The notes beneath the pieces are model-generated. The model did not search any database and was not told where the DNA came from. It worked only from the letters and a program-made list of their open reading frames with translations. From assembly GCF_012371325.1 (NCBI RefSeq), contig NZ_JAAZQX010000013.1, positions 1-64,000 on the forward strand: a stretch of DNA of 64,000 nucleotides, given 5' to 3'. The position numbers were made by a program, and so were the translations under genes. The DNA comes from Acinetobacter sp. A2. GTDB taxonomy: Bacteria; Pseudomonadota; Gammaproteobacteria; Pseudomonadales; Moraxellaceae. Shown here one piece after another: positions 1 through 64,000 of this stretch (its first letter is position 1; each line of letters opens with the position of its first letter).

Positions 1-87
1 AAGTCGGAACTGACCGACTCAGGCTCTAGTTACACGTTTGGCAACAAGACATTAACAGAGTGCGAATTAGTCCTTGAGTATGTTTGA
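1..87 (+). CDS. Possible C-terminal end of an upstream gene (partial)
   Basis: Frame 1 is open from the first base and ends at a TGA at 85-87, giving 28 codons that finish in CELVLEYV. The other two forward frames stop within the first 27 bases. It may be the tail of a gene lying mostly outside the window, but 28 codons can be open by chance and I do not recognise the sequence. Confidence 0.25.
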   Translation, partial: KSELTDSGSSYTFGNKTLTECELVLEYV

Positions 88-366
88 CTACATTTTAAGG
101 AGCAGATAAGTTAGGCACTAAATGTGCTCTAGTTGGTCGTTACAACACGTTATAGGTCGAGGTCTTTAAGATTCATAAAGTATTTAAATCTGCACATAAA
201 ATGCCGAAGTCTGTTGTATAAAATAAAAAACTAAATGGCAGCAAAAGGAACTCATTATTATGGATACATTGAAAAATCCATCTGCTATAATCCTTCGCAA
301 TTTCTATTCGGCTTTTGCTCTGCATGAATTTTAAGGTGCAGGGCGTGTTATTTTTTAAGGTAACCC
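88..366. other. Intergenic region upstream of lepA
   Basis: There is no coding sequence here. The only clear signal is the extended -10 promoter near 283-291. The rest is AT-rich, with no convincing hairpin terminator. Confidence 0.6.
283..291 (+). promoter_or_regulatory. Extended -10 promoter for lepA
   Basis: TG at 283-284 is followed after one base by TATAAT at 286-291, a perfect extended -10. No good -35 hexamer lies 16-18 bases upstream, as is usual for extended -10 promoters. It would give a leader of about 70 bases before the lepA start. Confidence 0.5.
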
Positions 367-2184
367 ATGGCGCAAGCTAAAAAATCTGTTGATATTAAAA
401 ACATCCGTAACTTTTCGATCATTGCGCACATCGATCATGGTAAATCGACTCTGGCAGATCGTTTCATTCAAACCTGTGGCGGTCTACAAGATCGTGAGAT
501 GCAAGCGCAGGTGTTGGATTCTATGGAGCTTGAGCGTGAGCGTGGGATTACCATTAAAGCCACATCAGTGACTTTATACTATAACCATCCAAATGGTCAG
601 GAATACCAGTTAAACTTCATTGATACCCCAGGACACGTCGACTTTTCTTATGAAGTATCACGTTCTTTAGCCGCTTGTGAAGGTGCACTATTGGTGGTTG
701 ATGCTGCTCAAGGTGTAGAAGCACAGTCGGTTGCAAACTGCTATACCGCAATTGAGCAAGGCTTAGAAGTTTTACCTGTACTCAATAAAATTGATTTACC
801 GCAGGCAGAGCCTGAGCGTGTGATTCATGAAATTGAAGAAATTATTGGTATTGAAGCACAAGAAGCACCAACTTGTTCTGCAAAAACAGGTTTAGGCATC
901 GACAATGTTTTAGAAACTTTGGTGAATGTAATTCCTGCGCCACAAGGTGACCGCGAAGCACCGCTACAAGCCTTAATTATTGACTCATGGTTTGATAACT
1001 ACTTGGGCGTTGTGTCTTTGGTGCGTATCAAGCAAGGTCGTGTGCGTAAAGGTGACAAGATGTTGATGAAATCGACAGGTCAAACACACATCATCACATC
1101 TGTGGGTATTTTTAATCCAAAACATACTGAAACAGGTGTTTTAGAAGCAGGTGAAGTGGGCTTCGTAATTGCAGGGATTAAAGACATTTTTGGTGCGCCA
1201 GTGGGTGATACCATCACGCTTGCAACCACACCAGAAGTTGAAACATTACCAGGCTTTAAAAAGGTGAAACCGCAGGTCTATGCAGGTTTATTCCCGATTG
1301 ATGCCAGCGATTTTGAACCTTTCCGTGAGGCATTGCACAAGCTACAAATTAACGACTCAGCATTGTTCTTTGAACCAGAAAGTTCCGATGCCTTAGGTTT
1401 TGGTTTCCGTTGTGGCTTCTTGGGTATGCTACACATGGAAATCGTACAAGAGCGTTTAGAGCGTGAGTACGACTTAGACCTCATTTCATCTGCACCGACT
1501 GTAATTTATGAAGCGGTAATGAAAAATGGCGAAACGGTTTATATAGACAGCCCATCAAAAATGCCTGATGGTTCAACAGTTGAAGATTTACGTGAACCCA
1601 TTGCCGAATGTCATATTTTAGTGCCACAGGAATACTTAGGTAACGTCATGACCTTATGTATTGAGCGTCGTGGTGTGCAAAAAGATATGAAATTCTTGGG
1701 TAACCAAGTGTCTGTTACTTTTGAAATTCCAATGGCAGAAGTGGTGATGGACTTCTTTGATAAATTGAAGTCATGTTCACGTGGTTTTGCATCTTTAGAT
1801 TATAACTTTGTCCGTTTTGAAAGTTCATCACTGGTTAAGGTGGATGTACTGATTAATGGTGAAAAGGTAGATGCTTTGGCGATGATTTGTCACCGTCAAG
1901 ATGCACGTCACCGTGGCATTGCCTTGGTTGAAAAAATGAAAGACTTGATTCCACGTCAAATGTTTGATGTGGCTATTCAGGCTGCGATTGGCGCACAGAT
2001 CATTGCACGTTCAACTGTAAAAGCAATGCGTAAAAACGTACTTGCGAAATGTTATGGTGGTGACGTTTCACGTAAGAAGAAACTACTTGCCAAACAGAAA
2101 GAAGGTAAGAAGCGTATGAAGCAAGTGGGAAGTGTTGAAATTCCACAAGAAGCATTCTTGGCAGTATTAAAAGTCGATCGCTAA
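367..2184 (+). CDS. lepA: Elongation factor 4 (LepA) GTPase
   Basis: LepA is a ribosome-associated GTPase that acts on stalled or mis-translocated ribosomes and helps initiation and 30S assembly. The 605-aa length is typical (about 600). The G1 motif AHIDHGKST is at residues 20-28, followed by DTPGH (G3) and NKID (G4). The LepA-specific C-terminal domain ends in a lysine-rich stretch containing [18 protein letters not shown]. The start has AAGG seven bases upstream. lepB follows after 21 bases, the same lepA-lepB order as in many Proteobacteria, so the two are probably co-transcribed. Confidence 0.97.
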
Positions 2185-2205
2185 AATTATAAGGATAACA
2201 AGCCC

Positions 2206-3033
2206 ATGGATTTTGATTTTAATTTGATTCTCGTTCCTGCCACGCTGTTTTTTATTGCAGTGTGGTTGTTGGATAAATTTGTATTTAAGCAAAGAGCCAA
2301 CAAAGGCCGAGGCAATGAAAACTTCATAATTACATGGGCCTATGACTTCTGGCCTGTTTTGGCGGTAGTGATGGTACTACGTTCATTCTTATATGAGCCA
2401 TTCAATATTCCGTCTGACTCGATGGTGCCAACCTTGGAAACAGGCGATTTTATTTTGGTGAATAAGTTTGAATATGGTGTGCGCTTGCCAATCATCAACA
2501 GTAAAATTATTGATGTGGGTTCACCAGAACGTGGCGAGGTAGCAGTTTTCCGTTATCCACCACAACCAAGTATCAGCTACATTAAGCGTATTGTAGGTCT
2601 ACCGGGCGATCATATTGTCTATGATCATGGTCAGCTGAGTATTAATGGTGAAAAAGTGAGTAAAACACCAATTCAGTTTAGCCGGGACAAAGACAGTTTA
2701 GATACACCAGCTTCGATTTACCATCAGGAAGCTTTGGGTGAGCACACTTTTACTATGCGTGAGCTAGAAGGGGTGAATGTGGCACGTCAGGCGCCATTCC
2801 TGAACTATGTAGACAATGGTAAATATTCAGCAGAAAATGGTTTATATTGGGAAGTCAAAGTTCCAGAAGGTCATTACTTCACGATGGGGGATAACCGCGA
2901 TCAAAGTGCTGACAGTCGTTTTTGGGGCTTTGTACCAGAGGAAAACCTAACAGGTCGTGCATTTTATGTTTGGATGCATAAAGAGTCTGGGTTTAATTTG
3001 CCGTCATTTAGTCGTAACGGCAAAATTGATTAA
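2206..3033 (+). CDS. lepB: Signal peptidase I
   Basis: Inner-membrane serine protease that removes signal peptides from exported proteins. Two hydrophobic segments (about residues 6-24 and 48-62) precede the catalytic domain. The nucleophile motif PSDSMVPTL puts the catalytic serine at residue 72, and the general-base lysine is K127 in YIKRIVGLPGD. The GDNRDQSADSR box is near residue 228. The length of 275 aa is normal for gammaproteobacteria outside the enterics. It lies between lepA and the DUF4845 gene with short gaps, so it is part of the same operon. Confidence 0.96.
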   Translation: MDFDFNLILVPATLFFIAVWLLDKFVFKQRANKGRGNENFIITWAYDFWPVLAVVMVLRSFLYEPFNIPSDSMVPTLETGDFILVNKFEYGVRLPIINSKIIDVGSPERGEVAVFRYPPQPSISYIKRIVGLPGDHIVYDHGQLSINGEKVSKTPIQFSRDKDSLDTPASIYHQEALGEHTFTMRELEGVNVARQAPFLNYVDNGKYSAENGLYWEVKVPEGHYFTMGDNRDQSADSRFWGFVPEENLTGRAFYVWMHKESGFNLPSFSRNGKID

Positions 3034-3057
3034 TACAACAGATTAGGAAAATAAAAA

Positions 3058-3429
3058 ATGCGTCATCAACAAGGAGCATCTTATATTGCAATTTTAATTG
3101 CAATTATTGGTTTTGCATTTATGGCAAAAGTCGCAATTGCAGTTTGGGGGCCATATTTCGATGATCGAATGTTGGATAACCAAATTGAAGAACAGTTATT
3201 GAACGGGCCAAAAAACCTTTCACCACAAAAATTTATTGGTGAAATGGATAAGCGTTTAAGTATGAATAACATCCGTGATATGAAGTTTGCAGATGTTGCT
3301 CAAGTCACGAATGTTGATGGTCTGCAAGTGAAAAAAGAATATGAAATAAGAAAACCGTTCTTATTGAATATTGATATTGTAATGAAATTCGAGAAAAGTT
3401 TTGATCAAAGCTCAGTCCAAGCTAAATGA
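3058..3429 (+). CDS. DUF4845 domain protein, single N-terminal membrane anchor
   Basis: A 123-aa protein with an N-terminal hydrophobic segment (about residues 8-28, rich in I, A and F) followed by a soluble domain. Short proteins of this type between lepB and rnc are annotated as DUF4845 in Moraxellaceae and pseudomonads. The N-terminus starting MRHQQGAS and running into a hydrophobic helix resembles a pilin-like or type III leader, but I see no clear prepilin cleavage motif. The rnc start lies inside its 3' end (29-base overlap), which implies translational coupling. Its function is unknown. Confidence 0.8.
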   Translation: MRHQQGASYIAILIAIIGFAFMAKVAIAVWGPYFDDRMLDNQIEEQLLNGPKNLSPQKFIGEMDKRLSMNNIRDMKFADVAQVTNVDGLQVKKEYEIRKPFLLNIDIVMKFEKSFDQSSVQAK

Positions 3430-4102
3430 GACCCGCCTAGCCAGCCGCATTGGTTATCAGTTTAAGCAAACTGAATTGCTTAAACTGGCTTTAACCCACC
3501 GCTCGGTTAGCCATAAACACAATTACGAACGCCTGGAATTTCTAGGCGATTCATTATTGGGCATGATTATCGCCAATTATTTATATGAGGCCTATCCTCA
3601 CGAAAATGAGGGGCGTTTAACTCGTATGCGGGCAACCTTGGTACGCCAAGAAGCCTTGGGTAAAATCGCCAATGATTTAAAACTGAGTCAGAATTTAATT
3701 CTCAGTACTGGTGAATTGAAATCTGGCGGTCATCATCGTGAGTCTATACTGGCAGATACCGTAGAGGCGATTATTGGCGCTATTTATGTCGATAGTAGCG
3801 ATTTAAATTTGCTGCAATCTATTGTGCTAAAATGGTATAGCCCGTATTTAGATCACATTGAGCCAACCGATCAACTCAAAGATCCAAAATCCCGCTTACA
3901 AGAGTATTTACAAGCACGTAAAAAACCTCTCCCGGTTTACGAGGTTGTAGATATTCAGGGTGATGCACCGAATCAGCATTTTATTGTGGAATGCCGAGTC
4001 GATAGTTTACCTGTAATGAAGGGTGAAGGTTCAAGCCGTCGCTTTGCCGAGCAGGCAGTAGCGGCAGATATTTTAAAATTCTTGGAGCAAAAGTCTGAAT
4101 GA
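3401..4102 (+). CDS. rnc: Ribonuclease III
   Basis: Double-strand-specific endoribonuclease that matures rRNA and some mRNAs. The signature ERLEFLGDS is at residues 43-51. The acidic catalytic residues of the RIII domain are present, including [13 protein letters not shown] further on. A double-stranded RNA-binding domain covers roughly residues 158-228 (KSRLQEYLQ through the C-terminus). The start is a TTG at 3401 inside the preceding gene. It is chosen because the next methionine (M55) lies beyond the catalytic signature, and the residues upstream (SRIGYQFKQ) belong to the fold. The last four bases overlap the era start. Confidence 0.93.
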
Positions 4103-5127
4103 CCATCCATTCCGATCACGTAGATGCTGATCACGAGTCGAATAACGACGCCAATGACTTAATCAACCAGTTCTTTAGCGGTCAGGGAACTGAAATTCCA
4201 TCTGATTTCCGCAGTGGTTTTGTTGCAATTGTTGGTCGCCCGAATGTGGGTAAATCTACCCTCATGAATCACTTATTGGGGCAAAAACTTTCAATTACTT
4301 CACGTAAGCCACAAACCACTCGCCATAAAATTGTGGGTATTGATACCCGTGAAAAATCTCAGGCTGTGTTTGTAGATACACCTGGGATGCACAAAAAAGA
4401 AGTACGTGCCATCAACAAAATGATGAACCGTGCTGCATCTTCTGCTTTGCGCGATGTAAATTTAGTTCTGTTTGTGGTGGATGCACAAAAGTGGACTCAA
4501 AATGATGAACTGGTTTTGGAAAAACTGAAAAATGCAGAAATGCCAGTGATTCTAGTCATCAACAAACTTGATACTTTTGAAAATAAAAATCAGGCATTGC
4601 CGATTATTCAGGAACGTGCCAAGTTAATGAACTTTGCCGAAATTGTACCTGTATCGGCACTGCGTGGCGCGAACCTAGATCATTTGCGTGACACGATTGA
4701 GCGCTATTTGCCGTTCCAACCACCGCTGTATTCTTTGGATCAAATCACAGACCGTTCTGAGCGCTTCTTGGCGTCTGAAATTATTCGTGAAAAGATCATG
4801 CGTCAATTGGGTGAAGAACTGCCTTACGATTTAACTGTACAAATCGAATCATTTAAAACAGAAGATGCTGTTTTGAATGAAAAAACAGGTCGTATGAAAG
4901 CGCCATGTACTTATATTGATGCCACTATTTTTGTAGATCGCCCAGGTCAAAAAGCCATTGTGATTGGTGAAAAAGGTGCGAAACTGAAAAAAATTGGTAT
5001 GGATGCACGAGTCGATATGGAAAAAATGTTCGAGCAAAAAATCATGCTGACGCTTTGGGTGAAAGTCAAAGGCGGTTGGTCTGACGATGAGCGTGCATTA
5101 AAAAGCTTAGGATATAGCGATATCTAA
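4099..5127 (+). CDS. era: GTPase Era
   Basis: Essential GTPase for 30S subunit maturation that binds the 3' end of 16S rRNA. The G1 motif GRPNVGKST is at residues 46-54, with DTPGMH (G3) and NKLD (G4) following. A C-terminal KH domain has the [11 protein letters not shown] loop near residue 293. The length of 342 aa exceeds the usual 300 because of a roughly 36-residue acidic N-terminal extension. The ATG overlaps the rnc stop by four bases, the classical rnc-era coupling. Confidence 0.96.
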
Positions 5128-5149
5128 GTTTGAATAAAAGGGAACTGTA

Positions 5150-5350
5150 ATGATGAAAGTGTTAGCAATTGTGGCATGTATGTTTGTCTTGCAAGGTTGT
5201 ATTCATAAAGTTGTGACAGTTCCCGTTAAAGTTGCCTATAAAACCACGAAAGGTGTGGTCAAAGGCACTGCTGCTGTTGTCGGTGCTGTCATTCCAGATG
5301 GTGATGACGAGGAAGAATCTCAGCCAGAAAAAGCCAAAGAACAGGATTAA
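5150..5350 (+). CDS. Small predicted lipoprotein
   Basis: A 66-aa protein with a short signal peptide and a lipobox, LQGC, placing the lipidated cysteine at residue 17. The mature part has a V/K/T-rich segment and an acidic tail (DGDDEEES). Small lipoproteins like this, I believe annotated in the NF038104 family, occur in Acinetobacter between era and recO. A ribosome-binding GGGAA lies upstream of the start. Function unknown. The gap to recO is only 11 bases, so it belongs to the same operon. Confidence 0.75.
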   Translation: MMKVLAIVACMFVLQGCIHKVVTVPVKVAYKTTKGVVKGTAAVVGAVIPDGDDEEESQPEKAKEQD

Positions 5351-5361
5351 TTGACGCAATT

Positions 5362-6072
5362 ATGCGCAATGAAATCTTGCATGGTTATCTCATCCATCAT
5401 CGTAAATACCGTGAACGAAGCCATATTGTGCATTTGTTTACCCGTGAACATGGGCGGGTCGATGGTATTTTAAGACAAATGCCACCACCGCAATATCAAC
5501 CGATTCGTATTCAGGCATCGGGAAAATCAGAGCTTAAAAACTTCACTAAACTGGAAATTGTCAATCAGCCTGTTTTTTTCTTTGGTGATGCATTTTTTTC
5601 AGGTTTTTATTTAAATGAAATTGTGTTGCGACTCTGTTCTGTCGAAGTCGAAATGCCTGAAACTTTTGTGCAATACCATCAGACCTTAGCGTATTTGCAG
5701 CACTTATCTAGCCAAGAAAATCCAAATCAGTTTTTAAGACAGATTTTGCGTCAGTTTGAACATGCTTTATTGGAAGAATTAGGTTATGCCATCGATTTCT
5801 CGGTCGATGCCAATCAGGAAGCAATTCAACCTAATCTGCATTATCATTTTCAGCTCAATGATGGTTTTATTCCCACCGCTCAAGCTTCACGGTCAAATTT
5901 ACTCGGTGCGCAGATTCTGAGTATGTGTGACTATGAAAAGGGTAGGGATTTTAACCTAGAGCAGTTACAATTACTGTCTAGGCTGTATCGGCAAATGATT
6001 AGTTCACTGTTGGGTGATCGACCTTTAAAAAGTCGCCAATTGTGGATTCAGAATTCTCAAACTCAAGCGTAA
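5362..6072 (+). CDS. recO: DNA repair protein RecO
   Basis: Recombination mediator that with RecR loads RecA onto SSB-coated single-stranded DNA. The N-terminal OB-fold is visible from the start: LHGYLIHHRKYRERSHIVHLFT, with the usual serine/isoleucine pattern (I break this at LHGYLIHHRKYRERSHIVHL). A helical C-terminal domain follows. The length of 236 aa is normal. The zinc-binding cysteines of some RecO proteins are absent, as in other gammaproteobacteria. The position era-recO-pdxJ matches E. coli. RecO binds the SSB acidic tip, which is relevant to the SSB-tip finding in the mobile element. Confidence 0.92.
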   Translation: MRNEILHGYLIHHRKYRERSHIVHLFTREHGRVDGILRQMPPPQYQPIRIQASGKSELKNFTKLEIVNQPVFFFGDAFFSGFYLNEIVLRLCSVEVEMPETFVQYHQTLAYLQHLSSQENPNQFLRQILRQFEHALLEELGYAIDFSVDANQEAIQPNLHYHFQLNDGFIPTAQASRSNLLGAQILSMCDYEKGRDFNLEQLQLLSRLYRQMISSLLGDRPLKSRQLWIQNSQTQA

Positions 6073-6086
6073 TGTAGGAATCTATT

Positions 6087-6809
6087 ATGGCTTTACTTGG
6101 TGTCAATATTGACCATGTAGCAACTTTAAGACAAGCGCGTGGCACGAACTATCCAGACCCTGTAAAGGCCGCGTTGATTTGTGAACAAGCGGGTGCAGAG
6201 GGGATTACTTTGCATTTGCGTGAAGATCGTCGTCATATTCAGGATGATGATGTACGTCGTATGCGTCCATTGCTAAAAACCCGTATGAATTTGGAAATGG
6301 CCGTGACTGAAGAAATGATCGCATTTGCCAAAGAAATTCGTCCTCAGCATGTGTGTTTGGTACCTGAACGTCGTGAAGAAGTGACCACTGAAGGCGGTCT
6401 AGATGTGGTGGGGAATTTTGAAGCTGTCAAGGCAGCGACGCAAGAATTAACAGCAATGGGTTGTGACGTTTCATTGTTTATTGATGCTGATATTGCGCAA
6501 ATTGATGCGGCAGTGGCATGTGGTGCACCGACCATTGAAATTCATACAGGTGCCTATGCCAATGCAGCAAGTGAAGCCACACAACAGGCTGAGTTAACTC
6601 GCATTGTGCAAGGTGTTGAATATGCAGCCAGTCGTGGTTTGGTGATTAATGCAGGACATGGTCTTAATTTAGAAAATGTAGGCCCAATTGCTACGATCCC
6701 GCACATCCATGAGTTAAATATTGGTCATGCTTTAATTGGTGATGCAGTATTTGTCGGTTTGGAACAAGCCGTAAAACGCATGAAAGCCGCAATTGATGCA
6801 GCGCGTTAA
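6087..6809 (+). CDS. pdxJ: Pyridoxine 5'-phosphate synthase
   Basis: Condenses 3-amino-2-oxopropyl phosphate with 1-deoxyxylulose 5-phosphate to give pyridoxine 5'-phosphate, the last ring-forming step of vitamin B6 synthesis. The family signature [16 protein letters not shown] is at residues 4-19. [14 protein letters not shown] follows near residue 43, and the glycine-rich phosphate loop NAGHGLN is near residue 191. The length of 240 aa is typical. It follows recO by 14 bases, an order conserved in gammaproteobacteria. Confidence 0.96.
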
Positions 6810-6854
6810 TTTGAATCTGTATATTTAAGATTGAAAGATAAAATTTGAAAAGTT

Positions 6855-7508
6855 ATGTCTAGCATAAATTATGATGAATTGATGCAGCCTGTAATTGCAT
6901 TTTTAGGCTGTGAAACACCTAAAGAATGGTTGAACGAAGCATTAAAAAATTTAGATATTTTGATGCAGGATCATGCTAACTGTGAAAAGAAAGCAGCGGG
7001 TACAGCCATGAACCTGATGTTCCGTTACAGCTTTTTTACCGATTTACAGGTCAAATTGGCGCAATTGGTACGTGAAGAAATGCTGCACTATGAACAAGTA
7101 TTGGAGTTCATGGCAAAGCGTGGGCAGGCGTGGCAGGGTTTAAGTGCGGGGCGTTATGCGGGGGGGTTACGTAAAGAAATCCGAACCTATGAGCCTGAAG
7201 CATTAATTGATGTACTGGTGATTGGTGCATTTGTAGAAGCGCGTTCATGTGAGCGTTTTTATGCGCTTGCTCCTTTGGTTGATGAAGAATTAGGTAAGTA
7301 TTATCGTTATTTGCTTAAATCTGAATCACGCCATTATGAAGATTATTTGGCACTGGCGTTGGATGTGGCTAAAACAGCAAAACTGAAAAACCCAGAAGAA
7401 GATATTCAGGGGCGAATTCAGCATATACGTGAAGTGGAAAAGAACTTAATTCTCAGTCCAGATGATCTGTTCCGTTTTCATAGTGGTGTGCCTGCACAAG
7501 CTGTTTAA
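6855..7508 (+). CDS. miaE: tRNA-(ms2io6A)-hydroxylase, MiaE type
   Basis: Diiron oxygenase that hydroxylates the isopentenyl group of 2-methylthio-N6-isopentenyl-adenosine at tRNA position 37. The 217-aa protein has ferritin-like ligand motifs: REEMLHYEQ near residue 74, FVEARSCERF near residue 126, and SESRHYEDY near residue 155, matching the ExxH carboxylate-bridged pattern. The gene is last in the co-directional cluster and is followed by a clear terminator at 7562. Confidence 0.92.
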   Translation: MSSINYDELMQPVIAFLGCETPKEWLNEALKNLDILMQDHANCEKKAAGTAMNLMFRYSFFTDLQVKLAQLVREEMLHYEQVLEFMAKRGQAWQGLSAGRYAGGLRKEIRTYEPEALIDVLVIGAFVEARSCERFYALAPLVDEELGKYYRYLLKSESRHYEDYLALALDVAKTAKLKNPEEDIQGRIQHIREVEKNLILSPDDLFRFHSGVPAQAV

Positions 7509-7561
7509 ACTGTATAGATAACTTTGTCTTGTCCTGAAATAGATTGACAGTATTCCACTTC

Positions 7562-7597
7562 AAACCGAGTTAAGCAATTAGCTCGGTTTCGCTTTTT
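7562..7597 (+). terminator. Rho-independent terminator after miaE
   Basis: The stem AAACCGAG (7562-7569) pairs with CTCGGTTT (7582-7589) and is followed by CGCTTTTT. Confidence 0.8.
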
Positions 7598-7690
7598 ATA
7601 TTTTGAGGCTTATAGACGTGTTGATAAATGCAGTTATCTCTCAAGCTTTGGGGCTTTAAAAAGAAGTCCAGCCAATAAATTTCAGGCAAT

Positions 7691-7722
7691 AAAAAGCCCA
7701 AGTCATCATGCTTGGGCTTTTT
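7691..7722 (-). terminator. Terminator of tRNA-Asn
   Basis: AAGCCCAAG (7694-7702) pairs with CTTGGGCTT (7711-7719). On the minus strand the run of T follows the hairpin, just after the 3' end of the tRNA. The sequence also carries T on the plus side, so it could work in both directions. Confidence 0.75.
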
Positions 7723-7728
7723 AGAATT

Positions 7729-7804
7729 TGGCTCTCCCACCTGGGCTCGAACCAGGGACCTGCGGATTAACAGTCCGTCGCTCTACCGACTGAGCTATGG
7801 GAGA
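7729..7804 (-). tRNA. tRNA-Asn (anticodon GTT)
   Basis: Read on the minus strand, the 76 bases fold as a standard tRNA. The acceptor stem is TCTCCCA/TGGGAGA. The D arm is AGCTCAGTCGGTAGAGC. The anticodon loop is CTGTTAA with anticodon GTT. The T arm contains GGTTCGAGCC. The discriminator is G, and CCA is encoded. It has its own promoter and terminator and is not used as an integration site here. Confidence 0.96.
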
Positions 7805-7815
7805 ATCTGCATGCG

Positions 7816-7843
7816 ATTATAAGCAGATTTAAGCAAGGGTCAA
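7816..7843 (-). promoter_or_regulatory. Sigma-70 promoter of tRNA-Asn
   Basis: On the minus strand TTGACC (7838-7843) and a perfect TATAAT (7816-7821) are separated by 16 bases, with the tRNA 5' end 12 bases downstream of the -10. This is the best consensus promoter I found in the window. Confidence 0.85.
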
Positions 7844-8054
7844 GCAAAAACTGTCATGTTCCTTTCATTTTTATTTTATATGCTTTTTATTTGAGCAAAA
7901 AAATAATATTTTCCAAAAAATGCCTGACAAAACTTGCATCATGAAAAAACGATTGTTAGTCTGAATGGCATAACAAAGTGTTTAAGTGCAAACTTAAACA
8001 GTGTGGATTTAACCCAACTTGCCAGCACTAAAATGGCTAAATAGGAGTAAGCGC

Positions 8055-8513
8055 ATGAATACGCTTAGCATTTCTGATATTTTTTCAAATTTTTCTTATT
8101 ATCAAGAACATTATCTTTCTATTCTTTCTAACCCTGAACAGTACGCAACACCTGTTCAAGGTGCTTATATTCAAGTCTGGCCTTTGACGCATCAAGATTT
8201 GTATTTGGGTGATTTATTGCAATTGTGGTTCAGTGAAAAATGGCTGATTCAATCGCCTTGTCAGTTATTGTCAGACCATCCCGACAACGGCACGAAAAAA
8301 CCATTGCAACGTGACCATGACCTATATTTATATCAATTGGCAGGCAGTGCGCTTTCAGGCAGTAACCGTTCACGGGTGTGGTCGCTGTCTGAGCAAAAAA
8401 TCTTACGTGTCGAGTTAAACTCTGCTTTTCGCTATTTATGCGAATTTAAAGGTACATCTCGACCTGAAGTTTCAAAATCTGAACTGATTACCGCATTAAA
8501 AAAGGGTGTTTAA
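8055..8513 (+). CDS. Uncharacterised protein, 152 aa
   Basis: I do not recognise this protein. The start at 8055 is preferred over 8019 because AGGAG lies seven bases upstream. It is soluble, has no signal peptide or membrane segment, and is rich in aromatic residues and leucine (FSYYQEHYL; WPLTHQDLYLGDLLQLWF). The region between tRNA-Asn and the gene (7844-8054) is AT-rich and shows nothing I can assign. Nothing in the neighbourhood suggests a function. Confidence 0.65.
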   Translation: MNTLSISDIFSNFSYYQEHYLSILSNPEQYATPVQGAYIQVWPLTHQDLYLGDLLQLWFSEKWLIQSPCQLLSDHPDNGTKKPLQRDHDLYLYQLAGSALSGSNRSRVWSLSEQKILRVELNSAFRYLCEFKGTSRPEVSKSELITALKKGV

Positions 8514-8677
8514 CTTTGTATAGATAAACACATTAGTGCGTTCAATTTTGCCAATTCAATCATTGAAATTGAGTTGGCAGTTTTGAAATTCTTTTTACTA
8601 CGAACTGCAGATAGTAGTAATTGAAAACTAAACATACGATAAAATCATGTAGTGCAGCTTGATAAGGATATTCAGCC

Positions 8678-9505
8678 GTGTGGTTTAAAATAAGTATTGC
8701 CATGTTGGCTTTTGCTGCAAACTCTGTGCTTTGTCGCTTGGCTTTGGCAGAGCAGCAAATTGATCCTATGAGTTTTAGTCTGCTGCGTGTGGGCAGTGGG
8801 GCAGTCGCTTTAGGCTTGTTGTATGTCCTTTTTCAGGTACAACATCCTTTACAATTCCAATGGAAATCTGCGCTGAGTCTGACTATTTATATTCTCGGTT
8901 TTTCTTTGGCCTATTTGTATATCGATGCAGGTGTAGGTGCATTGCTGCTGTTTGGTGCGGTGCAAATCACTATGATTAGTTATGCCGTTTGGCAGGGTGA
9001 ACGCATGACTTGGCCACGCTGGACGGGGTTAGGCTGTGCCTTGTTGGGTATGTGTTTATTATTACTGCCTGAAGCTGATGCACCGACGTTTAAATATGCA
9101 CTGATGATGCTTGTTGCAGGTATTGCATGGGGTTTTTATAGCATCTTGGCCAAGAATATGCAGCATGCTTTGACTGCTACCTTGTCCAATTTCCTTTTTG
9201 GACTACCGTTAGTGGCTATGTTGTTTCTGTGGCACTTACCAGACAGTTTTATTAGTTTGAATGGTGTAGTTTTAGCTGTGCTGTCAGGCGCGCTTGCATC
9301 AGGTGGGGCCTATGTGCTGTGGTACAGCATTGTTAAAAAAATAGATGGTATTACTGCCAGTACCGTGCAACTTTCTGTGCCCAGTTTGGCGATTCTAGGT
9401 GGGGTAATTTTTCTGGGTGAGCAATTAACGTGGTTGATGCTATTTGCCAGTTTGATTGTACTCTGCGGCATTTTGATGGTGATTTTAGCCAAACCGCGTG
9501 TATAA
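8678..9505 (+). CDS. EamA/DMT-family permease
   Basis: A 275-aa inner-membrane protein with about ten hydrophobic segments arranged as two EamA repeats, typical of drug/metabolite transporter exporters. The second repeat starts near residue 145 (MMLVAGIAWGFYSILAK). The substrate cannot be predicted. It is a single gene with a shared terminator at 9576-9605 facing the aminotransferase gene. It is unrelated in sequence detail to the other DMT protein at 15402. Confidence 0.85.
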   Translation: MWFKISIAMLAFAANSVLCRLALAEQQIDPMSFSLLRVGSGAVALGLLYVLFQVQHPLQFQWKSALSLTIYILGFSLAYLYIDAGVGALLLFGAVQITMISYAVWQGERMTWPRWTGLGCALLGMCLLLLPEADAPTFKYALMMLVAGIAWGFYSILAKNMQHALTATLSNFLFGLPLVAMLFLWHLPDSFISLNGVVLAVLSGALASGGAYVLWYSIVKKIDGITASTVQLSVPSLAILGGVIFLGEQLTWLMLFASLIVLCGILMVILAKPRV

Positions 9506-9575
9506 AAGTATTCTCTTTCTGGGGCTATATATGCCATGCGTTTAAAAATGATCGTCGCAAAATGAAATTAGAAAT

Positions 9576-9605
9576 AAAAAACCCACGATTCAATCGTGGG
9601 TTTTG
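9576..9605. terminator. Bidirectional terminator between DMT gene and aspC
   Basis: ACCCACGA (9581-9588) pairs with TCGTGGGT (9594-9601), with A residues before and T residues after, so it can stop transcription from both convergent genes. Confidence 0.8.
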
Positions 9606-9625
9606 TTCATCTAAACAAGTTTAGA

Positions 9626-10861
9626 TTATTGTGCAGCTTTTTCAGCTTCGATAGAAGCAATCGCTGCATCTACGCCTTCAATTGATTCAGCAGCTTTTTT
9701 GATGCGTGCAAGCGCATCTACAAGCACTTCGTCTGCAGTTGCATAAGAAATACGCATGAAACCGCCTAAACCGAACGCATCACCTGGAACAACAGCAACA
9801 CCAGTTTCTTCCAATAACCATGCAGAAAATTCTGTGCAAGATTTTAAGCCTTTTGCACGAATTAATGGTTTGATGTTTGCGTATGCATAGAATGCGCCAT
9901 CTGCAGGTAGGCAAGAAATACCTTTGATGTCATTCAAGCCATTTACCACAAGGTCGTGACGGCGTTTGAATGCTTCAACCATTGGCTCAAGTACGTCTTG
10001 TGGGCCATTCAACGCAGCTTCTGCAGCAACTTGTGAAATAGAAGTTGGGTTAGAAGTAGATTGTGATTGGATTTTTTTCATTGCACCAATCAATTTAGCA
10101 GGACCCGCTGCATAGCCGATACGCCAGCCAGTCATTGCATAGGCTTTAGACACACCGTTTAATACGATTGTGCGGTCATAAAGGTCTGGTGCAACAGTCG
10201 CAATGTTGTAGAACTCATCTTCCCAACGGATTGGCTCATACATATCGTCAGAAGCAATAAATACTTCAGGATATTTACGTAATACTGCAGCCAAAGCTTC
10301 TAATTCTGCTTTGGTATAGATCATACCTGTAGGGTTAGATGGGCTGTTCAACACCACTAAACGAGTTTTGTCTGTGATTGCTGCTTCTAATTGTTCAGGT
10401 GTGATTTTGAAACGTTGTTCTTCACCACATTTCACAATCACTGGCACGCCTTCAGCAATGATCACCATGTCTGGATAGCTTACCCAGAATGGAGCAGGGA
10501 TGATGACTTCATCACCTTTGTTTAACAAAGCTAAAGCCAAGTTAAAGAATGATTGTTTACCGCCACAAGACACCAAAATTTGGTTAGCTTGGTAGTCAAG
10601 ATTATTGTCACGTTTTAATTTTGCGATAATCGCTTTTTTAAGACCTGGCGTACCGTCAACAGCGGTATATTTTGTAAAACCGTTATTAATTGCGGCAATT
10701 GCAGCATCTTTGATGTGTTGTGGTGTATCGAAATCCGGCTCACCTGCACCTAAACCAATCACGTTATGACCCGCAGCTTTAAGTTCAGCAGCTTTGTTGG
10801 TTACAGCAAGTGTTGGGGACGGTTTGATGGCATTGACACGATCAGAGAGACGTACGTCCAC
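9626..10861 (-). CDS. aspC: Class I PLP aminotransferase, aspartate type
   Basis: Transfers the amino group between aspartate and 2-oxoglutarate, linking oxaloacetate to aspartate metabolism; I-gamma aspartate/prephenate aminotransferases look alike. The 411-aa sequence has the PLP pocket motif NSPSNPTG near residue 172. The Schiff-base lysine is K239 in NGVSKAYAMTGWRIGY, and an arginine-containing MRISYA near the C-terminus binds the substrate carboxylate. The C-terminus is alanine/glutamate rich. It is a single gene on the minus strand, diverging from the small gene at 11080. Confidence 0.88.
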   Translation of the reverse strand: MDVRLSDRVNAIKPSPTLAVTNKAAELKAAGHNVIGLGAGEPDFDTPQHIKDAAIAAINNGFTKYTAVDGTPGLKKAIIAKLKRDNNLDYQANQILVSCGGKQSFFNLALALLNKGDEVIIPAPFWVSYPDMVIIAEGVPVIVKCGEEQRFKITPEQLEAAITDKTRLVVLNSPSNPTGMIYTKAELEALAAVLRKYPEVFIASDDMYEPIRWEDEFYNIATVAPDLYDRTIVLNGVSKAYAMTGWRIGYAAGPAKLIGAMKKIQSQSTSNPTSISQVAAEAALNGPQDVLEPMVEAFKRRHDLVVNGLNDIKGISCLPADGAFYAYANIKPLIRAKGLKSCTEFSAWLLEETGVAVVPGDAFGLGGFMRISYATADEVLVDALARIKKAAESIEGVDAAIASIEAEKAAQ

Positions 10862-11079
10862 GGCATATTCCTTCTTATAGGGATAAAAAAATAAAAAGCA
10901 TATTATCTTAGCCTAAATTCGATGGCTACGTCGTTTAAAATTGCATCAAATTAATAAAAAATCACCAAATTAGACCAATTTCTTATAAAAACTGGCTCAA
11001 ATTGAAAGTGATGTGGAAGTTTCTCGCATCATGCGGCAAAAAACTTTAAAATAAGCCAAATTTTATTAGAGTGATGGTC

Positions 11080-11259
11080 ATGAGTAAGCAGCAGCCTACT
11101 TCAAAAAAACCATTGGTGAATCTCCCATTCCCAATGCCGAACAAAGCACAAGATAATGATGAAGCAGTGCATAATTCGGTGCGTCCTAAACCTGAGCAAT
11201 ATGCCGATAAAACGTGGCCACCACCACGTGGAACCCGTCGTTCTATGGGTAAGCGCTAA
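11080..11259 (+). CDS. Small conserved-looking protein, 59 aa
   Basis: A short basic and proline-rich protein beginning MSKQQPTSKKP and ending RGTRRSMGKR, with no membrane segment. The start at 11080 is the most likely; GTG 11071 and ATG 11074 are also in frame. Having its own terminator (11262-11290) supports a real gene. The C-terminal PPPRGTRRSMGKR motif looks like a nucleic-acid-binding tail, but no function can be claimed. Confidence 0.6.
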   Translation: MSKQQPTSKKPLVNLPFPMPNKAQDNDEAVHNSVRPKPEQYADKTWPPPRGTRRSMGKR

Positions 11260-11261
11260 AA

Positions 11262-11290
11262 AAATGCCACATTGTTGTGGCATTTTTTTA
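11262..11290. terminator. Bidirectional terminator
   Basis: AAATGCCACA (11262-11271) pairs with TGTGGCATTT (11276-11285), with T runs on both strands. It serves the small gene on the plus strand and the minus-strand gene that ends at 11317. Confidence 0.8.
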
Positions 11291-11316
11291 TGGTCTTAAA
11301 ATTTTAAATTATCAGA

Positions 11317-12141
11317 TTAACGTACATGTTTACGGGCTTTGTTGGCAGGCTTCGGTGGTGCAATTTCACGTACGCCATGCCAAACATCGCTAAAGTCTTG
11401 CTCATTGATATTATACAGCTCCAATAAGGCTAAAATGGCGGCACCAAATAGCATAGGCCCTTCAGAATTGCTCTGGAATTCAAATACCTTACCATTTAAG
11501 TTGTGCAAAATATCCTGAATTTCAAAGACCCGATCACGACCATTGCTGTCGGTTGGGTACATTTGTGTATTCAGTATAATTTTGGCTAAGGCTTTTTCAT
11601 TTTCACTCAAAGCCAAGACTTCAATTAATTCATCGGTGGCAGGGGTGAAAATCACAGAATCACGGTAAATGGTATGTAACAGTTTTTGTGTCAGTCTAGG
11701 TAGTGCTTTTTCAACAAAAGGACGAAATGACGCAGGGAAAATCACATTGTGCGCAATGCCTTTAAACATAGGAGCAATTTCTTCAACGGTATAACCTGCA
11801 ATACCACAGCCAATTGAAGTTAAAAAATACTTCATTTTAGGATGATTTTTGGCATAGGTTTTAAAGTCATCTACATAGTGCTGAATCTGTGAAAGGGGCA
11901 TTTGTTGTAAATGTTCATTCATGGTAGGAATGGCAAAACTTTGTCCTGCCCAACCGCGTCCCACACCATCTACTGCACCAAAAAATTCTTTGGCAGTTCG
12001 TGCTGCACCACCCGCATGTTGTCCTGCCATGTTACTGCCAAATACGAAAACAGTATCTTCAGGGAGGCTTTTGATAATTGATTCGTCGTGATATTGGTAA
12101 GTCATGAGTGTGCTTTTATGGTTGTCGTCCTGAAATTTCAT
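11317..12141 (-). CDS. Uncharacterised protein with a GSN-AG macro-like N-terminal domain
   Basis: A 274-aa protein when started at 12141, where AAAGG lies seven bases upstream; ATG 12105 is an alternative. About residues 20-150 match a widespread bacterial and phage family of unknown function with the pattern VFVFGSNMAGQHAGGAA, then AIPT, then TSIGCGIAGY and APMF. The glycine-rich strand-loop pattern recalls macro (ADP-ribose-binding) domains, but this is an inference. The C-terminal 130 residues (with GRDRVFEIQDIL) seem to be a second, unknown domain. It is a single gene on the minus strand next to uvrB. Confidence 0.65.
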   Translation of the reverse strand: MKFQDDNHKSTLMTYQYHDESIIKSLPEDTVFVFGSNMAGQHAGGAARTAKEFFGAVDGVGRGWAGQSFAIPTMNEHLQQMPLSQIQHYVDDFKTYAKNHPKMKYFLTSIGCGIAGYTVEEIAPMFKGIAHNVIFPASFRPFVEKALPRLTQKLLHTIYRDSVIFTPATDELIEVLALSENEKALAKIILNTQMYPTDSNGRDRVFEIQDILHNLNGKVFEFQSNSEGPMLFGAAILALLELYNINEQDFSDVWHGVREIAPPKPANKARKHVR

Positions 12142-12338
12142 GTTGCCTTTGAATAGCCTATGGGTCAAGCCTTAAAGCAGCGCTTAGCGCTAAATTAGTC
12201 GTAGCACATCTCAGAGCGGAAACAGCAATTGGAGCTTTGCATGCAGATGCGCAACATCCTACCTACATATTCGGCTGCCCCGACAGCAGGCAATTCTGCT
12301 AAAATGTCAGGTTCGCATCAAACAAAAGAGCTGCATTT

Positions 12339-14366
12339 GTGAGTGATAAGCAACCTTTCGATTTAGTCACCAACTATCAACCTGCGGGTGACCAACCACA
12401 AGCCATTGAAAAATTGGTTCAAGGGATAGAACAGGGCTATCACGATCAGCTATTACTGGGGGTGACTGGTTCAGGTAAGACCTATACCATGGCCAATGTG
12501 ATTGCCAGAACACAGCGTCCAACCATTGTGATGGCACATAACAAAACCTTGGCGGCGCAGTTGTATGGCGAATTTAAAGCATTTTTCCCGAACAATGCGG
12601 TTGAATATTTTGTCAGTTATTATGACTATTATCAGCCTGAAGCCTATGTGCCATCTTCAGATACTTTTATTGAAAAAGATTCCGCGATTAACGATCACAT
12701 TGACCAAATGCGACTCTCTGCGACACGTGCATTATTAGAACGTCGTGATGCGATTATTGTGGCGTCTGTTTCTGCTATTTATGGTTTGGGCGATCCGAAT
12801 GCCTATATGAGTATGTTACTGCATGTGGTGCAGGGAGATCGGGTGAATCGGGATGATTTGATTCGTCGTTTGGTCGAAATGCAATACACGCGCAATGAGC
12901 TGGAGTTTTTGCGTGGTACTTACCGTATTCGGGGTGAAATTTTAGATATTTTCCCAGCTGAATCTGATCAGCATGCTATTCGCATAGAATTGTTTGATGA
13001 TGAAGTTGATTCGATTCGCTGGTTTGATCCACTCACAGGCAAATTGGTACGCAAAGTACCACGGGTGACGATATATCCTAAAAGTCACTATGTAACGCCT
13101 AAAGATAATTTGGAACGCGCGATTGGTACCATTAAAGAAGAGTTGAAAGAGCGTTTGGTGTTTTTCCGTGAACACGACAAATTGCTGGAAGCGCAGCGTA
13201 TAGAACAGCGTACCCGTTATGATTTAGAGATGATGCAACAATTGGGTTATACCAATGGCATTGAAAACTATTCACGACATTTGTCTGGCCGTCCCGCAGG
13301 CGAAGCTCCACCAACTTTGTTTGATTATGTACCTGATGATGCTTTGCTAATTATTGATGAGTCACACGTGACTGTGCCGCAAATAGGCGCAATGTATAAA
13401 GGTGACCGCTCCCGTAAAGAAAACTTGGTGAATTATGGTTTCCGTTTGCCAAGTGCGTTGGACAACCGTCCCATGAAATTTGAAGAATGGGAGCGCATCG
13501 TGCCATCCACAATTTATGTGAGTGCCACACCTGCACAATATGAATTGGAAAAATCACAGCAAATTGTAGAGCAAGTGGTGCGTCCAACAGGGTTGATTGA
13601 CCCTGAAATAGAAATTCGTCCTGTGCTGACGCAAGTGGATGATGTGCTTTCAGAAATTAATATACGCAAAGAACTGAATGAGCGGGTGTTGGTCACGACT
13701 TTAACCAAACGCATGGCTGAAGATTTAACCTCATATTTAAAAGAATACGGTATTCAAGTGGCTTATTTACACTCAGATATTGATACCGTGGAGCGGGTTA
13801 AAATTATTCACGAATTGCGTACAGGTGTGCATGATGTACTGGTTGGCATTAACTTGTTGCGTGAAGGTCTGGATATGCCAGAAGTCTCTTTAGTGGCTAT
13901 TTTAGATGCCGATAAAGAAGGTTTTTTACGCTCGGAACGTTCATTGATTCAAACTATTGGACGTGCAGCACGTAACTTAAAAGGCAAAGCAATTTTATAT
14001 GCAGACCGCATTACGGACTCTATGCAAAAAGCCATAGATGAAACAGACCGTCGTCGTGCTAAACAGATTGAATTTAATACCTTACACGGTATTACACCTC
14101 GCAGTGCCGTGCGTCAGGTCATTAAAGAAATTGATACGGGCGAAGTGCTGAATGATGAACAGGTCGATGAAAAAATCAATGCACAAACCCGTGCTTTGAG
14201 TGCCGATGAACAGCATATTTTGGCCGATCCTAAACTGTATGCAAAACACATTGCTAAGCTTGAAAAAGAGATGCTAAAAGCCTCTAAAGAATTGCAATTT
14301 GAACAGGCGGCACGTTTAAGAGATGAAATTCTGCGTTTAAAAGCACAAATGCTGCAATCGGGCTAA
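12339..14366 (+). CDS. uvrB: UvrABC excision repair subunit B
   Basis: DNA-damage verification helicase of nucleotide excision repair. The 675-aa protein has Walker A GVTGSGKT at residues 41-48, the beta-hairpin [12 protein letters not shown] near residue 96, helicase motifs including DESH, and a C-terminal UVR motif ([14 protein letters not shown]) that contacts UvrC. The start is a GTG. Upstream (12142-12338) I see the inverted repeat AGCGCTTAGCGCT but no E. coli-type LexA box; Acinetobacter lacks LexA and uses UmuDAb-type control for part of its damage response. Confidence 0.97.
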
Positions 14367-14531
14367 ATCTTCAGCTTTACCTTATTATTGTAAATGCTTT
14401 ATGCGTCCAACTACGTGCATGTAAATTTGAGTTTCAATATTTACATATCCATACAGTAAATTGAAAAGCTTGCGGTTATTTTGAAGAAGATAAATGAAAT
14501 TGACTTTAAAATTAGAGCTTAGAGGTATTGT

Positions 14532-15140
14532 ATGACTGCTAAAAAACTCCCGTTTGCAGGTGCACGACTCGCCAAAATTGCCCTAGGTGGAGCGGTACTA
14601 ATAGGTTTAGGTGCAGCCACTTTGGCCTATTCCAAAACCAATGAGCCGATGAAAACGGTTGAAAAAGTTGAGTTAGATAAGTATTTGGGCGTTTGGTATG
14701 AAGTGGCGAGAAAACCTCTCTATTTTCAGAATAAATGTGCTTCCAATGTAACCGCAGCCTATACCTTAAATGAAAATGGCAATGTGCAGGTCGATAACCG
14801 TTGTACTGGAAAAGATGGCAAACAAATGCGCGCATTGGGTGAAGCTTTTGTGCAAAATGCGCCTTTTAACAGCAAACTTAAAGTCAGCTTTTTACCTGAA
14901 GTTGTACGCTGGTTACCTGTAGGACGCGGTGATTATTGGGTATTAAAACTTGATGAAGATTACCAAACGGTATTGGTAGGTGAGCCACGCCGTAAATATT
15001 TATGGGTACTGTCGCGCACCGCGCAGCCCGATCAGGCTGTGGTTACGGAATATCTGAATTATGCTAAATCATTGGGCTATGATTTGGGGGATGTGATTTA
15101 TACCCAACATACACCAAAGAAAAAGTCAGCTGAAGAATAA
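14532..15140 (+). CDS. Lipocalin family protein (Blc type)
   Basis: Probably a small envelope lipocalin binding fatty acids or lysophospholipids. The lipocalin signature YLGVWYEVARKP is at residues 51-62, and RYLWVLSRT-type third motif residues appear as KYLWVLSRTAQP near residue 157. The N-terminus has a hydrophobic segment (residues 12-33) but no lipobox cysteine, so it is membrane-anchored or secreted rather than a classical Blc lipoprotein. Cysteines in NKCASNV and NRCTGKD could form a disulfide. A terminator follows at 15226. Confidence 0.85.
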   Translation: MTAKKLPFAGARLAKIALGGAVLIGLGAATLAYSKTNEPMKTVEKVELDKYLGVWYEVARKPLYFQNKCASNVTAAYTLNENGNVQVDNRCTGKDGKQMRALGEAFVQNAPFNSKLKVSFLPEVVRWLPVGRGDYWVLKLDEDYQTVLVGEPRRKYLWVLSRTAQPDQAVVTEYLNYAKSLGYDLGDVIYTQHTPKKKSAEE

Positions 15141-15225
15141 AGTGAAATAGAAGAGCTAAGCCATAGCTAAAAGCATGATAACCTGCTCAGTTAAATAGCG
15201 AGCTTAATAATTTAAAGATGGATGG

Positions 15226-15252
15226 ACCACGCACAGACTGCGTGGTTTTTTA
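15226..15252 (+). terminator. Terminator after the lipocalin gene
   Basis: ACCACGCA (15226-15233) pairs with TGCGTGGT (15239-15246) and is followed by six T. Confidence 0.85.
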
Positions 15253-15401
15253 TGTGTGAAAAAAATCTTAGATTTGAACATGCAGTAAAATAATTCTATT
15301 AAAAATGTAGAAAAATGATGCACTTCTTTGCAAAATTTTAAGCAGTCAATATGCTGTCATTACAATATCGGTATAATGCACACTTGGGCAGGAGTGGGTA
15401 G

Positions 15402-16325
15402 ATGTATAAAGGCGTAGCATTATCGGTTTTGGCATCGGTCACTTTTGGACTGTTGTACTTTTATACCCAACTCTTAAAGCCTTTAGACAGCGAAGAAACG
15501 TTTGCGTGGCGTATGTTGGCAACCTTGCCATTCCTGACCGTATTTATGTGGTGGTCGGGAGATTTTAAGCATATTTTCGCTATTTTTTCACGCATTAAAC
15601 AACAACCACTTTTACTGTTGTGGTTGCTTGCCAGTTCTTTTTTATGCACCACGCAATTATGGCTATTTCTATGGGGACCTATTAACGGGCGAGGTCTACA
15701 AGTATCTCTCGGGTATTTCTTATTACCCTTGGTGATGGTCTTGGTCGGTTGCGTGCTCTATAAAGAAAAATTATCAACTTGGCAAATGGCAGCAGTTGCC
15801 TTGGCGGTGTTGGGTGTCAGTCACGAAATTTGGCGGATTGGCAGTGTGGCGTGGGAAACCTTATATGTCGCTTTTGCCTATCCTTTATATTTCTTTTTAC
15901 GTCGTGTCTTTCAAACCGATCACTTGGGTGGTTTTTGGTGGGATTTGCTGCTCGTGATTCCTATTTCGCTGTATTTGGCCTTTGTCTATAGTGACAGTTT
16001 GCAAGTCATTGCAAATTTTACCCATTTAATTTGGGCGGTATTGGGACTGGGTTTTTTAAGTGCATTAGGGCTGGGTAGTTATATTTTGGCCAGTCGTTAT
16101 TTGCCTTTTGTGATTTTTGGCTTATTGAGTTATTTAGAACCTGTGCTGTTGGCTTTTGCCTCAATGTTATTGGGTGAGCGAATAGAAGCAGGGGAATGGC
16201 TGACCTATATTCCAATTTGGTTGGCGGTGGCGTTGCTGGTAATGGAAGGTTGTTTGCATTTAAGAAAGCAAAAACAGAATCAGCAAGATTTACAGCAGAA
16301 GATAGAGCAGCAATCAGAGCGATAA
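15402..16325 (+). CDS. EamA/RarD-like permease
   Basis: A 307-aa DMT-superfamily inner-membrane protein with about ten membrane helices. The opening (KGVALSVLASVTFGLLYFYT), with an E-E-x-F-A-W-R pattern (DSEETFAWRML) after helix 1, resembles the RarD subfamily, in which this loop is conserved as EILAHRI. The C-terminus is Q/K-rich and cytoplasmic. The substrate is unknown. It stands alone, without a terminator that I can see. Confidence 0.8.
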   Translation: MYKGVALSVLASVTFGLLYFYTQLLKPLDSEETFAWRMLATLPFLTVFMWWSGDFKHIFAIFSRIKQQPLLLLWLLASSFLCTTQLWLFLWGPINGRGLQVSLGYFLLPLVMVLVGCVLYKEKLSTWQMAAVALAVLGVSHEIWRIGSVAWETLYVAFAYPLYFFLRRVFQTDHLGGFWWDLLLVIPISLYLAFVYSDSLQVIANFTHLIWAVLGLGFLSALGLGSYILASRYLPFVIFGLLSYLEPVLLAFASMLLGERIEAGEWLTYIPIWLAVALLVMEGCLHLRKQKQNQQDLQQKIEQQSER

Positions 16326-16673
16326 ATATCTTAAAAATCTATTGGCATACTTCTGTAGAAATACAAAGAAGATGGTTTAAAGGTTTGCCGATACATCTTA
16401 GTTTGAAAAAATGATCTTTTTTGAATTTAAGGTATAGAAAAAGCAGATGAAGCTTAAATATACCTGCCAAGTTTTTGGCCTGAAAAATTGAACATTGAAT
16501 GAAAAAAGTAAAATCACAAAAATAATTACAACTATTTTATGAATTTATAGTGAATATATAAGAAAATAGTCGGGTCAATGCCAGCTTTTGATTCAATCTT
16601 GACGACAATTCCATTACAATTATCGGGTTTTGAAATTCATGCCTAGATATACAATTAATTAGAGGACGTATCT
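16326..16673. other. Intergenic region upstream of gap
   Basis: A 348-base AT-rich stretch. It holds no credible gene. TTGACG and TACAAT elements near 16600-16640 are too close together to form a normal promoter, so no promoter is assigned. Confidence 0.5.
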
Positions 16674-18131
16674 GTGAGCAAAGAGACTATCATCGCCCTA
16701 CACGCAGAGCACCAAGGTCGCTGGAAAAACCGTGAAGAAATCGCGGAACGTATGATTGCTTTACTCGGTCAGTTGTACCGTGAAAAAAATATCATGGTTT
16801 CAGTATTTGGTCGTTCTTTAGTTAACCGTTCTGTGATCCAAATTTTGAAAGCACACCGTCGTACTCGTATGATGGATGTAGAACTTTCAGTTGTTCACAC
16901 ATTCCCAATTCTTGAAGCTTTAACCAAAGTAGAGAACATTGGTTCAGCAGAAGTTGACTTGGGTAAACTTGCTGTTGAATATAAAGAAAAAGGCGGCGAT
17001 GTAGATGCATTTGTTGCAGACGCTGTGAAATCTTTAGCAGGTAACCCAACAACAGTAGAAAGCAAAGATGTTGTTCTTTACGGTTTTGGTCGTATCGGTC
17101 GTATTCTTGCACGTTTAATCATTGGTCAATCAGGTCTTGGTCGTGGCTTAAACCTTAAAGCTATTGTGGTACGTAAATCATCTGACGGTGATTTAGAAAA
17201 ACGTGCATCTTTGCTACGTCGTGACTCTATTCACGGTCCGTTTGCAGGCACTATTTCTGTAGATGAAGAAAATGAAGCCATTATCGCAAATGGTAACTTC
17301 ATCAAAGTGATCTATGCATCTAACCCATCTGAAGTAGATTACACAGCTTACGGCATCAACAATGCTTTAGTCATTGACAACACAGGTAAATGGCGTGATG
17401 CAGAAGGTCTTGCTCAACACCTTCAATGCCCAGGTGCTGCACGCGTAATTTTAACTGCACCAGGTAAAGGCGACATGAAGAACGTGGTTTACGGCGTAAA
17501 CCAAGCTGACATTCTTGATGAAGATACCATTATTTCTGCAGCAAGCTGTACAACGAATGCAATCACACCAACTTTAAAAGTGTTGCATGACAAATACACT
17601 GTTGTGAATGGTCACGTTGAAACTGTGCACTCATTTACCAATGACCAAAACTTGATTGATAACTACCACAAGGCAGATCGTCGTGGTCGTGCGGCAACTT
17701 TGAACATGGTTATTACTGAAACTGGTGCAGCAAAAGCAGTTGCGAAAGCATTGCCTGCATTGCAAGGTAAATTAACAGGTAACTCTGTACGTGTTCCAAC
17801 GCCAAACGTATCACTTGCTATCTTGAACTTAACGCTTGAGAAAGAAGTAGATCGTGAAGAAGTGAACGAATATATTCGTCAAATTTCAATTCACTCTAAC
17901 CTTCAAGGTCAGATTGGTTATACCAACTCGACTGAAGTGGTTTCAAGCGACTTCATTGGTTCACGTACTGCGGGTGTATTTGACGCGCAAGCAACCATTA
18001 CTTCTGGCAACCGTTTAACTGCTTACGTTTGGTATGACAACGAAGTGGGTTATAGCTGTCAAGTATTACGTATCGCTGAGCAAATGGGCGGCGTAAGTTA
18101 TCCAAAAATTCCTGCTGAAACAAATGCATAA
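16674..18131 (+). CDS. gap: Glyceraldehyde-3-phosphate dehydrogenase, long form
   Basis: Oxidises glyceraldehyde 3-phosphate to 1,3-bisphosphoglycerate (or the reverse in gluconeogenesis). At 485 aa it is about 150 residues longer than classical GapA because of an N-terminal helical extension. The Rossmann motif YGFGRIGR is only at about residue 136. The catalytic cysteine is C292 in SAASCTTNAITP, and the end has NEVGYSCQV. Long forms like this are known in Acinetobacter. The start is GTG with GAGGA upstream. A strong terminator follows. Confidence 0.93.
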   Translation: MSKETIIALHAEHQGRWKNREEIAERMIALLGQLYREKNIMVSVFGRSLVNRSVIQILKAHRRTRMMDVELSVVHTFPILEALTKVENIGSAEVDLGKLAVEYKEKGGDVDAFVADAVKSLAGNPTTVESKDVVLYGFGRIGRILARLIIGQSGLGRGLNLKAIVVRKSSDGDLEKRASLLRRDSIHGPFAGTISVDEENEAIIANGNFIKVIYASNPSEVDYTAYGINNALVIDNTGKWRDAEGLAQHLQCPGAARVILTAPGKGDMKNVVYGVNQADILDEDTIISAASCTTNAITPTLKVLHDKYTVVNGHVETVHSFTNDQNLIDNYHKADRRGRAATLNMVITETGAAKAVAKALPALQGKLTGNSVRVPTPNVSLAILNLTLEKEVDREEVNEYIRQISIHSNLQGQIGYTNSTEVVSSDFIGSRTAGVFDAQATITSGNRLTAYVWYDNEVGYSCQVLRIAEQMGGVSYPKIPAETNA

Positions 18132-18150
18132 TTTGTAACATCAGAATTTG

Positions 18151-18180
18151 AAAAAGAGCCTTTTTAAGGCTCTTTTTTTA
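18151..18180 (+). terminator. Terminator after gap
   Basis: AAAGAGCC (18153-18160) pairs with GGCTCTTT (18168-18175) and continues into T. Confidence 0.85.
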
Positions 18181-18329
18181 TACATTTTTTCTATGCTTAA
18201 AGCGTATGATAGATATTTGAAGTTTTAGCAAAATAAGTTATTCTAAACTTACAAAAATAAAGTCTATGTTTAAAAGTAAGCTTGATTTTTAATTCAACTT
18301 TTAAGGTCAATCTACACAAGGATTAAGTT

Positions 18330-18683
18330 ATGCAATATGCCAGCAGTCATGTACTCGGACAAGTCCTTGCCAAAGATTGTCCATCTCGTATTTTGTTAGA
18401 ACACCTTGCCAATAAATGGTCGATGTTGGTGCTGCATTGTTTGAGTGAGGGTTTACATCGCTTTAGTGAGTTAAGACAGCGCATTGAAGGGGTGAGTGAA
18501 AAAATGTTGGCACAAACCCTGAAAATTTTAGAACAAGATGGTTTGATTTTACGCACTGTCTATCCAACCGTACCACCTAAAGTGGAGTATCAACTTACAT
18601 TTGAAGGTTCACAAATTGCAGAAAAAGTTAATCAGTTGATTGATTATTTAGAAAAAAATATCAATCAGACTCTGTCAGAATAA
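18330..18683 (+). CDS. HxlR-family transcriptional regulator
   Basis: A 117-aa winged-helix regulator. The HxlR pattern is clear: a cysteine near the N-terminus (KDCPSRILLEHLANKWSMLVL), then the recognition region RFSELRQRIEGVSEKMLAQTLKILEQDGLI, quoted here in part as FSELRQRIEGVSEKMLAQTL. HxlR proteins often sense reactive electrophiles or oxidants through that cysteine. The gene abuts the convergent MFS gene with no spacer, which suggests but does not prove that the transporter is its target. Confidence 0.9.
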   Translation: MQYASSHVLGQVLAKDCPSRILLEHLANKWSMLVLHCLSEGLHRFSELRQRIEGVSEKMLAQTLKILEQDGLILRTVYPTVPPKVEYQLTFEGSQIAEKVNQLIDYLEKNINQTLSE

Positions 18684-19871
18684 TTATCTTTCTTGCTGTC
18701 TAAAATCATAACGATCAATCAATAAAATACCTACGGCAAATATTAAAATACTCGCTACACAGCCCATCCAACCCCAGTGCTGCCATGCGTAGACCGCCGT
18801 CAGAGAACCAAGTGCTGCACCAGAAAAATAAATGGTCATATATACGGCATTAATACGTGAGCGTGCGGTGGCATCAATTCGATACACCAAGTTCTGATTC
18901 AGTACGTGAAATGCAGTGAGGCCAAAATAACTCATCAATACGCCCACTGCATAAGCCACAATATTCTGCTGCGCAAAAAAGAGTGGAATGCAAGAAAACA
19001 ACATCAAACTGATACAGAGCATAGCGACAAAATTTTCATGTCCTTTGCCTACCGTTTTACCTGACCAGCTCGAAGAAAAAATGCCTATTACACCCAATAA
19101 GCCAAAAAGCCCGATTTGAAAATCACTAAAATGATAAGGTGGATTGGCCAAGACAAAAGTCATGGAAGTGAAAACTAAAGATAAAATGGCAAAGCCTAAA
19201 GCACCTGCGCAGGCTCTGCGAATTAAATGTGGCTGGGTGGTGGCCAATTGTATTAGAGAACGATAAATAGCTACCACGGTCAAATTTTTATTGGCAGTTG
19301 TAGAAGGTAGCTTTTTCCACATCAGCCCTGCAAACAGTAGGGTGATTATGCCGCTACTTAAATAAACACCTTCCCAAGACCAAAAGGTCGAAACAAAACC
19401 AGCAAAGGTGCGCGATAAAATAATACCCATCACCAAACCACTCATCAGTTTACCTACAATGGCAGCACTCGATTCGGGTGGACTAATGCTTGATGCAAAA
19501 GGAATTAAAACCTGTGCGGAAATCGCACCAAATGTGGCACATACCGTAAAGAAATACAGCATGGTTAAATTGCTGCTAAAGGACAGTAAAATTTGTGAGA
19601 GTGCTGCAAAGACCATCAAACTCACAATCAATTTTCTTTTATTGAGTAAATCGCCCAAAGGCACAAGTAACATTAATCCTAAACCATAGCCGATTTGTGC
19701 AAGTACTACTGCAAAACCTGCTTGGCTGGTGCTGATGCCTAAACTTTTTTCAATTGAATAAATCAGCGGTTGGTTAAAATAAGCAGAGCCTGCACATAAA
19801 CCACATGCTGTTGCCATCAGTAAAATAAATTGAGGAGATAAAGCAGTTGTTGTGGTTGCAGAGTCAGACAT
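18684..19871 (-). CDS. MFS transporter
   Basis: A 395-aa major facilitator protein with about twelve membrane helices. The loop 2-3 motif appears as GDLLNKRKLIV near residue 73. It resembles the sugar-efflux/arabinose-polymer type of MFS exporters (GSAYFNQPLIYSIEKSLGIS near the N-terminus). It is convergent with the HxlR gene, with stop codons back to back, and diverges from obgE. The substrate is unknown. Confidence 0.85.
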   Translation of the reverse strand: MSDSATTTTALSPQFILLMATACGLCAGSAYFNQPLIYSIEKSLGISTSQAGFAVVLAQIGYGLGLMLLVPLGDLLNKRKLIVSLMVFAALSQILLSFSSNLTMLYFFTVCATFGAISAQVLIPFASSISPPESSAAIVGKLMSGLVMGIILSRTFAGFVSTFWSWEGVYLSSGIITLLFAGLMWKKLPSTTANKNLTVVAIYRSLIQLATTQPHLIRRACAGALGFAILSLVFTSMTFVLANPPYHFSDFQIGLFGLLGVIGIFSSSWSGKTVGKGHENFVAMLCISLMLFSCIPLFFAQQNIVAYAVGVLMSYFGLTAFHVLNQNLVYRIDATARSRINAVYMTIYFSGAALGSLTAVYAWQHWGWMGCVASILIFAVGILLIDRYDFRQQER

Positions 19872-20076
19872 AAATGCAAGTAAAACAAAAAGGGCGGATG
19901 CACTATAAGAATTTAACCTAAGAAGGAGAAATAAGAAAAAACGATCACATGATTGTTAAAATAAATCAGTGATTTTGACGTTCCTGATATAAAAAGCCTG
20001 AGTTGATACGATTGCATAAATATAATTCGAGAAATTTTCTAAAATATGGCAGAATATACGGCTTTTAAAGTTTTAG

Positions 20077-21303
<1,227 letters not shown>

Positions 21304-21330
21304 GCGCTACAAAAAGTGACTGAGGACAGG

Positions 21331-22464
21331 ATGATAGAAGTGGTAGATGGGCAACGTCAGCTCAAGGGTTGTAAACGAATCGTTGTTAAAATCGGATCAT
21401 CTTTACTCACAGCCAATGGGCAAGGTTTAGATTTAGATGCGATCTCGCATTGGGCGGGACAAATTGCAGATCTACACAATGCAGGACACGAAATTATTTT
21501 GGTGTCATCGGGAGCTGTGGCTGAAGGTATGGTGCGAATGAAACTAGAACATCGACCCACTGATCTACCCAGTCTTCAGGCATGCGCTGCCATTGGTCAA
21601 ATGGGACTAATTCAGACTTGGTCAAGTGTGTTGGAAAAACACCAAATTCAAACGGCACAAGTACTTTTAACGCATGATGATCTGGCAGATCGTCGTCGTT
21701 ATTTAAACTCATGTGATGCTTTGCAGAACCTGATTGAATGGCGTGTGATTCCTGTCATTAATGAAAATGACACAGTCTCTACCGATGAAATTCGTTTTGG
21801 CGATAACGACACCTTAGCTGCAATGGTAGCAGGGCAAGTGCATGCAGACTTACTGATCATTTTGACTGATCAGCAAGGCATGTTTGACTCTGACCCACGT
21901 TCTAACCCAAATGCAAAACTGTTCCACACTGTACGTGCTTTAGATGAAAGTCTGTTTGATATGGCAGGTGGTGGTGGTAAGTTTGGCCGTGGCGGTATGC
22001 TGACCAAAGTTCGTGCGGCACGTTTAGCGGCTAAATCGGGCTGTCCGACGTTGATTGCCAGTGGTGAAAGTGACAACGTACTTGCGCGTTTAATGGCGGG
22101 CGAATTGTTGGGTACTTTATTTATTACCGATAATGACCGTATTGCCGCACATCAACAATGGTTGGCAGCACATTTACAAACAGCAGGACGTTTGGTGATT
22201 GATGATGGTGCAGTCAAAGCCATTAAAGAAAATCATCGCAGTTTATTGCCTGTGGGTGTAAAAGCCGTAGAAGGGCATTTTGACCGTGGTGATGTGGTGG
22301 AATGTGTAGATACGCAAGGCCATCGTGTGGCAGTTGGACGTGTAAACTTCAGTTCACGCTCTGCAGACTTAGTCAAAGGTTTGGCATCCGACAAAGTGCA
22401 TCAAGTCTTAGGTGAAGCACGTTCACTGGAGATGATTCACCGCAATCACATGGCAATATACTAG
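21331..22464 (+). CDS. proB: Glutamate 5-kinase, 3' end rebuilt by an integrated element
   Basis: First step of proline synthesis: phosphorylates glutamate with ATP. An amino-acid kinase domain (KIGSSLLT near residue 24; [17 protein letters not shown]) is followed by a C-terminal PUA domain. The ATG at 21331 is preferred (GAGG six bases upstream); a GTG at 21316 is in frame. The last codons lie in the left attachment site of the mobile element, and the stop is TAG. The matching right site at 31003 would code for the same end, ...HMAIY, with TAA. The product is therefore intact, with perhaps one changed residue (N for Y). Confidence 0.95.
22441..22463 (+). repeat. attL core
   Basis: Shares ATCACATGGCAAT plus flanking CGC and TACTA with the right copy, 21 of 23 identical. 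It covers the last codons of proB up to the second base of the stop. Confidence 0.85.
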
Positions 22465-22494
22465 CAAAAACTCACCATAACCAAACATAACGCT

Positions 22495-22527
22495 AAGGCT
22501 TGATTCTGTAAGGGATTGAGCCTTTTT
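22495..22527 (+). terminator. Terminator after proB supplied by the element
   Basis: AGGCTTGAT (22496-22504) pairs over nine positions, two of them G-T, with ATTGAGCCT (22515-22523), followed by TTTTT. It lies inside the element, so the element brings its own terminator for the interrupted gene. Confidence 0.65.
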
Positions 22528-22562
22528 GTTGTGTAGTGCAATAACATGCAATAGACTAACAA

Positions 22563-22597
22563 GAGGTTAAATCGAGAGGTTAAATTGGAGGTTAAAT
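22563..22597 (+). repeat. Three arm-type direct repeats near attL
   Basis: GAGGTTAAAT occurs at 22563, 22576 and 22588, spaced 13 and 12 bases. The same 10-mer appears twice near the right end. The arrangement matches the arm-type sites bound by the N-terminal domain of lambda/P4-type integrases. Confidence 0.75.
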
Positions 22598-22606
22598 ATT
22601 ATTAAT

Positions 22607-22639
22607 CGCCATAAATACTAGAAATTAAGCGCCATAAAT
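22607..22639 (+). repeat. Direct repeat CGCCATAAAT upstream of int
   Basis: CGCCATAAAT at 22607-22616 and again at 22630-22639, 23 bases apart (about two helical turns), directly upstream of the integrase start. It may be an operator or an excisionase/AlpA binding site; this is an inference from position. Confidence 0.45.
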
Positions 22640-22680
22640 TTTAGAGCCTCTTAACTATATGAATTATTGAGGGAATAGCG

Positions 22681-23871
22681 ATGCTGTCAAAATTACAAAT
22701 TGATGCGATTAAACCAACCTCTAAGCTGCAAAAAATCCACGACAGCGAGATGCTGTACTTGTTTGTTTCCCCAACAGGTCGCAAAACTTGGAAAGTGCTT
22801 TATACGCTTGGCGGTAAGAAAAACACCATCACTTTGGGCGAATATCCAAAGGTGCTGAATGCTAAAGATGCACGTTTAAGACGTGATGAGATAAAAAAAC
22901 AAATATCAGAGGGCATTAACCCGACTGAGCAAAAACGACAAGAAAAGATTAAAGATTTATCAGAGATGAGTTTTGCCGACTTGATAAGGCTTTACATGGA
23001 AAAAGTCACACCACACAAAAGGGGTGGACGTGTGGAAACCATTATCTTGAGTAACTATATAAAATCATTTCCCCGATTGATGAAAAAACCAGTAAACCAA
23101 CTGGGGCAGCTAGACATGATTCAATTTAGGGATGAACGGCTGAAAAAGGTTAAGGGTGCAACAGTCGCTAGGGATTTAGGCTTATTGAGTGCTGTATTCA
23201 AGTATGCACGACAAGAACTAAGAATTATGACCAACTCCCCATTGGATGACATAGCAAAGCCGAAGCAGTCACCTAGTAGAAATAGACGTATCTCTCAGGA
23301 TGAAATAGACCAAATTTTGCAGGCATTCAAATATGATGGGCGTTCTCAACCAGTCACCAAAAAACAGCAGACCGCTTGGGCATTTCTCTTTGCAATTGAA
23401 ACGGCGATGCGAGCAGGCGAGATAACAGGCTTAAAGTGGGCAGACGTTTACGACAAGCATGTTGAACTTGAAATCACAAAGAACGGTACAGCTAGAAAAG
23501 TCCCTTTATCTAAGCGAGCCATTGAGCTTCTAAGTTATATGCGAGGTATAGATGAAACTGATGTATGTACCGTTAAAAGCAAGGTTGGGGATGGTGAAGT
23601 GGGCAGAGGTGCATTGTCAGCATATTTTAATCAAGTGGTGAAAGGTAAATTAAAAATTAATGACTTAACTTTCCATGACACCCGACATGAAGCTATTTCA
23701 CGGATGGTTAAAACTGCAAAACTCCCAGTAGAGGTACTGGCAAAAATCACAGGTCATAAAACCATTGGTATTTTAATTAATACCTATTACAACCCCGACA
23801 TTGAAGAACTAGCCGACCACCTACACAAAGAGGATGACCCCGACATTATTTTATTTAAAAAGACAGTGTAA
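22681..23871 (+). CDS. int: Tyrosine-type integrase, P4-like (DUF4102 arm domain)
   Basis: Site-specific recombinase for insertion and excision of the element. The N-terminal arm-binding domain covers residues 1-85 (LYLFVSPTGRKTWKVLYTLGG and TLGEYP), with a core-binding domain to about residue 190 and the catalytic domain after it. The catalytic set is R244 (RAGEITGLKW), H332 and R335 (HDTRHEA), a histidine in GHKTIG, and a tyrosine at 369 or 370 (NTYYNP). The 396-aa length is typical. GAGGG lies upstream of the start. It lies just inside attL, as expected for an integrase next to its attachment site. Confidence 0.95.
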   Translation: MLSKLQIDAIKPTSKLQKIHDSEMLYLFVSPTGRKTWKVLYTLGGKKNTITLGEYPKVLNAKDARLRRDEIKKQISEGINPTEQKRQEKIKDLSEMSFADLIRLYMEKVTPHKRGGRVETIILSNYIKSFPRLMKKPVNQLGQLDMIQFRDERLKKVKGATVARDLGLLSAVFKYARQELRIMTNSPLDDIAKPKQSPSRNRRISQDEIDQILQAFKYDGRSQPVTKKQQTAWAFLFAIETAMRAGEITGLKWADVYDKHVELEITKNGTARKVPLSKRAIELLSYMRGIDETDVCTVKSKVGDGEVGRGALSAYFNQVVKGKLKINDLTFHDTRHEAISRMVKTAKLPVEVLAKITGHKTIGILINTYYNPDIEELADHLHKEDDPDIILFKKTV

Positions 23872-23931
23872 GCGACAAGCTAGGACGTTCAATGATTGGC
23901 AGTAACTTGTCATTTCGCTTATATTCAGATT

Positions 23932-23984
23932 GCTAAGTCTAGGTTAGCTCCCGAAAGTCGGACACCCAATCCGATTGACTTAGC
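23932..23984 (+). ncRNA. Structured segment between int and the next gene, possible regulatory RNA
   Basis: GCTAAGTC (23932-23939) pairs perfectly with GACTTAGC (23977-23984). Inside it, TCGGA (23958-23962) pairs with TCCGA (23970-23974), extended by A-T and G-T pairs, around a CACCCAA loop. The nested hairpins sit about 30 bases before the start at 24016. P4-like satellites have a structured immunity RNA (CI RNA) in a comparable early leader; calling this one is an inference. Confidence 0.4.
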
Positions 23985-24015
23985 AGCTTATTTTGGGGTG
24001 CTGTGGGAGGCATGA

Positions 24016-24855
24016 ATGGATTTACAACCATTAAACAATTTTGATCGTTTAGCATTATTAGATACGTTAAATATTATCGAGGCATCTGCATTGATAGCAG
24101 GGATTGCGCCTAGTGATATTTCTGAAGATTGGTGGAATGATGAATTGCATTACAACGTAGCGAATCATCGTAAATACCATGATAGTGCAAGAGATGATTT
24201 TTATATTGCCTACAATGCAGTAAAAAGAGCCATACGAGGCGATAAGCTAAAAGCACAAATTGCAGTAGATGAAGCAACTTGCATTGCTTACTTTGCTTCA
24301 CAAAAAGACCACCCCAACGACAATAATAGGGATTGGTTGTGTCGAGGAATGATTGATAGGGAAACACTAATAGACCGAGAGGACTTAAAGAACTGGCTAA
24401 AAGAAATACCTTGCCACCCATCGGCATTTTTTAGTGAGAAGCCACAAGTCGAATATTTAAATAAAAAACACAAAAACTACTCTCCAACATTAGCCCTTAT
24501 GGTTACAGCATGGCTTCATTCAAAGGAAATGGATTTAGCTGGCAATGCGCCAGTAAAGCAGCTAGAAGCCGTTATAAAAGAAATAGGGGACAGGTTTTTG
24601 GATGAAGAAACTCTAACAAATACAATAATTAACAACATGGCAAGCCTAACCAGTCCGAGTGATAAGAGCGGTCGCCCTCCTAAAAAGGAGATTGTAGCCG
24701 ATGTTATTCAAACAGACGAATCAGGCAGCAACACAGATTTAGAATTGATTAAAAAACAATCAAACAGAAGTGTTTTATCGGCTGATTTTTCAGCACTGAT
24801 AGATGGTAATAGTCATAACCAAGTAAATATAGCCGATGATGAGCTACCGTTTTAA
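24016..24855 (+). CDS. Unknown element protein ending in an SSB-like acidic tip
   Basis: A 279-aa soluble protein. The central part (KNWLKEIPCHPSAFF, then LNKKHKNYSPTLALMVTAWL, quoted as NYSPTLALMVTAW) matches the general look of a mobile-element family of unknown function. Residues about 200-270 are low-complexity and probably flexible, and the chain ends ADDELPF. That tip closely resembles the DDDIPF end of bacterial SSB, the docking site for RecO, RecQ, PriA and other partners. GGGAGG lies six bases before the start. It is the first gene after the structured segment. Function unknown. Confidence 0.75.
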   Translation: MDLQPLNNFDRLALLDTLNIIEASALIAGIAPSDISEDWWNDELHYNVANHRKYHDSARDDFYIAYNAVKRAIRGDKLKAQIAVDEATCIAYFASQKDHPNDNNRDWLCRGMIDRETLIDREDLKNWLKEIPCHPSAFFSEKPQVEYLNKKHKNYSPTLALMVTAWLHSKEMDLAGNAPVKQLEAVIKEIGDRFLDEETLTNTIINNMASLTSPSDKSGRPPKKEIVADVIQTDESGSNTDLELIKKQSNRSVLSADFSALIDGNSHNQVNIADDELPF

Positions 24856-25020
24856 GATATTGAATTATAAGTTAAAGCTCATTTTTATATTTTATAAAAA
24901 ATCAATCTAACCAAAAAAATATACAGCCCTATTTTCTAAATGTAGAGCAATTTTTTTGCATAAAAATCCTACACATACTTCACCCAAGCAATAACGCTAA
25001 GTAACTTGCAAGGGTGCAAT

Positions 25021-25314
25021 ATGTCAGCACATGAAAAATACGCTCGCATTAAACAATTAGCGAGCGCACCATCTACCCCCGAAAAAATCTACACCATCAA
25101 GACAGGCGAAAACGCAGGCATGAAACGCAAAGTTAATGCCAAGCCTGAGCGCATCGGACTGTTACCAGTGACCGAAAAAACAATATGGACTTGGGTGCGT
25201 GAGGGGAAATTTCCGAAGCCTTTAAAACTCTCAAGCAACGTCACTGTATGGCGCATGTCAGAGGTCGAGGCGTGGATTGAAGAACAAGCCGACCTTGCAA
25301 CGATGGAGGCTTAA
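25021..25314 (+). CDS. alpA: AlpA-family DNA-binding regulator
   Basis: A 97-aa protein with the AlpA/excisionase-type winged helix: LLPVTEKTIWTWVREGKFPKPLKL, quoted as TEKTIWTWVREGKFPKPLKL, then VTVWRMSEVEAWIEE. In P4-like elements such proteins activate or regulate integrase and act in excision. The ATG at 25021 is chosen (AAGGG upstream); a TTG at 25006 is in frame. It is preceded by an AT-rich gap and probably starts the transcript that runs to the DUF3987 gene. Confidence 0.85.
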   Translation: MSAHEKYARIKQLASAPSTPEKIYTIKTGENAGMKRKVNAKPERIGLLPVTEKTIWTWVREGKFPKPLKLSSNVTVWRMSEVEAWIEEQADLATMEA

Positions 25315-25317
25315 TCA

Positions 25318-25533
25318 ATGAATAACACTCAATTAAAACAAGTCCTAGCACACCTCAAGCAAGGCAAGACCATTTCACAAGCTGAAGCTATCGACCTTTT
25401 CAACTGCTACCGCCTGAGCGCAATTATTAGGCGTTTACGCAATGCAGGCTATGACATTGTGACCCATAACGAGCGCAATAAGTCAGGCATTGGCAGACAT
25501 GCACGTTATGAACTTCGGGAGGTGGCAGCATGA
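25318..25533 (+). CDS. Small helix-turn-helix protein
   Basis: A 71-aa protein with one HTH: LKQGKTISQAEAIDLFNCYRLSAIIRRLRNAGYDI (in part: ISQAEAIDLFNCYRLSAIIR), then a wing-like basic strand. It resembles the HTH_39-type domain common in phages and islands. It starts three bases after alpA stops and overlaps the next gene by four bases, so it is co-translated. It may be a second regulator or a replication accessory factor. Confidence 0.75.
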   Translation: MNNTQLKQVLAHLKQGKTISQAEAIDLFNCYRLSAIIRRLRNAGYDIVTHNERNKSGIGRHARYELREVAA

Positions 25534-25769
25534 AAGATTTTGTATTGGCTTCATACCGACCAATGAATGACACAGAAACTGAAGCGCATTTAATCGTGAA
25601 TGATGATGCAATGGTTTTTGTTGAACTTGATGCGGTGGATGGTGCAGAGCTAGAGATTTTGGCGGCTCATGCACAATTAATGAAAAACCCCGATGCGGTG
25701 GACGTTGTGGCATTTCACTACGGCAGCTTAAAGACCTTGTTTGACAAGTTGGCAGAGGTGTCAGCATGA
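25530..25769 (+). CDS. Unknown element protein, 79 aa
   Basis: Acidic small protein with a patch of alternating hydrophobic residues (AMVFVELDAVDGAELEILAA) and no cysteine, membrane segment or known motif. It overlaps its neighbours on both sides by four bases (ATGA), which strongly suggests a translated gene. Confidence 0.65.
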   Translation: MKDFVLASYRPMNDTETEAHLIVNDDAMVFVELDAVDGAELEILAAHAQLMKNPDAVDVVAFHYGSLKTLFDKLAEVSA

Positions 25770-25963
25770 GCGAAATTATAGATTTTAAATCCGAAAATGA
25801 TGCAGACAGCCAACCCATGACCGATGACGAAATGCGGTTAGCGAATATCTACGACATTGCAGTCGGTTTGATTATTGATATTGAGGAGGGGCGTATTTTC
25901 TCAATGGCAGAAATCAAAGCACAGATGATTGAAGTCCTAGAGATTATTCAAGAGGAGTTATAA
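25766..25963 (+). CDS. Unknown element protein, 65 aa
   Basis: Very acidic small protein (SEIIDFKSENDADSQPMTDDE) with a helical C-terminal half. The negative charge is similar to DNA-mimic or anti-host proteins, but that is only a compositional resemblance. The ATG overlaps the previous stop by four bases. GAGGAG near its 3' end serves the next gene. Confidence 0.6.
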   Translation: MSEIIDFKSENDADSQPMTDDEMRLANIYDIAVGLIIDIEEGRIFSMAEIKAQMIEVLEIIQEEL

Positions 25964-25965
25964 GC

Positions 25966-26352
25966 ATGAAAGAGCTATTTTTTGAAATGTTTAAGGGACT
26001 ACTTCTAGGCATGTGTTTTGTTTTGTTTTGCTTTGTTATTGCAAGTCTAAGCCGTTCCGCTTATGCTGTAGACCTCTCAAAATCTAACAGCGTTACCCCA
26101 CAGCGTCATTGTGGTTTTATTGTGCCTAAGTTTTGCAAAGCCTCTCAAGCTGTGCAGAAAACAAGCGCAAGCGTTTCAGCTACGCAAACAAGGCTGCAAT
26201 CCCTCTATGAGGGGCAGACACGACAAAATAAGGCAGCAATGCCGAATATGTCGGGCGATTCTGTTAGATCGAGAGTGATGCCCCTCGCCTTAATTTCTCA
26301 AGTTAAGCCGAATCTCAACTCAAAACTAACAGGAGGCAATTCTCATGCCTAA
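25966..26352 (+). CDS. Unknown element protein with an N-terminal membrane or signal segment
   Basis: A 128-aa protein. A strongly hydrophobic segment (residues about 8-28, GLLLGMCFVLFCFVIASL) is followed by SRSAYA, a plausible signal-peptidase site. The remaining 95 residues are basic, Q/S/T-rich and contain two cysteines (RHCGF, KFCKA). It would be in or across the inner membrane, unlike the other genes of the element. A good GAGGAG precedes the start. Function unknown. Confidence 0.6.
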   Translation: MKELFFEMFKGLLLGMCFVLFCFVIASLSRSAYAVDLSKSNSVTPQRHCGFIVPKFCKASQAVQKTSASVSATQTRLQSLYEGQTRQNKAAMPNMSGDSVRSRVMPLALISQVKPNLNSKLTGGNSHA

Positions 26353-26650
26353 ACAAATCAATTCTACAAATGCACCTAAAAAATACGATGCAGGCGACAT
26401 GCACGACATTCAGTCGTTGGCTGCGTATGACATGAACTGGATGCAAAGCGCACTAAACCGAGTACGCCGTGACTTCATCAAGTTAAGTGTGGACTTACAG
26501 CAGCAAGGCATACATTCATGCCATTTCGATGAACTAAAAACCGCACTGGAAATGTATAGCTACCTAGCAGAGGAACGTCATAGCTTCCATGTGGAAATGT
26601 CAGAACAATATGAAAAAGAGTGGCAGAACACCAAAGGGGGTGCGGAATGA
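26345..26650 (+). CDS. Unknown element protein, 101 aa
   Basis: Soluble helical protein (HDIQSLAAYDMNWMQSALNRVRRDFIKL in part: AAYDMNWMQSALNRVRRDF), no known motif. It overlaps the previous gene by eight bases and the DUF3987 gene by four, so it is part of the same translational chain. Confidence 0.65.
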   Translation: MPKQINSTNAPKKYDAGDMHDIQSLAAYDMNWMQSALNRVRRDFIKLSVDLQQQGIHSCHFDELKTALEMYSYLAEERHSFHVEMSEQYEKEWQNTKGGAE

Positions 26651-28743
26651 ATGCAAAACACCCCGATATTTTAAACAAGCCAATACCTCTAGCAGTTAAT
26701 ATCGACCCAGTAACAGGGCATCGGGTAGAGTTTTTTCAGCTAGAAGATTTTGCGACAAACTGTATTGATGAGGGCAATTTTAAAGTAAAGCCTGAGAGCT
26801 ATATCTACTCTAAATTGCCTAATTATAACTGCGAAAATTGCGAAGCCTACCCCTTAGTGAATCCAAAACAATTGAGCGAGGTTATAGGCTATGCAGTCAG
26901 AGGTACAGCAAGAAAATACGACACCACCACAACACCATTTAAAGAAATAGACAGCCAACAAGTGTCATTCATTATTGGTAAAAAAGGATTGTTTGCAAGC
27001 GGTTTAAATAAACCTCATTTATCGTATGTAGTCGGTACAAATGATATGGATTTATTTATTCAACTTGCTAAGGCAGGCAAAGCGGTTTTGCTGCATCAAA
27101 GTTTAGATGAAGCGTACAAGATTTTAAACAGTGGTATGCCTAAAACTGTTTTTAGATTGATTGCAGGCAAGATTCCACCAAAAGAAAATACTGATTTATT
27201 TGTTCAAGTGGATGACTCTTTTAGAGCGTTTACCTCTCAACAAATAGAAATGTTTTTTCTTGAGAAACGGAAGCAAATTATTGAATCAGGTGCATTCAAT
27301 CAAGATGCAGATTCTCAACACTGGGGCGAGTTGCTACCACTTCAACAAGCGGAATCAGTACCAAGCAACCCTTATCCTATTGATGCACTGCCATTGTTAG
27401 CAAGGGAGGCAGTTTTAGCTATTTCCGAGCATGTGCAATCACCAATAGCCATGACTGCACAATGTGTTATTGGTGCAATGTCACATATTGCTCAAGCCAA
27501 AGTAAATGCACCCGATAGATTCAAAGCACACGGCGAGCCATGCAGTCTATTTTTACTCACAGAGGGGCAAAGTGGCAGCCGTAAGAGTACAAGCAAAAAT
27601 CTAGCAGATCGTGCGATTTTGGACTATGAGCGCAAGCAGTATGAAATATACCGAGCCGATTTAGAGCAATGGAAAAGTGGTCAAGCAGGATTACCCAAAA
27701 AAGACCGTGAGGCGTACTGTGCAGAGAATCCACCACCGAATGACCCTAGCACCCTATACAGCGACATAACCCTTGAATCTATTGCAGGATTGTTTATTGA
27801 TGGAATCTTGCAAAATGCTTCTATTTCAAGTGATGAAGCAGGGCAATTTTTCGGTGGGCATACTATGAAAGCCGATACACGTAACCAAGCATTAGGCGGT
27901 TATACAAAACTGTTTGATGATGGGTATGTGGAACGTACACGCTCAAAGTCAAACCTCAATGGCAGTGGTCGGGCGCATGACGTTCGAGTGACGTTTAATC
28001 TACAAGGGCAGCGTGAAGTTTTAGACAATGCCTTAAAAGACCCAGTGCTAAGGGGGCAAGGTTTTTTACCTAGATTCATCTTAACCATTCCTGAAAACTT
28101 GGCAGGCACACGCCTACAAGATGCAGCATATCGCAATAAAAACGCCAACAAAGACCACAGGCTTATTGCTTACTGGACACGGTGCGAATCATTGCTCGAT
28201 AGCTGCCCACAGGTACAAACAGGGCATGAGCTACACAATGGGCGGTATGTCATCCCTATGAATGAGGAAGCCATAGCGATTGATACAGAATTTTATAACG
28301 TCATTGAGTCGCTACAACGTGCAGGCAAGCGTTTTGAGTACCTACAGGCGTTTGCGAGCCGTGCTAGTCAATTGGCACGCCGTTTAGCCACTGTATTTGC
28401 TTATTTTGAGGGACTGCAACAGATTGATGGCAAAACCTTGCAAGGAGCTTGTGAGGTCGTCAAACACTCATTAAATGAATGGGCAATGTATGCAGAAATT
28501 GAGGTTAAGGCGGAAAGTGATGCTCAAAAGCTGATTAAGTGGCTTATCGGTAAATGTGTGCAGCAAAAAACAGACCGACTTACTTACTCTTACATGCAGA
28601 CATCATGCCCAAGACCGATGCAGAAAAACAATCATCTTTTAGAAATGGTTATTCAACAGTTAGAGGATTCTAACCATATCAAAATTGAATCGTTGGGGCG
28701 TACTCGGTACGTTGTAATTAATCCTTTATTACTGAAATCGTGA
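26647..28743 (+). CDS. DUF3987 primase/helicase-like replication protein
   Basis: A 698-aa protein with a P-loop GQSGSRKST at residues 307-315 (lysine 313) in the DUF3987 (YfjI-like) domain. The motif DEAGQFFGGH further on is a likely Walker B. The N-terminal 250 residues are a separate domain, with CENCEAYPL near residue 45 and a Toprim-like or unknown region. Such proteins serve as replication initiator/primase-helicases in satellites and islands. The start at 26647 overlaps the previous stop (ATGA) and has a strong G-rich Shine-Dalgarno. The iteron cluster starts at its stop codon. Confidence 0.85.
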   Translation: MNAKHPDILNKPIPLAVNIDPVTGHRVEFFQLEDFATNCIDEGNFKVKPESYIYSKLPNYNCENCEAYPLVNPKQLSEVIGYAVRGTARKYDTTTTPFKEIDSQQVSFIIGKKGLFASGLNKPHLSYVVGTNDMDLFIQLAKAGKAVLLHQSLDEAYKILNSGMPKTVFRLIAGKIPPKENTDLFVQVDDSFRAFTSQQIEMFFLEKRKQIIESGAFNQDADSQHWGELLPLQQAESVPSNPYPIDALPLLAREAVLAISEHVQSPIAMTAQCVIGAMSHIAQAKVNAPDRFKAHGEPCSLFLLTEGQSGSRKSTSKNLADRAILDYERKQYEIYRADLEQWKSGQAGLPKKDREAYCAENPPPNDPSTLYSDITLESIAGLFIDGILQNASISSDEAGQFFGGHTMKADTRNQALGGYTKLFDDGYVERTRSKSNLNGSGRAHDVRVTFNLQGQREVLDNALKDPVLRGQGFLPRFILTIPENLAGTRLQDAAYRNKNANKDHRLIAYWTRCESLLDSCPQVQTGHELHNGRYVIPMNEEAIAIDTEFYNVIESLQRAGKRFEYLQAFASRASQLARRLATVFAYFEGLQQIDGKTLQGACEVVKHSLNEWAMYAEIEVKAESDAQKLIKWLIGKCVQQKTDRLTYSYMQTSCPRPMQKNNHLLEMVIQQLEDSNHIKIESLGRTRYVVINPLLLKS

Positions 28744-28943
28744 CTAAGTGACTAAGTTAAGCCGAAACCCTTATACAGCAAGGCTTTTCACTTAGCAGTC
28801 AGCAAAAATGGCTTTGACTAAATGACTAAGTGGATGACTAAACCACGTATTCATTTAGTCACTTAGTCATTGTGATATTTAGTGACTGCTAAACGTAAAC
28901 CCATATATATAAAGGCATACAGAGCAATTTAGTCATTTAGTCA
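28741..28943. repeat. Iteron cluster, probable replication origin of the element
   Basis: The 8-mer TGACTAAR occurs on the plus strand at 28741, 28749, 28815, 28823 and 28835, and inverted (YTTAGTCA) at 28854, 28862, 28928 and 28936; a variant is at 28878. Several copies are in tandem with an 8-base period, and the two orientations face each other. The first copy overlaps the stop codon of the DUF3987 gene. The layout matches iteron origins beside primase-type initiators in P4 and PICI elements. Confidence 0.7.
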
Positions 28944-28980
28944 GCTTTTTAGATAAATGAAATATATTGAGAATTGAACA

Positions 28981-29307
28981 ATGGCGAACGTGAATAAATC
29001 AATCGTGATGGGTGTGCTAGGTCGTGACCCTGAAACAAAACAATTTCCCAATGGTGGCAGCGTTACTAATTTCAGCGTTGCAACTACCGACCACTGGAAA
29101 GACAAAGCCACTGGCGAGCGCAAAAGTGCTACAGAATGGCACAGAATCACCACTAGCAACCGATTAGGCGAGATTGCGAGCAAGTACCTCAAGAAAGGCA
29201 GCAAGGTTTATATTGAGGGCAGCATGAGAACAAGGAAGTGGAAAGACCAAAGCGGTGCAGATCGTGAAGTCACAGAGATAAAGGCGGATATTCTGCAATT
29301 GCTGTGA
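28981..29307 (+). CDS. ssb: Single-stranded DNA-binding protein lacking the acidic tip
   Basis: A 108-aa SSB. The OB-fold is complete: MANVNKSIVMGVLGRDPETK, then TNFSVATTDHWKD, EWHRITTSNRLGEIASKYLKKG, and VYIEGSMRTRKW near residue 80. The chain ends DILQLL right after the fold, without the flexible linker and DDDIPF tip needed to recruit partner proteins. Host SSBs are about 170-190 aa. It follows the iteron region, consistent with a role in element replication. A terminator comes 22 bases later. Confidence 0.92.
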   Translation: MANVNKSIVMGVLGRDPETKQFPNGGSVTNFSVATTDHWKDKATGERKSATEWHRITTSNRLGEIASKYLKKGSKVYIEGSMRTRKWKDQSGADREVTEIKADILQLL

Positions 29308-29329
29308 TGCTAGATAACTTGTCACGGAT

Positions 29330-29357
29330 AGCTCCCTAAAAATGGGGAGCTTTTTTT
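29330..29357 (+). terminator. Terminator after ssb
   Basis: AGCTCCC (29330-29336) pairs with GGGAGCT (29345-29351) and is followed by a T run. The upstream sequence TAACTTGTCA and the TAGCTCCC of the stem also occur near 23911-23951. Confidence 0.8.
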
Positions 29358-29550
29358 ATTCCTTAGATTCGATTAGATCGGCATAGTCTAATTAGACAAA
29401 ACCTTAAACATGATTCAAACCTAGACCTTGATTGCCAACCTAAATCATTAGTGAAATTTCATATTGAAAAACACTGTAAAATGACTAAAACACAGGGTAC
29501 ATAAGGCATTGAGCCTGATTTAATACTTGTGAATTGAGGTGCAGTTATTT

Positions 29551-30150
29551 ATGCAAAAAACACACAGTCAGGTTGAGGATTGTTTGAGCTTAGACAGCCG
29601 AGTCATGGCTCGATATAAGGTATTTGATGGTGGAGGAAGTAACTCATGGGCATGGCGAAAAGGCGACTCTCAAGAAGTATTTTCATCTATAACATATCAC
29701 TACGATAACGGCGGTTTAGTATTAAGCTACACATGCAACGAGCAGCAGCACCGCTATTTAGTGGATGTTGTCACCACACCATGCAACTACGGTGGCAAAC
29801 GCTATTGGTTTAATTGCCCAAAGTGTTCTAAGCGAGTTGCAAAGCTATACCTACGCAATTCAATGTTTTTTTGTAGAACTTGCCACAAGCTAAATTACAT
29901 GACCCAACAAAGCTGCAAATTAGAAAGCACACGAGCAGGCATGTATAAAATCAGGAATAAACTTAACTGGCAGTATGACACCGCATTCATGAAGTCGTGG
30001 CATAAGTTGAAGCCTAAAGGGATGCACCATTCAACCTACAACAGATTGGTGCAGAGGCATGACGAGCTAGAGCGAAAGTCAGAGCAATATTGCATTGCAA
30101 ACTTTCATGCCTTTATGAATAGACATGGTTTAAAACCATCATGGGAATAA
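29551..30150 (+). CDS. Zinc-ribbon protein of a mobile-element family
   Basis: A 199-aa protein with a CPKC...CRTC zinc ribbon: TPCNYGGKRYWFNCPKC near residue 85, then FFCRTCHKLNY near residue 115, then KPKGMHHSTYNRL. This layout matches a common uncharacterised protein family found beside integrases and replication genes in islands of many proteobacteria. The start at 29551 is chosen (GAGG 12 bases upstream); a GTG at 29539 is in frame. It has its own intergenic region. Function unknown; nucleic-acid binding is likely. Confidence 0.75.
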   Translation: MQKTHSQVEDCLSLDSRVMARYKVFDGGGSNSWAWRKGDSQEVFSSITYHYDNGGLVLSYTCNEQQHRYLVDVVTTPCNYGGKRYWFNCPKCSKRVAKLYLRNSMFFCRTCHKLNYMTQQSCKLESTRAGMYKIRNKLNWQYDTAFMKSWHKLKPKGMHHSTYNRLVQRHDELERKSEQYCIANFHAFMNRHGLKPSWE

Positions 30151-30284
30151 TGAACTTGCAAAATGCAGCATAGCCACAAGCCTGATAGCTACACGCTTGC
30201 ATCTCTTTTTATAGAGTGCAAGTGTTGATTGTTCTATCAATAATTTATTGTTTTCTAAGGTCAATCCATAATTGGATAGAGCTA

Positions 30285-30683
30285 ACCAGTGGGGGGAGGT
30301 GAATAGCTATACCACGATTCAAAACCTAGACCGCAGCCAATCGCACGTATAAAAAAAATTCTGTTTTGTTAAAAAGTTAATTTTTTATTAACTGCTACGG
30401 CGTTTTAAAAGTCAGGTTTTGTGAGGTTGTGACCTTAGGATTACTTAGGATTTACGCCGTTCTGAATCTCATGTTTTATCAGGTTTTCTTTTTTTAAAGC
30501 AGTCCGCAAAACTAACATTTACTAACATTATGATGACGCAAAATTGCGTTGTGTTTCGCAACAACTACGAGGGATGGATGCAACTGTGGTTTTAATGCTT
30601 AAAATCCCAATAGAACTACAATGCGATTATTCAAGCGGTTTACTGCTACAAATAGCCTGAACATAGGACTACCCCCCATTGGT
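30285..30683. repeat. Long-range inverted repeat with G/C tracts
   Basis: ACCAGTGGGGGG (30285-30296) and CCCCCCATTGGT (30672-30683) are inverted copies with one mismatch, 375 bases apart, in a low-GC noncoding background. No gene lies between them. Confidence 0.55.
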
Positions 30684-30925
30684 CAAGATGACCATACCTG
30701 AGCCACCAGTAAAGTGAGCAGATCAAATATTTAGTTTTTCGTTCCACCAAAAAGAGGAGCGAAAAAACACAACAAACAATTGTTGAAGTGCTAGAGAATT
30801 AAAAAAAGCGTGGGCGTGCGAGGCAGACTCAAAACTCCAACCTACGCAATGCGTAAAATTGAAAATAATTAATCAATCAGAAAAATAATTTATTGCTCAA
30901 AAATAGGGGGTACAGAACTCATGCA

Positions 30926-30947
30926 GAGGTTAAATGAGAGGTTAAAT
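30926..30947 (+). repeat. Two arm-type direct repeats near attR
   Basis: GAGGTTAAAT at 30926-30935 and 30938-30947, in the same orientation and 12-base phasing as the three copies near attL. Confidence 0.75.
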
Positions 30948-31002
30948 ATTTTGACCCTATAAAATAATATAATTAAAACAGTAGCTTATGAGTTTTATAT
31001 AT

Positions 31003-31025
31003 CGCTATCACATGGCAATCTACTA
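31003..31025 (+). repeat. attR core
   Basis: Second copy of the attachment core. Read in the proB frame it codes HMAIY and a TAA stop, so it appears to be the original 3' end of the target gene. Confidence 0.85.
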
Positions 31026-31069
31026 AATTTGGCTTGCATTTTAAGCTTTGAATTAAGTTTAAGTTTTAA

Positions 31070-31103
31070 AAAATCCCGCTTGGTTTGCCTCGCGGGATTT
31101 TTA
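31070..31103. terminator. Displaced native proB terminator, also for the SIMPL gene
   Basis: AAAATCCCGC (31070-31079) pairs with GCGGGATTTT (31092-31101), with T runs on both strands. It probably served proB before insertion; it now ends the minus-strand gene at 31164. Confidence 0.75.
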
Positions 31104-31163
31104 TATGCTCAGATGATTCGAGTAAATGAATCTTGATGAGCTGTTTTAGGTAAATTCAGATTT

Positions 31164-31868
31164 TTATTTAAACTGAATCGTTCCATTTGCATTGACGGTA
31201 ATTTTAGATTCACCCGCCGCCATATCTTGATCAGCTACAGCCGATTCCGCGACTGCAAATTTAGCCATACTCGCGCGCATCACAGGTTGTGGGAAATAAG
31301 AATTAGTATTCAGGTTTAAATTCACCAAGTTATAGCCCGATTTATTCCAAGCCTGACTCAGCATTTGCGCACGTTGCTGGAAGTTTTTAGAGGCTTCTAC
31401 CATTAACTCATTTTCAACTTTTTTACGCTGCGCATCCGACACGCTAAAATTAATTGATTGGGTTTGGAAGTTTTGTTGTAGTTCGCTAACCAATTGGCTT
31501 GCGGCTTTAAAGTCGGTGCTTTGTACACGTACTTCGGCACGACCACGCCATTCTTTTAACTTACGGCTGTCATTGTCGTAAATTGGATAGGTGGTCTGTG
31601 AACCTGTTTCAACTTTCACTTGTGGATACTTACGTGCCGTTGCAATGGCTTGGCTCATTAACTGATTGATTTGCGATGCCAACTCTGCAGGTTGTTTGTG
31701 ACTTTTTTCAATATACAGTACTGCATGCATTTGATCGTTTGAAACTTCGCGTGAAGCTTCAGCTTGTACATTGACGATATTGTAATTCAGTGATTCATTT
31801 TGCTGTGCAAATACCGTACTGGCAGCACCAGCAGCCAAGAGCGTAGCAGCGAGAGAAAGTAAGCGCAT
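31164..31868 (-). CDS. SIMPL domain (DUF541) periplasmic protein
   Basis: A 234-aa protein with a cleavable signal peptide (MRLLSLAATLLAAGAASTVFA, cut after AFA-type site at about residue 21) followed by the SIMPL fold. Family marks include the long helix DAQRKKVENELMVEASKNF and SYFPQPVMRASM. Members are periplasmic or outer-membrane-associated and have been linked to oxidative stress, but their activity is unknown. It is the first chromosomal gene beyond the element. Confidence 0.88.
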   Translation of the reverse strand: MRLLSLAATLLAAGAASTVFAQQNESLNYNIVNVQAEASREVSNDQMHAVLYIEKSHKQPAELASQINQLMSQAIATARKYPQVKVETGSQTTYPIYDNDSRKLKEWRGRAEVRVQSTDFKAASQLVSELQQNFQTQSINFSVSDAQRKKVENELMVEASKNFQQRAQMLSQAWNKSGYNLVNLNLNTNSYFPQPVMRASMAKFAVAESAVADQDMAAGESKITVNANGTIQFK

Positions 31869-32182
31869 ATTCTGACCTATTGTTCAAATTATCGGAAATT
31901 TTGGAGATGATTTGTCTGCATTAAATAGTAACTTTGCTTTGTGAGGATTTTTAGTCGAAATTGTGGTGGCTTTGTAAAATTTCACTATAAAATTGCAGTA
32001 AATTCAGATTTATAAAATTCAATAAAAATAATGATCTATACTATTTTGAAAATAAATGCTGCACGGCTTGAGAGATTGCTCAAAAGAAAGTATAAAGGAA
32101 TAGGAAAGAGTTAATTTTTCTTTCCTTTGTCACAATGTAAGATGATAATTCAATCGAATCATCTGCAAGATATGTTTTTTCG
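31869..32182. other. Intergenic region between the SIMPL gene and dat
   Basis: An AT-rich stretch of 314 bases. The only structure I see is a weak hairpin, GGAAAGA (32103-32109) with TCTTTCC (32119-32125). Promoters for both divergent directions should lie here, but none is clear enough to place. Confidence 0.5.
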
Positions 32183-32365
32183 ATGAAATTAGGCAATATT
32201 TGGGTTAAACCTGTTTATTTTCTAGAAAAATTAGGTATTATCCCGCTTCCTAGTCTTGAAGAACAAAACTCTATCTCGCTAGATCAAAAAAGCACCGAGT
32301 CAAAGGACCGCAAGTCACCAGACTTATTTCTTTCAACCCATATCAGAGATGGTAATTCGATATGA
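32183..32365 (+). CDS. Possible 60-aa leader protein of dat
   Basis: The frame starts ATG at 32183 and ends TGA overlapping the dat ATG by four bases (ATGA). The peptide ([20 protein letters not shown] then a polar tail) has no known motif. Translational coupling supports a real gene; the absence of a good ribosome-binding site argues against it. Confidence 0.35.
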
Positions 32366-33735
32366 GCGTTACTTCTGTAAACCCTGCCAACCATTCCACA
32401 AACGAATACTACTTGACTCGCCAAAGTCAGATGGAATCGAATGTGCGTAGTTATCCTCGTAAATTACCGTTAGCGATAGCGAAAGCACTGGGTTGTTGGG
32501 TTACCGATGTTGAAGGTACTGAGTACCTAGATTGTTTGGCTGGGGCAGGGACCTTGGCATTGGGTCATAACCATCCTGCGGTGGTTCAAAGCATCCAAGA
32601 CACTTTAGCGAGTGGTTTGCCATTACACACCCTAGATTTAACGACACCTTTGAAAGATGCTTTTACTGAAGCGTTGCTTTCACACATGCCTGGCGGTCAA
32701 GAAGAGTACTGCTTACAGTTCTGTGGTCCTACAGGTGCAGATGGCACTGAAGCTGCAATTAAACTGGCAAAAACCTACACCGGTCGTAGTTCAGTGATTA
32801 GCTTCTCAGGCGGCTATCATGGTATGACTCATGGTTCATTGGCCATGACAGGTAACTTGTCTGCAAAAAATGCAGTCAATGGTTTAATGCCTGGTGTTCA
32901 ATTTATGCCGTATCCGCATGAATACCGTTGCCCAATTGGCATTGGTGGCGAAGCGGGTGTAGATGCATTAACGTATTATTTTGAAAACTTTATTGAAGAT
33001 GTAGAAAGCGGTGTCACTAAGCCTGCAGCTGTAATTCTTGAAGCAATTCAGGGTGAAGGCGGTGTTGTGACTGCACCAGTAAAATGGTTGAAGAAAATCC
33101 GTGAAGTGACTGAAAAGCACAACATCGTTTTAATTCTAGACGAAGTACAAGCGGGCTTTGCACGTTCAGGCAAAATGTTTGCATTTGAACATGCAGGTAT
33201 TGAGCCAGACGTGATTGTTATGTCTAAAGCTGTTGGTGGTGGCTTGCCATTAGCTGTACTTGCTATTAAACGTAAGTTTGACGCATGGCAGCCTGCAGGT
33301 CACACGGGTACTTTCCGTGGTAACCAATTGGCAATGGGTACTGGTCTTGTGGTGCTTAAAACCATTAAAGAACAAAACTTGGCACAAAACGCACAAGAGC
33401 GTGGTGAGTTCCTTCAAGCTGAATTGAAAAAATTAGCGGTTGAATTCCCATGTATTGGTAATGTTCGTGGTCGCGGTTTAATGATTGGTATTGAAATTGT
33501 AGATGAACGCCAAGAAAAAGACCGTTTAGGTGCTTATCCAGCAGATTCTCAATTGGCTGCTGCTGTTCAGGCCGCATGTTTTGACAACAAACTATTGCTT
33601 GAAAAAGGTGGTCGCGGTGGTACGGTAATTCGTTTACTTTGCCCATTGATCATTACACAAGAAGAGTGTGTAGAAGTTATCGCTCGCTTCAAGAAAGCAA
33701 TTGCTGAAGCGTTAGTCGCAGTTCGAGGCGCATAA
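32362..33735 (+). CDS. dat: L-2,4-diaminobutyrate:2-oxoglutarate aminotransferase
   Basis: Makes L-2,4-diaminobutyrate from aspartate semialdehyde with glutamate as donor (or the reverse). A 457-aa class III PLP aminotransferase. Key motifs are the [16 protein letters not shown] cofactor loop near residue 121, [11 protein letters not shown] near residue 258, and the Schiff-base lysine in [11 protein letters not shown] near residue 290. Directly followed by ddc after four bases. The pair produces 1,3-diaminopropane and was first described in Acinetobacter baumannii. Confidence 0.95.
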
Positions 33736-33739
33736 GTTT

Positions 33740-35272
33740 ATGGTAGATTTTGCAGAACATCGTAAAGCGTTACTCTGCAATGATGCTCAATCCATTGCTG
33801 ACTACAGTGCAGCAATGGAACAAGCGACTCAAGCAGTCGCGGCATGGTTGCAAAATGACAAAATGTACACAGGCGGCAGCATTAAAGAATTGCGTGAAGC
33901 GATTGCTTTCCAGCCGTCTAAACAGGGTTTAGGTGTACAAAAGTCATTGGAACGCATGGTAGAGCTTTTCTTAAACAAAAGTTTAAAAGTTCATCATCCA
34001 CATTCTTTGGCACATTTGCATTGCCCAACCATGGTGGCAAGCCAAATTGCAGAAGTGTTAATTAATGCAACCAACCAATCTATGGATTCATGGGATCAAA
34101 GCCCTGCTGGTTCATTGATGGAAGTACAGCTAATTGACTGGTTACGTCAAAAAGTTGGCTATGGCGCAGGTCAGGCAGGTGTGTTCACATCAGGTGGTAC
34201 ACAGTCTAACTTGATGGGTGTGTTGTTAGCGCGTGATGCTTGTATTGCGAAAAACTGGAAAGATGAAAACGGTAATCCGTGGTCTGTTCAGCGTGATGGT
34301 GTACCAAGCGATGCAATGCGCAACGTAAAAGTCATTTGTTCTGAAAATGCACACTTCTCTGTGCAAAAGAACATGGCGATGATGGGTATGGGCTTCCAGT
34401 CGGTTGTTACTGTACCTGTGAATGAAAATGCACAAATGGACGTGGTTGCGCTTGAGCAAACCATGGCACATTTAAAAGCAGAAGGTAAGATTGTTGCCTG
34501 TGTGGTTGCAACTGCGGGTACAACCGATGCAGGTGCGATTGATCCACTCAGAAAAATTCGTGACATCACCAATCAATATGGCGCATGGATGCACATTGAC
34601 GCGGCTTGGGGTGGGGCATTAATTCTTTCTAACAGTCATCGTGACATGCTTGATGGTATTGAGTTGTCAGATTCTGTAACACTTGATTTCCATAAGCATT
34701 ATTTCCAAACAATTTCGTGCGGTGCGTTCTTGCTGAAAGATGAAGCGAACTATCGTTTCATGCACTATGAAGCAGAATATTTGAACTCTGCGTATGATGA
34801 AGAACACGGTGTACCAAACCTTGTGTCTAAGTCACTACAAACGACACGTCGTTTTGATGCATTGAAACTTTGGATGACTATTGAAGCCTTAGGTGAAGAG
34901 CTCTACGGTTCAATGATTGACCATGGTGTGACCTTAACTCGTGATGTTGCTGACTATATTAAAGCAACGGCAGGTTTAGAGTTATTGGTTGAGCCTCAGT
35001 TTGCTTCTGTATTGTTCCGTGTTGTGCCTGAAGGTTATCCTGCAGAGTTCTTAGATAGCCTGAACCAAAACGTGGCAGATGAATTATTTGCGCGTGGTGA
35101 AGCTAATATTGGTGTAACCAAAGTAGGCAATGTCCAATCATTGAAAATGACGACGTTAAGCCCTGTTGCAACATTAGACAACGTGAAGAACTTACTTGGT
35201 TTGGTCTTAACTGAAGCAGAACGTATTAAAGATGCAATTGCTGCAGGTACATATACACCAGCAATTGACTAA
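33740..35272 (+). CDS. ddc: L-2,4-diaminobutyrate decarboxylase
   Basis: Decarboxylates L-2,4-diaminobutyrate to 1,3-diaminopropane. A 510-aa group II PLP decarboxylase. The pocket signature [11 protein letters not shown] is near residue 150, the aspartate-containing HIDAAWGG near residue 284, and the PLP lysine in LDFHKHYFQ near residue 317. A terminator follows. In A. baumannii 1,3-diaminopropane is needed for surface motility and virulence; the same role here is an inference. Confidence 0.95.
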
Positions 35273-35646
35273 TGGCTGAATTACAGCAATTTTGATCAAA
35301 TACAGCAAAAGAAGTCACTACGGTGGCTTTTTTTGTGCCTATTGTTTAGCGAGCGTAGAACGGGGCTAAAAATGTTTTGTTAATTTGAGTGTAATAAAAG
35401 AGTTCATCGTAGATTCTTCAATGGTTTTAGGCGTATTTGTCATAGAAAATAATTAGAATTGATGAATAAAACAGCAAATATTTCAGAAAAATTCATGAAA
35501 AAAGATGACATTGGCATGAATTATTACATTTTAAAAATAAATTTAAGAAAAAAATGAGCACAATAATATTTTATTACATATTGATTTTTAAGGAAATTAA
35601 AATAAATCAATGCAGAAAAGGCAAATATAACCAAAGCGTAACAAAG
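35273..35646. other. Intergenic region between ddc and the pst promoter
   Basis: After the ddc terminator the sequence is very AT-rich with no gene. A reverse-strand reading frame that extends into pstS is not credible. The Pho box follows at its right end. Confidence 0.5.
35312..35334 (+). terminator. Terminator after ddc
   Basis: AAGTCAC (35312-35318) pairs with GTGGCTT (35323-35329, one G-T pair), followed by T residues. Confidence 0.7.
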
Positions 35647-35664
35647 TTGTAACATGGCTGTCAT
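35636..35664 (+). promoter_or_regulatory. Pho box upstream of pstS
   Basis: Three 7-mers in 11-base phase: GCGTAAC (35636), TTGTAAC (35647) and CTGTCAT (35658). The last is a perfect PhoB half-site (consensus CTGTCAT), and the second agrees at four positions. They lie about 92 bases before the pstS start. This implies phosphate-starvation control by PhoB. Confidence 0.7.
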
Positions 35665-35755
35665 ATTATAAAACCACAATGCAGTTATCGAAATAAGTAC
35701 AAAACTTAATAACAAGTGACGTACTCCGAACTTGCATACATTGAGAGAGAACAGA

Positions 35756-36781
35756 ATGCGCTTTACAAACATCGCCATTGCTTTAGCCGTATCTGCAGCA
35801 GCTGTAACAACAACTGCAAACGCAGCTCGTGACACCATCCAAATCGCGGGTTCTTCAACCGTTCTACCATACGCAAGTATTGTAGCAGAAGAATTTGGTA
35901 ATACTTTCCCACAATTCAAAACTCCAGTTGTTGGTTCAGGCGGTTCTTCAGGTGGTTTGAAGCAGTTCTGTAACGGTGTAGGTGATAACACAATCGACAT
36001 CGCGAACTCTTCTCGTAAAATTAAAGATTCAGAATTAGCAGCTTGTAAAAAAGCTGGTGTTAACCAAGTTTTAGAAATTAAAATTGGTTACGACGGTATC
36101 GTATTTGCATCAAATGCAAACAAAGCAGCTTATAAATTAAAACCTTACCACGTGTTTGCAGCAATTGCAGCTGAATTACCATCTAAAGGTAAAATGGTTG
36201 CTAACCCATATACTCGTTGGAACCAAATTGACAAAACACTTCCAAATGAGCCTATCACTTTAGTTATTCCAGCATCTAACCACGGTACACGTGAAGTGTT
36301 CCAAGAAAAAATGGTTGATGCAGGCTGTGAAGCTTACTCAGCAATTAAAGCTTTAGACAAAGATGCGAAGAAAAAAGCATGTACATCTTTCCGTAAAGAT
36401 GGTCGTGTAATTGAAATTGCGGGTGACTACACAGAAACATTGGCTCGCTTGAAAACTTCTCCAAGCGCAGTAGGTGTATTTGGTTTAGGCTTCTATGACC
36501 AAAACCGTGACCGTTTACGTGTTGCAACTGTAAACAACGTAGCACCGTCTGAAAACACAATCTTAAATGGTTCTTACCCTGTATCACGTCCATTGTTCTT
36601 CTACGTGAAAGGTGAGCACCTTAAATCAATCAAAGGCTTACCAGAGTTTACTGAATACTTCTTGAGCAAAAAAGTATCTGGTAAAGGTTCTAAGTTAGAC
36701 AAAGCAGGCTTAATTTCTATGTCTGACAAAGAGCGTGCACAAGTTCTTGCTAACTTCAAAGCTGGTAAAGCGGTTAAGTAA
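35756..36781 (+). CDS. pstS: Phosphate-binding protein PstS
   Basis: Periplasmic phosphate receptor of the high-affinity Pst ABC importer. The start at 35756 (MRFTNIAIALAVSAAAVTTT) gives a proper signal peptide ending in ANA-AR near residue 26, with GAGAGA upstream; an upstream GTG frame start is unlikely. Mature 315 aa. The phosphate loop IAGSSTVLPYA and the VGSGGSSGG loop near residue 60 are conserved. Two cysteine pairs are visible. It is separated from pstC by a strong hairpin. Confidence 0.95.
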   Translation: MRFTNIAIALAVSAAAVTTTANAARDTIQIAGSSTVLPYASIVAEEFGNTFPQFKTPVVGSGGSSGGLKQFCNGVGDNTIDIANSSRKIKDSELAACKKAGVNQVLEIKIGYDGIVFASNANKAAYKLKPYHVFAAIAAELPSKGKMVANPYTRWNQIDKTLPNEPITLVIPASNHGTREVFQEKMVDAGCEAYSAIKALDKDAKKKACTSFRKDGRVIEIAGDYTETLARLKTSPSAVGVFGLGFYDQNRDRLRVATVNNVAPSENTILNGSYPVSRPLFFYVKGEHLKSIKGLPEFTEYFLSKKVSGKGSKLDKAGLISMSDKERAQVLANFKAGKAVK

Positions 36782-36796
36782 TTTGAGTTAAAACAG

Positions 36797-36829
36797 CTGA
36801 TGGCAGGGATGACCTGCCATCGGCTTTTT
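36797..36829 (+). terminator. Intercistronic hairpin between pstS and pstC
   Basis: GCTGATGGCAGG pairs over 12 positions with CCTGCCATCGGC, then TTTTT follows. It is a full intrinsic-terminator shape inside the operon, so it likely causes partial termination or protects the pstS message. Confidence 0.75.
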
Positions 36830-36879
36830 GCTAAGAAATGTTTTTTCAAAAACGAAATTGAAAAAACAGTGGAGAATAC

Positions 36880-38259
36880 ATGAATCTGCTACTCATAGGT
36901 GTGTTATTGGCCATTATCGCCATAGCCTATCAAATCGGGTTAAGCAAGAGCCGTAACCTAGCAGGTAAGGGAAATAACTCTGCAATGTTACATTCACGCC
37001 CAGGATATTATGGTGCGTTGGTAGCATTATGGTGTGGTATCCCTGCTTTTTTAATTTTGATTGTTTGGAACTTGGTTGAACCAAGTATTCTAGAGCAAGT
37101 GGTGTTAAATAATGTGCCTGCGCACATTGCTGCTGGTCTAGATCCTGCAAGTACCAGTGTTTTGGTTGATCGTGTACAAGCGATTGCTTCTGGTTTTGGT
37201 GTAAGTGATACACCAGCTGCTTATGAAATTGCAGCAGCAGAGCAATTGTCTAAAGTAGCAACGATTGGTTCATACGCTAAACTTGCGGTTGTTATTTGTG
37301 CGGCTTTATTTGGTCTGGTGTGGGCAAAGAAACGTGTTTCACAACAATTCCGCGCACGTAACCAAGTTGAAAAAATCATCAACATTTCTTTGGCATTATG
37401 TTCTGGTGTCGCGATTCTGACTACAGTCGGTATTGTGATGTCTATGTTCAGTGAAGCAATGCGATTCTTTAGTTTCGTTAGCCCACTGGATTTCTTCTTT
37501 GGTACTGTCTGGAACCCAGGTTTTAGTACATCGGGTAGTGCAGACGGCAGTTATGGTTTATTGCCATTGCTGTGGGGTACCTTAATGGTCAGTGGTATTG
37601 CCTTACTTGTTGCAGTACCAATTGGCTTAATGATTGCAATTTATCTAGCAGAATATGCATCTCCTAAATTCCGTGCTTGGGCAAAACCAACCATTGAAGT
37701 TTTAGCGGGTATTCCAACGATTGTATATGGTGTATTTGCCATGATGATCATTGGTCCGTTCTTAAAAACTGCAGGTGCCTTAATTGGACTCGATATTAAT
37801 GCCACTAGTGCATTAACTGCAGGTCTGGTCATGGGTATTATGATCATTCCATTTGTATCTTCATTGTCTGATGACATTATTACGCAAGTGCCGCGTGCGC
37901 TACGTGATGGTTCTTTAGGCTTGGGTGCAACCAAATCTGAAACCATTCGCCGTGTAGTTATGCCAGCTGCATTACCAGGGGTGATTGGTGCGTTCTTACT
38001 TGCTGCGTCACGTGCGATTGGTGAAACCATGATTGTGGTGTTAGCTGCAGGTAATAGTCCTTTACTACACGCAAACCCATTAGAGGCGGTATCTACGGTT
38101 ACGATTACGATTGTCAACCAATTAACAGGTGATACAGATTTCGCAAGTCCGCAAGCATTGGTTGCTTTCGCACTTGGCTTGACCCTGTTCGTGATTACCT
38201 TAGGTTTGAACATTGTTGCACTATACATCGTGCGTAAATATCGTGAGCAATACGACTAA
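36880..38259 (+). CDS. pstC: Phosphate ABC transporter permease PstC
   Basis: One of two inner-membrane channel subunits of the Pst system. The 459-aa length exceeds E. coli PstC (319) because of an N-terminal part with two extra membrane segments and a periplasmic region (residues about 60-135). The BPD transporter domain lies in the C-terminal 280 residues, with the EAA-type loop DGSLGLGATKSETIRRVVMP near residue 346. Its last base is the first of the pstA ATG. Confidence 0.93.
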   Translation: MNLLLIGVLLAIIAIAYQIGLSKSRNLAGKGNNSAMLHSRPGYYGALVALWCGIPAFLILIVWNLVEPSILEQVVLNNVPAHIAAGLDPASTSVLVDRVQAIASGFGVSDTPAAYEIAAAEQLSKVATIGSYAKLAVVICAALFGLVWAKKRVSQQFRARNQVEKIINISLALCSGVAILTTVGIVMSMFSEAMRFFSFVSPLDFFFGTVWNPGFSTSGSADGSYGLLPLLWGTLMVSGIALLVAVPIGLMIAIYLAEYASPKFRAWAKPTIEVLAGIPTIVYGVFAMMIIGPFLKTAGALIGLDINATSALTAGLVMGIMIIPFVSSLSDDIITQVPRALRDGSLGLGATKSETIRRVVMPAALPGVIGAFLLAASRAIGETMIVVLAAGNSPLLHANPLEAVSTVTITIVNQLTGDTDFASPQALVAFALGLTLFVITLGLNIVALYIVRKYREQYD

Positions 38260-39647
38260 TGAGTACTTCAAATACATCGTCTTTGGATCAGTTAGATCCA
38301 CAAGCTGCTGCCGAATTACGTGAACAACGTAAAAAGACTATCGCCAGTTCATTGGGTAAGCGCCATCGTAAGGAAAAAACTTTCCGTATTATGGGGCTGT
38401 CGGCAGTTATCGCAGGTTTATTCTTTGTCGTGTTGCTTTTTGGCAGTATTTTGGCCAAAGGCTTGCCAGCATTTTGGCAAAGCAGCATGAGCCTTCCAAT
38501 TTATTTCGATCCAGCAGTTGTGAATGTAGGTCCAAAACCGAAAGCAATTGCAGGTGAGTCACCAGCCCAATACGAAGAACGTATGATTGCGTGGCAAACT
38601 GAAATGGGCATGGTCGATTGGGATGCCCTCATTGTGAACGGCATTATTGCTAAAGATAAAGCGCTAGAAGCACAGCGTGATGATCTTGGCTATTTATATA
38701 CCAGTTCTGAAGCGTACCGTGTACGTGACATGGTGTTGGCTGATCCATCACTGATTGGTCAAACCAAAGATGTTAAAGTACTTGCAGATGCTAACGTAGA
38801 TGTATGGTTAGAAGGTAATATTGACCGTAGCCTGCCAGATGAGCAGCAACAGTTAAGCCCTGAAGTACGTCAATTGGCAGACAAGTTAGAGTCACAAGGC
38901 ATTATTGAAAGTACATTCAATACCAACATTTTTGTTAGCCCAGACTCACGTAGTTCTCCTGCAACATCTGGTTTGGCGGGTGCATTCATGGGTTCTTTAT
39001 TCATGATGCTAATTGTGATCTTTATTTCGATTCCAATTGGTGTGGCATCGGCAATTTACTTAGAAGAATTTGCGCCAAAAAATGCCATTACTGATATTAT
39101 TGAAGTGAACATTAACAACTTGGCTGCTGTACCTTCTATTGTGTTCGGTTTGCTAGGTGCTGCCATCTTTATTGGTTGGATGCACTTACCATTGTCTGCA
39201 CCGTTGGTGGGTGGTTTAGTGTTAAGTTTAATGACTTTACCAACCGTAATTATTACCACACGTGCATCGTTAAAAGCAGTGCCACCGTCTATTCGTCAGG
39301 CAGCTTTAGGTTTGGGCGCATCGCGTTTACAAACTGTGTTCCACCATGTACTCCCACTTGCATTGCCGGGTATTTTAACGGGTGCAATTATTGGTGTCGC
39401 ACAAGCTTTAGGTGAAACTGCACCATTGTTATTAATTGGTATGAGTGCCTTTGTTGCCAGTGTACCAGCAACTCCATTTGATCAATCTACTGCGTTACCT
39501 GTGCAAATTTTCTTATGGCAGGGTAATGAAATGCGTAACTTCTTTGAAGGACGTACCGCTGCAGCCATTATCGTATTGCTTGCGTTAATGATTGGCTTGA
39601 ACAGCCTTGCAATCTGGTTACGTAAGAAGTTTGAAGTACGCTGGTAA
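38259..39647 (+). CDS. pstA: Phosphate ABC transporter permease PstA
   Basis: Second permease subunit. 462 aa against about 296 in E. coli: a large periplasmic domain of some 170 residues sits between the first helix (about residues 48-68) and the permease domain that starts near residue 240. The EAA loop is AALGLGASRLQTVFHHVLPL near residue 347. Long PstA proteins are common in pseudomonads and Acinetobacter. One-base overlap with pstC; pstB follows after 13 bases. Confidence 0.93.
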   Translation: MSTSNTSSLDQLDPQAAAELREQRKKTIASSLGKRHRKEKTFRIMGLSAVIAGLFFVVLLFGSILAKGLPAFWQSSMSLPIYFDPAVVNVGPKPKAIAGESPAQYEERMIAWQTEMGMVDWDALIVNGIIAKDKALEAQRDDLGYLYTSSEAYRVRDMVLADPSLIGQTKDVKVLADANVDVWLEGNIDRSLPDEQQQLSPEVRQLADKLESQGIIESTFNTNIFVSPDSRSSPATSGLAGAFMGSLFMMLIVIFISIPIGVASAIYLEEFAPKNAITDIIEVNINNLAAVPSIVFGLLGAAIFIGWMHLPLSAPLVGGLVLSLMTLPTVIITTRASLKAVPPSIRQAALGLGASRLQTVFHHVLPLALPGILTGAIIGVAQALGETAPLLLIGMSAFVASVPATPFDQSTALPVQIFLWQGNEMRNFFEGRTAAAIIVLLALMIGLNSLAIWLRKKFEVRW

Positions 39648-39660
39648 TTGAGGGCAGAAT

Positions 39661-40587
39661 ATGAATACTGTAGCAAGCACAGAAAAACCAAATTCCTTAG
39701 AACAGGATAAACAAGTGAATCCACAGCAAAGCCAATTTACATCTCCAGATGTAGAACAGAAGCAATCATCAACTTCGTTTGTTTCACAGTTTGATACACA
39801 AGCGTCTAGCAAAAAAGAAGCTAAGTCTTCAAATGTGAAATTAAGTACCAATGATGTGCATGTGTACTATGGTGAATCTGAAGCAATCAAAGGTATTGAT
39901 TTAAATATCTATGAAAATGAAGTGATTGCATTTATTGGTCCATCTGGTTGCGGTAAATCTACTTTCTTGCGTACTTTAAACCGTATGAACGACACCATTG
40001 ATAGCTGTCGTGTAACGGGTAAAGTGATGTTGGATAACCAAGACATTTATGATCCTAACCTTGACGTCGTATTATTACGTGCGCAAGTTGGTATGGTGTT
40101 CCAAAAGCCAAACCCATTTCCAAAATCAATTTTTGAAAACGTAGCCTATGGCCCTAAACTGCATGGTTTAGCGCGCGATAAATACGATTTGGAAGAAATT
40201 GTAGAAAACAGTTTGCGTAAAGCTGGTTTGTGGGATGAAGTGAAAGACCGTTTGAATCAACCAGGTACTGGTTTGTCGGGTGGTCAGCAACAACGTCTTT
40301 GTATCGCACGTACCATTGCGGTAAGTCCAGAAGTAATTTTAATGGATGAACCATGTTCGGCACTTGACCCAATTGCAACGGCAAAAGTAGAAGAATTAAT
40401 TTCTGAACTTTCTACTCAATATACAATTGCAATTGTAACGCACTCTATGCAACAGGCAGCACGTGTATCTGACCGTACTGCATACTTCCATTTGGGTGAT
40501 TTGATTGAAGTGAATGCAACTGAAAAAGTATTTACTCAGCCAGACCATCAATTAACAGAAGCGTATATTACAGGTCGTTTTGGTTAA
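39661..40587 (+). CDS. pstB: Phosphate ABC transporter ATPase PstB
   Basis: Energises phosphate import. Walker [10 protein letters not shown] is at about residues 95-103, the signature LSGGQQQRL near residue 201, and Walker [14 protein letters not shown] after it. The 308-aa length includes an N-terminal extension of about 60 residues, rich in Q, S, N and K, absent in E. coli PstB (257 aa). The extension has a good reading-frame start at 39661. phoU and phoBR do not follow here. Confidence 0.95.
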
Positions 40588-40609
40588 TTTTCAAAATCTG
40601 TATAAAAGG

Positions 40610-40640
40610 ACCGCAAATCAAACCGATTTGCGGTTTTTTT
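40610..40640 (+). terminator. Terminator of the pst operon
   Basis: ACCGCAAATC (40610-40619) pairs with GATTTGCGGT (40625-40634), followed by seven T. Confidence 0.9.
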
Positions 40641-40803
40641 ATGACGAATGTTTAGTACCTAGCATGATTTTGCTTTTGCACAAATTAAACGGTAATGAGA
40701 TTTAAAATCGATTAAATTAAGCAAATCAACAAGGTGATATTGAATTTTTAAGTTCAGCCCTCATCTTAAGCTAAGCACAAATAAAATTGAGAATTGCGGA
40801 TCT

Positions 40804-41766
40804 ATGTTATTTCATTTACCTAAATTACCTGCCGAAATTCGTATTAGCCATTTAAATGCGCGAATTAACGAACAACGAAAAAAAATTGCGCAAACTACGG
40901 CATCTAAACTTGAGTTATTGCAACTTAGCCAACAAATGGCACGTGAAGCACGAGCCCGTAAAAAGAACAATCAAAAAATTTATGTACTTGACTTTAAAGG
41001 CGATACAGCCGCATCAGCAGTAGAGCAATTACGTGAAGAAATCACTTTGGTTTTGGCAACAGCAAAAGCAGGTCGTGACCGTGTGGTGGTGCGCCTAGAA
41101 AGCCCTGGTGGCATGGTACATGGCTATGGACTTGCTGCTGCTCAATTGGTGCGTTTACGTGATGCAGGATTTCATTTAACCATTTGTGTCGATAAAGTTG
41201 CGGCAAGTGGTGGCTATATGATGGCATGCATTGGTTCAGAAATTGTGTCAGCGCCATTTGCCATTTTGGGTTCTATTGGGGTAGTGGCACAAGTACCGAA
41301 CTTTAATCGCTTGCTGAAAGAAAAAAATATAGATTTTGAGATGTACACCGCAGGTGAATATAAACGCACCGTGACCATGTTTGGTGAAAATACCGCAGAA
41401 GGCAAAGCAAAATTTGAACAAGAGTTGCAGCAAACCCATATTCTGTTTAAGCACTTTGTTGAAAAGTACCGCCCACAACTGAATGTTGAAAAAGTCGCAA
41501 CAGGTGAGCATTGGTATGGTCATGATGCTTTAGATTTAAATTTGGTGGATAAACTACAAACTTCAGATGAGTACTTACTGAGCTTATTGCCACAGCATGA
41601 TATTTATGTAATTCAAACTCGTAAAAAACCAACATTGGGTGAAAAACTGGGTTTACAAGCAGCACAAATGGCAGACAGTCTGATTCCAGCTGTAATGAAT
41701 AAACTGGTGGATAGCCTAAGCAAAGCCAATAGTAGTTTGCTGCAAATACGTGATCCGAAACTGTAA
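40804..41766 (+). CDS. sohB: SohB-like serine protease of the S49 family
   Basis: A member of the SppA/SohB family that cleaves peptides at the membrane. The nucleophile serine is in VAASGGYMMA near residue 138, and the catalytic lysine is in EYKRTVTMFGENT near residue 190. The length is 320 aa. E. coli SohB (349 aa) starts with a transmembrane helix; here the N-terminus is a charged amphipathic helix and the anchor seems missing. It has its own terminator. Confidence 0.85.
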   Translation: MLFHLPKLPAEIRISHLNARINEQRKKIAQTTASKLELLQLSQQMAREARARKKNNQKIYVLDFKGDTAASAVEQLREEITLVLATAKAGRDRVVVRLESPGGMVHGYGLAAAQLVRLRDAGFHLTICVDKVAASGGYMMACIGSEIVSAPFAILGSIGVVAQVPNFNRLLKEKNIDFEMYTAGEYKRTVTMFGENTAEGKAKFEQELQQTHILFKHFVEKYRPQLNVEKVATGEHWYGHDALDLNLVDKLQTSDEYLLSLLPQHDIYVIQTRKKPTLGEKLGLQAAQMADSLIPAVMNKLVDSLSKANSSLLQIRDPKL

Positions 41767-41799
41767 TAGCGATCATCTAACTTCTAAGTTTGATCTAAA

Positions 41800-41827
41800 A
41801 ATTGCGCTCATTGAGCGCAATTTTTTT
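41800..41827 (+). terminator. Terminator after sohB
   Basis: ATTGCGCTCA (41801-41810) pairs with TGAGCGCAAT (41812-41821), followed by T residues. Confidence 0.85.
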
Positions 41828-41934
41828 ATTCATATTTTATAAAAAATTAAAGTTTTTAGGTCTTTGATTTAAGCATCTTAATTTTCAATTCAGCTTGATG
41901 CGATATCTTGGTAATAAGAAAAAAACACCTAGCC

Positions 41935-42570
41935 ATGTTGAATATGCAAACAAATATTGTGCCAGCGAAGCAATCAACATCTACAGATTTAATGATTCGT
42001 TTTTTACATATGGTGATGCTACTGAGCTTTACAGGAGCATATTTAACAGGCGATGTGGAAGAATGGCATCAGTTGCACATGGCTTTTGGTTACACTTTGG
42101 GAATTAGTTTAGCTTTACGAATAGTGTGGCAGGTGTTGAGTATGTTGAACAGTAGACAGCCAACAGGGATTTCAAGACGTTTAGGCATGGTCCAACAATT
42201 TATAAAACGCTATTGGAAACAGCCACAGCAGTATTTTTCACTGCAGTTTTTAAAGTCGGGTAGTTCCAGTGCGTTTCAATTTAGTATTTTGTTGATTTGG
42301 TTAGCATTGCCTTTAACTGTGTTGGCTGGATTTTTCACCGATTATACCCAAAGTCATACCTTAAAGGAGGTGTATGAATTTGCTGCAAATTTATTCTTAG
42401 TTGCAGTGTTGGTGCATTTAGCAAGTTTAACTTTAAGCAGTGTATTGTTTAAAAAATGGCTTGCCAAAACCATGTTTTGGGGTTCAGGTAAACCCGCAGT
42501 ATTCACAGTGCTGGTCTGGATGATTTCAGTTGCAAGTTTAGCTGGTTTTTGGTGGTGGTATTGGCAATAA
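41935..42570 (+). CDS. Cytochrome b/b6-type membrane protein
   Basis: A 211-aa protein with four or five membrane helices and histidines placed for heme binding: IRFLHMVMLL near residue 23, WHQLHMAFGY near residue 47, and LVHLASLTL near residue 163. This matches the cytochrome b561 / hydrogenase-type cytochrome b domain, an electron carrier at the inner membrane. The ATG at 41935 is chosen over an in-frame TTG at 41908; no strong ribosome site supports either. No partner redox gene is adjacent. Confidence 0.8.
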   Translation: MLNMQTNIVPAKQSTSTDLMIRFLHMVMLLSFTGAYLTGDVEEWHQLHMAFGYTLGISLALRIVWQVLSMLNSRQPTGISRRLGMVQQFIKRYWKQPQQYFSLQFLKSGSSSAFQFSILLIWLALPLTVLAGFFTDYTQSHTLKEVYEFAANLFLVAVLVHLASLTLSSVLFKKWLAKTMFWGSGKPAVFTVLVWMISVASLAGFWWWYWQ

Positions 42571-42599
42571 ATTTGGATTTAGTCAGCAAGGGTATTCTG

Positions 42600-43226
42600 T
42601 TATGGGGTGTGTTTCTTGATTAAGTAGAAACAGCCCATGAGTATTGCCCCTATTGTCGCTAAAAGCATATCCATGTGTGCATCCCAAATATCCCCTTGCT
42701 GTCCGTTATAATTTTCAGCATCTTCTGGTGATAAGCCAAGCGCAATGAGCCATTCCAGCCATTCATAAATCAAACTGCTTGCCATGACAAATTGAATGAC
42801 CAAAAGATATAAAACTATCGGTTTATTTTTTGGAAACCAGATTTCAAACAAACGTAATAAAACAGGGTAGAGCAAAATCCCATAAGTCAAATGCACAAAG
42901 CGGTCATACATATTGCGTGACCAGCCCATGCTTTGATCTAAATTAAAGCCAAAGCTGTGCAAAATCCAATTATTATAGGGCACATAAGAATACAGATAAT
43001 GTGCCCCGATAATGTGAATCAGTAAAAATATTAAATACAGCACAAAACTGGAAAAGCTCAGTCCTACTTTTTTAAAGGCAATCAGCAAACCAGCCATCAT
43101 AAAAACTGTGCCTGCCTGATGCAGTAAATATGACTCAAATTCCAGTGGTTGAATACTGGCAGCAAACATGGCGAGTACGACCAAGCCTAAAGCGTAGTAA
43201 TGTTTAATGTGGAATTGATTTTCCAT
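42600..43226 (-). CDS. DUF2238 membrane protein, YjdF-like
   Basis: A 208-aa inner-membrane protein with about six helices. Its length and the motifs DRFVHLTYGILLYPVLLRL (near residue 108), SLIYEWLEW and DIWDAHMDMLLATIGAIL (C-terminus) fit E. coli YjdF (209 aa) and the DUF2238 family, of unknown function. It is convergent with the cytochrome b gene and separated from purB by a terminator. Confidence 0.85.
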   Translation of the reverse strand: MENQFHIKHYYALGLVVLAMFAASIQPLEFESYLLHQAGTVFMMAGLLIAFKKVGLSFSSFVLYLIFLLIHIIGAHYLYSYVPYNNWILHSFGFNLDQSMGWSRNMYDRFVHLTYGILLYPVLLRLFEIWFPKNKPIVLYLLVIQFVMASSLIYEWLEWLIALGLSPEDAENYNGQQGDIWDAHMDMLLATIGAILMGCFYLIKKHTP

Positions 43227-43262
43227 GTGGATTTTGATTTGGGAGATTTATTTTATTCTAAT

Positions 43263-43293
43263 AAAAATGCGAAGCCGAAGCTTCGCATTTTTG
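43263..43293 (-). terminator. Terminator after purB
   Basis: AAAAATGCGAAGC (43263-43275) and GCTTCGCATTTTT (43280-43292) form a 13-base perfect stem with a CGAA tetraloop. Confidence 0.9.
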
Positions 43294-43316
43294 TATTCGG
43301 GTTATTGCTATACAAA

Positions 43317-44714
<1,398 letters not shown>

Positions 44715-44760
44715 TTAAACTTTGGAATTAAACCTAAAACAAAAGCGTGTTCAGCATGGT

Positions 44761-45501
44761 TTAAACCACCTGATACTGTAAACGCGCCAGATCTTGAATA
44801 TCACGTAATAATTTACGTTTGCTAAATATCATGCCCCATGAGCTGCCACCAAGTTGACGCCACAGGTGTGCCATTTGTAAGCCTGTAAAAAGCGAAGCAC
44901 GAATTCGATTGGTATGTGCAGAATCTTTAAATGCCTCTGCATTGCCACGTACCATAATGCGCGGGTTAATTTGTCCTGCTGTGTCTACATAGGTTTGCGC
45001 TAAATTGGCAATAATACTGGGATGCAAATAGTTATTATCAAAAAATGAGAGTTGTTTTAAAATTTTTTGCTGTGATTGTTCAATGATTTCAACGTATTTG
45101 GGGTTGCTATAGACTTTCTTTTCCAATTGCAGCAATGCCATAGCATAAGACATGGGCAATTTGGCATTCGATAACTTGGGTAAACGCGATTTTGGCGCAG
45201 TATTGAAGGGTTGGTTGATGCTGCTTTCTAGCGTTTTTAAACCCAGCGAAATATCGGCCAAGTGATTAAAAAAATCCAGTGTTTGTGAGCTTTTGTTATG
45301 ACTTGGACGAATGTTTAAACTGGCTTTAATCAATTGCTCAAAATAAAAGTTACCGCTATCGCCAATACTTTGTCTGCCTGTTAGTGCGGTCATGTGCGTA
45401 AGCTGAGTGGCTTGGAACACACCCGCTAATGCCAAAGCACGATTTTGGCGAACATTCAGAGTTGGAGACTGTTGAAACGGTAACTCTGTCATCCGGAACA
45501 A
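44761..45501 (-). CDS. hflD: HflD lysogenization regulator homologue
   Basis: Peripheral inner-membrane protein. In E. coli it binds lambda CII and affects lysogeny. The 246-aa sequence is longer than E. coli HflD (213). The pattern [19 protein letters not shown] near residue 22 and [20 protein letters not shown] near the C-terminus fit the family. It sits between mnmA and purB, three bases from mnmA. Confidence 0.88.
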
Positions 45502-45504
45502 TCC

Positions 45505-46650
45505 TTAAATAAAATCTGGTTTTGGTGCGTTGGTATGGTGAATGACACCGCCGCCTAAACACACTTCGCCCGAGTAGAATACGACACTTTGACCAGGAGT
45601 TACGGCACGCTGTGGTTCATCAAACTCGACACGTACGCCACCAGGTAAATCAGCATCATTGAAGATCACGCAATCTTGATCATCCTGACGGTAACGGGTA
45701 CGGCAAGTACAACGGAAACCCGTTGCAGGAATTTCCTGTTCACCAGCAACCCAATCCACAGCTTCGCTCCATAAAATGGTGCTTTGCATAAGTGGATGTT
45801 CATGGCCTTGACCAATCACCAAGCGATTATTTTCAATATCTTTGTGCAGCACAAACCACGCGCCTTCGGCAACACCTTTTAAGCCGCCAATGCCAATCCC
45901 GCCACGCTGACCGAGCGTATAGTACATTAAGCCGTGATGTTCACCAACCTCTTTGCCGTTGTCTAAAACAATTTTTCCAGCTTGTGCAGGTAAATATTGT
46001 TTTAAGAAATCATTAAAGCGGCGTTCACCAATAAAACAAATACCAGTCGAGTCTTTTTTCTTGGCGGTGACTAAATCTAGTTCTTCGGCAATTTTTCGGA
46101 CTTGTGGTTTTTCAATTTCACCTACTGGGAATAAGGTTTTGTTAATTTCACGACCATGCACTGCATGTAAGAAATAAGTCTGATCTTTATTTTTATCTAA
46201 ACCACGTAATAGTGGGGCGTAGGCTTCGCCTTTAGAGTTGTACTGCGTTTCACCACGACGAGCGTAGTGACCAGTGGCAATAAAATCTGCACCCAAATTC
46301 ATGGCGTGATCTAAAAAGGCACGGAATTTAATTTCTTTATTGCATAGAATATCTGGGTTTGGTGTACGTCCTGCAGCATATTCGGCAAGAAAATGCTCAA
46401 AGACACGATCCCAATACTCCATAGCAAAGTTGGCTGTATGCAACTTAATACCTAGTTTATCGCACACTGCTTGCGCATCGGCAAGGTCTTCCATTGCGGT
46501 GCAATATTCGGTGCCGTCATCTTCTTCCCAGTTTTTCATGAAAAGACCTTCAACCTGATAACCTTGTTGAAGTAGAAGTGCAGCAGAAACAGATGAATCT
46601 ACACCACCTGACATACCGACGATGACACGTTGTTGCATAGGATTAGGCAT
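45505..46650 (-). CDS. mnmA: tRNA 2-thiouridine(34) synthase MnmA
   Basis: Adds sulfur to U34 of tRNA-Lys, -Glu and -Gln. The PP-loop [10 protein letters not shown] is at residues 13-22. The catalytic cysteine pair is in [12 protein letters not shown] near residue 103 and [12 protein letters not shown] near residue 201. 381 aa, normal length. Its start overlaps the nudJ stop by eight bases. Confidence 0.97.
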
Positions 46651-47128
46651 CCAAACTTGAAATTAGGGGAGAATTTTGGTGCTCGTAAATGAGCGATAAA
46701 GGATAAGACTGACCACTGAGCGCATCTTGAACCGCTTTCATTACCAACGGACTACGGGCACGTGCAGATTCAGCCAGTTCGTCTGCAGACATCCACACAG
46801 TACCGATAATGTCTGGATCGAGTTGAGCTTGCGCATCATGTTGTAGCGATTCGGCTAAAAAGCAGAAACGGTAATAAGTACGGTCAGGAAACATGGGCGG
46901 GGTATAGCTATAAATACCCAATAAGGCATTAATTTTGACCTGATGCCCAGTTTCCTCCATGGTTTCACGCAATGCAGCTTCAATTAAGCTTTCGCCCGCT
47001 TCAACATGCCCTGCAGGCTGATTAAACACGCTATGCGTCACACCCTCTGTATGTTCTTCAACAAACAGGAATTTTCCGTTTTTTTCGATAACGGTGGCGA
47101 CAGTAACGTGAGCAGTCCAAGCGGTCAT
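46643..47128 (-). CDS. nudJ: NUDIX hydrolase, NudJ-like
   Basis: Nucleoside di/triphosphate phosphohydrolase; E. coli NudJ hydrolyses HMP-PP and nucleotides. The Nudix box starts [20 protein letters not shown] near residue 41, followed by TG, as in the family pattern. The start at 47128 ([13 protein letters not shown]) matches the family N-terminus better than an in-frame ATG at 47155. Preserved nudJ-mnmA-hflD-purB order supports the name. Confidence 0.88.
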
Positions 47129-47282
47129 TGAAAAGCACCATGGGATAAAACGCATATTCTACAAAATTTAGGGGGATGTGGCTATGTTGAAAGGGGATTT
47201 CTTTAAGATGTTATTGCACCTGCATGCTCGGAGATAAATCAACAAAAATATAATTAATATCTCACCAAGAATAGTTTGGACG

Positions 47283-47395
47283 GGCTTTGTTGCACAAAGA
47301 TTTCCTAACTATATGATTTTATAGGATTTGATTGTTTTTCAGTCAGGATTTTAATTTAATAAAATCAATGGCTTATATATTTATGCAACAAAACC
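47283..47395. mobile_element. 113-bp MITE, IS5/IS903-type ends
   Basis: Terminal inverted repeats GGCTTTGTTGCACAAA (47283-47298) and TTTATGCAACAAAACC (47380-47395) match at 14 of 16 positions. A perfect 9-base target duplication GTTTGGACG flanks it (47274-47282 and 47396-47404). The ends resemble IS903-subgroup elements of the IS5 family, which make 9-base duplications. The interior is AT-rich and has no gene, so it must be moved by a transposase supplied in trans. Confidence 0.8.
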
Positions 47396-47412
47396 GTTTG
47401 GACGTTATAAAT

Positions 47413-47895
47413 TTACTCTGATTTTCTACAGTCATTTTCAATCAATGTATTACCATAAGTAGAATTTAGTTGATGTTGCCAATGTTTAACATAAGCCTTT
47501 ATCCAGAGGTAACTTTCATGTTTGTCAATTTGGGTTGGTAAATATGGCTTATGTTTTTGCAGAAAAATCCCCATCCAGCAGATTTGATTGATTTGAGTAA
47601 TATTTAGTTCTGTATCAAAATGATAAGCATTGCCAATGGTTTGCTCATAGCCCCGTATTACAGCAACTTTTTCAAGTGTTGAAAGTAATAACTGCTGCGT
47701 TAAGGGGGATGGTTCGGATGAGGAGGCGATTTGGTACACTTTGGTGTCAGATAACAATGTTGTACCTACTATTCCACGATTGGCATTTTTGAGTGCTACA
47801 CTATTTTTATCTGTCTGAGAGGTGAGTGAACAGCTAGTTAAAAATATGCAACATAATACACTAAGGGGTATTATTAATTTTTTTATATATAACAT
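47413..47895 (-). CDS. Orphan lipoprotein of unknown function
   Basis: A 160-aa protein with a signal peptide and lipobox LTSC (cysteine at residue 22). The mature part has two more cysteines (NQICWMG near residue 109 and ENDCRKSE at the end). No family recognised. It starts 35 bases inside the 3' end of a broken reading frame (47861-48195) on the same strand. That layout, a broken gene followed by a lipoprotein, is like an orphan immunity gene, but nothing proves it. Confidence 0.65.
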   Translation of the reverse strand: MLYIKKLIIPLSVLCCIFLTSCSLTSQTDKNSVALKNANRGIVGTTLLSDTKVYQIASSSEPSPLTQQLLLSTLEKVAVIRGYEQTIGNAYHFDTELNITQINQICWMGIFLQKHKPYLPTQIDKHESYLWIKAYVKHWQHQLNSTYGNTLIENDCRKSE

Positions 47896-48195
47896 TGTCT
47901 GGATCGCCTAAATATATACCTTGAGATTTTAATATTTGAATCATGTGTGGGTTAAAATTCTGTTTAAAAACATCAACAAACATATTTCTATTAATTGTAA
48001 TTGGCTCTTTATTATTTTGGATTAAAAGTATATCTCTAGTTGCATCAATCACATTAATTTATCAATCTGATTTTGCCGGTTTTTAGCTTTCATTAAAGCT
48101 GACTGCAATTGATCGTGAGTTTTTAAATGAGGAATATCTTTTCTGAAGCATGACGAATTTGGAATCATCATGCTTAAAAATTGACTTTTGCCGAT
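47861..48195 (-). pseudogene. Frameshifted 3' remnant of an unknown gene
   Basis: Two reading frames join head to tail on the minus strand. The first (48195-48049) reads SMMIPNSSCFRKDIPHLKTH... to DKLM and a TGA. The second starts at once as VIDATRDILLIQNN (48052 to 47861). One added base near 48052 would make a single open frame of about 111 codons, preceded by a TAG at 48196-48198. An alternative is two genes coupled by a GTGA overlap, but neither start has a ribosome site. Confidence 0.45.
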
Positions 48196-48215
48196 CTAAT
48201 CTAAATTAAGGCCGT

Positions 48216-48746
48216 TTATTGATAATTCCCCGCAACTTTCACATAGTGCCGTGCAGAATAAGGTAAAAACTCCTTTTCCTTGTCAGTTAAAGGACGAACT
48301 TTTTGCACAGGGCTACCCACATACAAATAACCACTTTCCAAGCGTTTACGCGGAGGTACTAAAGAGCCTGCACCAATCATCACATCATCTTCAATAATGG
48401 CATCATCCAAAACAATCGTGTTAATGCCCAATAACACCCGATTACCAATGGTGCAGCCGTGTAAGGTTACACCATGTCCAACGGTGACATCTTCACCAAT
48501 AATTAGCGGAGAACCTTCAGGTTTGTCGGCTTTTTTATGGCTAACATGCAGCATGGCATGATCTTGTACGTTGGAATTTTGACCAATCCGAATATGATTA
48601 ACATCGCCACGAATCACGGCAAAAGGCCAAACCGATACATTGGCAGCCAGATGCACATCACCTATCACAATAGATAATTCATCTACATAACAACTTGCGT
48701 CAACTTTTGGAGTGTGGTCTAAATAGGCACGAATATTTTTTTTCAT
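48216..48746 (-). CDS. Gamma-class carbonic anhydrase family protein
   Basis: A left-handed beta-helix protein of 176 aa with hexapeptide repeats. The metal-ligand histidines appear in VQDHAMLHVSH (near residues 64-74) and GHGVTLHGC (near residue 91). Homologues (YrdA/CaiE/PaaY group) bind zinc, iron or nickel and may have carbonic anhydrase or thioesterase activity. ATG 48746 is preferred to an in-frame GTG at 48755. Confidence 0.88.
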   Translation of the reverse strand: MKKNIRAYLDHTPKVDASCYVDELSIVIGDVHLAANVSVWPFAVIRGDVNHIRIGQNSNVQDHAMLHVSHKKADKPEGSPLIIGEDVTVGHGVTLHGCTIGNRVLLGINTIVLDDAIIEDDVMIGAGSLVPPRKRLESGYLYVGSPVQKVRPLTDKEKEFLPYSARHYVKVAGNYQ

Positions 48747-48794
48747 GATTGACACATCTATAGCTTATAAATTCAGGATTAAACACAGTATAAA

Positions 48795-48827
48795 ATAAAA
48801 AAGCACACATTCGGACAATGTGTGCTT
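48795..48827 (-). terminator. Terminator after the carboxypeptidase gene
   Basis: AAGCACACATT (48801-48811) pairs with AATGTGTGCTT (48817-48827); the T run is on the minus strand. Confidence 0.85.
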
Positions 48828-48850
48828 CGCTTTAGTCTAAGCTGAAAATC

Positions 48851-49999
48851 TTAGAATAAGTTGCTAAAGAACTGCTTGATATGATCTAGCATACGTGCAA
48901 AGAAGCCTGCTTGTTCAATATCTTGCAAAGCAACCAATGGTTTTTCTGCAATCACTTTACCGTCTAAAGTCGCCACATATTTACCAATGACTTGACCTTT
49001 TTTCAAAGGAGCAGTCAATTTAGGCTGAACCACCAATTGTGTTTTGATTTGGTTGGCTTTGCCTTTAGGCATGGTCACGTTAAAGTTTTCTGGTAAACCA
49101 ATTTGAGCTTCTTTACTTTTACCGTACCAAACTTTGGCTTTTGCCAAGACTTGGTTGGCAGGTTGAACACGTACAGTTTCGTAATTTGCATAACCCCAAG
49201 CCAATAATTCACGTGTTTGTGTTGCACGTGCTTGCATGGTTGGTGCACCAAAAATCACCGAAATTAAACGCATTGGACCACGTTTAGACGATGTTGTTAA
49301 ACAATAACCTGCTTCATTGGTGTGGCCTGTTTTTAAACCATCTACACTTGGGTCTGTATATAACAGGGCATTACGGTTGCCTTGTTTAATCCCATTAAAA
49401 GAAAATTCTTTTTCAGAATAGATTGGATAATACTTTGAACTGTCGTGGATGATGTGCTGTGCCAAAGTCGCCATATCTTTTGCGGTAGATAAGTGACCTT
49501 CTGCAGGCATACCTGTAGAGTTCATAAACTGGGTGTTGCTCATGCCAATGCGTTTGGCTTCTTCATTCATCATGTGAACGAAAGTACCTTCGTTGCCTGC
49601 AATGTGCTCGGCCATGGCTTTAGAGGCATCATTGCCTGATTGAACAATAATACCGCGTAGCATTTCAAGTACAGTGGCTGTGCCATTTAAAGGAACGTAC
49701 ATACATGATTCTGTGCTGCTACCACGACACCATGCAGATTCATTCATGCGGACTTGTTCATCTTCCGTGAGTTCACCCTTCAATAACTTTTGTTCAATGA
49801 TGAAACTGGTCATCATTTTGGTCATAGAGGCAGGGGCGAGTTTTTCGTTTTCATTTTTTGAAGCTAAAATTTGTCCCGTCTCATAATCCATCAAAACGTA
49901 TGATTTGTTATTGAGTTCTGGTGGTGTGGCTAAGACAGTTGCTGCATAAGAAAAGCTTGGTAATAGTAATAATGCAGCAAGGGCGCTTTTTCGGGTCAT
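48851..49999 (-). CDS. dacC: D-alanyl-D-alanine carboxypeptidase, PBP5/6 type
   Basis: Trims the terminal D-alanine of peptidoglycan stem peptides. 382 aa from ATG 49999, with a signal peptide MTRKSALAALLLLPSFSYAA. The penicillin-binding motifs are all present: SxxK at S58-K61 (ASMTK), SGN (QSGNDAS), and KTG (GLKTGHTNEAGY). A C-terminal beta-domain and an amphipathic anchor helix (FFARMLDHIKQFFSNLF) complete it. The gene name dacC follows Acinetobacter usage for the PBP5/6 protein. Confidence 0.93.
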   Translation of the reverse strand: MTRKSALAALLLLPSFSYAATVLATPPELNNKSYVLMDYETGQILASKNENEKLAPASMTKMMTSFIIEQKLLKGELTEDEQVRMNESAWCRGSSTESCMYVPLNGTATVLEMLRGIIVQSGNDASKAMAEHIAGNEGTFVHMMNEEAKRIGMSNTQFMNSTGMPAEGHLSTAKDMATLAQHIIHDSSKYYPIYSEKEFSFNGIKQGNRNALLYTDPSVDGLKTGHTNEAGYCLTTSSKRGPMRLISVIFGAPTMQARATQTRELLAWGYANYETVRVQPANQVLAKAKVWYGKSKEAQIGLPENFNVTMPKGKANQIKTQLVVQPKLTAPLKKGQVIGKYVATLDGKVIAEKPLVALQDIEQAGFFARMLDHIKQFFSNLF

Positions 50000-50115
50000 T
50001 CTAAGGGGTTCCAATACTTGATGTATGCACAAAGAGCTAGCATTTTAGGGCAAAGCTCAGCCGACTTCTATGGGAGAAATCGGCTTATTGATAAAAGTAT
50101 TGTAACCAAATTGTA

Positions 50116-50520
50116 TTATCGGCTATATGCTGTCAATTCTTGGCAAATTGCTTTGTTTTTGGCTGTTCCAGCCGCTTTGGCATCGGCACGTGCTTCTTTT
50201 AAAATAGGTTGAAAGCTTTTTTGCTTGCTGAGTTTATTTAATGCTGTAACAGCGTCTTTTTCTTTAGGCATATATTCTTGTGCAAGTTGCGCATAACCTT
50301 GATTAAACTTGGCTTTATCTGTTACCAATGCAGGGCAAACTTCAGATAATACATAAATAGCCGCTAATTCTTGCTGAGTCACCTGTTGTAATGGTGTGAC
50401 TTCAATATTTTCTTCTTGTGCCATTGCTGCTTGGCTTAAACCTAAACTCAGTGCAATTGCACCCAAAATTTGAACTGTACGTGATTTTTTAAAGCCAGAA
50501 AATGAAGCAGAAAATTGCAT
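50116..50520 (-). CDS. Secreted protein, paralogue of 50789-51160
   Basis: A 134-aa protein with a signal peptide (cut after AMA near residue 34). The mature domain has the pattern LSEVCPALV...EARADAKAAGTAKNKAICQEL, with two cysteines likely forming a disulfide. The gene at 50789 has the same pattern. I believe this is the MCR_0457 family of Moraxellaceae, function unknown. Periplasmic location is inferred. Confidence 0.7.
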   Translation of the reverse strand: MQFSASFSGFKKSRTVQILGAIALSLGLSQAAMAQEENIEVTPLQQVTQQELAAIYVLSEVCPALVTDKAKFNQGYAQLAQEYMPKEKDAVTALNKLSKQKSFQPILKEARADAKAAGTAKNKAICQELTAYSR

Positions 50521-50717
50521 ATAAATTACCTTAAATATGGTTTGAGCTGAATCATGTGATTCATTTAAGTGTTTATAAGATTAAACATTTATTTTGTAAT
50601 TGAAAGAGTGAAAATGTATTAAAGCTGTGTGATTCAAACATCAATCATGTAGAAAAGTGGAGCTTTGCTTTGAAATCAGGAAAGTCTGGATGTGTTGTAA
50701 GTTATATGTGCGCAGTA

Positions 50718-50753
50718 TAAAAAATAAGGCAAACTTTCAAAGTTTGCCTTATT
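50718..50753 (-). terminator. Terminator after the second paralogue
   Basis: AATAAGGCAAACTTT (50723-50737) pairs fully with AAAGTTTGCCTTATT (50739-50753); the T run is on the minus strand. Confidence 0.9.
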
Positions 50754-50788
50754 AGAAAAAGATTCAATCGTAATTTAAATCATCTGAT

Positions 50789-51160
50789 TTAAATTGCTAA
50801 TTCTAAAGCTTCTAGACATACTGCTTTTTGTTCATCGGCACTGGTGTCTTTAGCGGCTTGACGTGCTTCGGTTAAAACAGATTGATATTCTGCATCGGCC
50901 TGTAATTTTGCAAGTGTCATGCTGCTATCAGAATAATCTTGTAAATAGGTTTGAATCAGCGCTTGAATGTTACTGTCTAATTTTGCATTTTTGCCAATCA
51001 GCGCAGGGCACATTTCAGTCATGACTTGTGCTGCAGCAACATCTTCCTTAATAATGGTATTGGCTTCTTCAGCAGTTAGATCACTGGCAACAACAGCTTG
51101 AGTCATTACAGCAGCAAAACCTAAACCCAATAAACGACGAAATGGCAAAGCTAAAATCAT
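50789..51160 (-). CDS. Secreted protein, paralogue of 50116-50520
   Basis: About 123 aa with a signal peptide ending VVAS near residue 26. The mature part MTEMCPALIG...YQSVLTEARQAAKDT...KAVCLEAL shares the cysteine spacing and helix pattern of the neighbouring gene. It has its own terminator, so the two are separate transcripts. ATG 51160 or GTG 51169 may be the start; neither has a clear ribosome site. Confidence 0.7.
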   Translation of the reverse strand: MILALPFRRLLGLGFAAVMTQAVVASDLTAEEANTIIKEDVAAAQVMTEMCPALIGKNAKLDSNIQALIQTYLQDYSDSSMTLAKLQADAEYQSVLTEARQAAKDTSADEQKAVCLEALELAI

Positions 51161-51367
51161 GAGAGTCACATATATTTTGGATGGATGTTAGTCGCTAAAT
51201 ATATATAATCTTGTGTATATTTCAATGAAATGTGCTGACCAGTCATTTTAGTTTATGTTGTGTGCCGAATCTGCTGAAGCATGGGCAATGTGATTTTGAA
51301 CTTAATTTGATGTAGCGCTTCCTAAATTTATTTGATTCTTTATTGTTGTTTTATCTGAGATTTTTTT

Positions 51368-52141
51368 GTGAATATTCTAATAGCCAATGATGATGGCGTG
51401 TTTGCACCTGGTATTCAAGCGTTAGCGCAAGCCTTAAAACCGCTGGGTCGTGTTGTCATTGTAGCCCCTGAAAGTGAACGTAGTGGTTTTTCAAGCGCAC
51501 TGACTTTGGATCGTCCTTTAAGACCTGTGCAAATTGCTGAAGACGTTTGGGCAGTTAATGGTACACCTGCAGATTGTGTATATTTGTCCATGAATGGATT
51601 ATTCGATTTTGAATTTGATCTGGTGGTTAGTGGTATTAATAGTGGTGCAAATCTTGGTGATGATGTGCTGTATTCAGGTACTGTTGGGGCTGCATTTGAA
51701 GGTCGCTTGATGAAACAACCAGCCATTGCTGTATCACTGGCAGGGCACAATGTGCGTTCTTATCAGCATCCGCAAGATTATATGCAAGCTGCACAATGGG
51801 TACATGATTTTATTGCCCAAGGTTTACCAAGTTTGCCAGCCCGCCATATTTTTAATGTGAATATTCCAGATGTACCTGTACTGCAAGGCACAAAAATCAC
51901 CTATCAAGGGCAACGCACCCAGTCCAAGCCTATCACCAGTCAGGTCGATCCGCGTGGACGTCAGGTATATTGGATTGGTTTGTCGGGGGAAGCGGTTGCT
52001 GCACCGAAAAAAGGTTTAACCGAGATCGAGTCCGATTTTTTTGCTGTGGCGAATGGCTATGTTAGCGTCACACCAATTCAAATGGATGCGACCAATTATG
52101 AGGTTTTACAAAGCTTGCACAGTCAATTGCCAAAAAATTGA
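51368..52141 (+). CDS. surE: 5'/3'-nucleotidase SurE
   Basis: Metal-dependent phosphatase for nucleoside monophosphates, a stationary-phase survival factor. The metal ligands are D8 and D9 in NDDGV, the serine of [10 protein letters not shown] near residue 40, and the asparagine in [12 protein letters not shown] near residue 93. 257 aa, GTG start. Followed by the NlpD-like gene, as in surE-(pcm)-nlpD-rpoS clusters, although pcm is absent and rpoS does not follow. Confidence 0.95.
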
Positions 52142-52252
52142 CAAAGTAATGTTATAACTTTGTGAAAAAGTGGCTGTTAAGCCTCATTTCAAGGACTTTT
52201 TTGCTACTCTTAGCGAAATGGAACATATATAGAATTTGTAGAGAGGAAGAGA

Positions 52253-53077
52253 ATGCCCGTGGTGTTTCAATATCGTTTATTTGCCACACCAACCGCCGTG
52301 TTGAAAACCCTTGTGTTATCCACTGCTGTTGTTTCTACCGTATTGTTAAGTGGCTGTGCTTCTAAACCTCAAGTAAATAATTCTGCACGTTATGCAACGG
52401 CACCGAATTTTTATACCGTACGTTCGGGTGATACTTTAAGTGGTATTGCGGCACGTTATGGATTGAGCTACCTCAGCATTGCAGAAATGAATGATATTGC
52501 ACCGCCGTATCGTATTTATGTAGGGCAGTCTATTCGCCTGAAAAGCGGTAATGCACCACGTACCACAACCACACGCCCTGTAACGCAGGCTGCGCCAATT
52601 CAGCGTCAGACTGTAACTTTACCAACTACGCCAACTCCAGCACCTGTGATTTCGTCCACAACAACGACTACGAGCTCATCATCACCAGCAACTCCTGTAC
52701 GCAGTAGTAGCCTGCGTTGGGTGAAACCATCGCAAGGTGCGGTAATTGAGCATTTTAATTTAGCAAGTAATGTTAAGGGTACACGTTATGGTGGCAATGT
52801 AGGCGATCCAATTTATGCCGCTGCCGATGGTCAAGTGGTGTATGCAGCCGATGGCTTGAAAGAATATGGCAATTTAATTTTAATCAAGCATATTGATGGT
52901 TATATCACGGCTTATGCACATAACAGTAAAATGAACGTGAATAGTGGTCAAAATGTAACAGCGGGTCAAAAAATTGCAGAAATGGGCTCTTCGGGTGCTA
53001 CACGTACCATGTTGGAGTTTCAGGTACGCCTAGATGGTAAGCCAATCAATCCGACTAATGTTTTACCAATAAATTAA
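52253..53077 (+). CDS. nlpD: NlpD-like LysM/M23 lipoprotein
   Basis: Activator of an envelope amidase in daughter-cell separation. 274 aa: lipobox LLSGC (cysteine near residue 35), one LysM domain (FYTVRSGDTLSGIAARYGLS near residue 53), a T/P/S-rich linker (about 105-155) and a C-terminal M23 domain. In the M23 domain the zinc ligands appear lost: the segment reads ITAYAHNSKM, with a histidine in the AYAH position, but the first GxxxxxHxGxD motif is replaced by RYGGNVGDPIYAA. It is therefore likely non-catalytic, as NlpD and EnvC are. Confidence 0.88.
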   Translation: MPVVFQYRLFATPTAVLKTLVLSTAVVSTVLLSGCASKPQVNNSARYATAPNFYTVRSGDTLSGIAARYGLSYLSIAEMNDIAPPYRIYVGQSIRLKSGNAPRTTTTRPVTQAAPIQRQTVTLPTTPTPAPVISSTTTTTSSSSPATPVRSSSLRWVKPSQGAVIEHFNLASNVKGTRYGGNVGDPIYAAADGQVVYAADGLKEYGNLILIKHIDGYITAYAHNSKMNVNSGQNVTAGQKIAEMGSSGATRTMLEFQVRLDGKPINPTNVLPIN

Positions 53078-53171
53078 ATTTTGCAAATACAAAACATAAA
53101 TTTCACCGTATAATACAATAGGTTGCTTTTATCGAAAGATAAGAGCACCTGTATAATTTCAGAGGGAATTT

Positions 53172-54101
53172 ATGTTAGATCAACTTCGAGCAATGGGTGT
53201 ATTTGCTTGTGTTGTTGAAAAAAGCTCGTTTAGCGGTGCAGCGCGTGATCTAGGGATCACCACAAGTGCCGTCAGTCAACAAATCCGTTCATTAGAACAA
53301 GAAATGGAAGTCACACTTCTGCATCGTTCTACTAGAAAACTGAGTTTGACTGAAGCAGGACAAGCTTTTTTCCACAGCTGTCAAGAAATGCTAGCTGCTG
53401 CTGAGCGCGGAAAAATCCGCATTAATGAATTAAGAGATGATCTGGTCGGTGATTTACGAATTGCCACCACTCCTGAGTTAGGCGCGAATCATGTGATTCC
53501 TGCACTTTCACATTGGATGTCGGCCCATCGTGGTTTATCTATCCATCTAGAAACAGACAATCAATACATCGATTTAATTGATAACCGTATTGATATTGCC
53601 TTGCGTATGAGCCCAAAAATTGAAGATCAAAACTTGCATGTGATTCCAATTGCACATGTAGATCAGGTTTTAGTGGCATCTCCAAGTTATTTAAATCAGA
53701 CCGCACCAATTTCACGCCCTGAAGATTTAAAAAATCATGATCTAATTCCATTAACGATTATGAAGAATTTTCAGCATTTAAGTTTTCAGCACGTGACCCG
53801 TGATGAAAATGTCAGTATTGAAATGGGATCACGGTTATCGACCAATAATGTTTTGGTGTCTAAATCGTTATGTATGCAGGGGCATGGTATAGCCCGCATT
53901 TTACATTTAGATATTCAAAAAGAATTATTGAACGGTGGTTTGGTTGAAGTTTTGCCTGAGTGGAAATTACCTGCATTTACCTTGTATGCGATTATTTCTA
54001 AACATGAGCAACTTCCAATGAAAATTCATCGTTGTCTAGAGGCATTAAAACAGTATTTTTCTCAATTACCTGGTGGGCGTGTGTATCAAGAAGCATCTTG
54101 A
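53172..54101 (+). CDS. LysR-family transcriptional regulator
   Basis: A 309-aa LysR regulator. The N-terminal HTH is SSFSGAARDLGITTSAVSQQ (residues about 17-36), followed by RSLEQEMEVTLLHRSTRKLSL, quoted in part as EQEMEVTLLHRSTRKLSL. The effector domain covers residues 90-295. It resembles the CrgA/AaeR-type LTTR subgroup. No divergent gene is next to it, so the target is unknown. It converges on argD across a bidirectional terminator. Confidence 0.9.
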   Translation: MLDQLRAMGVFACVVEKSSFSGAARDLGITTSAVSQQIRSLEQEMEVTLLHRSTRKLSLTEAGQAFFHSCQEMLAAAERGKIRINELRDDLVGDLRIATTPELGANHVIPALSHWMSAHRGLSIHLETDNQYIDLIDNRIDIALRMSPKIEDQNLHVIPIAHVDQVLVASPSYLNQTAPISRPEDLKNHDLIPLTIMKNFQHLSFQHVTRDENVSIEMGSRLSTNNVLVSKSLCMQGHGIARILHLDIQKELLNGGLVEVLPEWKLPAFTLYAIISKHEQLPMKIHRCLEALKQYFSQLPGGRVYQEAS

Positions 54102-54155
54102 TGGGGCAATGATGGTTAAGTATTTTGAGTTTCACACAATTATAAATAATAAATA

Positions 54156-54185
54156 AAAAGCCGCAGTTTCAACTGCGGCTTTTTC
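54156..54185. terminator. Bidirectional terminator
   Basis: AAAAGCCGCAGTT pairs with AACTGCGGCTTTT around a TCA loop. It ends the LysR gene and the convergent argD. Confidence 0.9.
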
Positions 54186-54200
54186 GGTAGGGCATAGAAT

Positions 54201-55412
54201 TTATGCCAAGAATTTTTTAATCATGCTGACCAAGCGCTCAATTAATTGATCTGCCTGAGCCTGAGTAATATTTAATGTTGGCAATAAACGCACCACAGAA
54301 CCTGCAGTGACATTAATGATCATTTTGTACTCATCACGGGCAATATCTACCAACTCTGCACATGGTTTTGGTAATTCAATACCAATCATCAAACCAAAGC
54401 CACGCACAGTCACATTTTGGTCTGCGAGTTGTTGACGCAATTGCGTCACAATATAGCCACCCATTTGTGCAGCATTTTCTACCAAGTTTTCTTTCTGAAT
54501 GGTGTCAATCACAGTGTAAACCACGCGTGAACCTAACGCAGTACCACTGTAGGTTGAGCCATGATTACCAGCAGTAAGAACGCCCACACCACGACCTTGA
54601 GTCATGACTGCACCAATTGGGAAGCCATTGCCCAAACCTTTCGCTGTAGTCAATACATCAGGCACAATATTGGTGTGTTGGTAGGCAAAAAATTTACCTG
54701 TACGACCATTACCTGTTTGTACTTCATCAAGCATCATCAACCAATTGTGCTGATTACAAATACGGCGGATGTCTTCTAGGTAGCTAAAGCCTTGTGGTGC
54801 TGTATTAACACCACCTTCGCCTTGAATCGGTTCAACCAAAATTGCCACAATGTCTGGATGCTGAATTGCAGCTTCTTCAATGGCTTCAACATCACCAAAA
54901 GGTACGCGAATAAAGCCTTCCACCAAAGGTGCAAAACCTTCTTGAACTTTTTTATTGCCAGTTGCAGACAGGGTAGCCAAAGTACGGCCGTGGAAAGAGT
55001 GATCTGCAACTATAATTTTAGGATTGGCTACGCCTTGCATGTGACCGAATTTACGTGCAATTTTAATTGCACCTTCGTTAGACTCTGCGCCACTGTTTGA
55101 AAAAAATACTTCTTCCATGCCAGCAACTTGCGCCAATTTTTGTGCAGCAGCAGTTTGCCAAGGCACTTCAAATAAGTTACTGGTGTGAATTAAAGTTGCG
55201 GCCTGATCTGCAATAGCTTCTGTAATAGCAGGATGTGCGTGACCTAAACCACATACAGCAATACCAGTGAGGGCATCTAAATATTCTGTGCCATCTTCAG
55301 TATAAAGATAAGAACCTCGACCGCGAACAAAGCTGATCGGCTGACGGCCAAATACAGGCATCAAGTGTGATGGTTGATCAGTTTGCACAGGAGCAAGGGT
55401 AATGTTATTCAT
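54201..55412 (-). CDS. argD: Acetylornithine aminotransferase
   Basis: Class III PLP enzyme in arginine synthesis; ArgD-type enzymes may also act on succinyl-diaminopimelate. 403 aa. Cofactor motifs: FSNSGAESNEGAIKIAR near residue 104, MMLDEVQTGNGRTG near residue 226, and the PLP lysine in LTTAKGLGNGFPIGAV near residue 253. Single gene. Normal length for the family (about 400). Confidence 0.92.
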   Translation of the reverse strand: MNNITLAPVQTDQPSHLMPVFGRQPISFVRGRGSYLYTEDGTEYLDALTGIAVCGLGHAHPAITEAIADQAATLIHTSNLFEVPWQTAAAQKLAQVAGMEEVFFSNSGAESNEGAIKIARKFGHMQGVANPKIIVADHSFHGRTLATLSATGNKKVQEGFAPLVEGFIRVPFGDVEAIEEAAIQHPDIVAILVEPIQGEGGVNTAPQGFSYLEDIRRICNQHNWLMMLDEVQTGNGRTGKFFAYQHTNIVPDVLTTAKGLGNGFPIGAVMTQGRGVGVLTAGNHGSTYSGTALGSRVVYTVIDTIQKENLVENAAQMGGYIVTQLRQQLADQNVTVRGFGLMIGIELPKPCAELVDIARDEYKMIINVTAGSVVRLLPTLNITQAQADQLIERLVSMIKKFLA

Positions 55413-55573
55413 GACTAACTCTTATCTGTTAGGTTGGAGGAAAAAACTTATATAAGCAAAATCTGCCACAGATGAAAAGCCTAATTGTAAATAAAGTTGG
55501 ATTTATTGCTTTAGACGTACTGTTTTGCTCGGTTTTGGGTATAATGCCACACAGATGAGTTGAGGATTTACCA

Positions 55574-55915
55574 ATGACTGAACAAGTACGCGATACCGAA
55601 GCATTAATTCGTGAACAAATTGCTAAACATGCTGTTCTTCTTTATATGAAAGGCACACCACAATTTCCACAATGTGGTTTTTCTGCGCGCGCAGTAGAAG
55701 CACTCAGTCAAATTGGTCGTCCTTTTGCTTATGTGAATATTTTAGAAAATCAGGATATTCGTACGACTTTACCAAAAATTGCCAACTGGCCAACTTTCCC
55801 ACAATTGTGGATTAACGGCGAGTTGATTGGTGGTAGCGATATTATGTTGGACATGTTCCAAAAAGGTGAGTTAAAGCCTTTAGTTGAGCAATACAGCCCA
55901 GCACCTGAAGCTTAA
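55574..55915 (+). CDS. grxD: Monothiol glutaredoxin, Grx4 family
   Basis: Iron-sulfur cluster carrier with a CGFS active site (PQCGFSARAVE near residue 33). 113 aa. KGTPQFPQCGFS and WPTFPQLWINGELIGGSDI (glutathione-binding) are typical. A terminator shared with the convergent protease gene follows. Confidence 0.96.
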   Translation: MTEQVRDTEALIREQIAKHAVLLYMKGTPQFPQCGFSARAVEALSQIGRPFAYVNILENQDIRTTLPKIANWPTFPQLWINGELIGGSDIMLDMFQKGELKPLVEQYSPAPEA

Positions 55916-55970
55916 GCGACTAAACTGAGGGCATTTATGCCTGAGTGTTGAAAACGCAAAAGTTGAAATA

Positions 55971-55995
55971 AAAAAAGCGCCGAAGCGCTTTTTTT
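55971..55995. terminator. Bidirectional terminator after grxD
   Basis: AAAAAAGCGC (55971-55980) pairs with GCGCTTTTTT around CGAA, with T runs on both strands. Confidence 0.9.
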
Positions 55996-56023
55996 ATTGC
56001 TATAGTTTTAAGGGATAAGCACA

Positions 56024-58687
56024 TTATTCAACTGTAGGACTTGTCGCTGCAAGCTCAGTAGTTTCAGCTGGTTCTTCAGCTTGCTCATCTGCTTGTACTA
56101 CCACTTTCGGCTTTTTCTTGTCCTTTTTCTCTTTGTCTTTTTTATCCTTTTCTTTTTTGGTTTTTTTCTTTTTCTTCGGCTCTTCTTCAATTTCCGCGCC
56201 ATCTTCAATGGCTTGCCAATACTCAAGCTGCTCCATGACTGCAGCATAAATTGAGCCTTTGCTATAACGTCCTTTTTTGTTGAGTTTGCCAACAGGACGT
56301 GCCATTAAAATTTCTAGGGCTTGGTCAATGGTATCAATGGCATGAATGTGGAATTGACCTTGTTCGACGGCTTCAATAACATCTTTGCGTAGCATTAAAT
56401 GCTGCATGTTCTGGCGTGGGATAATCACGCCTTGCTTACCCGTTAAACCTTGTAGCTTACAGGCATCAAAGAAGCCTTCAATTTTTGCATTCACGCCACC
56501 AATTGGTTGTACCTGACCCAACTGGTTCATGGAACCTGTAATTGCCCAAGACTGATCAATTGGCAATTGGCTAATCGCTGAAATCAAAGCCGAGAGTTCT
56601 GCCACAGTCGCACTGTCACCATCGACTTGACCATAGCTTTGTTCAAAGGCGAGGGCAGCAGAAAAGTGCAAGATTTGTTCACGACCAAAATGCGCTTTTA
56701 AGAAACTGGCCATCAACAACACGCCTTTGGCATGTAATGACCCGCCAAGCTCTACACTGCGTTCAATGTCTAAAATGTCGCCACCGCCTTGGTAGACCGA
56801 AGCAGTTAAGCGAGAAGGTAATCCAAATTCGACATCGGCATAGTGAATCACCGACAAGGCATTGATTTGCCCTAAGCGGTGCCCACGTGTTTCGATTAAC
56901 TGCGTACCACGCGATAAGTCCTGCCAATAGAGTTCACGCAAATAGCCTAAGCGATATTTGCGATGATCGAGCGCCGTATTGATATGCTGTTCGGAAACAG
57001 TTTTATCACCCGCTTGAGCCGCATGGTGATGTGACTCGCGAATTAGATCACCCAAGGTGAGGGCATGTAATGATAAAGAGCTTTGGTCTTCTGCCTGACG
57101 GCTTGAGTCGGTCAGCAATGCCGCTAAAGCAGAACGATCAAATGGCAACAATTTGTCAGATTGCACATAATCGGCAATCAGTTGCATATAGGCCTGCTCG
57201 TTTTCGTCATTACGTTGTAATGTATCGGTAAAGTCGGCACGGATTTTAAAGACACTGCCCAGTTCAGGTTCTAGCTCTAAAATTTCATAATAAATTTCAG
57301 GTTCTGCCAGTAAAATAACTTTAATATTCAGTGGAATGGCTTGTGGCTCAATGGAAATGCTGCCGGTTAAAGTCAGCATGTGCTCTAAAGAGGATAGTTT
57401 TAATTGCCCTGATTTTAAAGCACGTTTTAGTCCTTGCCATGCATAAGGCTGCTCAAGTAATTGCTCTGCTTCGAGCATCAGAAAACCGCCGTTAGCTTTG
57501 TGTAAGCTTCCTGCACGAATTAAAGTAAAGTCTGTGGTAATGGTGCCATTTTGCGTGAGTTGTTCCACATGCCCTAATAAATTGTAATGGGTGGGAAAAT
57601 CTTCAAAAATAACAGGTACGCCACTGTTGGGTTTGTGAGTCACAATAATATTCGCTTGATAGCGCGCAGGAATACGGCTAAAGGTACCCGGACGAAAATC
57701 ATCCTCTTCCTGTTCTAAAACAAACTCGACATTATTTACGATGTCTTCAGCATAGTACTGTAAATACTCGGTCAAGCCTTCTACATTCGGGTATTTGTTT
57801 TGAATAATATCAATGCGCGGCATCACCACTTGTTTGGCAATATCGCGGTTTAATTCCTGTACTTTGTCGCGTGCATCATCTTCTAGATCACCTAAATGCA
57901 AGCCCAAACGCTCTAGTTTTTTATTCATATAACGAATATTAGAGGCAATTTCTGCACGGGTTTTGCTGTCTAAAGCATTAATATCTTCCTTAGACATTTC
58001 TTGCATTTTGTCATTTTTAAGATGTACAGGTACGAAGCAATGTTCATCTTCCTGCGCAATCAGTTTTAAATCGAGTTCTTCACCTTCACTGGTCAGTTCA
58101 ATTAAGGCTTGTTGCTGCTCATCGCCCGCTTGCTGACGAATCATTTCAATACGGTTGTGGTAGGTTTCGGCTGTAAAGCGGCGCTCGAGCTGTTTTAAAA
58201 TGGTTTGCCAAGTCTGATGCAACAAACTTTGAAATTTAGGTGCTTGACCTGCAGGCAATTGCAAGGCCAGTGGCTGACGTGGATGCTTGAAATTATTGAC
58301 ATAAACCCAGTCATTTGGGGTAGGCATACTTTTGGCATGTTGCTGCAACAAACGCTTGACCATCGTGCGCTTGCCTAATCCTGCTGTGCCTACAGCAAAA
58401 ATATTATAGCCAGAATATGGCAGGGAAATACCTGCCTCGACTGAAGCACGTGCCCGATCTTGTCCTAAAAAATTATTCAGTGGTTTAATGCGTCGGGTTG
58501 ACGCTGGAATGTTGTCGTAATTGGGGATATGCGTCAGTTGTGATGCTTTTAATTGAGTCGTCTCTAGGGTTGTTTGAATTTCGCTTTGTTCAAAGGCAGA
58601 GCTGAGAAGCGGTTGTTGTGCGTCTTGCGTTGCTGTTGTTGTATTGGCTGTTATCGATGTATTGATTTGATCAAGTCTTTGGGTCAC
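56024..58687 (-). CDS. LonB/LonC-type ATP-dependent protease
   Basis: An 887-aa AAA+ protease of the Lon family lacking the LonA N-terminal domain. A P-loop variant GTAGLGKRT is near residue 101, followed by a helical insertion (about 180-300). The C-terminal protease domain has the nucleophile serine in QVDGDSATVAEL near residue 693 and the lysine in IGGVNAKIEGFF near residue 735. The last 70 residues are an unusual lysine/glutamate-rich tail (EEEPKKKKKTKKEKDKKDKE). It diverges from the AmpG-like gene. Confidence 0.88.
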   Translation of the reverse strand: MTQRLDQINTSITANTTTATQDAQQPLLSSAFEQSEIQTTLETTQLKASQLTHIPNYDNIPASTRRIKPLNNFLGQDRARASVEAGISLPYSGYNIFAVGTAGLGKRTMVKRLLQQHAKSMPTPNDWVYVNNFKHPRQPLALQLPAGQAPKFQSLLHQTWQTILKQLERRFTAETYHNRIEMIRQQAGDEQQQALIELTSEGEELDLKLIAQEDEHCFVPVHLKNDKMQEMSKEDINALDSKTRAEIASNIRYMNKKLERLGLHLGDLEDDARDKVQELNRDIAKQVVMPRIDIIQNKYPNVEGLTEYLQYYAEDIVNNVEFVLEQEEDDFRPGTFSRIPARYQANIIVTHKPNSGVPVIFEDFPTHYNLLGHVEQLTQNGTITTDFTLIRAGSLHKANGGFLMLEAEQLLEQPYAWQGLKRALKSGQLKLSSLEHMLTLTGSISIEPQAIPLNIKVILLAEPEIYYEILELEPELGSVFKIRADFTDTLQRNDENEQAYMQLIADYVQSDKLLPFDRSALAALLTDSSRQAEDQSSLSLHALTLGDLIRESHHHAAQAGDKTVSEQHINTALDHRKYRLGYLRELYWQDLSRGTQLIETRGHRLGQINALSVIHYADVEFGLPSRLTASVYQGGGDILDIERSVELGGSLHAKGVLLMASFLKAHFGREQILHFSAALAFEQSYGQVDGDSATVAELSALISAISQLPIDQSWAITGSMNQLGQVQPIGGVNAKIEGFFDACKLQGLTGKQGVIIPRQNMQHLMLRKDVIEAVEQGQFHIHAIDTIDQALEILMARPVGKLNKKGRYSKGSIYAAVMEQLEYWQAIEDGAEIEEEPKKKKKTKKEKDKKDKEKKDKKKPKVVVQADEQAEEPAETTELAATSPTVE

Positions 58688-58881
58688 TGTAGAAATCCAA
58701 AACGAAATATTGCAGTTAGAGGGTTAAAGGTATACAGGTTTAATGAGAAAATTCAAGCTAAGCCGCCATTTTTACTACAAAATGACAAGGCACTTGTGGA
58801 TAATTTCATAAATACTGTTGAAACAGAAGCTATTCCACGATTGAATAACAACAATTTGACTTAACAGAAAATAATAATCGC

Positions 58882-61080
58882 ATGACCACACAAAGTACTG
58901 GGCAAACTTCAGCACAAAATACAGGATGGAAAGCTGCATTTACAGCATTTTTAGACCGCCGTGCGCTGATTATGCTGTTTTTAGGTTTCTCCGCAGGTAT
59001 TCCAATTTTACTGATTTTTTCCAGTCTGTCGTTGTGGTTGGGCGAGGCAGGAATTGATAAAAGTGCAGTGACTTTCTTTAGTTGGGCCGCCTTGGGTTAT
59101 TCCTTTAAATTTGTTTGGGCACCATTAATTGATGAATTGCCCGTTCCGTATTTAACCAAAAAATTAGGGCGTCGTCGGGCATGGTTGCTCATTGCACAAT
59201 GTTTGATTATCTGTGCAATTGCAGTCATGGCATTTTCCGACCCTGCATTGGGGCAGGCACATTTATACCAAATGGCATTTGGCGCAGTATTACTCGGATT
59301 TTCTGCCGCCACGCAGGATATTGTCATTGATGCCTATCGTATTGAGTTGGCAGAAACCCAAATGCAAACCGTGTTGGCTTCGACCTATAACGCAGGTTAC
59401 CGCATCGGGATGATTGTTGCGGGTGCGGGGGCTTTGTTTTTGGCTGCATCGTTAGGCACAGCTAAAGGCAACTATATTTACAGTGCATGGAAAGTGACTT
59501 ATTTGGCCATGGCTGCGGTGATGTTGATTGGTATTGTCACCACCTTGATCATTCGTGAACCACAGGTAAATAGGGTCAATAAACATTATCAACGTCGTGA
59601 CTATTTCCGTTTGGTGATGGTGTTTTTTGTCGCCGTATTCAGTTTTGTGTTGTGTTATGTCTTTTCTGGCAATTTAACTGAAGCCTTAAAACAACAATTT
59701 CAGCTGAAAGACGCATTTTTGTTATTCTGTTTGGAAGCATTGCGCTTTATTGCTTCAGGCGCTGCGGCAGTATTGATGGGCACTATTTTAGTCAAATGTG
59801 GTGCTGTGAATAAACAGATGGCCTTTGAAACATGGGTACATCCTGTTGCGGACTTCTTTAAGCGCTATGGCGTCAAACTGGCCCTAGTTTTATTGTTGTT
59901 GATTGGTTTTTATCGGGTTTCAGACATCATCGCTGGGGTAATTTCCAATGTGTTCTATCAAGACCTGAACTTTAGCAAAGAGCAAATTGCCGAAGCTGTT
60001 AAAGTGTATGGGGTGATTTTCAGTCTGCTGGGCGGCTTCTTGGGGGGCTTACTGGCACAGCGCATGAACATTATGAAACTGATGTTTGTTGGTGCAGTAT
60101 TGGCTTCTTCAACCAACCTAATTTTTATTGGTCTAGTGAAGTCAGGGCAAGCGCTTAGTGATGTGCAAGTTTCAGTGGGGCAGCAACAATATCAGACTCA
60201 GGCCGATGAAGTGGGTTATTGGAAAGTTGCTGTACCAAGTCAGGTGTTGGCCACCCAACATGAAATTCAGGTACGTGCACATTATCAAACTGGCGATACA
60301 CCATCACGTTTAGTGTCGATGCCTTATTTACAGCAGACAGCTACCGAAACTGCGCAATTACAGCTTTTACCACTAACTTCAGATAACACAATTTCCGTAG
60401 CAGAAAAGGCCAATAGCATTGTGGTACGTGGGCAATATGTGGGGCCTGCTCTAACCGAGCAGCAAAAAATTGTGCTACAGCTAGATGGACAAAACTTTGA
60501 TGCCAAACTCGATGCTCAAGGTATGTTTACTGCAGCGATTACAGGGCAGCTTTTGGCAGATTCTGCAGCAAAGCAATTGACTGTGGTGTTGATGGATCAG
60601 CAACAGGTGCTACAGCAACACAGCCAAAGCTATAAAGTTGATTCAACGCAGGCTGCAGACACGACCTTGGATGTCGATATTCAGCCTTTGCCTGTGGTCA
60701 ATACAGCATCAACCGAGATGGTGGAAATTCAGGGTAAAGTGATCAAACCGTATAGCTCATTATGGTTATATTTTGCCATTATTGTTGATAACTTAGCTTC
60801 AGGTTTAGCCGGCGCAGCGTTTATTGCCTTTTTATCCAGTTTAACCAGTGTGTCTTTTACGGCAGTGCAATATGCGATTTTTAGCTCACTCATGACCCTA
60901 ACCCCTAAGATTTTAGGCGGTTATTCGGGTACTATAGTGACCAATATTGGTTATCCATACTTTTTCCTCATGACCACCTTAATAGGAATTCCAATTTTGA
61001 TTTTAGTGGTGTGGGTGGCAAAGTTATTACGTGATCATCAAGCAACATCTTCGGACACGATTCAACAGAAGGATGAATAA
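58882..61080 (+). CDS. ampG: AmpG-like MFS permease with an inserted Ig-like module
   Basis: Membrane-spanning part resembles AmpG, the importer of anhydro-muropeptides: [20 protein letters not shown] near residue 30, [19 protein letters not shown] near residue 72, and [14 protein letters not shown] near residue 142. The length of 732 aa is far above E. coli AmpG (491). Most of the excess is residues 424-620, a hydrophilic region of two Ig-like repeats (for example [20 protein letters not shown]), placed between membrane helices. The rest is a longer helix set after it. Divergent from the Lon-type gene. Confidence 0.8.
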
Positions 61081-61081
61081 T

Positions 61082-61483
61082 ATGCGCATGCTGCATACCA
61101 TGTTACGTGTAGGTAATTTAGAACAATCATTAAAATTTTATACAGAAGTTTTAGGTATGACTTTGCTTCGTAAGCGTGATTATGAAGAAGGGCGTTTTAC
61201 CTTGGCTTTTGTAGGATATGGTGATGAAGAAAATCATACAGTTTTGGAGCTGACTCATAACTGGGATACTCAAAGCTATGATTTAGGCAATGCTTATGGG
61301 CATATCGCGATTGCGGTAGAAGATGCTTACAAAGCCTGTGAAGAAATTAAGGCACGTGGTGGCAATGTCGTGCGTGAAGCAGGGCCAATGAAAGGCGGTG
61401 TGACTGTAATTGCGTTCGTTGAAGACCCAGATGGTTATAAAGTTGAGTTGATTCAGCAAGATCAGAATGCACGTAATAACTAA
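61082..61483 (+). CDS. gloA: Lactoylglutathione lyase (glyoxalase I)
   Basis: Converts the methylglyoxal-glutathione hemithioacetal to S-lactoylglutathione. 133 aa from ATG 61082, with AAGGA upstream. Metal ligands by family position: H5 (MLHTML), the glutamate of TVLELTHNW near residue 56, H of YGHIAIAV near residue 74, and E of YKVELIQ near residue 122. The start lies two bases after the AmpG-like gene stop, so they share a transcript. Confidence 0.96.
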
Positions 61484-61691
61484 GTGCTCTTGTGCAAAGC
61501 AGCAACGACTTGGCCTTAATTGCCTAATAAACTGAATGTTGTTCAGCATTCAGTTAAAAAATATTGAACATATTCTATAAACACTCGCTTTTTGAATATC
61601 GCCCAGTAAGATAAGTTTATCGAAAGGTAAATAAGTCGCTGGGCTTATTCATATCAATGAACCCTTTAAAAACAAAAATTAGGATGCTGCA

Positions 61692-62690
61692 ATGTTGAAG
61701 TTATTGGCACTGGATCGCTTTACTATACTCTTATTTGTAATGGTTATCTTAGCCAGTGTGCTGCCTGTTTCTGGGCAGGAAGCCGATGTTTTTGCTGTGA
61801 TTACAACAGTCGCTATTGCTATCTTATTCTTTTTGCACGGAGCAAAATTATCACGTGAAGCGGTGATTCAGGGCTTTATGCATTGGCAGTTACATGCTTT
61901 GGTATTTACATTTACCTTTGCGCTGTTTCCCATTCTAGGATTACTTGCCAAACCTGTTTTAGTGCCAATGCTCGGACAAGAGTTGTATTGGGGCTTTTTG
62001 TTTATGTGCTTTTTGCCTTCTACAGTACAGTCTTCCATTGCATTTACTTCAGTGGCGAAAGGCAATGTTGCCAGTGCTGTATGCAGTGCTTCATTTTCCA
62101 ATTTGATTGGGATGTTTATCACCCCCATTTTAGTAGGCGTGTTTATTCTGGGGCAGTCGGAACATGGTTTTGACCCGACCCATTCAATTATTCAAATTAC
62201 TTTATTGCTGTTGGTACCATTTATATTGGGGCAGTTGCTGCGTCCTTATGTTTATCCTTATATGTTGAAATTACCAAAGTTGGTCAAGGTGTTTGATCAG
62301 GGTTCAATTTTAATGGTGGTTTATGGGGCATTTAGTGGGGCAGTCGTGGCGGGTTTATGGCATCAGGTGAGTGGTATGACCTTGCTGCTGTTAATTGTGG
62401 CGTGTTCAGTTTTATTGACTATTGTGATGTGGCTGGCATGGGTTGTACCTCAGTGGATGGGTTTTGCACGTGAAGATCAAATCGCAGCATTTTTTTGTAG
62501 TTCCAAAAAAACTTTGGCCAGCGGTGTGCCGATGGCGCAAATTTTATTTATTGGGCAGCCATTGGGTATGATAGTTTTACCCATCATGATTTTCCATCAA
62601 ATTCAGCTCATGGTTTGCGGTGTGATAGCCAACGCGCTTGAGAAGCGGGCAGATTTGGCAGAGCAGTCAACATTAAATCCCAAAGAATAA
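61692..62690 (+). CDS. SBF-like bile acid:sodium symporter family protein
   Basis: A 332-aa inner-membrane protein with about ten helices. Motifs FLPSTVQSSIAFTSVAKGNVASA (in part LPSTVQSSIAFTSVAKGN, near residue 114) and FFCSSKKTLASGVPMAQILF (near residue 270) match the SBF-like (PF13593, YocS/Rch1-type) group rather than true bile-acid carriers. Substrate unknown. A hairpin of AACTGAATG/CATTCAGTT (61530-61555) lies upstream. Confidence 0.85.
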   Translation: MLKLLALDRFTILLFVMVILASVLPVSGQEADVFAVITTVAIAILFFLHGAKLSREAVIQGFMHWQLHALVFTFTFALFPILGLLAKPVLVPMLGQELYWGFLFMCFLPSTVQSSIAFTSVAKGNVASAVCSASFSNLIGMFITPILVGVFILGQSEHGFDPTHSIIQITLLLLVPFILGQLLRPYVYPYMLKLPKLVKVFDQGSILMVVYGAFSGAVVAGLWHQVSGMTLLLLIVACSVLLTIVMWLAWVVPQWMGFAREDQIAAFFCSSKKTLASGVPMAQILFIGQPLGMIVLPIMIFHQIQLMVCGVIANALEKRADLAEQSTLNPKE

Positions 62691-62714
62691 TTAGCTTTCA
62701 GCTATTTTATTCCG

Positions 62715-62720
62715 TATAAT
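62715..62720 (+). promoter_or_regulatory. -10 element of the rpmE promoter
   Basis: TATAAT at 62715-62720, with a weak TTAGCT about 18 bases upstream. It predicts a leader of about 160 bases for rpmE. Confidence 0.5.
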
Positions 62721-62885
62721 AATGCCCAACTTGTTGTGCTTAGCTCTGACGGTATCCGTCTCGGTGGGCCAAAAGAATGGTCTGTTATGGTGTTGGTCTG
62801 CTTTTTAGCACGTTCCTCATGTTTTATGAGAGTGACCAATTGCGATGACAGCATAAGCCTTCTTGAATCTTAGGAGTAATCGACG
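62721..62885 (+). promoter_or_regulatory. Structured rpmE leader, possible L31 autoregulatory element
   Basis: Long untranslated leader with a perfect hairpin GACGG-TAT-CCGTC (62748-62760) followed by G/T-rich segments. L31 leaders that bind the ribosomal protein are known in gammaproteobacteria; whether this one fits the model was not testable here. Confidence 0.4.
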
Positions 62886-63110
62886 ATGCGCGCCGATATT
62901 CACCCAAAATATGAAAAATTAGTTGCTACTTGCTCTTGCGGTAACGTAATCGAAACTCGTTCAGCTGTTGGTAAAGAAACTCTTTATCTTGACGTATGTT
63001 CTGCATGCCACCCGTTCTATACTGGTAAGCAAAAGAACGTTGACACTGGCGGTCGTATCGACAAGTTCAAACAACGTTTTGCTGGTATGTCACGTTCTAT
63101 CAAACGTTAA
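62886..63110 (+). CDS. rpmE: 50S ribosomal protein L31, zinc-binding form
   Basis: Bridges the two ribosomal subunits. 74 aa with the four zinc ligands: ATCSCGN (C16, C18) and [12 protein letters not shown] (C37, C40). This is the C+ type used when zinc is plentiful. GGAG lies upstream of the start. A strong terminator follows. Confidence 0.97.
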
Positions 63111-63122
63111 TATCCAGTACGA

Positions 63123-63150
63123 AAAAAACGGGCAATTTGCCCGTTTTTTT
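63123..63150 (+). terminator. Terminator after rpmE
   Basis: AAACGGGCAA pairs with TTGCCCGTTT, followed by a T run ending near 63150. Confidence 0.9.
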
Positions 63151-63198
63151 GTGCCTAGAATTTAGAGATAAAAGCATTCAAAAAAAAAGATTCAGAAT

Positions 63199-63229
63199 AA
63201 AAAAATGAGACTGCTAAAACAGTCTCATT
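63199..63229 (-). terminator. Terminator of the EAL-domain gene
   Basis: AATGAGACTG (63204-63213) pairs with CAGTCTCATT (63220-63229); the T run is on the minus strand. Confidence 0.85.
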
Positions 63230-63276
63230 CATAAAATTGTTCTTTGCGCTAAGCGCTAAATGCAATGTACAAGACC

Positions 63277-64000
63277 TTATTGGTCTTGTACATCAATTAA
63301 ATGATCCAGTTTTTTCTGGAAGTAATCACCCTGAATAAAGCGGGCATCAACATTCCATGCATTGGCAAACAGGTTCATATCATTTAAGTCACGTAGCAAA
63401 ATCTCAATTGGCTTAATTTCGCTATATACGCTGAGTTGTTCCTGCAATTCCTGCGTAGATTGATCATCTGCCAGTTTCTCAATCAGGGCGCTGTGCAGGG
63501 TCAAGTAGTGAATATCAACTTGTTTTAAGATTGATTCACTGTAAATTGAATGACCAAAATCTCGTAGTGAAATTTCTGCACCGTGTTGACGTAATAAGCC
63601 GATTTGCTTTTGTGCATCGCCTAAGTTTTGACTAATATCTTCTTCTGAGAATTGTAAAATCAGTGGATGGCTGAGGCGACTACCAACAATGGTGATCAGT
63701 TTAGACACAAACTCAGGGAAACTGCGGTCTTGCAATAACACGTGTTTGTTTAAATTGACAATCAGTTTGGCTTCAGGATATTGAGTAATAAAGTTATGTA
63801 ACTGTTTACATGCTTCTACCAAAATCCAGCGATCTAGCTTAATTGAAAGCTCAGGATCTTCTGCCAATTCAATCAGTCCCGCTAAGCTTTTCCATTCACT
63901 ATTGAAAATAAAGCCACTGGTCACTTCATAAGTGTAAAGGTTAGTATCTTGCTTATCATACAATTGCTGATACTTCAGGTGGATTTCACCACGATCCAAA
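63277..64000 (-). CDS. Degenerate EAL-domain protein (partial, cut at window edge)
   Basis: C-terminal about 240 residues of a protein whose frame stays open to the window end; the first in-window start-like codon is only a TTG within the domain. The fold is EAL: DRGEIHLKYQQLYD, then SVNL-like IVNLNKHVL, then LRDFGHSIYSESIL. The catalytic motifs are altered: EAL reads EVT, DDFGTG reads RDFGHS, and the KID step reads LTL. It is therefore probably a c-di-GMP sensor or adaptor of the FimX kind, not a phosphodiesterase. Confidence 0.8.
   Translation of the reverse strand, partial: LDRGEIHLKYQQLYDKQDTNLYTYEVTSGFIFNSEWKSLAGLIELAEDPELSIKLDRWILVEACKQLHNFITQYPEAKLIVNLNKHVLLQDRSFPEFVSKLITIVGSRLSHPLILQFSEEDISQNLGDAQKQIGLLRQHGAEISLRDFGHSIYSESILKQVDIHYLTLHSALIEKLADDQSTQELQEQLSVYSEIKPIEILLRDLNDMNLFANAWNVDARFIQGDYFQKKLDHLIDVQDQ

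Follow-up and report, generated by a model that had tools for sequence, protein, structure and literature searches.

Can a mobile element divide the function of SSB between two of its proteins, one that coats DNA and another that carries the tip through which partners are recruited? Genome maintenance in bacteria relies on the C-terminal tip of SSB as its main docking peptide. The role of this peptide (SSB-Ct) in docking SSB-interacting enzymes is described in two earlier papers (PMC10164576, PMC5872125). The question is raised by an element within a stretch of 64,000 nucleotides from Acinetobacter sp. A2 (the whole of the DNA analysed, hereafter the window), for which the original prediction was that a tailless SSB may coat the element DNA while a different protein of 279 aa (p279), which ends in an SSB-like tip, may recruit or block host repair and replication partners.

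A small integrative element at the 3′ end of proB

The element spans approximately 8.6 kb of a 2.70-Mb Acinetobacter genome and has all of its genes on the forward strand. It is integrated at the 3′ end of proB between 23-nt direct repeats that are 91% identical to one another. ORFs were called mechanically (ATG, GTG or TTG starts with a greedy overlap filter), and the principal features are as follows.

21316-22464: proB (TIGR01027, 2.3e-127)
22441-22463, + strand: putative attL, the 23-nt direct repeat at the proB 3′ end, 91% identical to 31003-31025
22681-23871, + strand: tyrosine integrase, 396 aa (Pfam Phage_integrase 5.5e-22, Arm-DNA-bind_3)
23932-23998, + strand: int-alpA RNA (RF02996; 40.5 bits against a gathering threshold of 35.8)
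24016-24855, + strand: p279, the integrase-adjacent protein of 279 aa (core, residues 1 to roughly 220; variable tail reaching 277; tip ADDELPF at 273-279)
24835-24855, + strand: codons for the tip DDELPF plus stop, with synonymous differences between homologues
25021-25314, + strand: AlpA-family regulator (PF05930, 7.1e-09)
25318-25533, + strand: winged-helix protein, HTH_39 (PF14090, 3.3e-16)
26620-28743, + strand: replication protein of the DUF3987 primase/helicase-like type, listed at 707 aa (PF13148, 9.9e-47; phrog_2373, DNA helicase)
28981-29307, + strand: tailless SSB of the element, its 108 aa comprising the OB fold alone (PF00436, 1e-33)
29539-30150, + strand: ORF of 203 aa conserved between elements (the L074 copy is 95% identical, those of L049 and L056 41%)
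31003-31025, + strand: putative attR, the 23-nt direct repeat that pairs with 22441-22463

Small ORFs lying between the winged-helix and DUF3987 genes are also part of the element. Judged by its gene content, this is a small integrative satellite-type element of an already known kind, and a search of 175 genomes from the genus with its DUF3987 protein gave matches at E ≤ 0.001 in 34, its own genome counted. The int-alpA RNA lies upstream of the p279 gene and ends 17 nt before its start. The same RNA is found upstream of the homologues described below at loci L098, L136 and L140, all of which carry the tip, and at another locus, L138, it precedes a protein in the same slot that is unrelated to p279. 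A C4 antisense RNA (RF01695) occurs in the small-ORF region of two related elements (L138:4765-4853 and L140:4880-4968) and has no match within the window element.

p279 has an SSB-like tip and no recognised OB fold

Translation of the ORF at 24016-24855 (+) bears out the 279-aa length and the terminal ADDELPF: the protein ends NQVNIADDELPF followed by the stop codon, its last residues being NIADDELPF. The resemblance to an SSB tip also holds in this genome, where the host SSB ends ADLDDDLPF (DLDDDLPF). As the original prediction stated, p279 is not itself an SSB. It has the acidic, PF-ending C-terminal tip of that family and lacks its OB fold (PF00436), and no SSB match was found in Pfam, PHROGs, NCBIfam or PDB sequences. 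Nor did anything else match above cut-off in these libraries or in PADLOC, and a wider profile of the p279 family produced no significant matches to the PDB. Two Pfam hits, to arginyl-tRNA-synthetase (0.0044) and OB_RNB (0.041), were discarded as each lies below the cut-off of its entry. The AlphaFold prediction for p279 has a mean pLDDT of 36, and the tail is probably flexible, to judge from its lack of conservation. At its N-terminal end p279 resembles proteins that occupy this slot in other elements (E 6e-07 at an hhalign probability of 92%), but those sharing this domain at the profile level (L034, L035 and L040) have no tip. The close p279 family therefore appears, from these searches, to be new to the libraries scanned, whereas the element that carries it is not.

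Distribution of the tip among homologues

Conservation of the tip among homologues of p279, the check that had been proposed, holds for every intact close homologue but not for one frame-shifted close homologue (L097) or for any of 13 distant ones. Proteins without the acidic-PF motif, which had been named as evidence against the idea, are thus found outside the close clade and not among its intact members. No other genome among the 175 searched in the genus has p279. Across 348 genomes of the family, there were five further homologues at E ≤ 4.5e-17 (six with the window's own), while the best match in 41 other family genomes had an E value of 0.018 or weaker and was treated as noise; 116 relatives of genome G252 yielded no new close homologue. 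The intact close homologues that bear the tip are p279 itself, L094, L095, L096, L098 and L136/L140, the others being 28-32% identical over the core and coming from four further genomes and a single lineage of viral contigs. They end KADIDFDIPF (L094), KTDDPFDIPF (L095), PINSDNDVPF (L096), PNPLDDELPF (L098) and IASLDDDLPF (L136/L140), and L094 and L095 are sisters with cores that are 86% identical. L097 stops early, at 244 aa, and a shifted frame downstream reads EEKDNGDIPF-stop (GDIPF). The host SSB gene of the same genome (G309; locus L110) is likewise frame-shifted near its end, so indel errors may be present in the G309 assembly.

L136 and L140 are near-identical elements that were found by scanning viral contigs with the element SSB. 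Their p279 homologue is 30% identical over 221 aa, and its last seven residues are those of the SSB from the window's genome. Neither element has a DUF3987 match, and the tip is therefore not tied to the DUF3987 primase. A 297-bp remnant (L144:5998-6293), 99% identical to the tail end of the L136 p279-homologue gene and the DNA downstream of it, sits elsewhere on the same 118-kb contig as that gene. A contig scan with the L136 protein recovered its own two contigs and one remnant and nothing else, and scans with p279, alignment A1 and the L095, L098 and L105 proteins gave no matches.

Distant homologues were drawn from searches of 390 genomes of the order (G351, G664), 369 of the class and 398 of the phylum, and from S. 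meliloti pSymB, the sole match in a plasmid and phage tblastn search. The full tip is present in none of the 13 that have an uninterrupted end (L104, L105, L106 and L121-L130, of which L123-L127 are five weak partial matches; L131 was dropped because of an internal stop). Seven of the eight stronger distant homologues end soon after an 'NW..GG' motif, at the point where the tail of the close clade begins. The exception, L104, does have a tail and ends in a near-tip, GEDEEPPFL; another near-tip, GENSIPF, ends L130. It follows that the tip is not needed for core function, and tail and tip together are most readily understood as a gain made inside a single clade.

Chance, selection and the form of the tip

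A single tip could be luck. When the 2.7-Mb genome was searched in all frames for codons specifying [DE][DE]xPF-stop, there were four matches versus five for a backward control, which is the chance level. Two of the four are p279 and the host SSB; of the others, one is interrupted by an in-frame stop and one lies in an open stretch of 47 codons. The window itself has one match, and 100 shuffles gave a mean of 0.07 with at least one match in 7 of 100. With the raw count at chance, conservation becomes the decisive test. Only five of 682 distinct ORFs (at least 100 aa, from 56 sequences including the window and excluding viral loci L135-L141) end in PF, and all five are p279 or its homologues, which leads us to reject chance as the explanation for the conserved tip. 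When the viral loci were scanned apart for ORFs of at least 80 aa, three more came to light: the p279 homologues of L136 and L140 and the SSB of L141. Pooled over five representatives that are not sisters, 34% of core positions (706/2089) and 18% of tail positions (81/440, computed without the last two residues) are identical, and PF is identical in all 10 of their 10 pairs. Position -4 is acidic and position -3 aliphatic in all of the close homologues. Because the tip codons differ synonymously (CCG, CCT, CCC and CCA; TTT and TTC; GAG and GAA), selection would act on the peptide. We read the tip as having been kept by such selection rather than by chance, and part of both its conservation and its match to the host could reflect inheritance among related lineages.

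The pattern of residues bears on two possible roles for the tip. A C-terminal LPF might serve as a ClpXP signal that keeps p279 short-lived: the passages of PMC5143411 on this subject describe how, in some strains of Streptococcus mutans, the LPF at the end of SsbA acts as a degron for ClpXP, but they also report that DDDLPF is no degron in E. coli, the ClpXP of which ignored it. Given that p279 homologues with IPF and VPF keep the acidic residue at -4, a pattern that fits SSB-Ct rather than LPF, we consider a degron highly improbable. Another idea is that the acidic tip folds back on a nucleic-acid-binding face of the core, and autoinhibitory fold-back of this sort is known for SSB-type acidic tails. 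Such an intramolecular contact would leave the strict terminal PF and the likeness to host SSB tips unexplained, however, and is in our view very unlikely.

Match to host SSB tips

The host SSB ends DDDLPF in genomes G000, G117 and G176, DDDIPF in G252 and G279, and DDDMPF in G215. In four of five intact pairs, the element protein has the same residue at -3 as the host SSB (Leu is shared in G000 and in G176, and Ile in G252 and G279, which form a sister pair), the mismatch being G215, with Val in the element protein versus Met in the host SSB. G309 falls outside this count as both of its genes are frame-shifted, and both read Ile at -3 in another frame. The host match is suggestive only, since G252 and G279 belong to one genus and carry sister proteins and since all of the lineages are related. 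It touches on the view of p279 as a decoy or inhibitor, in which the tip competes for host SSB partners (nucleases, RecQ/RecO) and so spares the element DNA or its intermediates. A competitor would be expected to look much like p279, with a tip and no recognised OB fold, and the tip does match that of the host SSB. Host SSB is, however, abundant in the cell, such that a global action would require high expression, or else the effect would have to be local, and we regard this role as unlikely.

The tip and the tailless SSB vary independently

The element SSB (108 aa) stops at the end of its OB fold, just as the original prediction had it: PF00436 covers residues 4-107, the protein ends KADILQLL (DILQLL) with no in-frame tail, and both linker and acidic tip are missing. 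Over the OB fold it shares 67% identity with the host SSB, and it has the appearance of an SSB of the host type that has been truncated where the fold ends. Related elements do not have SSBs with tips of their own, an outcome that would have counted against a split function. All of the intact element SSBs (12 of 12 loci, 10 distinct proteins) are tailless and end QLL or QLI. This count leaves out L042, L043 and L070, which have broken SSB fragments only, and L135, which is on the same contig as L040; it is drawn from loci fetched by a DUF3987 or SSB match, so that elements with neither are under-sampled. In a short SSB of 113 aa on a viral contig (L141:8001-8342), by contrast, the OB fold is followed immediately by a tip, GDSELPF; at 50% identity and on a different type of phage contig, this SSB was not counted as an element SSB of this kind. 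The genome that houses the sister element has a second SSB without an acidic tip, which ends MQMLDSAPQANSY (L116, G117:C14).

A split SSB, in which p279 would supply the tip in trans as the partner of the tailless coat, would account for these uniformly tailless proteins and for the presence of both features in the window and also in L136/L140, where they are much diverged (30% identity for p279). Against it, these are the only two with the tip among the eight lineages of the element in which an ORF of at least 150 aa lies next to the integrase; the other six (L040, L044, L056, L060, L074 and L138) have a tailless SSB and no tip. Outside the eight are L055 and L139, with no integrase-adjacent ORF of that length, and L137, which begins inside the element. 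The closest sister element, L074, is among the tipless lineages even though its integrase, AlpA and SSB are 90%, 96% and 94% identical to those of the window. Its integrase-adjacent product is a DUF6387 protein of 290 aa (PF19924, 4.9e-21) in which no similarity to p279 was found. Proteins in the integrase-alpA gap are very diverse among related elements (loci L032-L078). None of the 55 distinct ORFs of at least 150 aa between integrase and primase at 32 loci ends in PF, and the gap ORF of L071 ends KEPI, a loose match to the tip. Conversely, no SSB gene was found in the 18.5 kb of the L094, L095 and L097 loci, the first two of which are tipped (L096 and L098 stop at contig ends and are uninformative on SSB absence). 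A tailless SSB so similar to that of the host could, moreover, assemble with it into mixed tetramers and use the tips of the host subunits. The rule that the tip always accompanies a tailless SSB is therefore rejected and an obligate split SSB is not supported; across the loci compared, the two features vary independently. The comparison lends no support to the proposed division of labour, and we judge an interacting pair to be quite unlikely, though co-occurrence in two lineages would be compatible with a facultative link.

A putative docking peptide for host enzymes

The best reading, to which we attach a probability of roughly 0.6, is that the integrase-adjacent protein p279 has acquired a mimic of SSB-Ct through which it would dock onto SSB-interacting proteins of the host. 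It draws on the sequence of the tip, on protein-level conservation in five genomes and one viral-contig lineage (five non-sister lineages), and on independence from the element SSB. One p279 clade would have acquired a variable tail ending in the mimic [DNF][DE][LIV]PF-COOH, on a core that may work with the integrase and AlpA on element DNA, to judge by position only. The tip would then dock into the SSB-Ct pocket of at least one host protein, of the PriA, RecG, RecQ, RecO, chi or DnaG type, and the docked enzymes would be brought to the excised or replicating element, or locally competed off the host SSB, or both. Hence p279 probably plugs into host DNA-handling enzymes via a tip that would be an add-on to whichever SSB is present, and not the missing half of the element SSB.

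A more specific and tentative version is that the clade consists of dedicated SSB-tip adaptors which copy the host docking peptide, are tuned to the host tip, and allow the element to place host replication-restart or repair enzymes on its DNA regardless of the coating SSB. If this is true, an element that combines such an adaptor with a tailless SSB would enjoy a recruitment monopoly, with tips on its adaptor only and not on its coat. More generally, by carrying only the docking peptide of SSB, a mobile-element protein would have a simple means of hijacking or blocking this hub. Among the matches listed from the open-access literature, none described a mobile-element protein other than an SSB in which an SSB tip is conserved, and no non-SSB protein with the tip appears in the SSB-Ct passages of three papers (PMC7861564, PMC8744291, PMC11981726).

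Comparison with known systems

In common with SSB-Ct (DDDIPF), the end of p279 has acidic residues, an aliphatic residue at -3 and a terminal Pro-Phe after a variable tail, but its tip sits on a core in which no OB fold is recognised and which belongs to a protein family that has no name. Deinococcus DdrB, according to the passages of PMC3834827 that concern it, is likewise a non-standard protein with an SSB-like C-terminal motif, but is itself an ssDNA-binding and annealing protein. The motif is described there as not needed for radioresistance, and an SSB-like end can therefore be dispensable for the phenotype tested, which counts against our reading of the tip. The window also agrees with the int-alpA RNA elements (RF02996) in having the RNA between integrase and alpA, directly upstream of p279. 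RF02996 is, however, a family of the RNA and not of the adjacent protein, and nothing was found on the protein beside the int-alpA RNA among the literature matches listed for that term.

A similar arrangement is that of the PICMI satellites, described in PMC10803314. Both are small and share the order integrase, adjacent gene, alpA and DUF3987 primase, and the window element has the integrase, AlpA and DUF3987/DUF5906 primase by which PICMI are recognised. It differs in lying at the proB 3′ end in Acinetobacter instead of next to fis in Vibrionaceae and in carrying an SSB, and its satellite nature is putative. The int-alpA gap of PICMI, according to that paper, is filled by 13 families of unknown function (iolg/icg), so that there too the adjacent genes are of many kinds, and the iolg of PICMI115 is required for excision by a mechanism that is not known. 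The likeness of p279 to iolg/icg is one of gene position only, and its tip may offer a handle on the genes that satellites carry between int and alpA.
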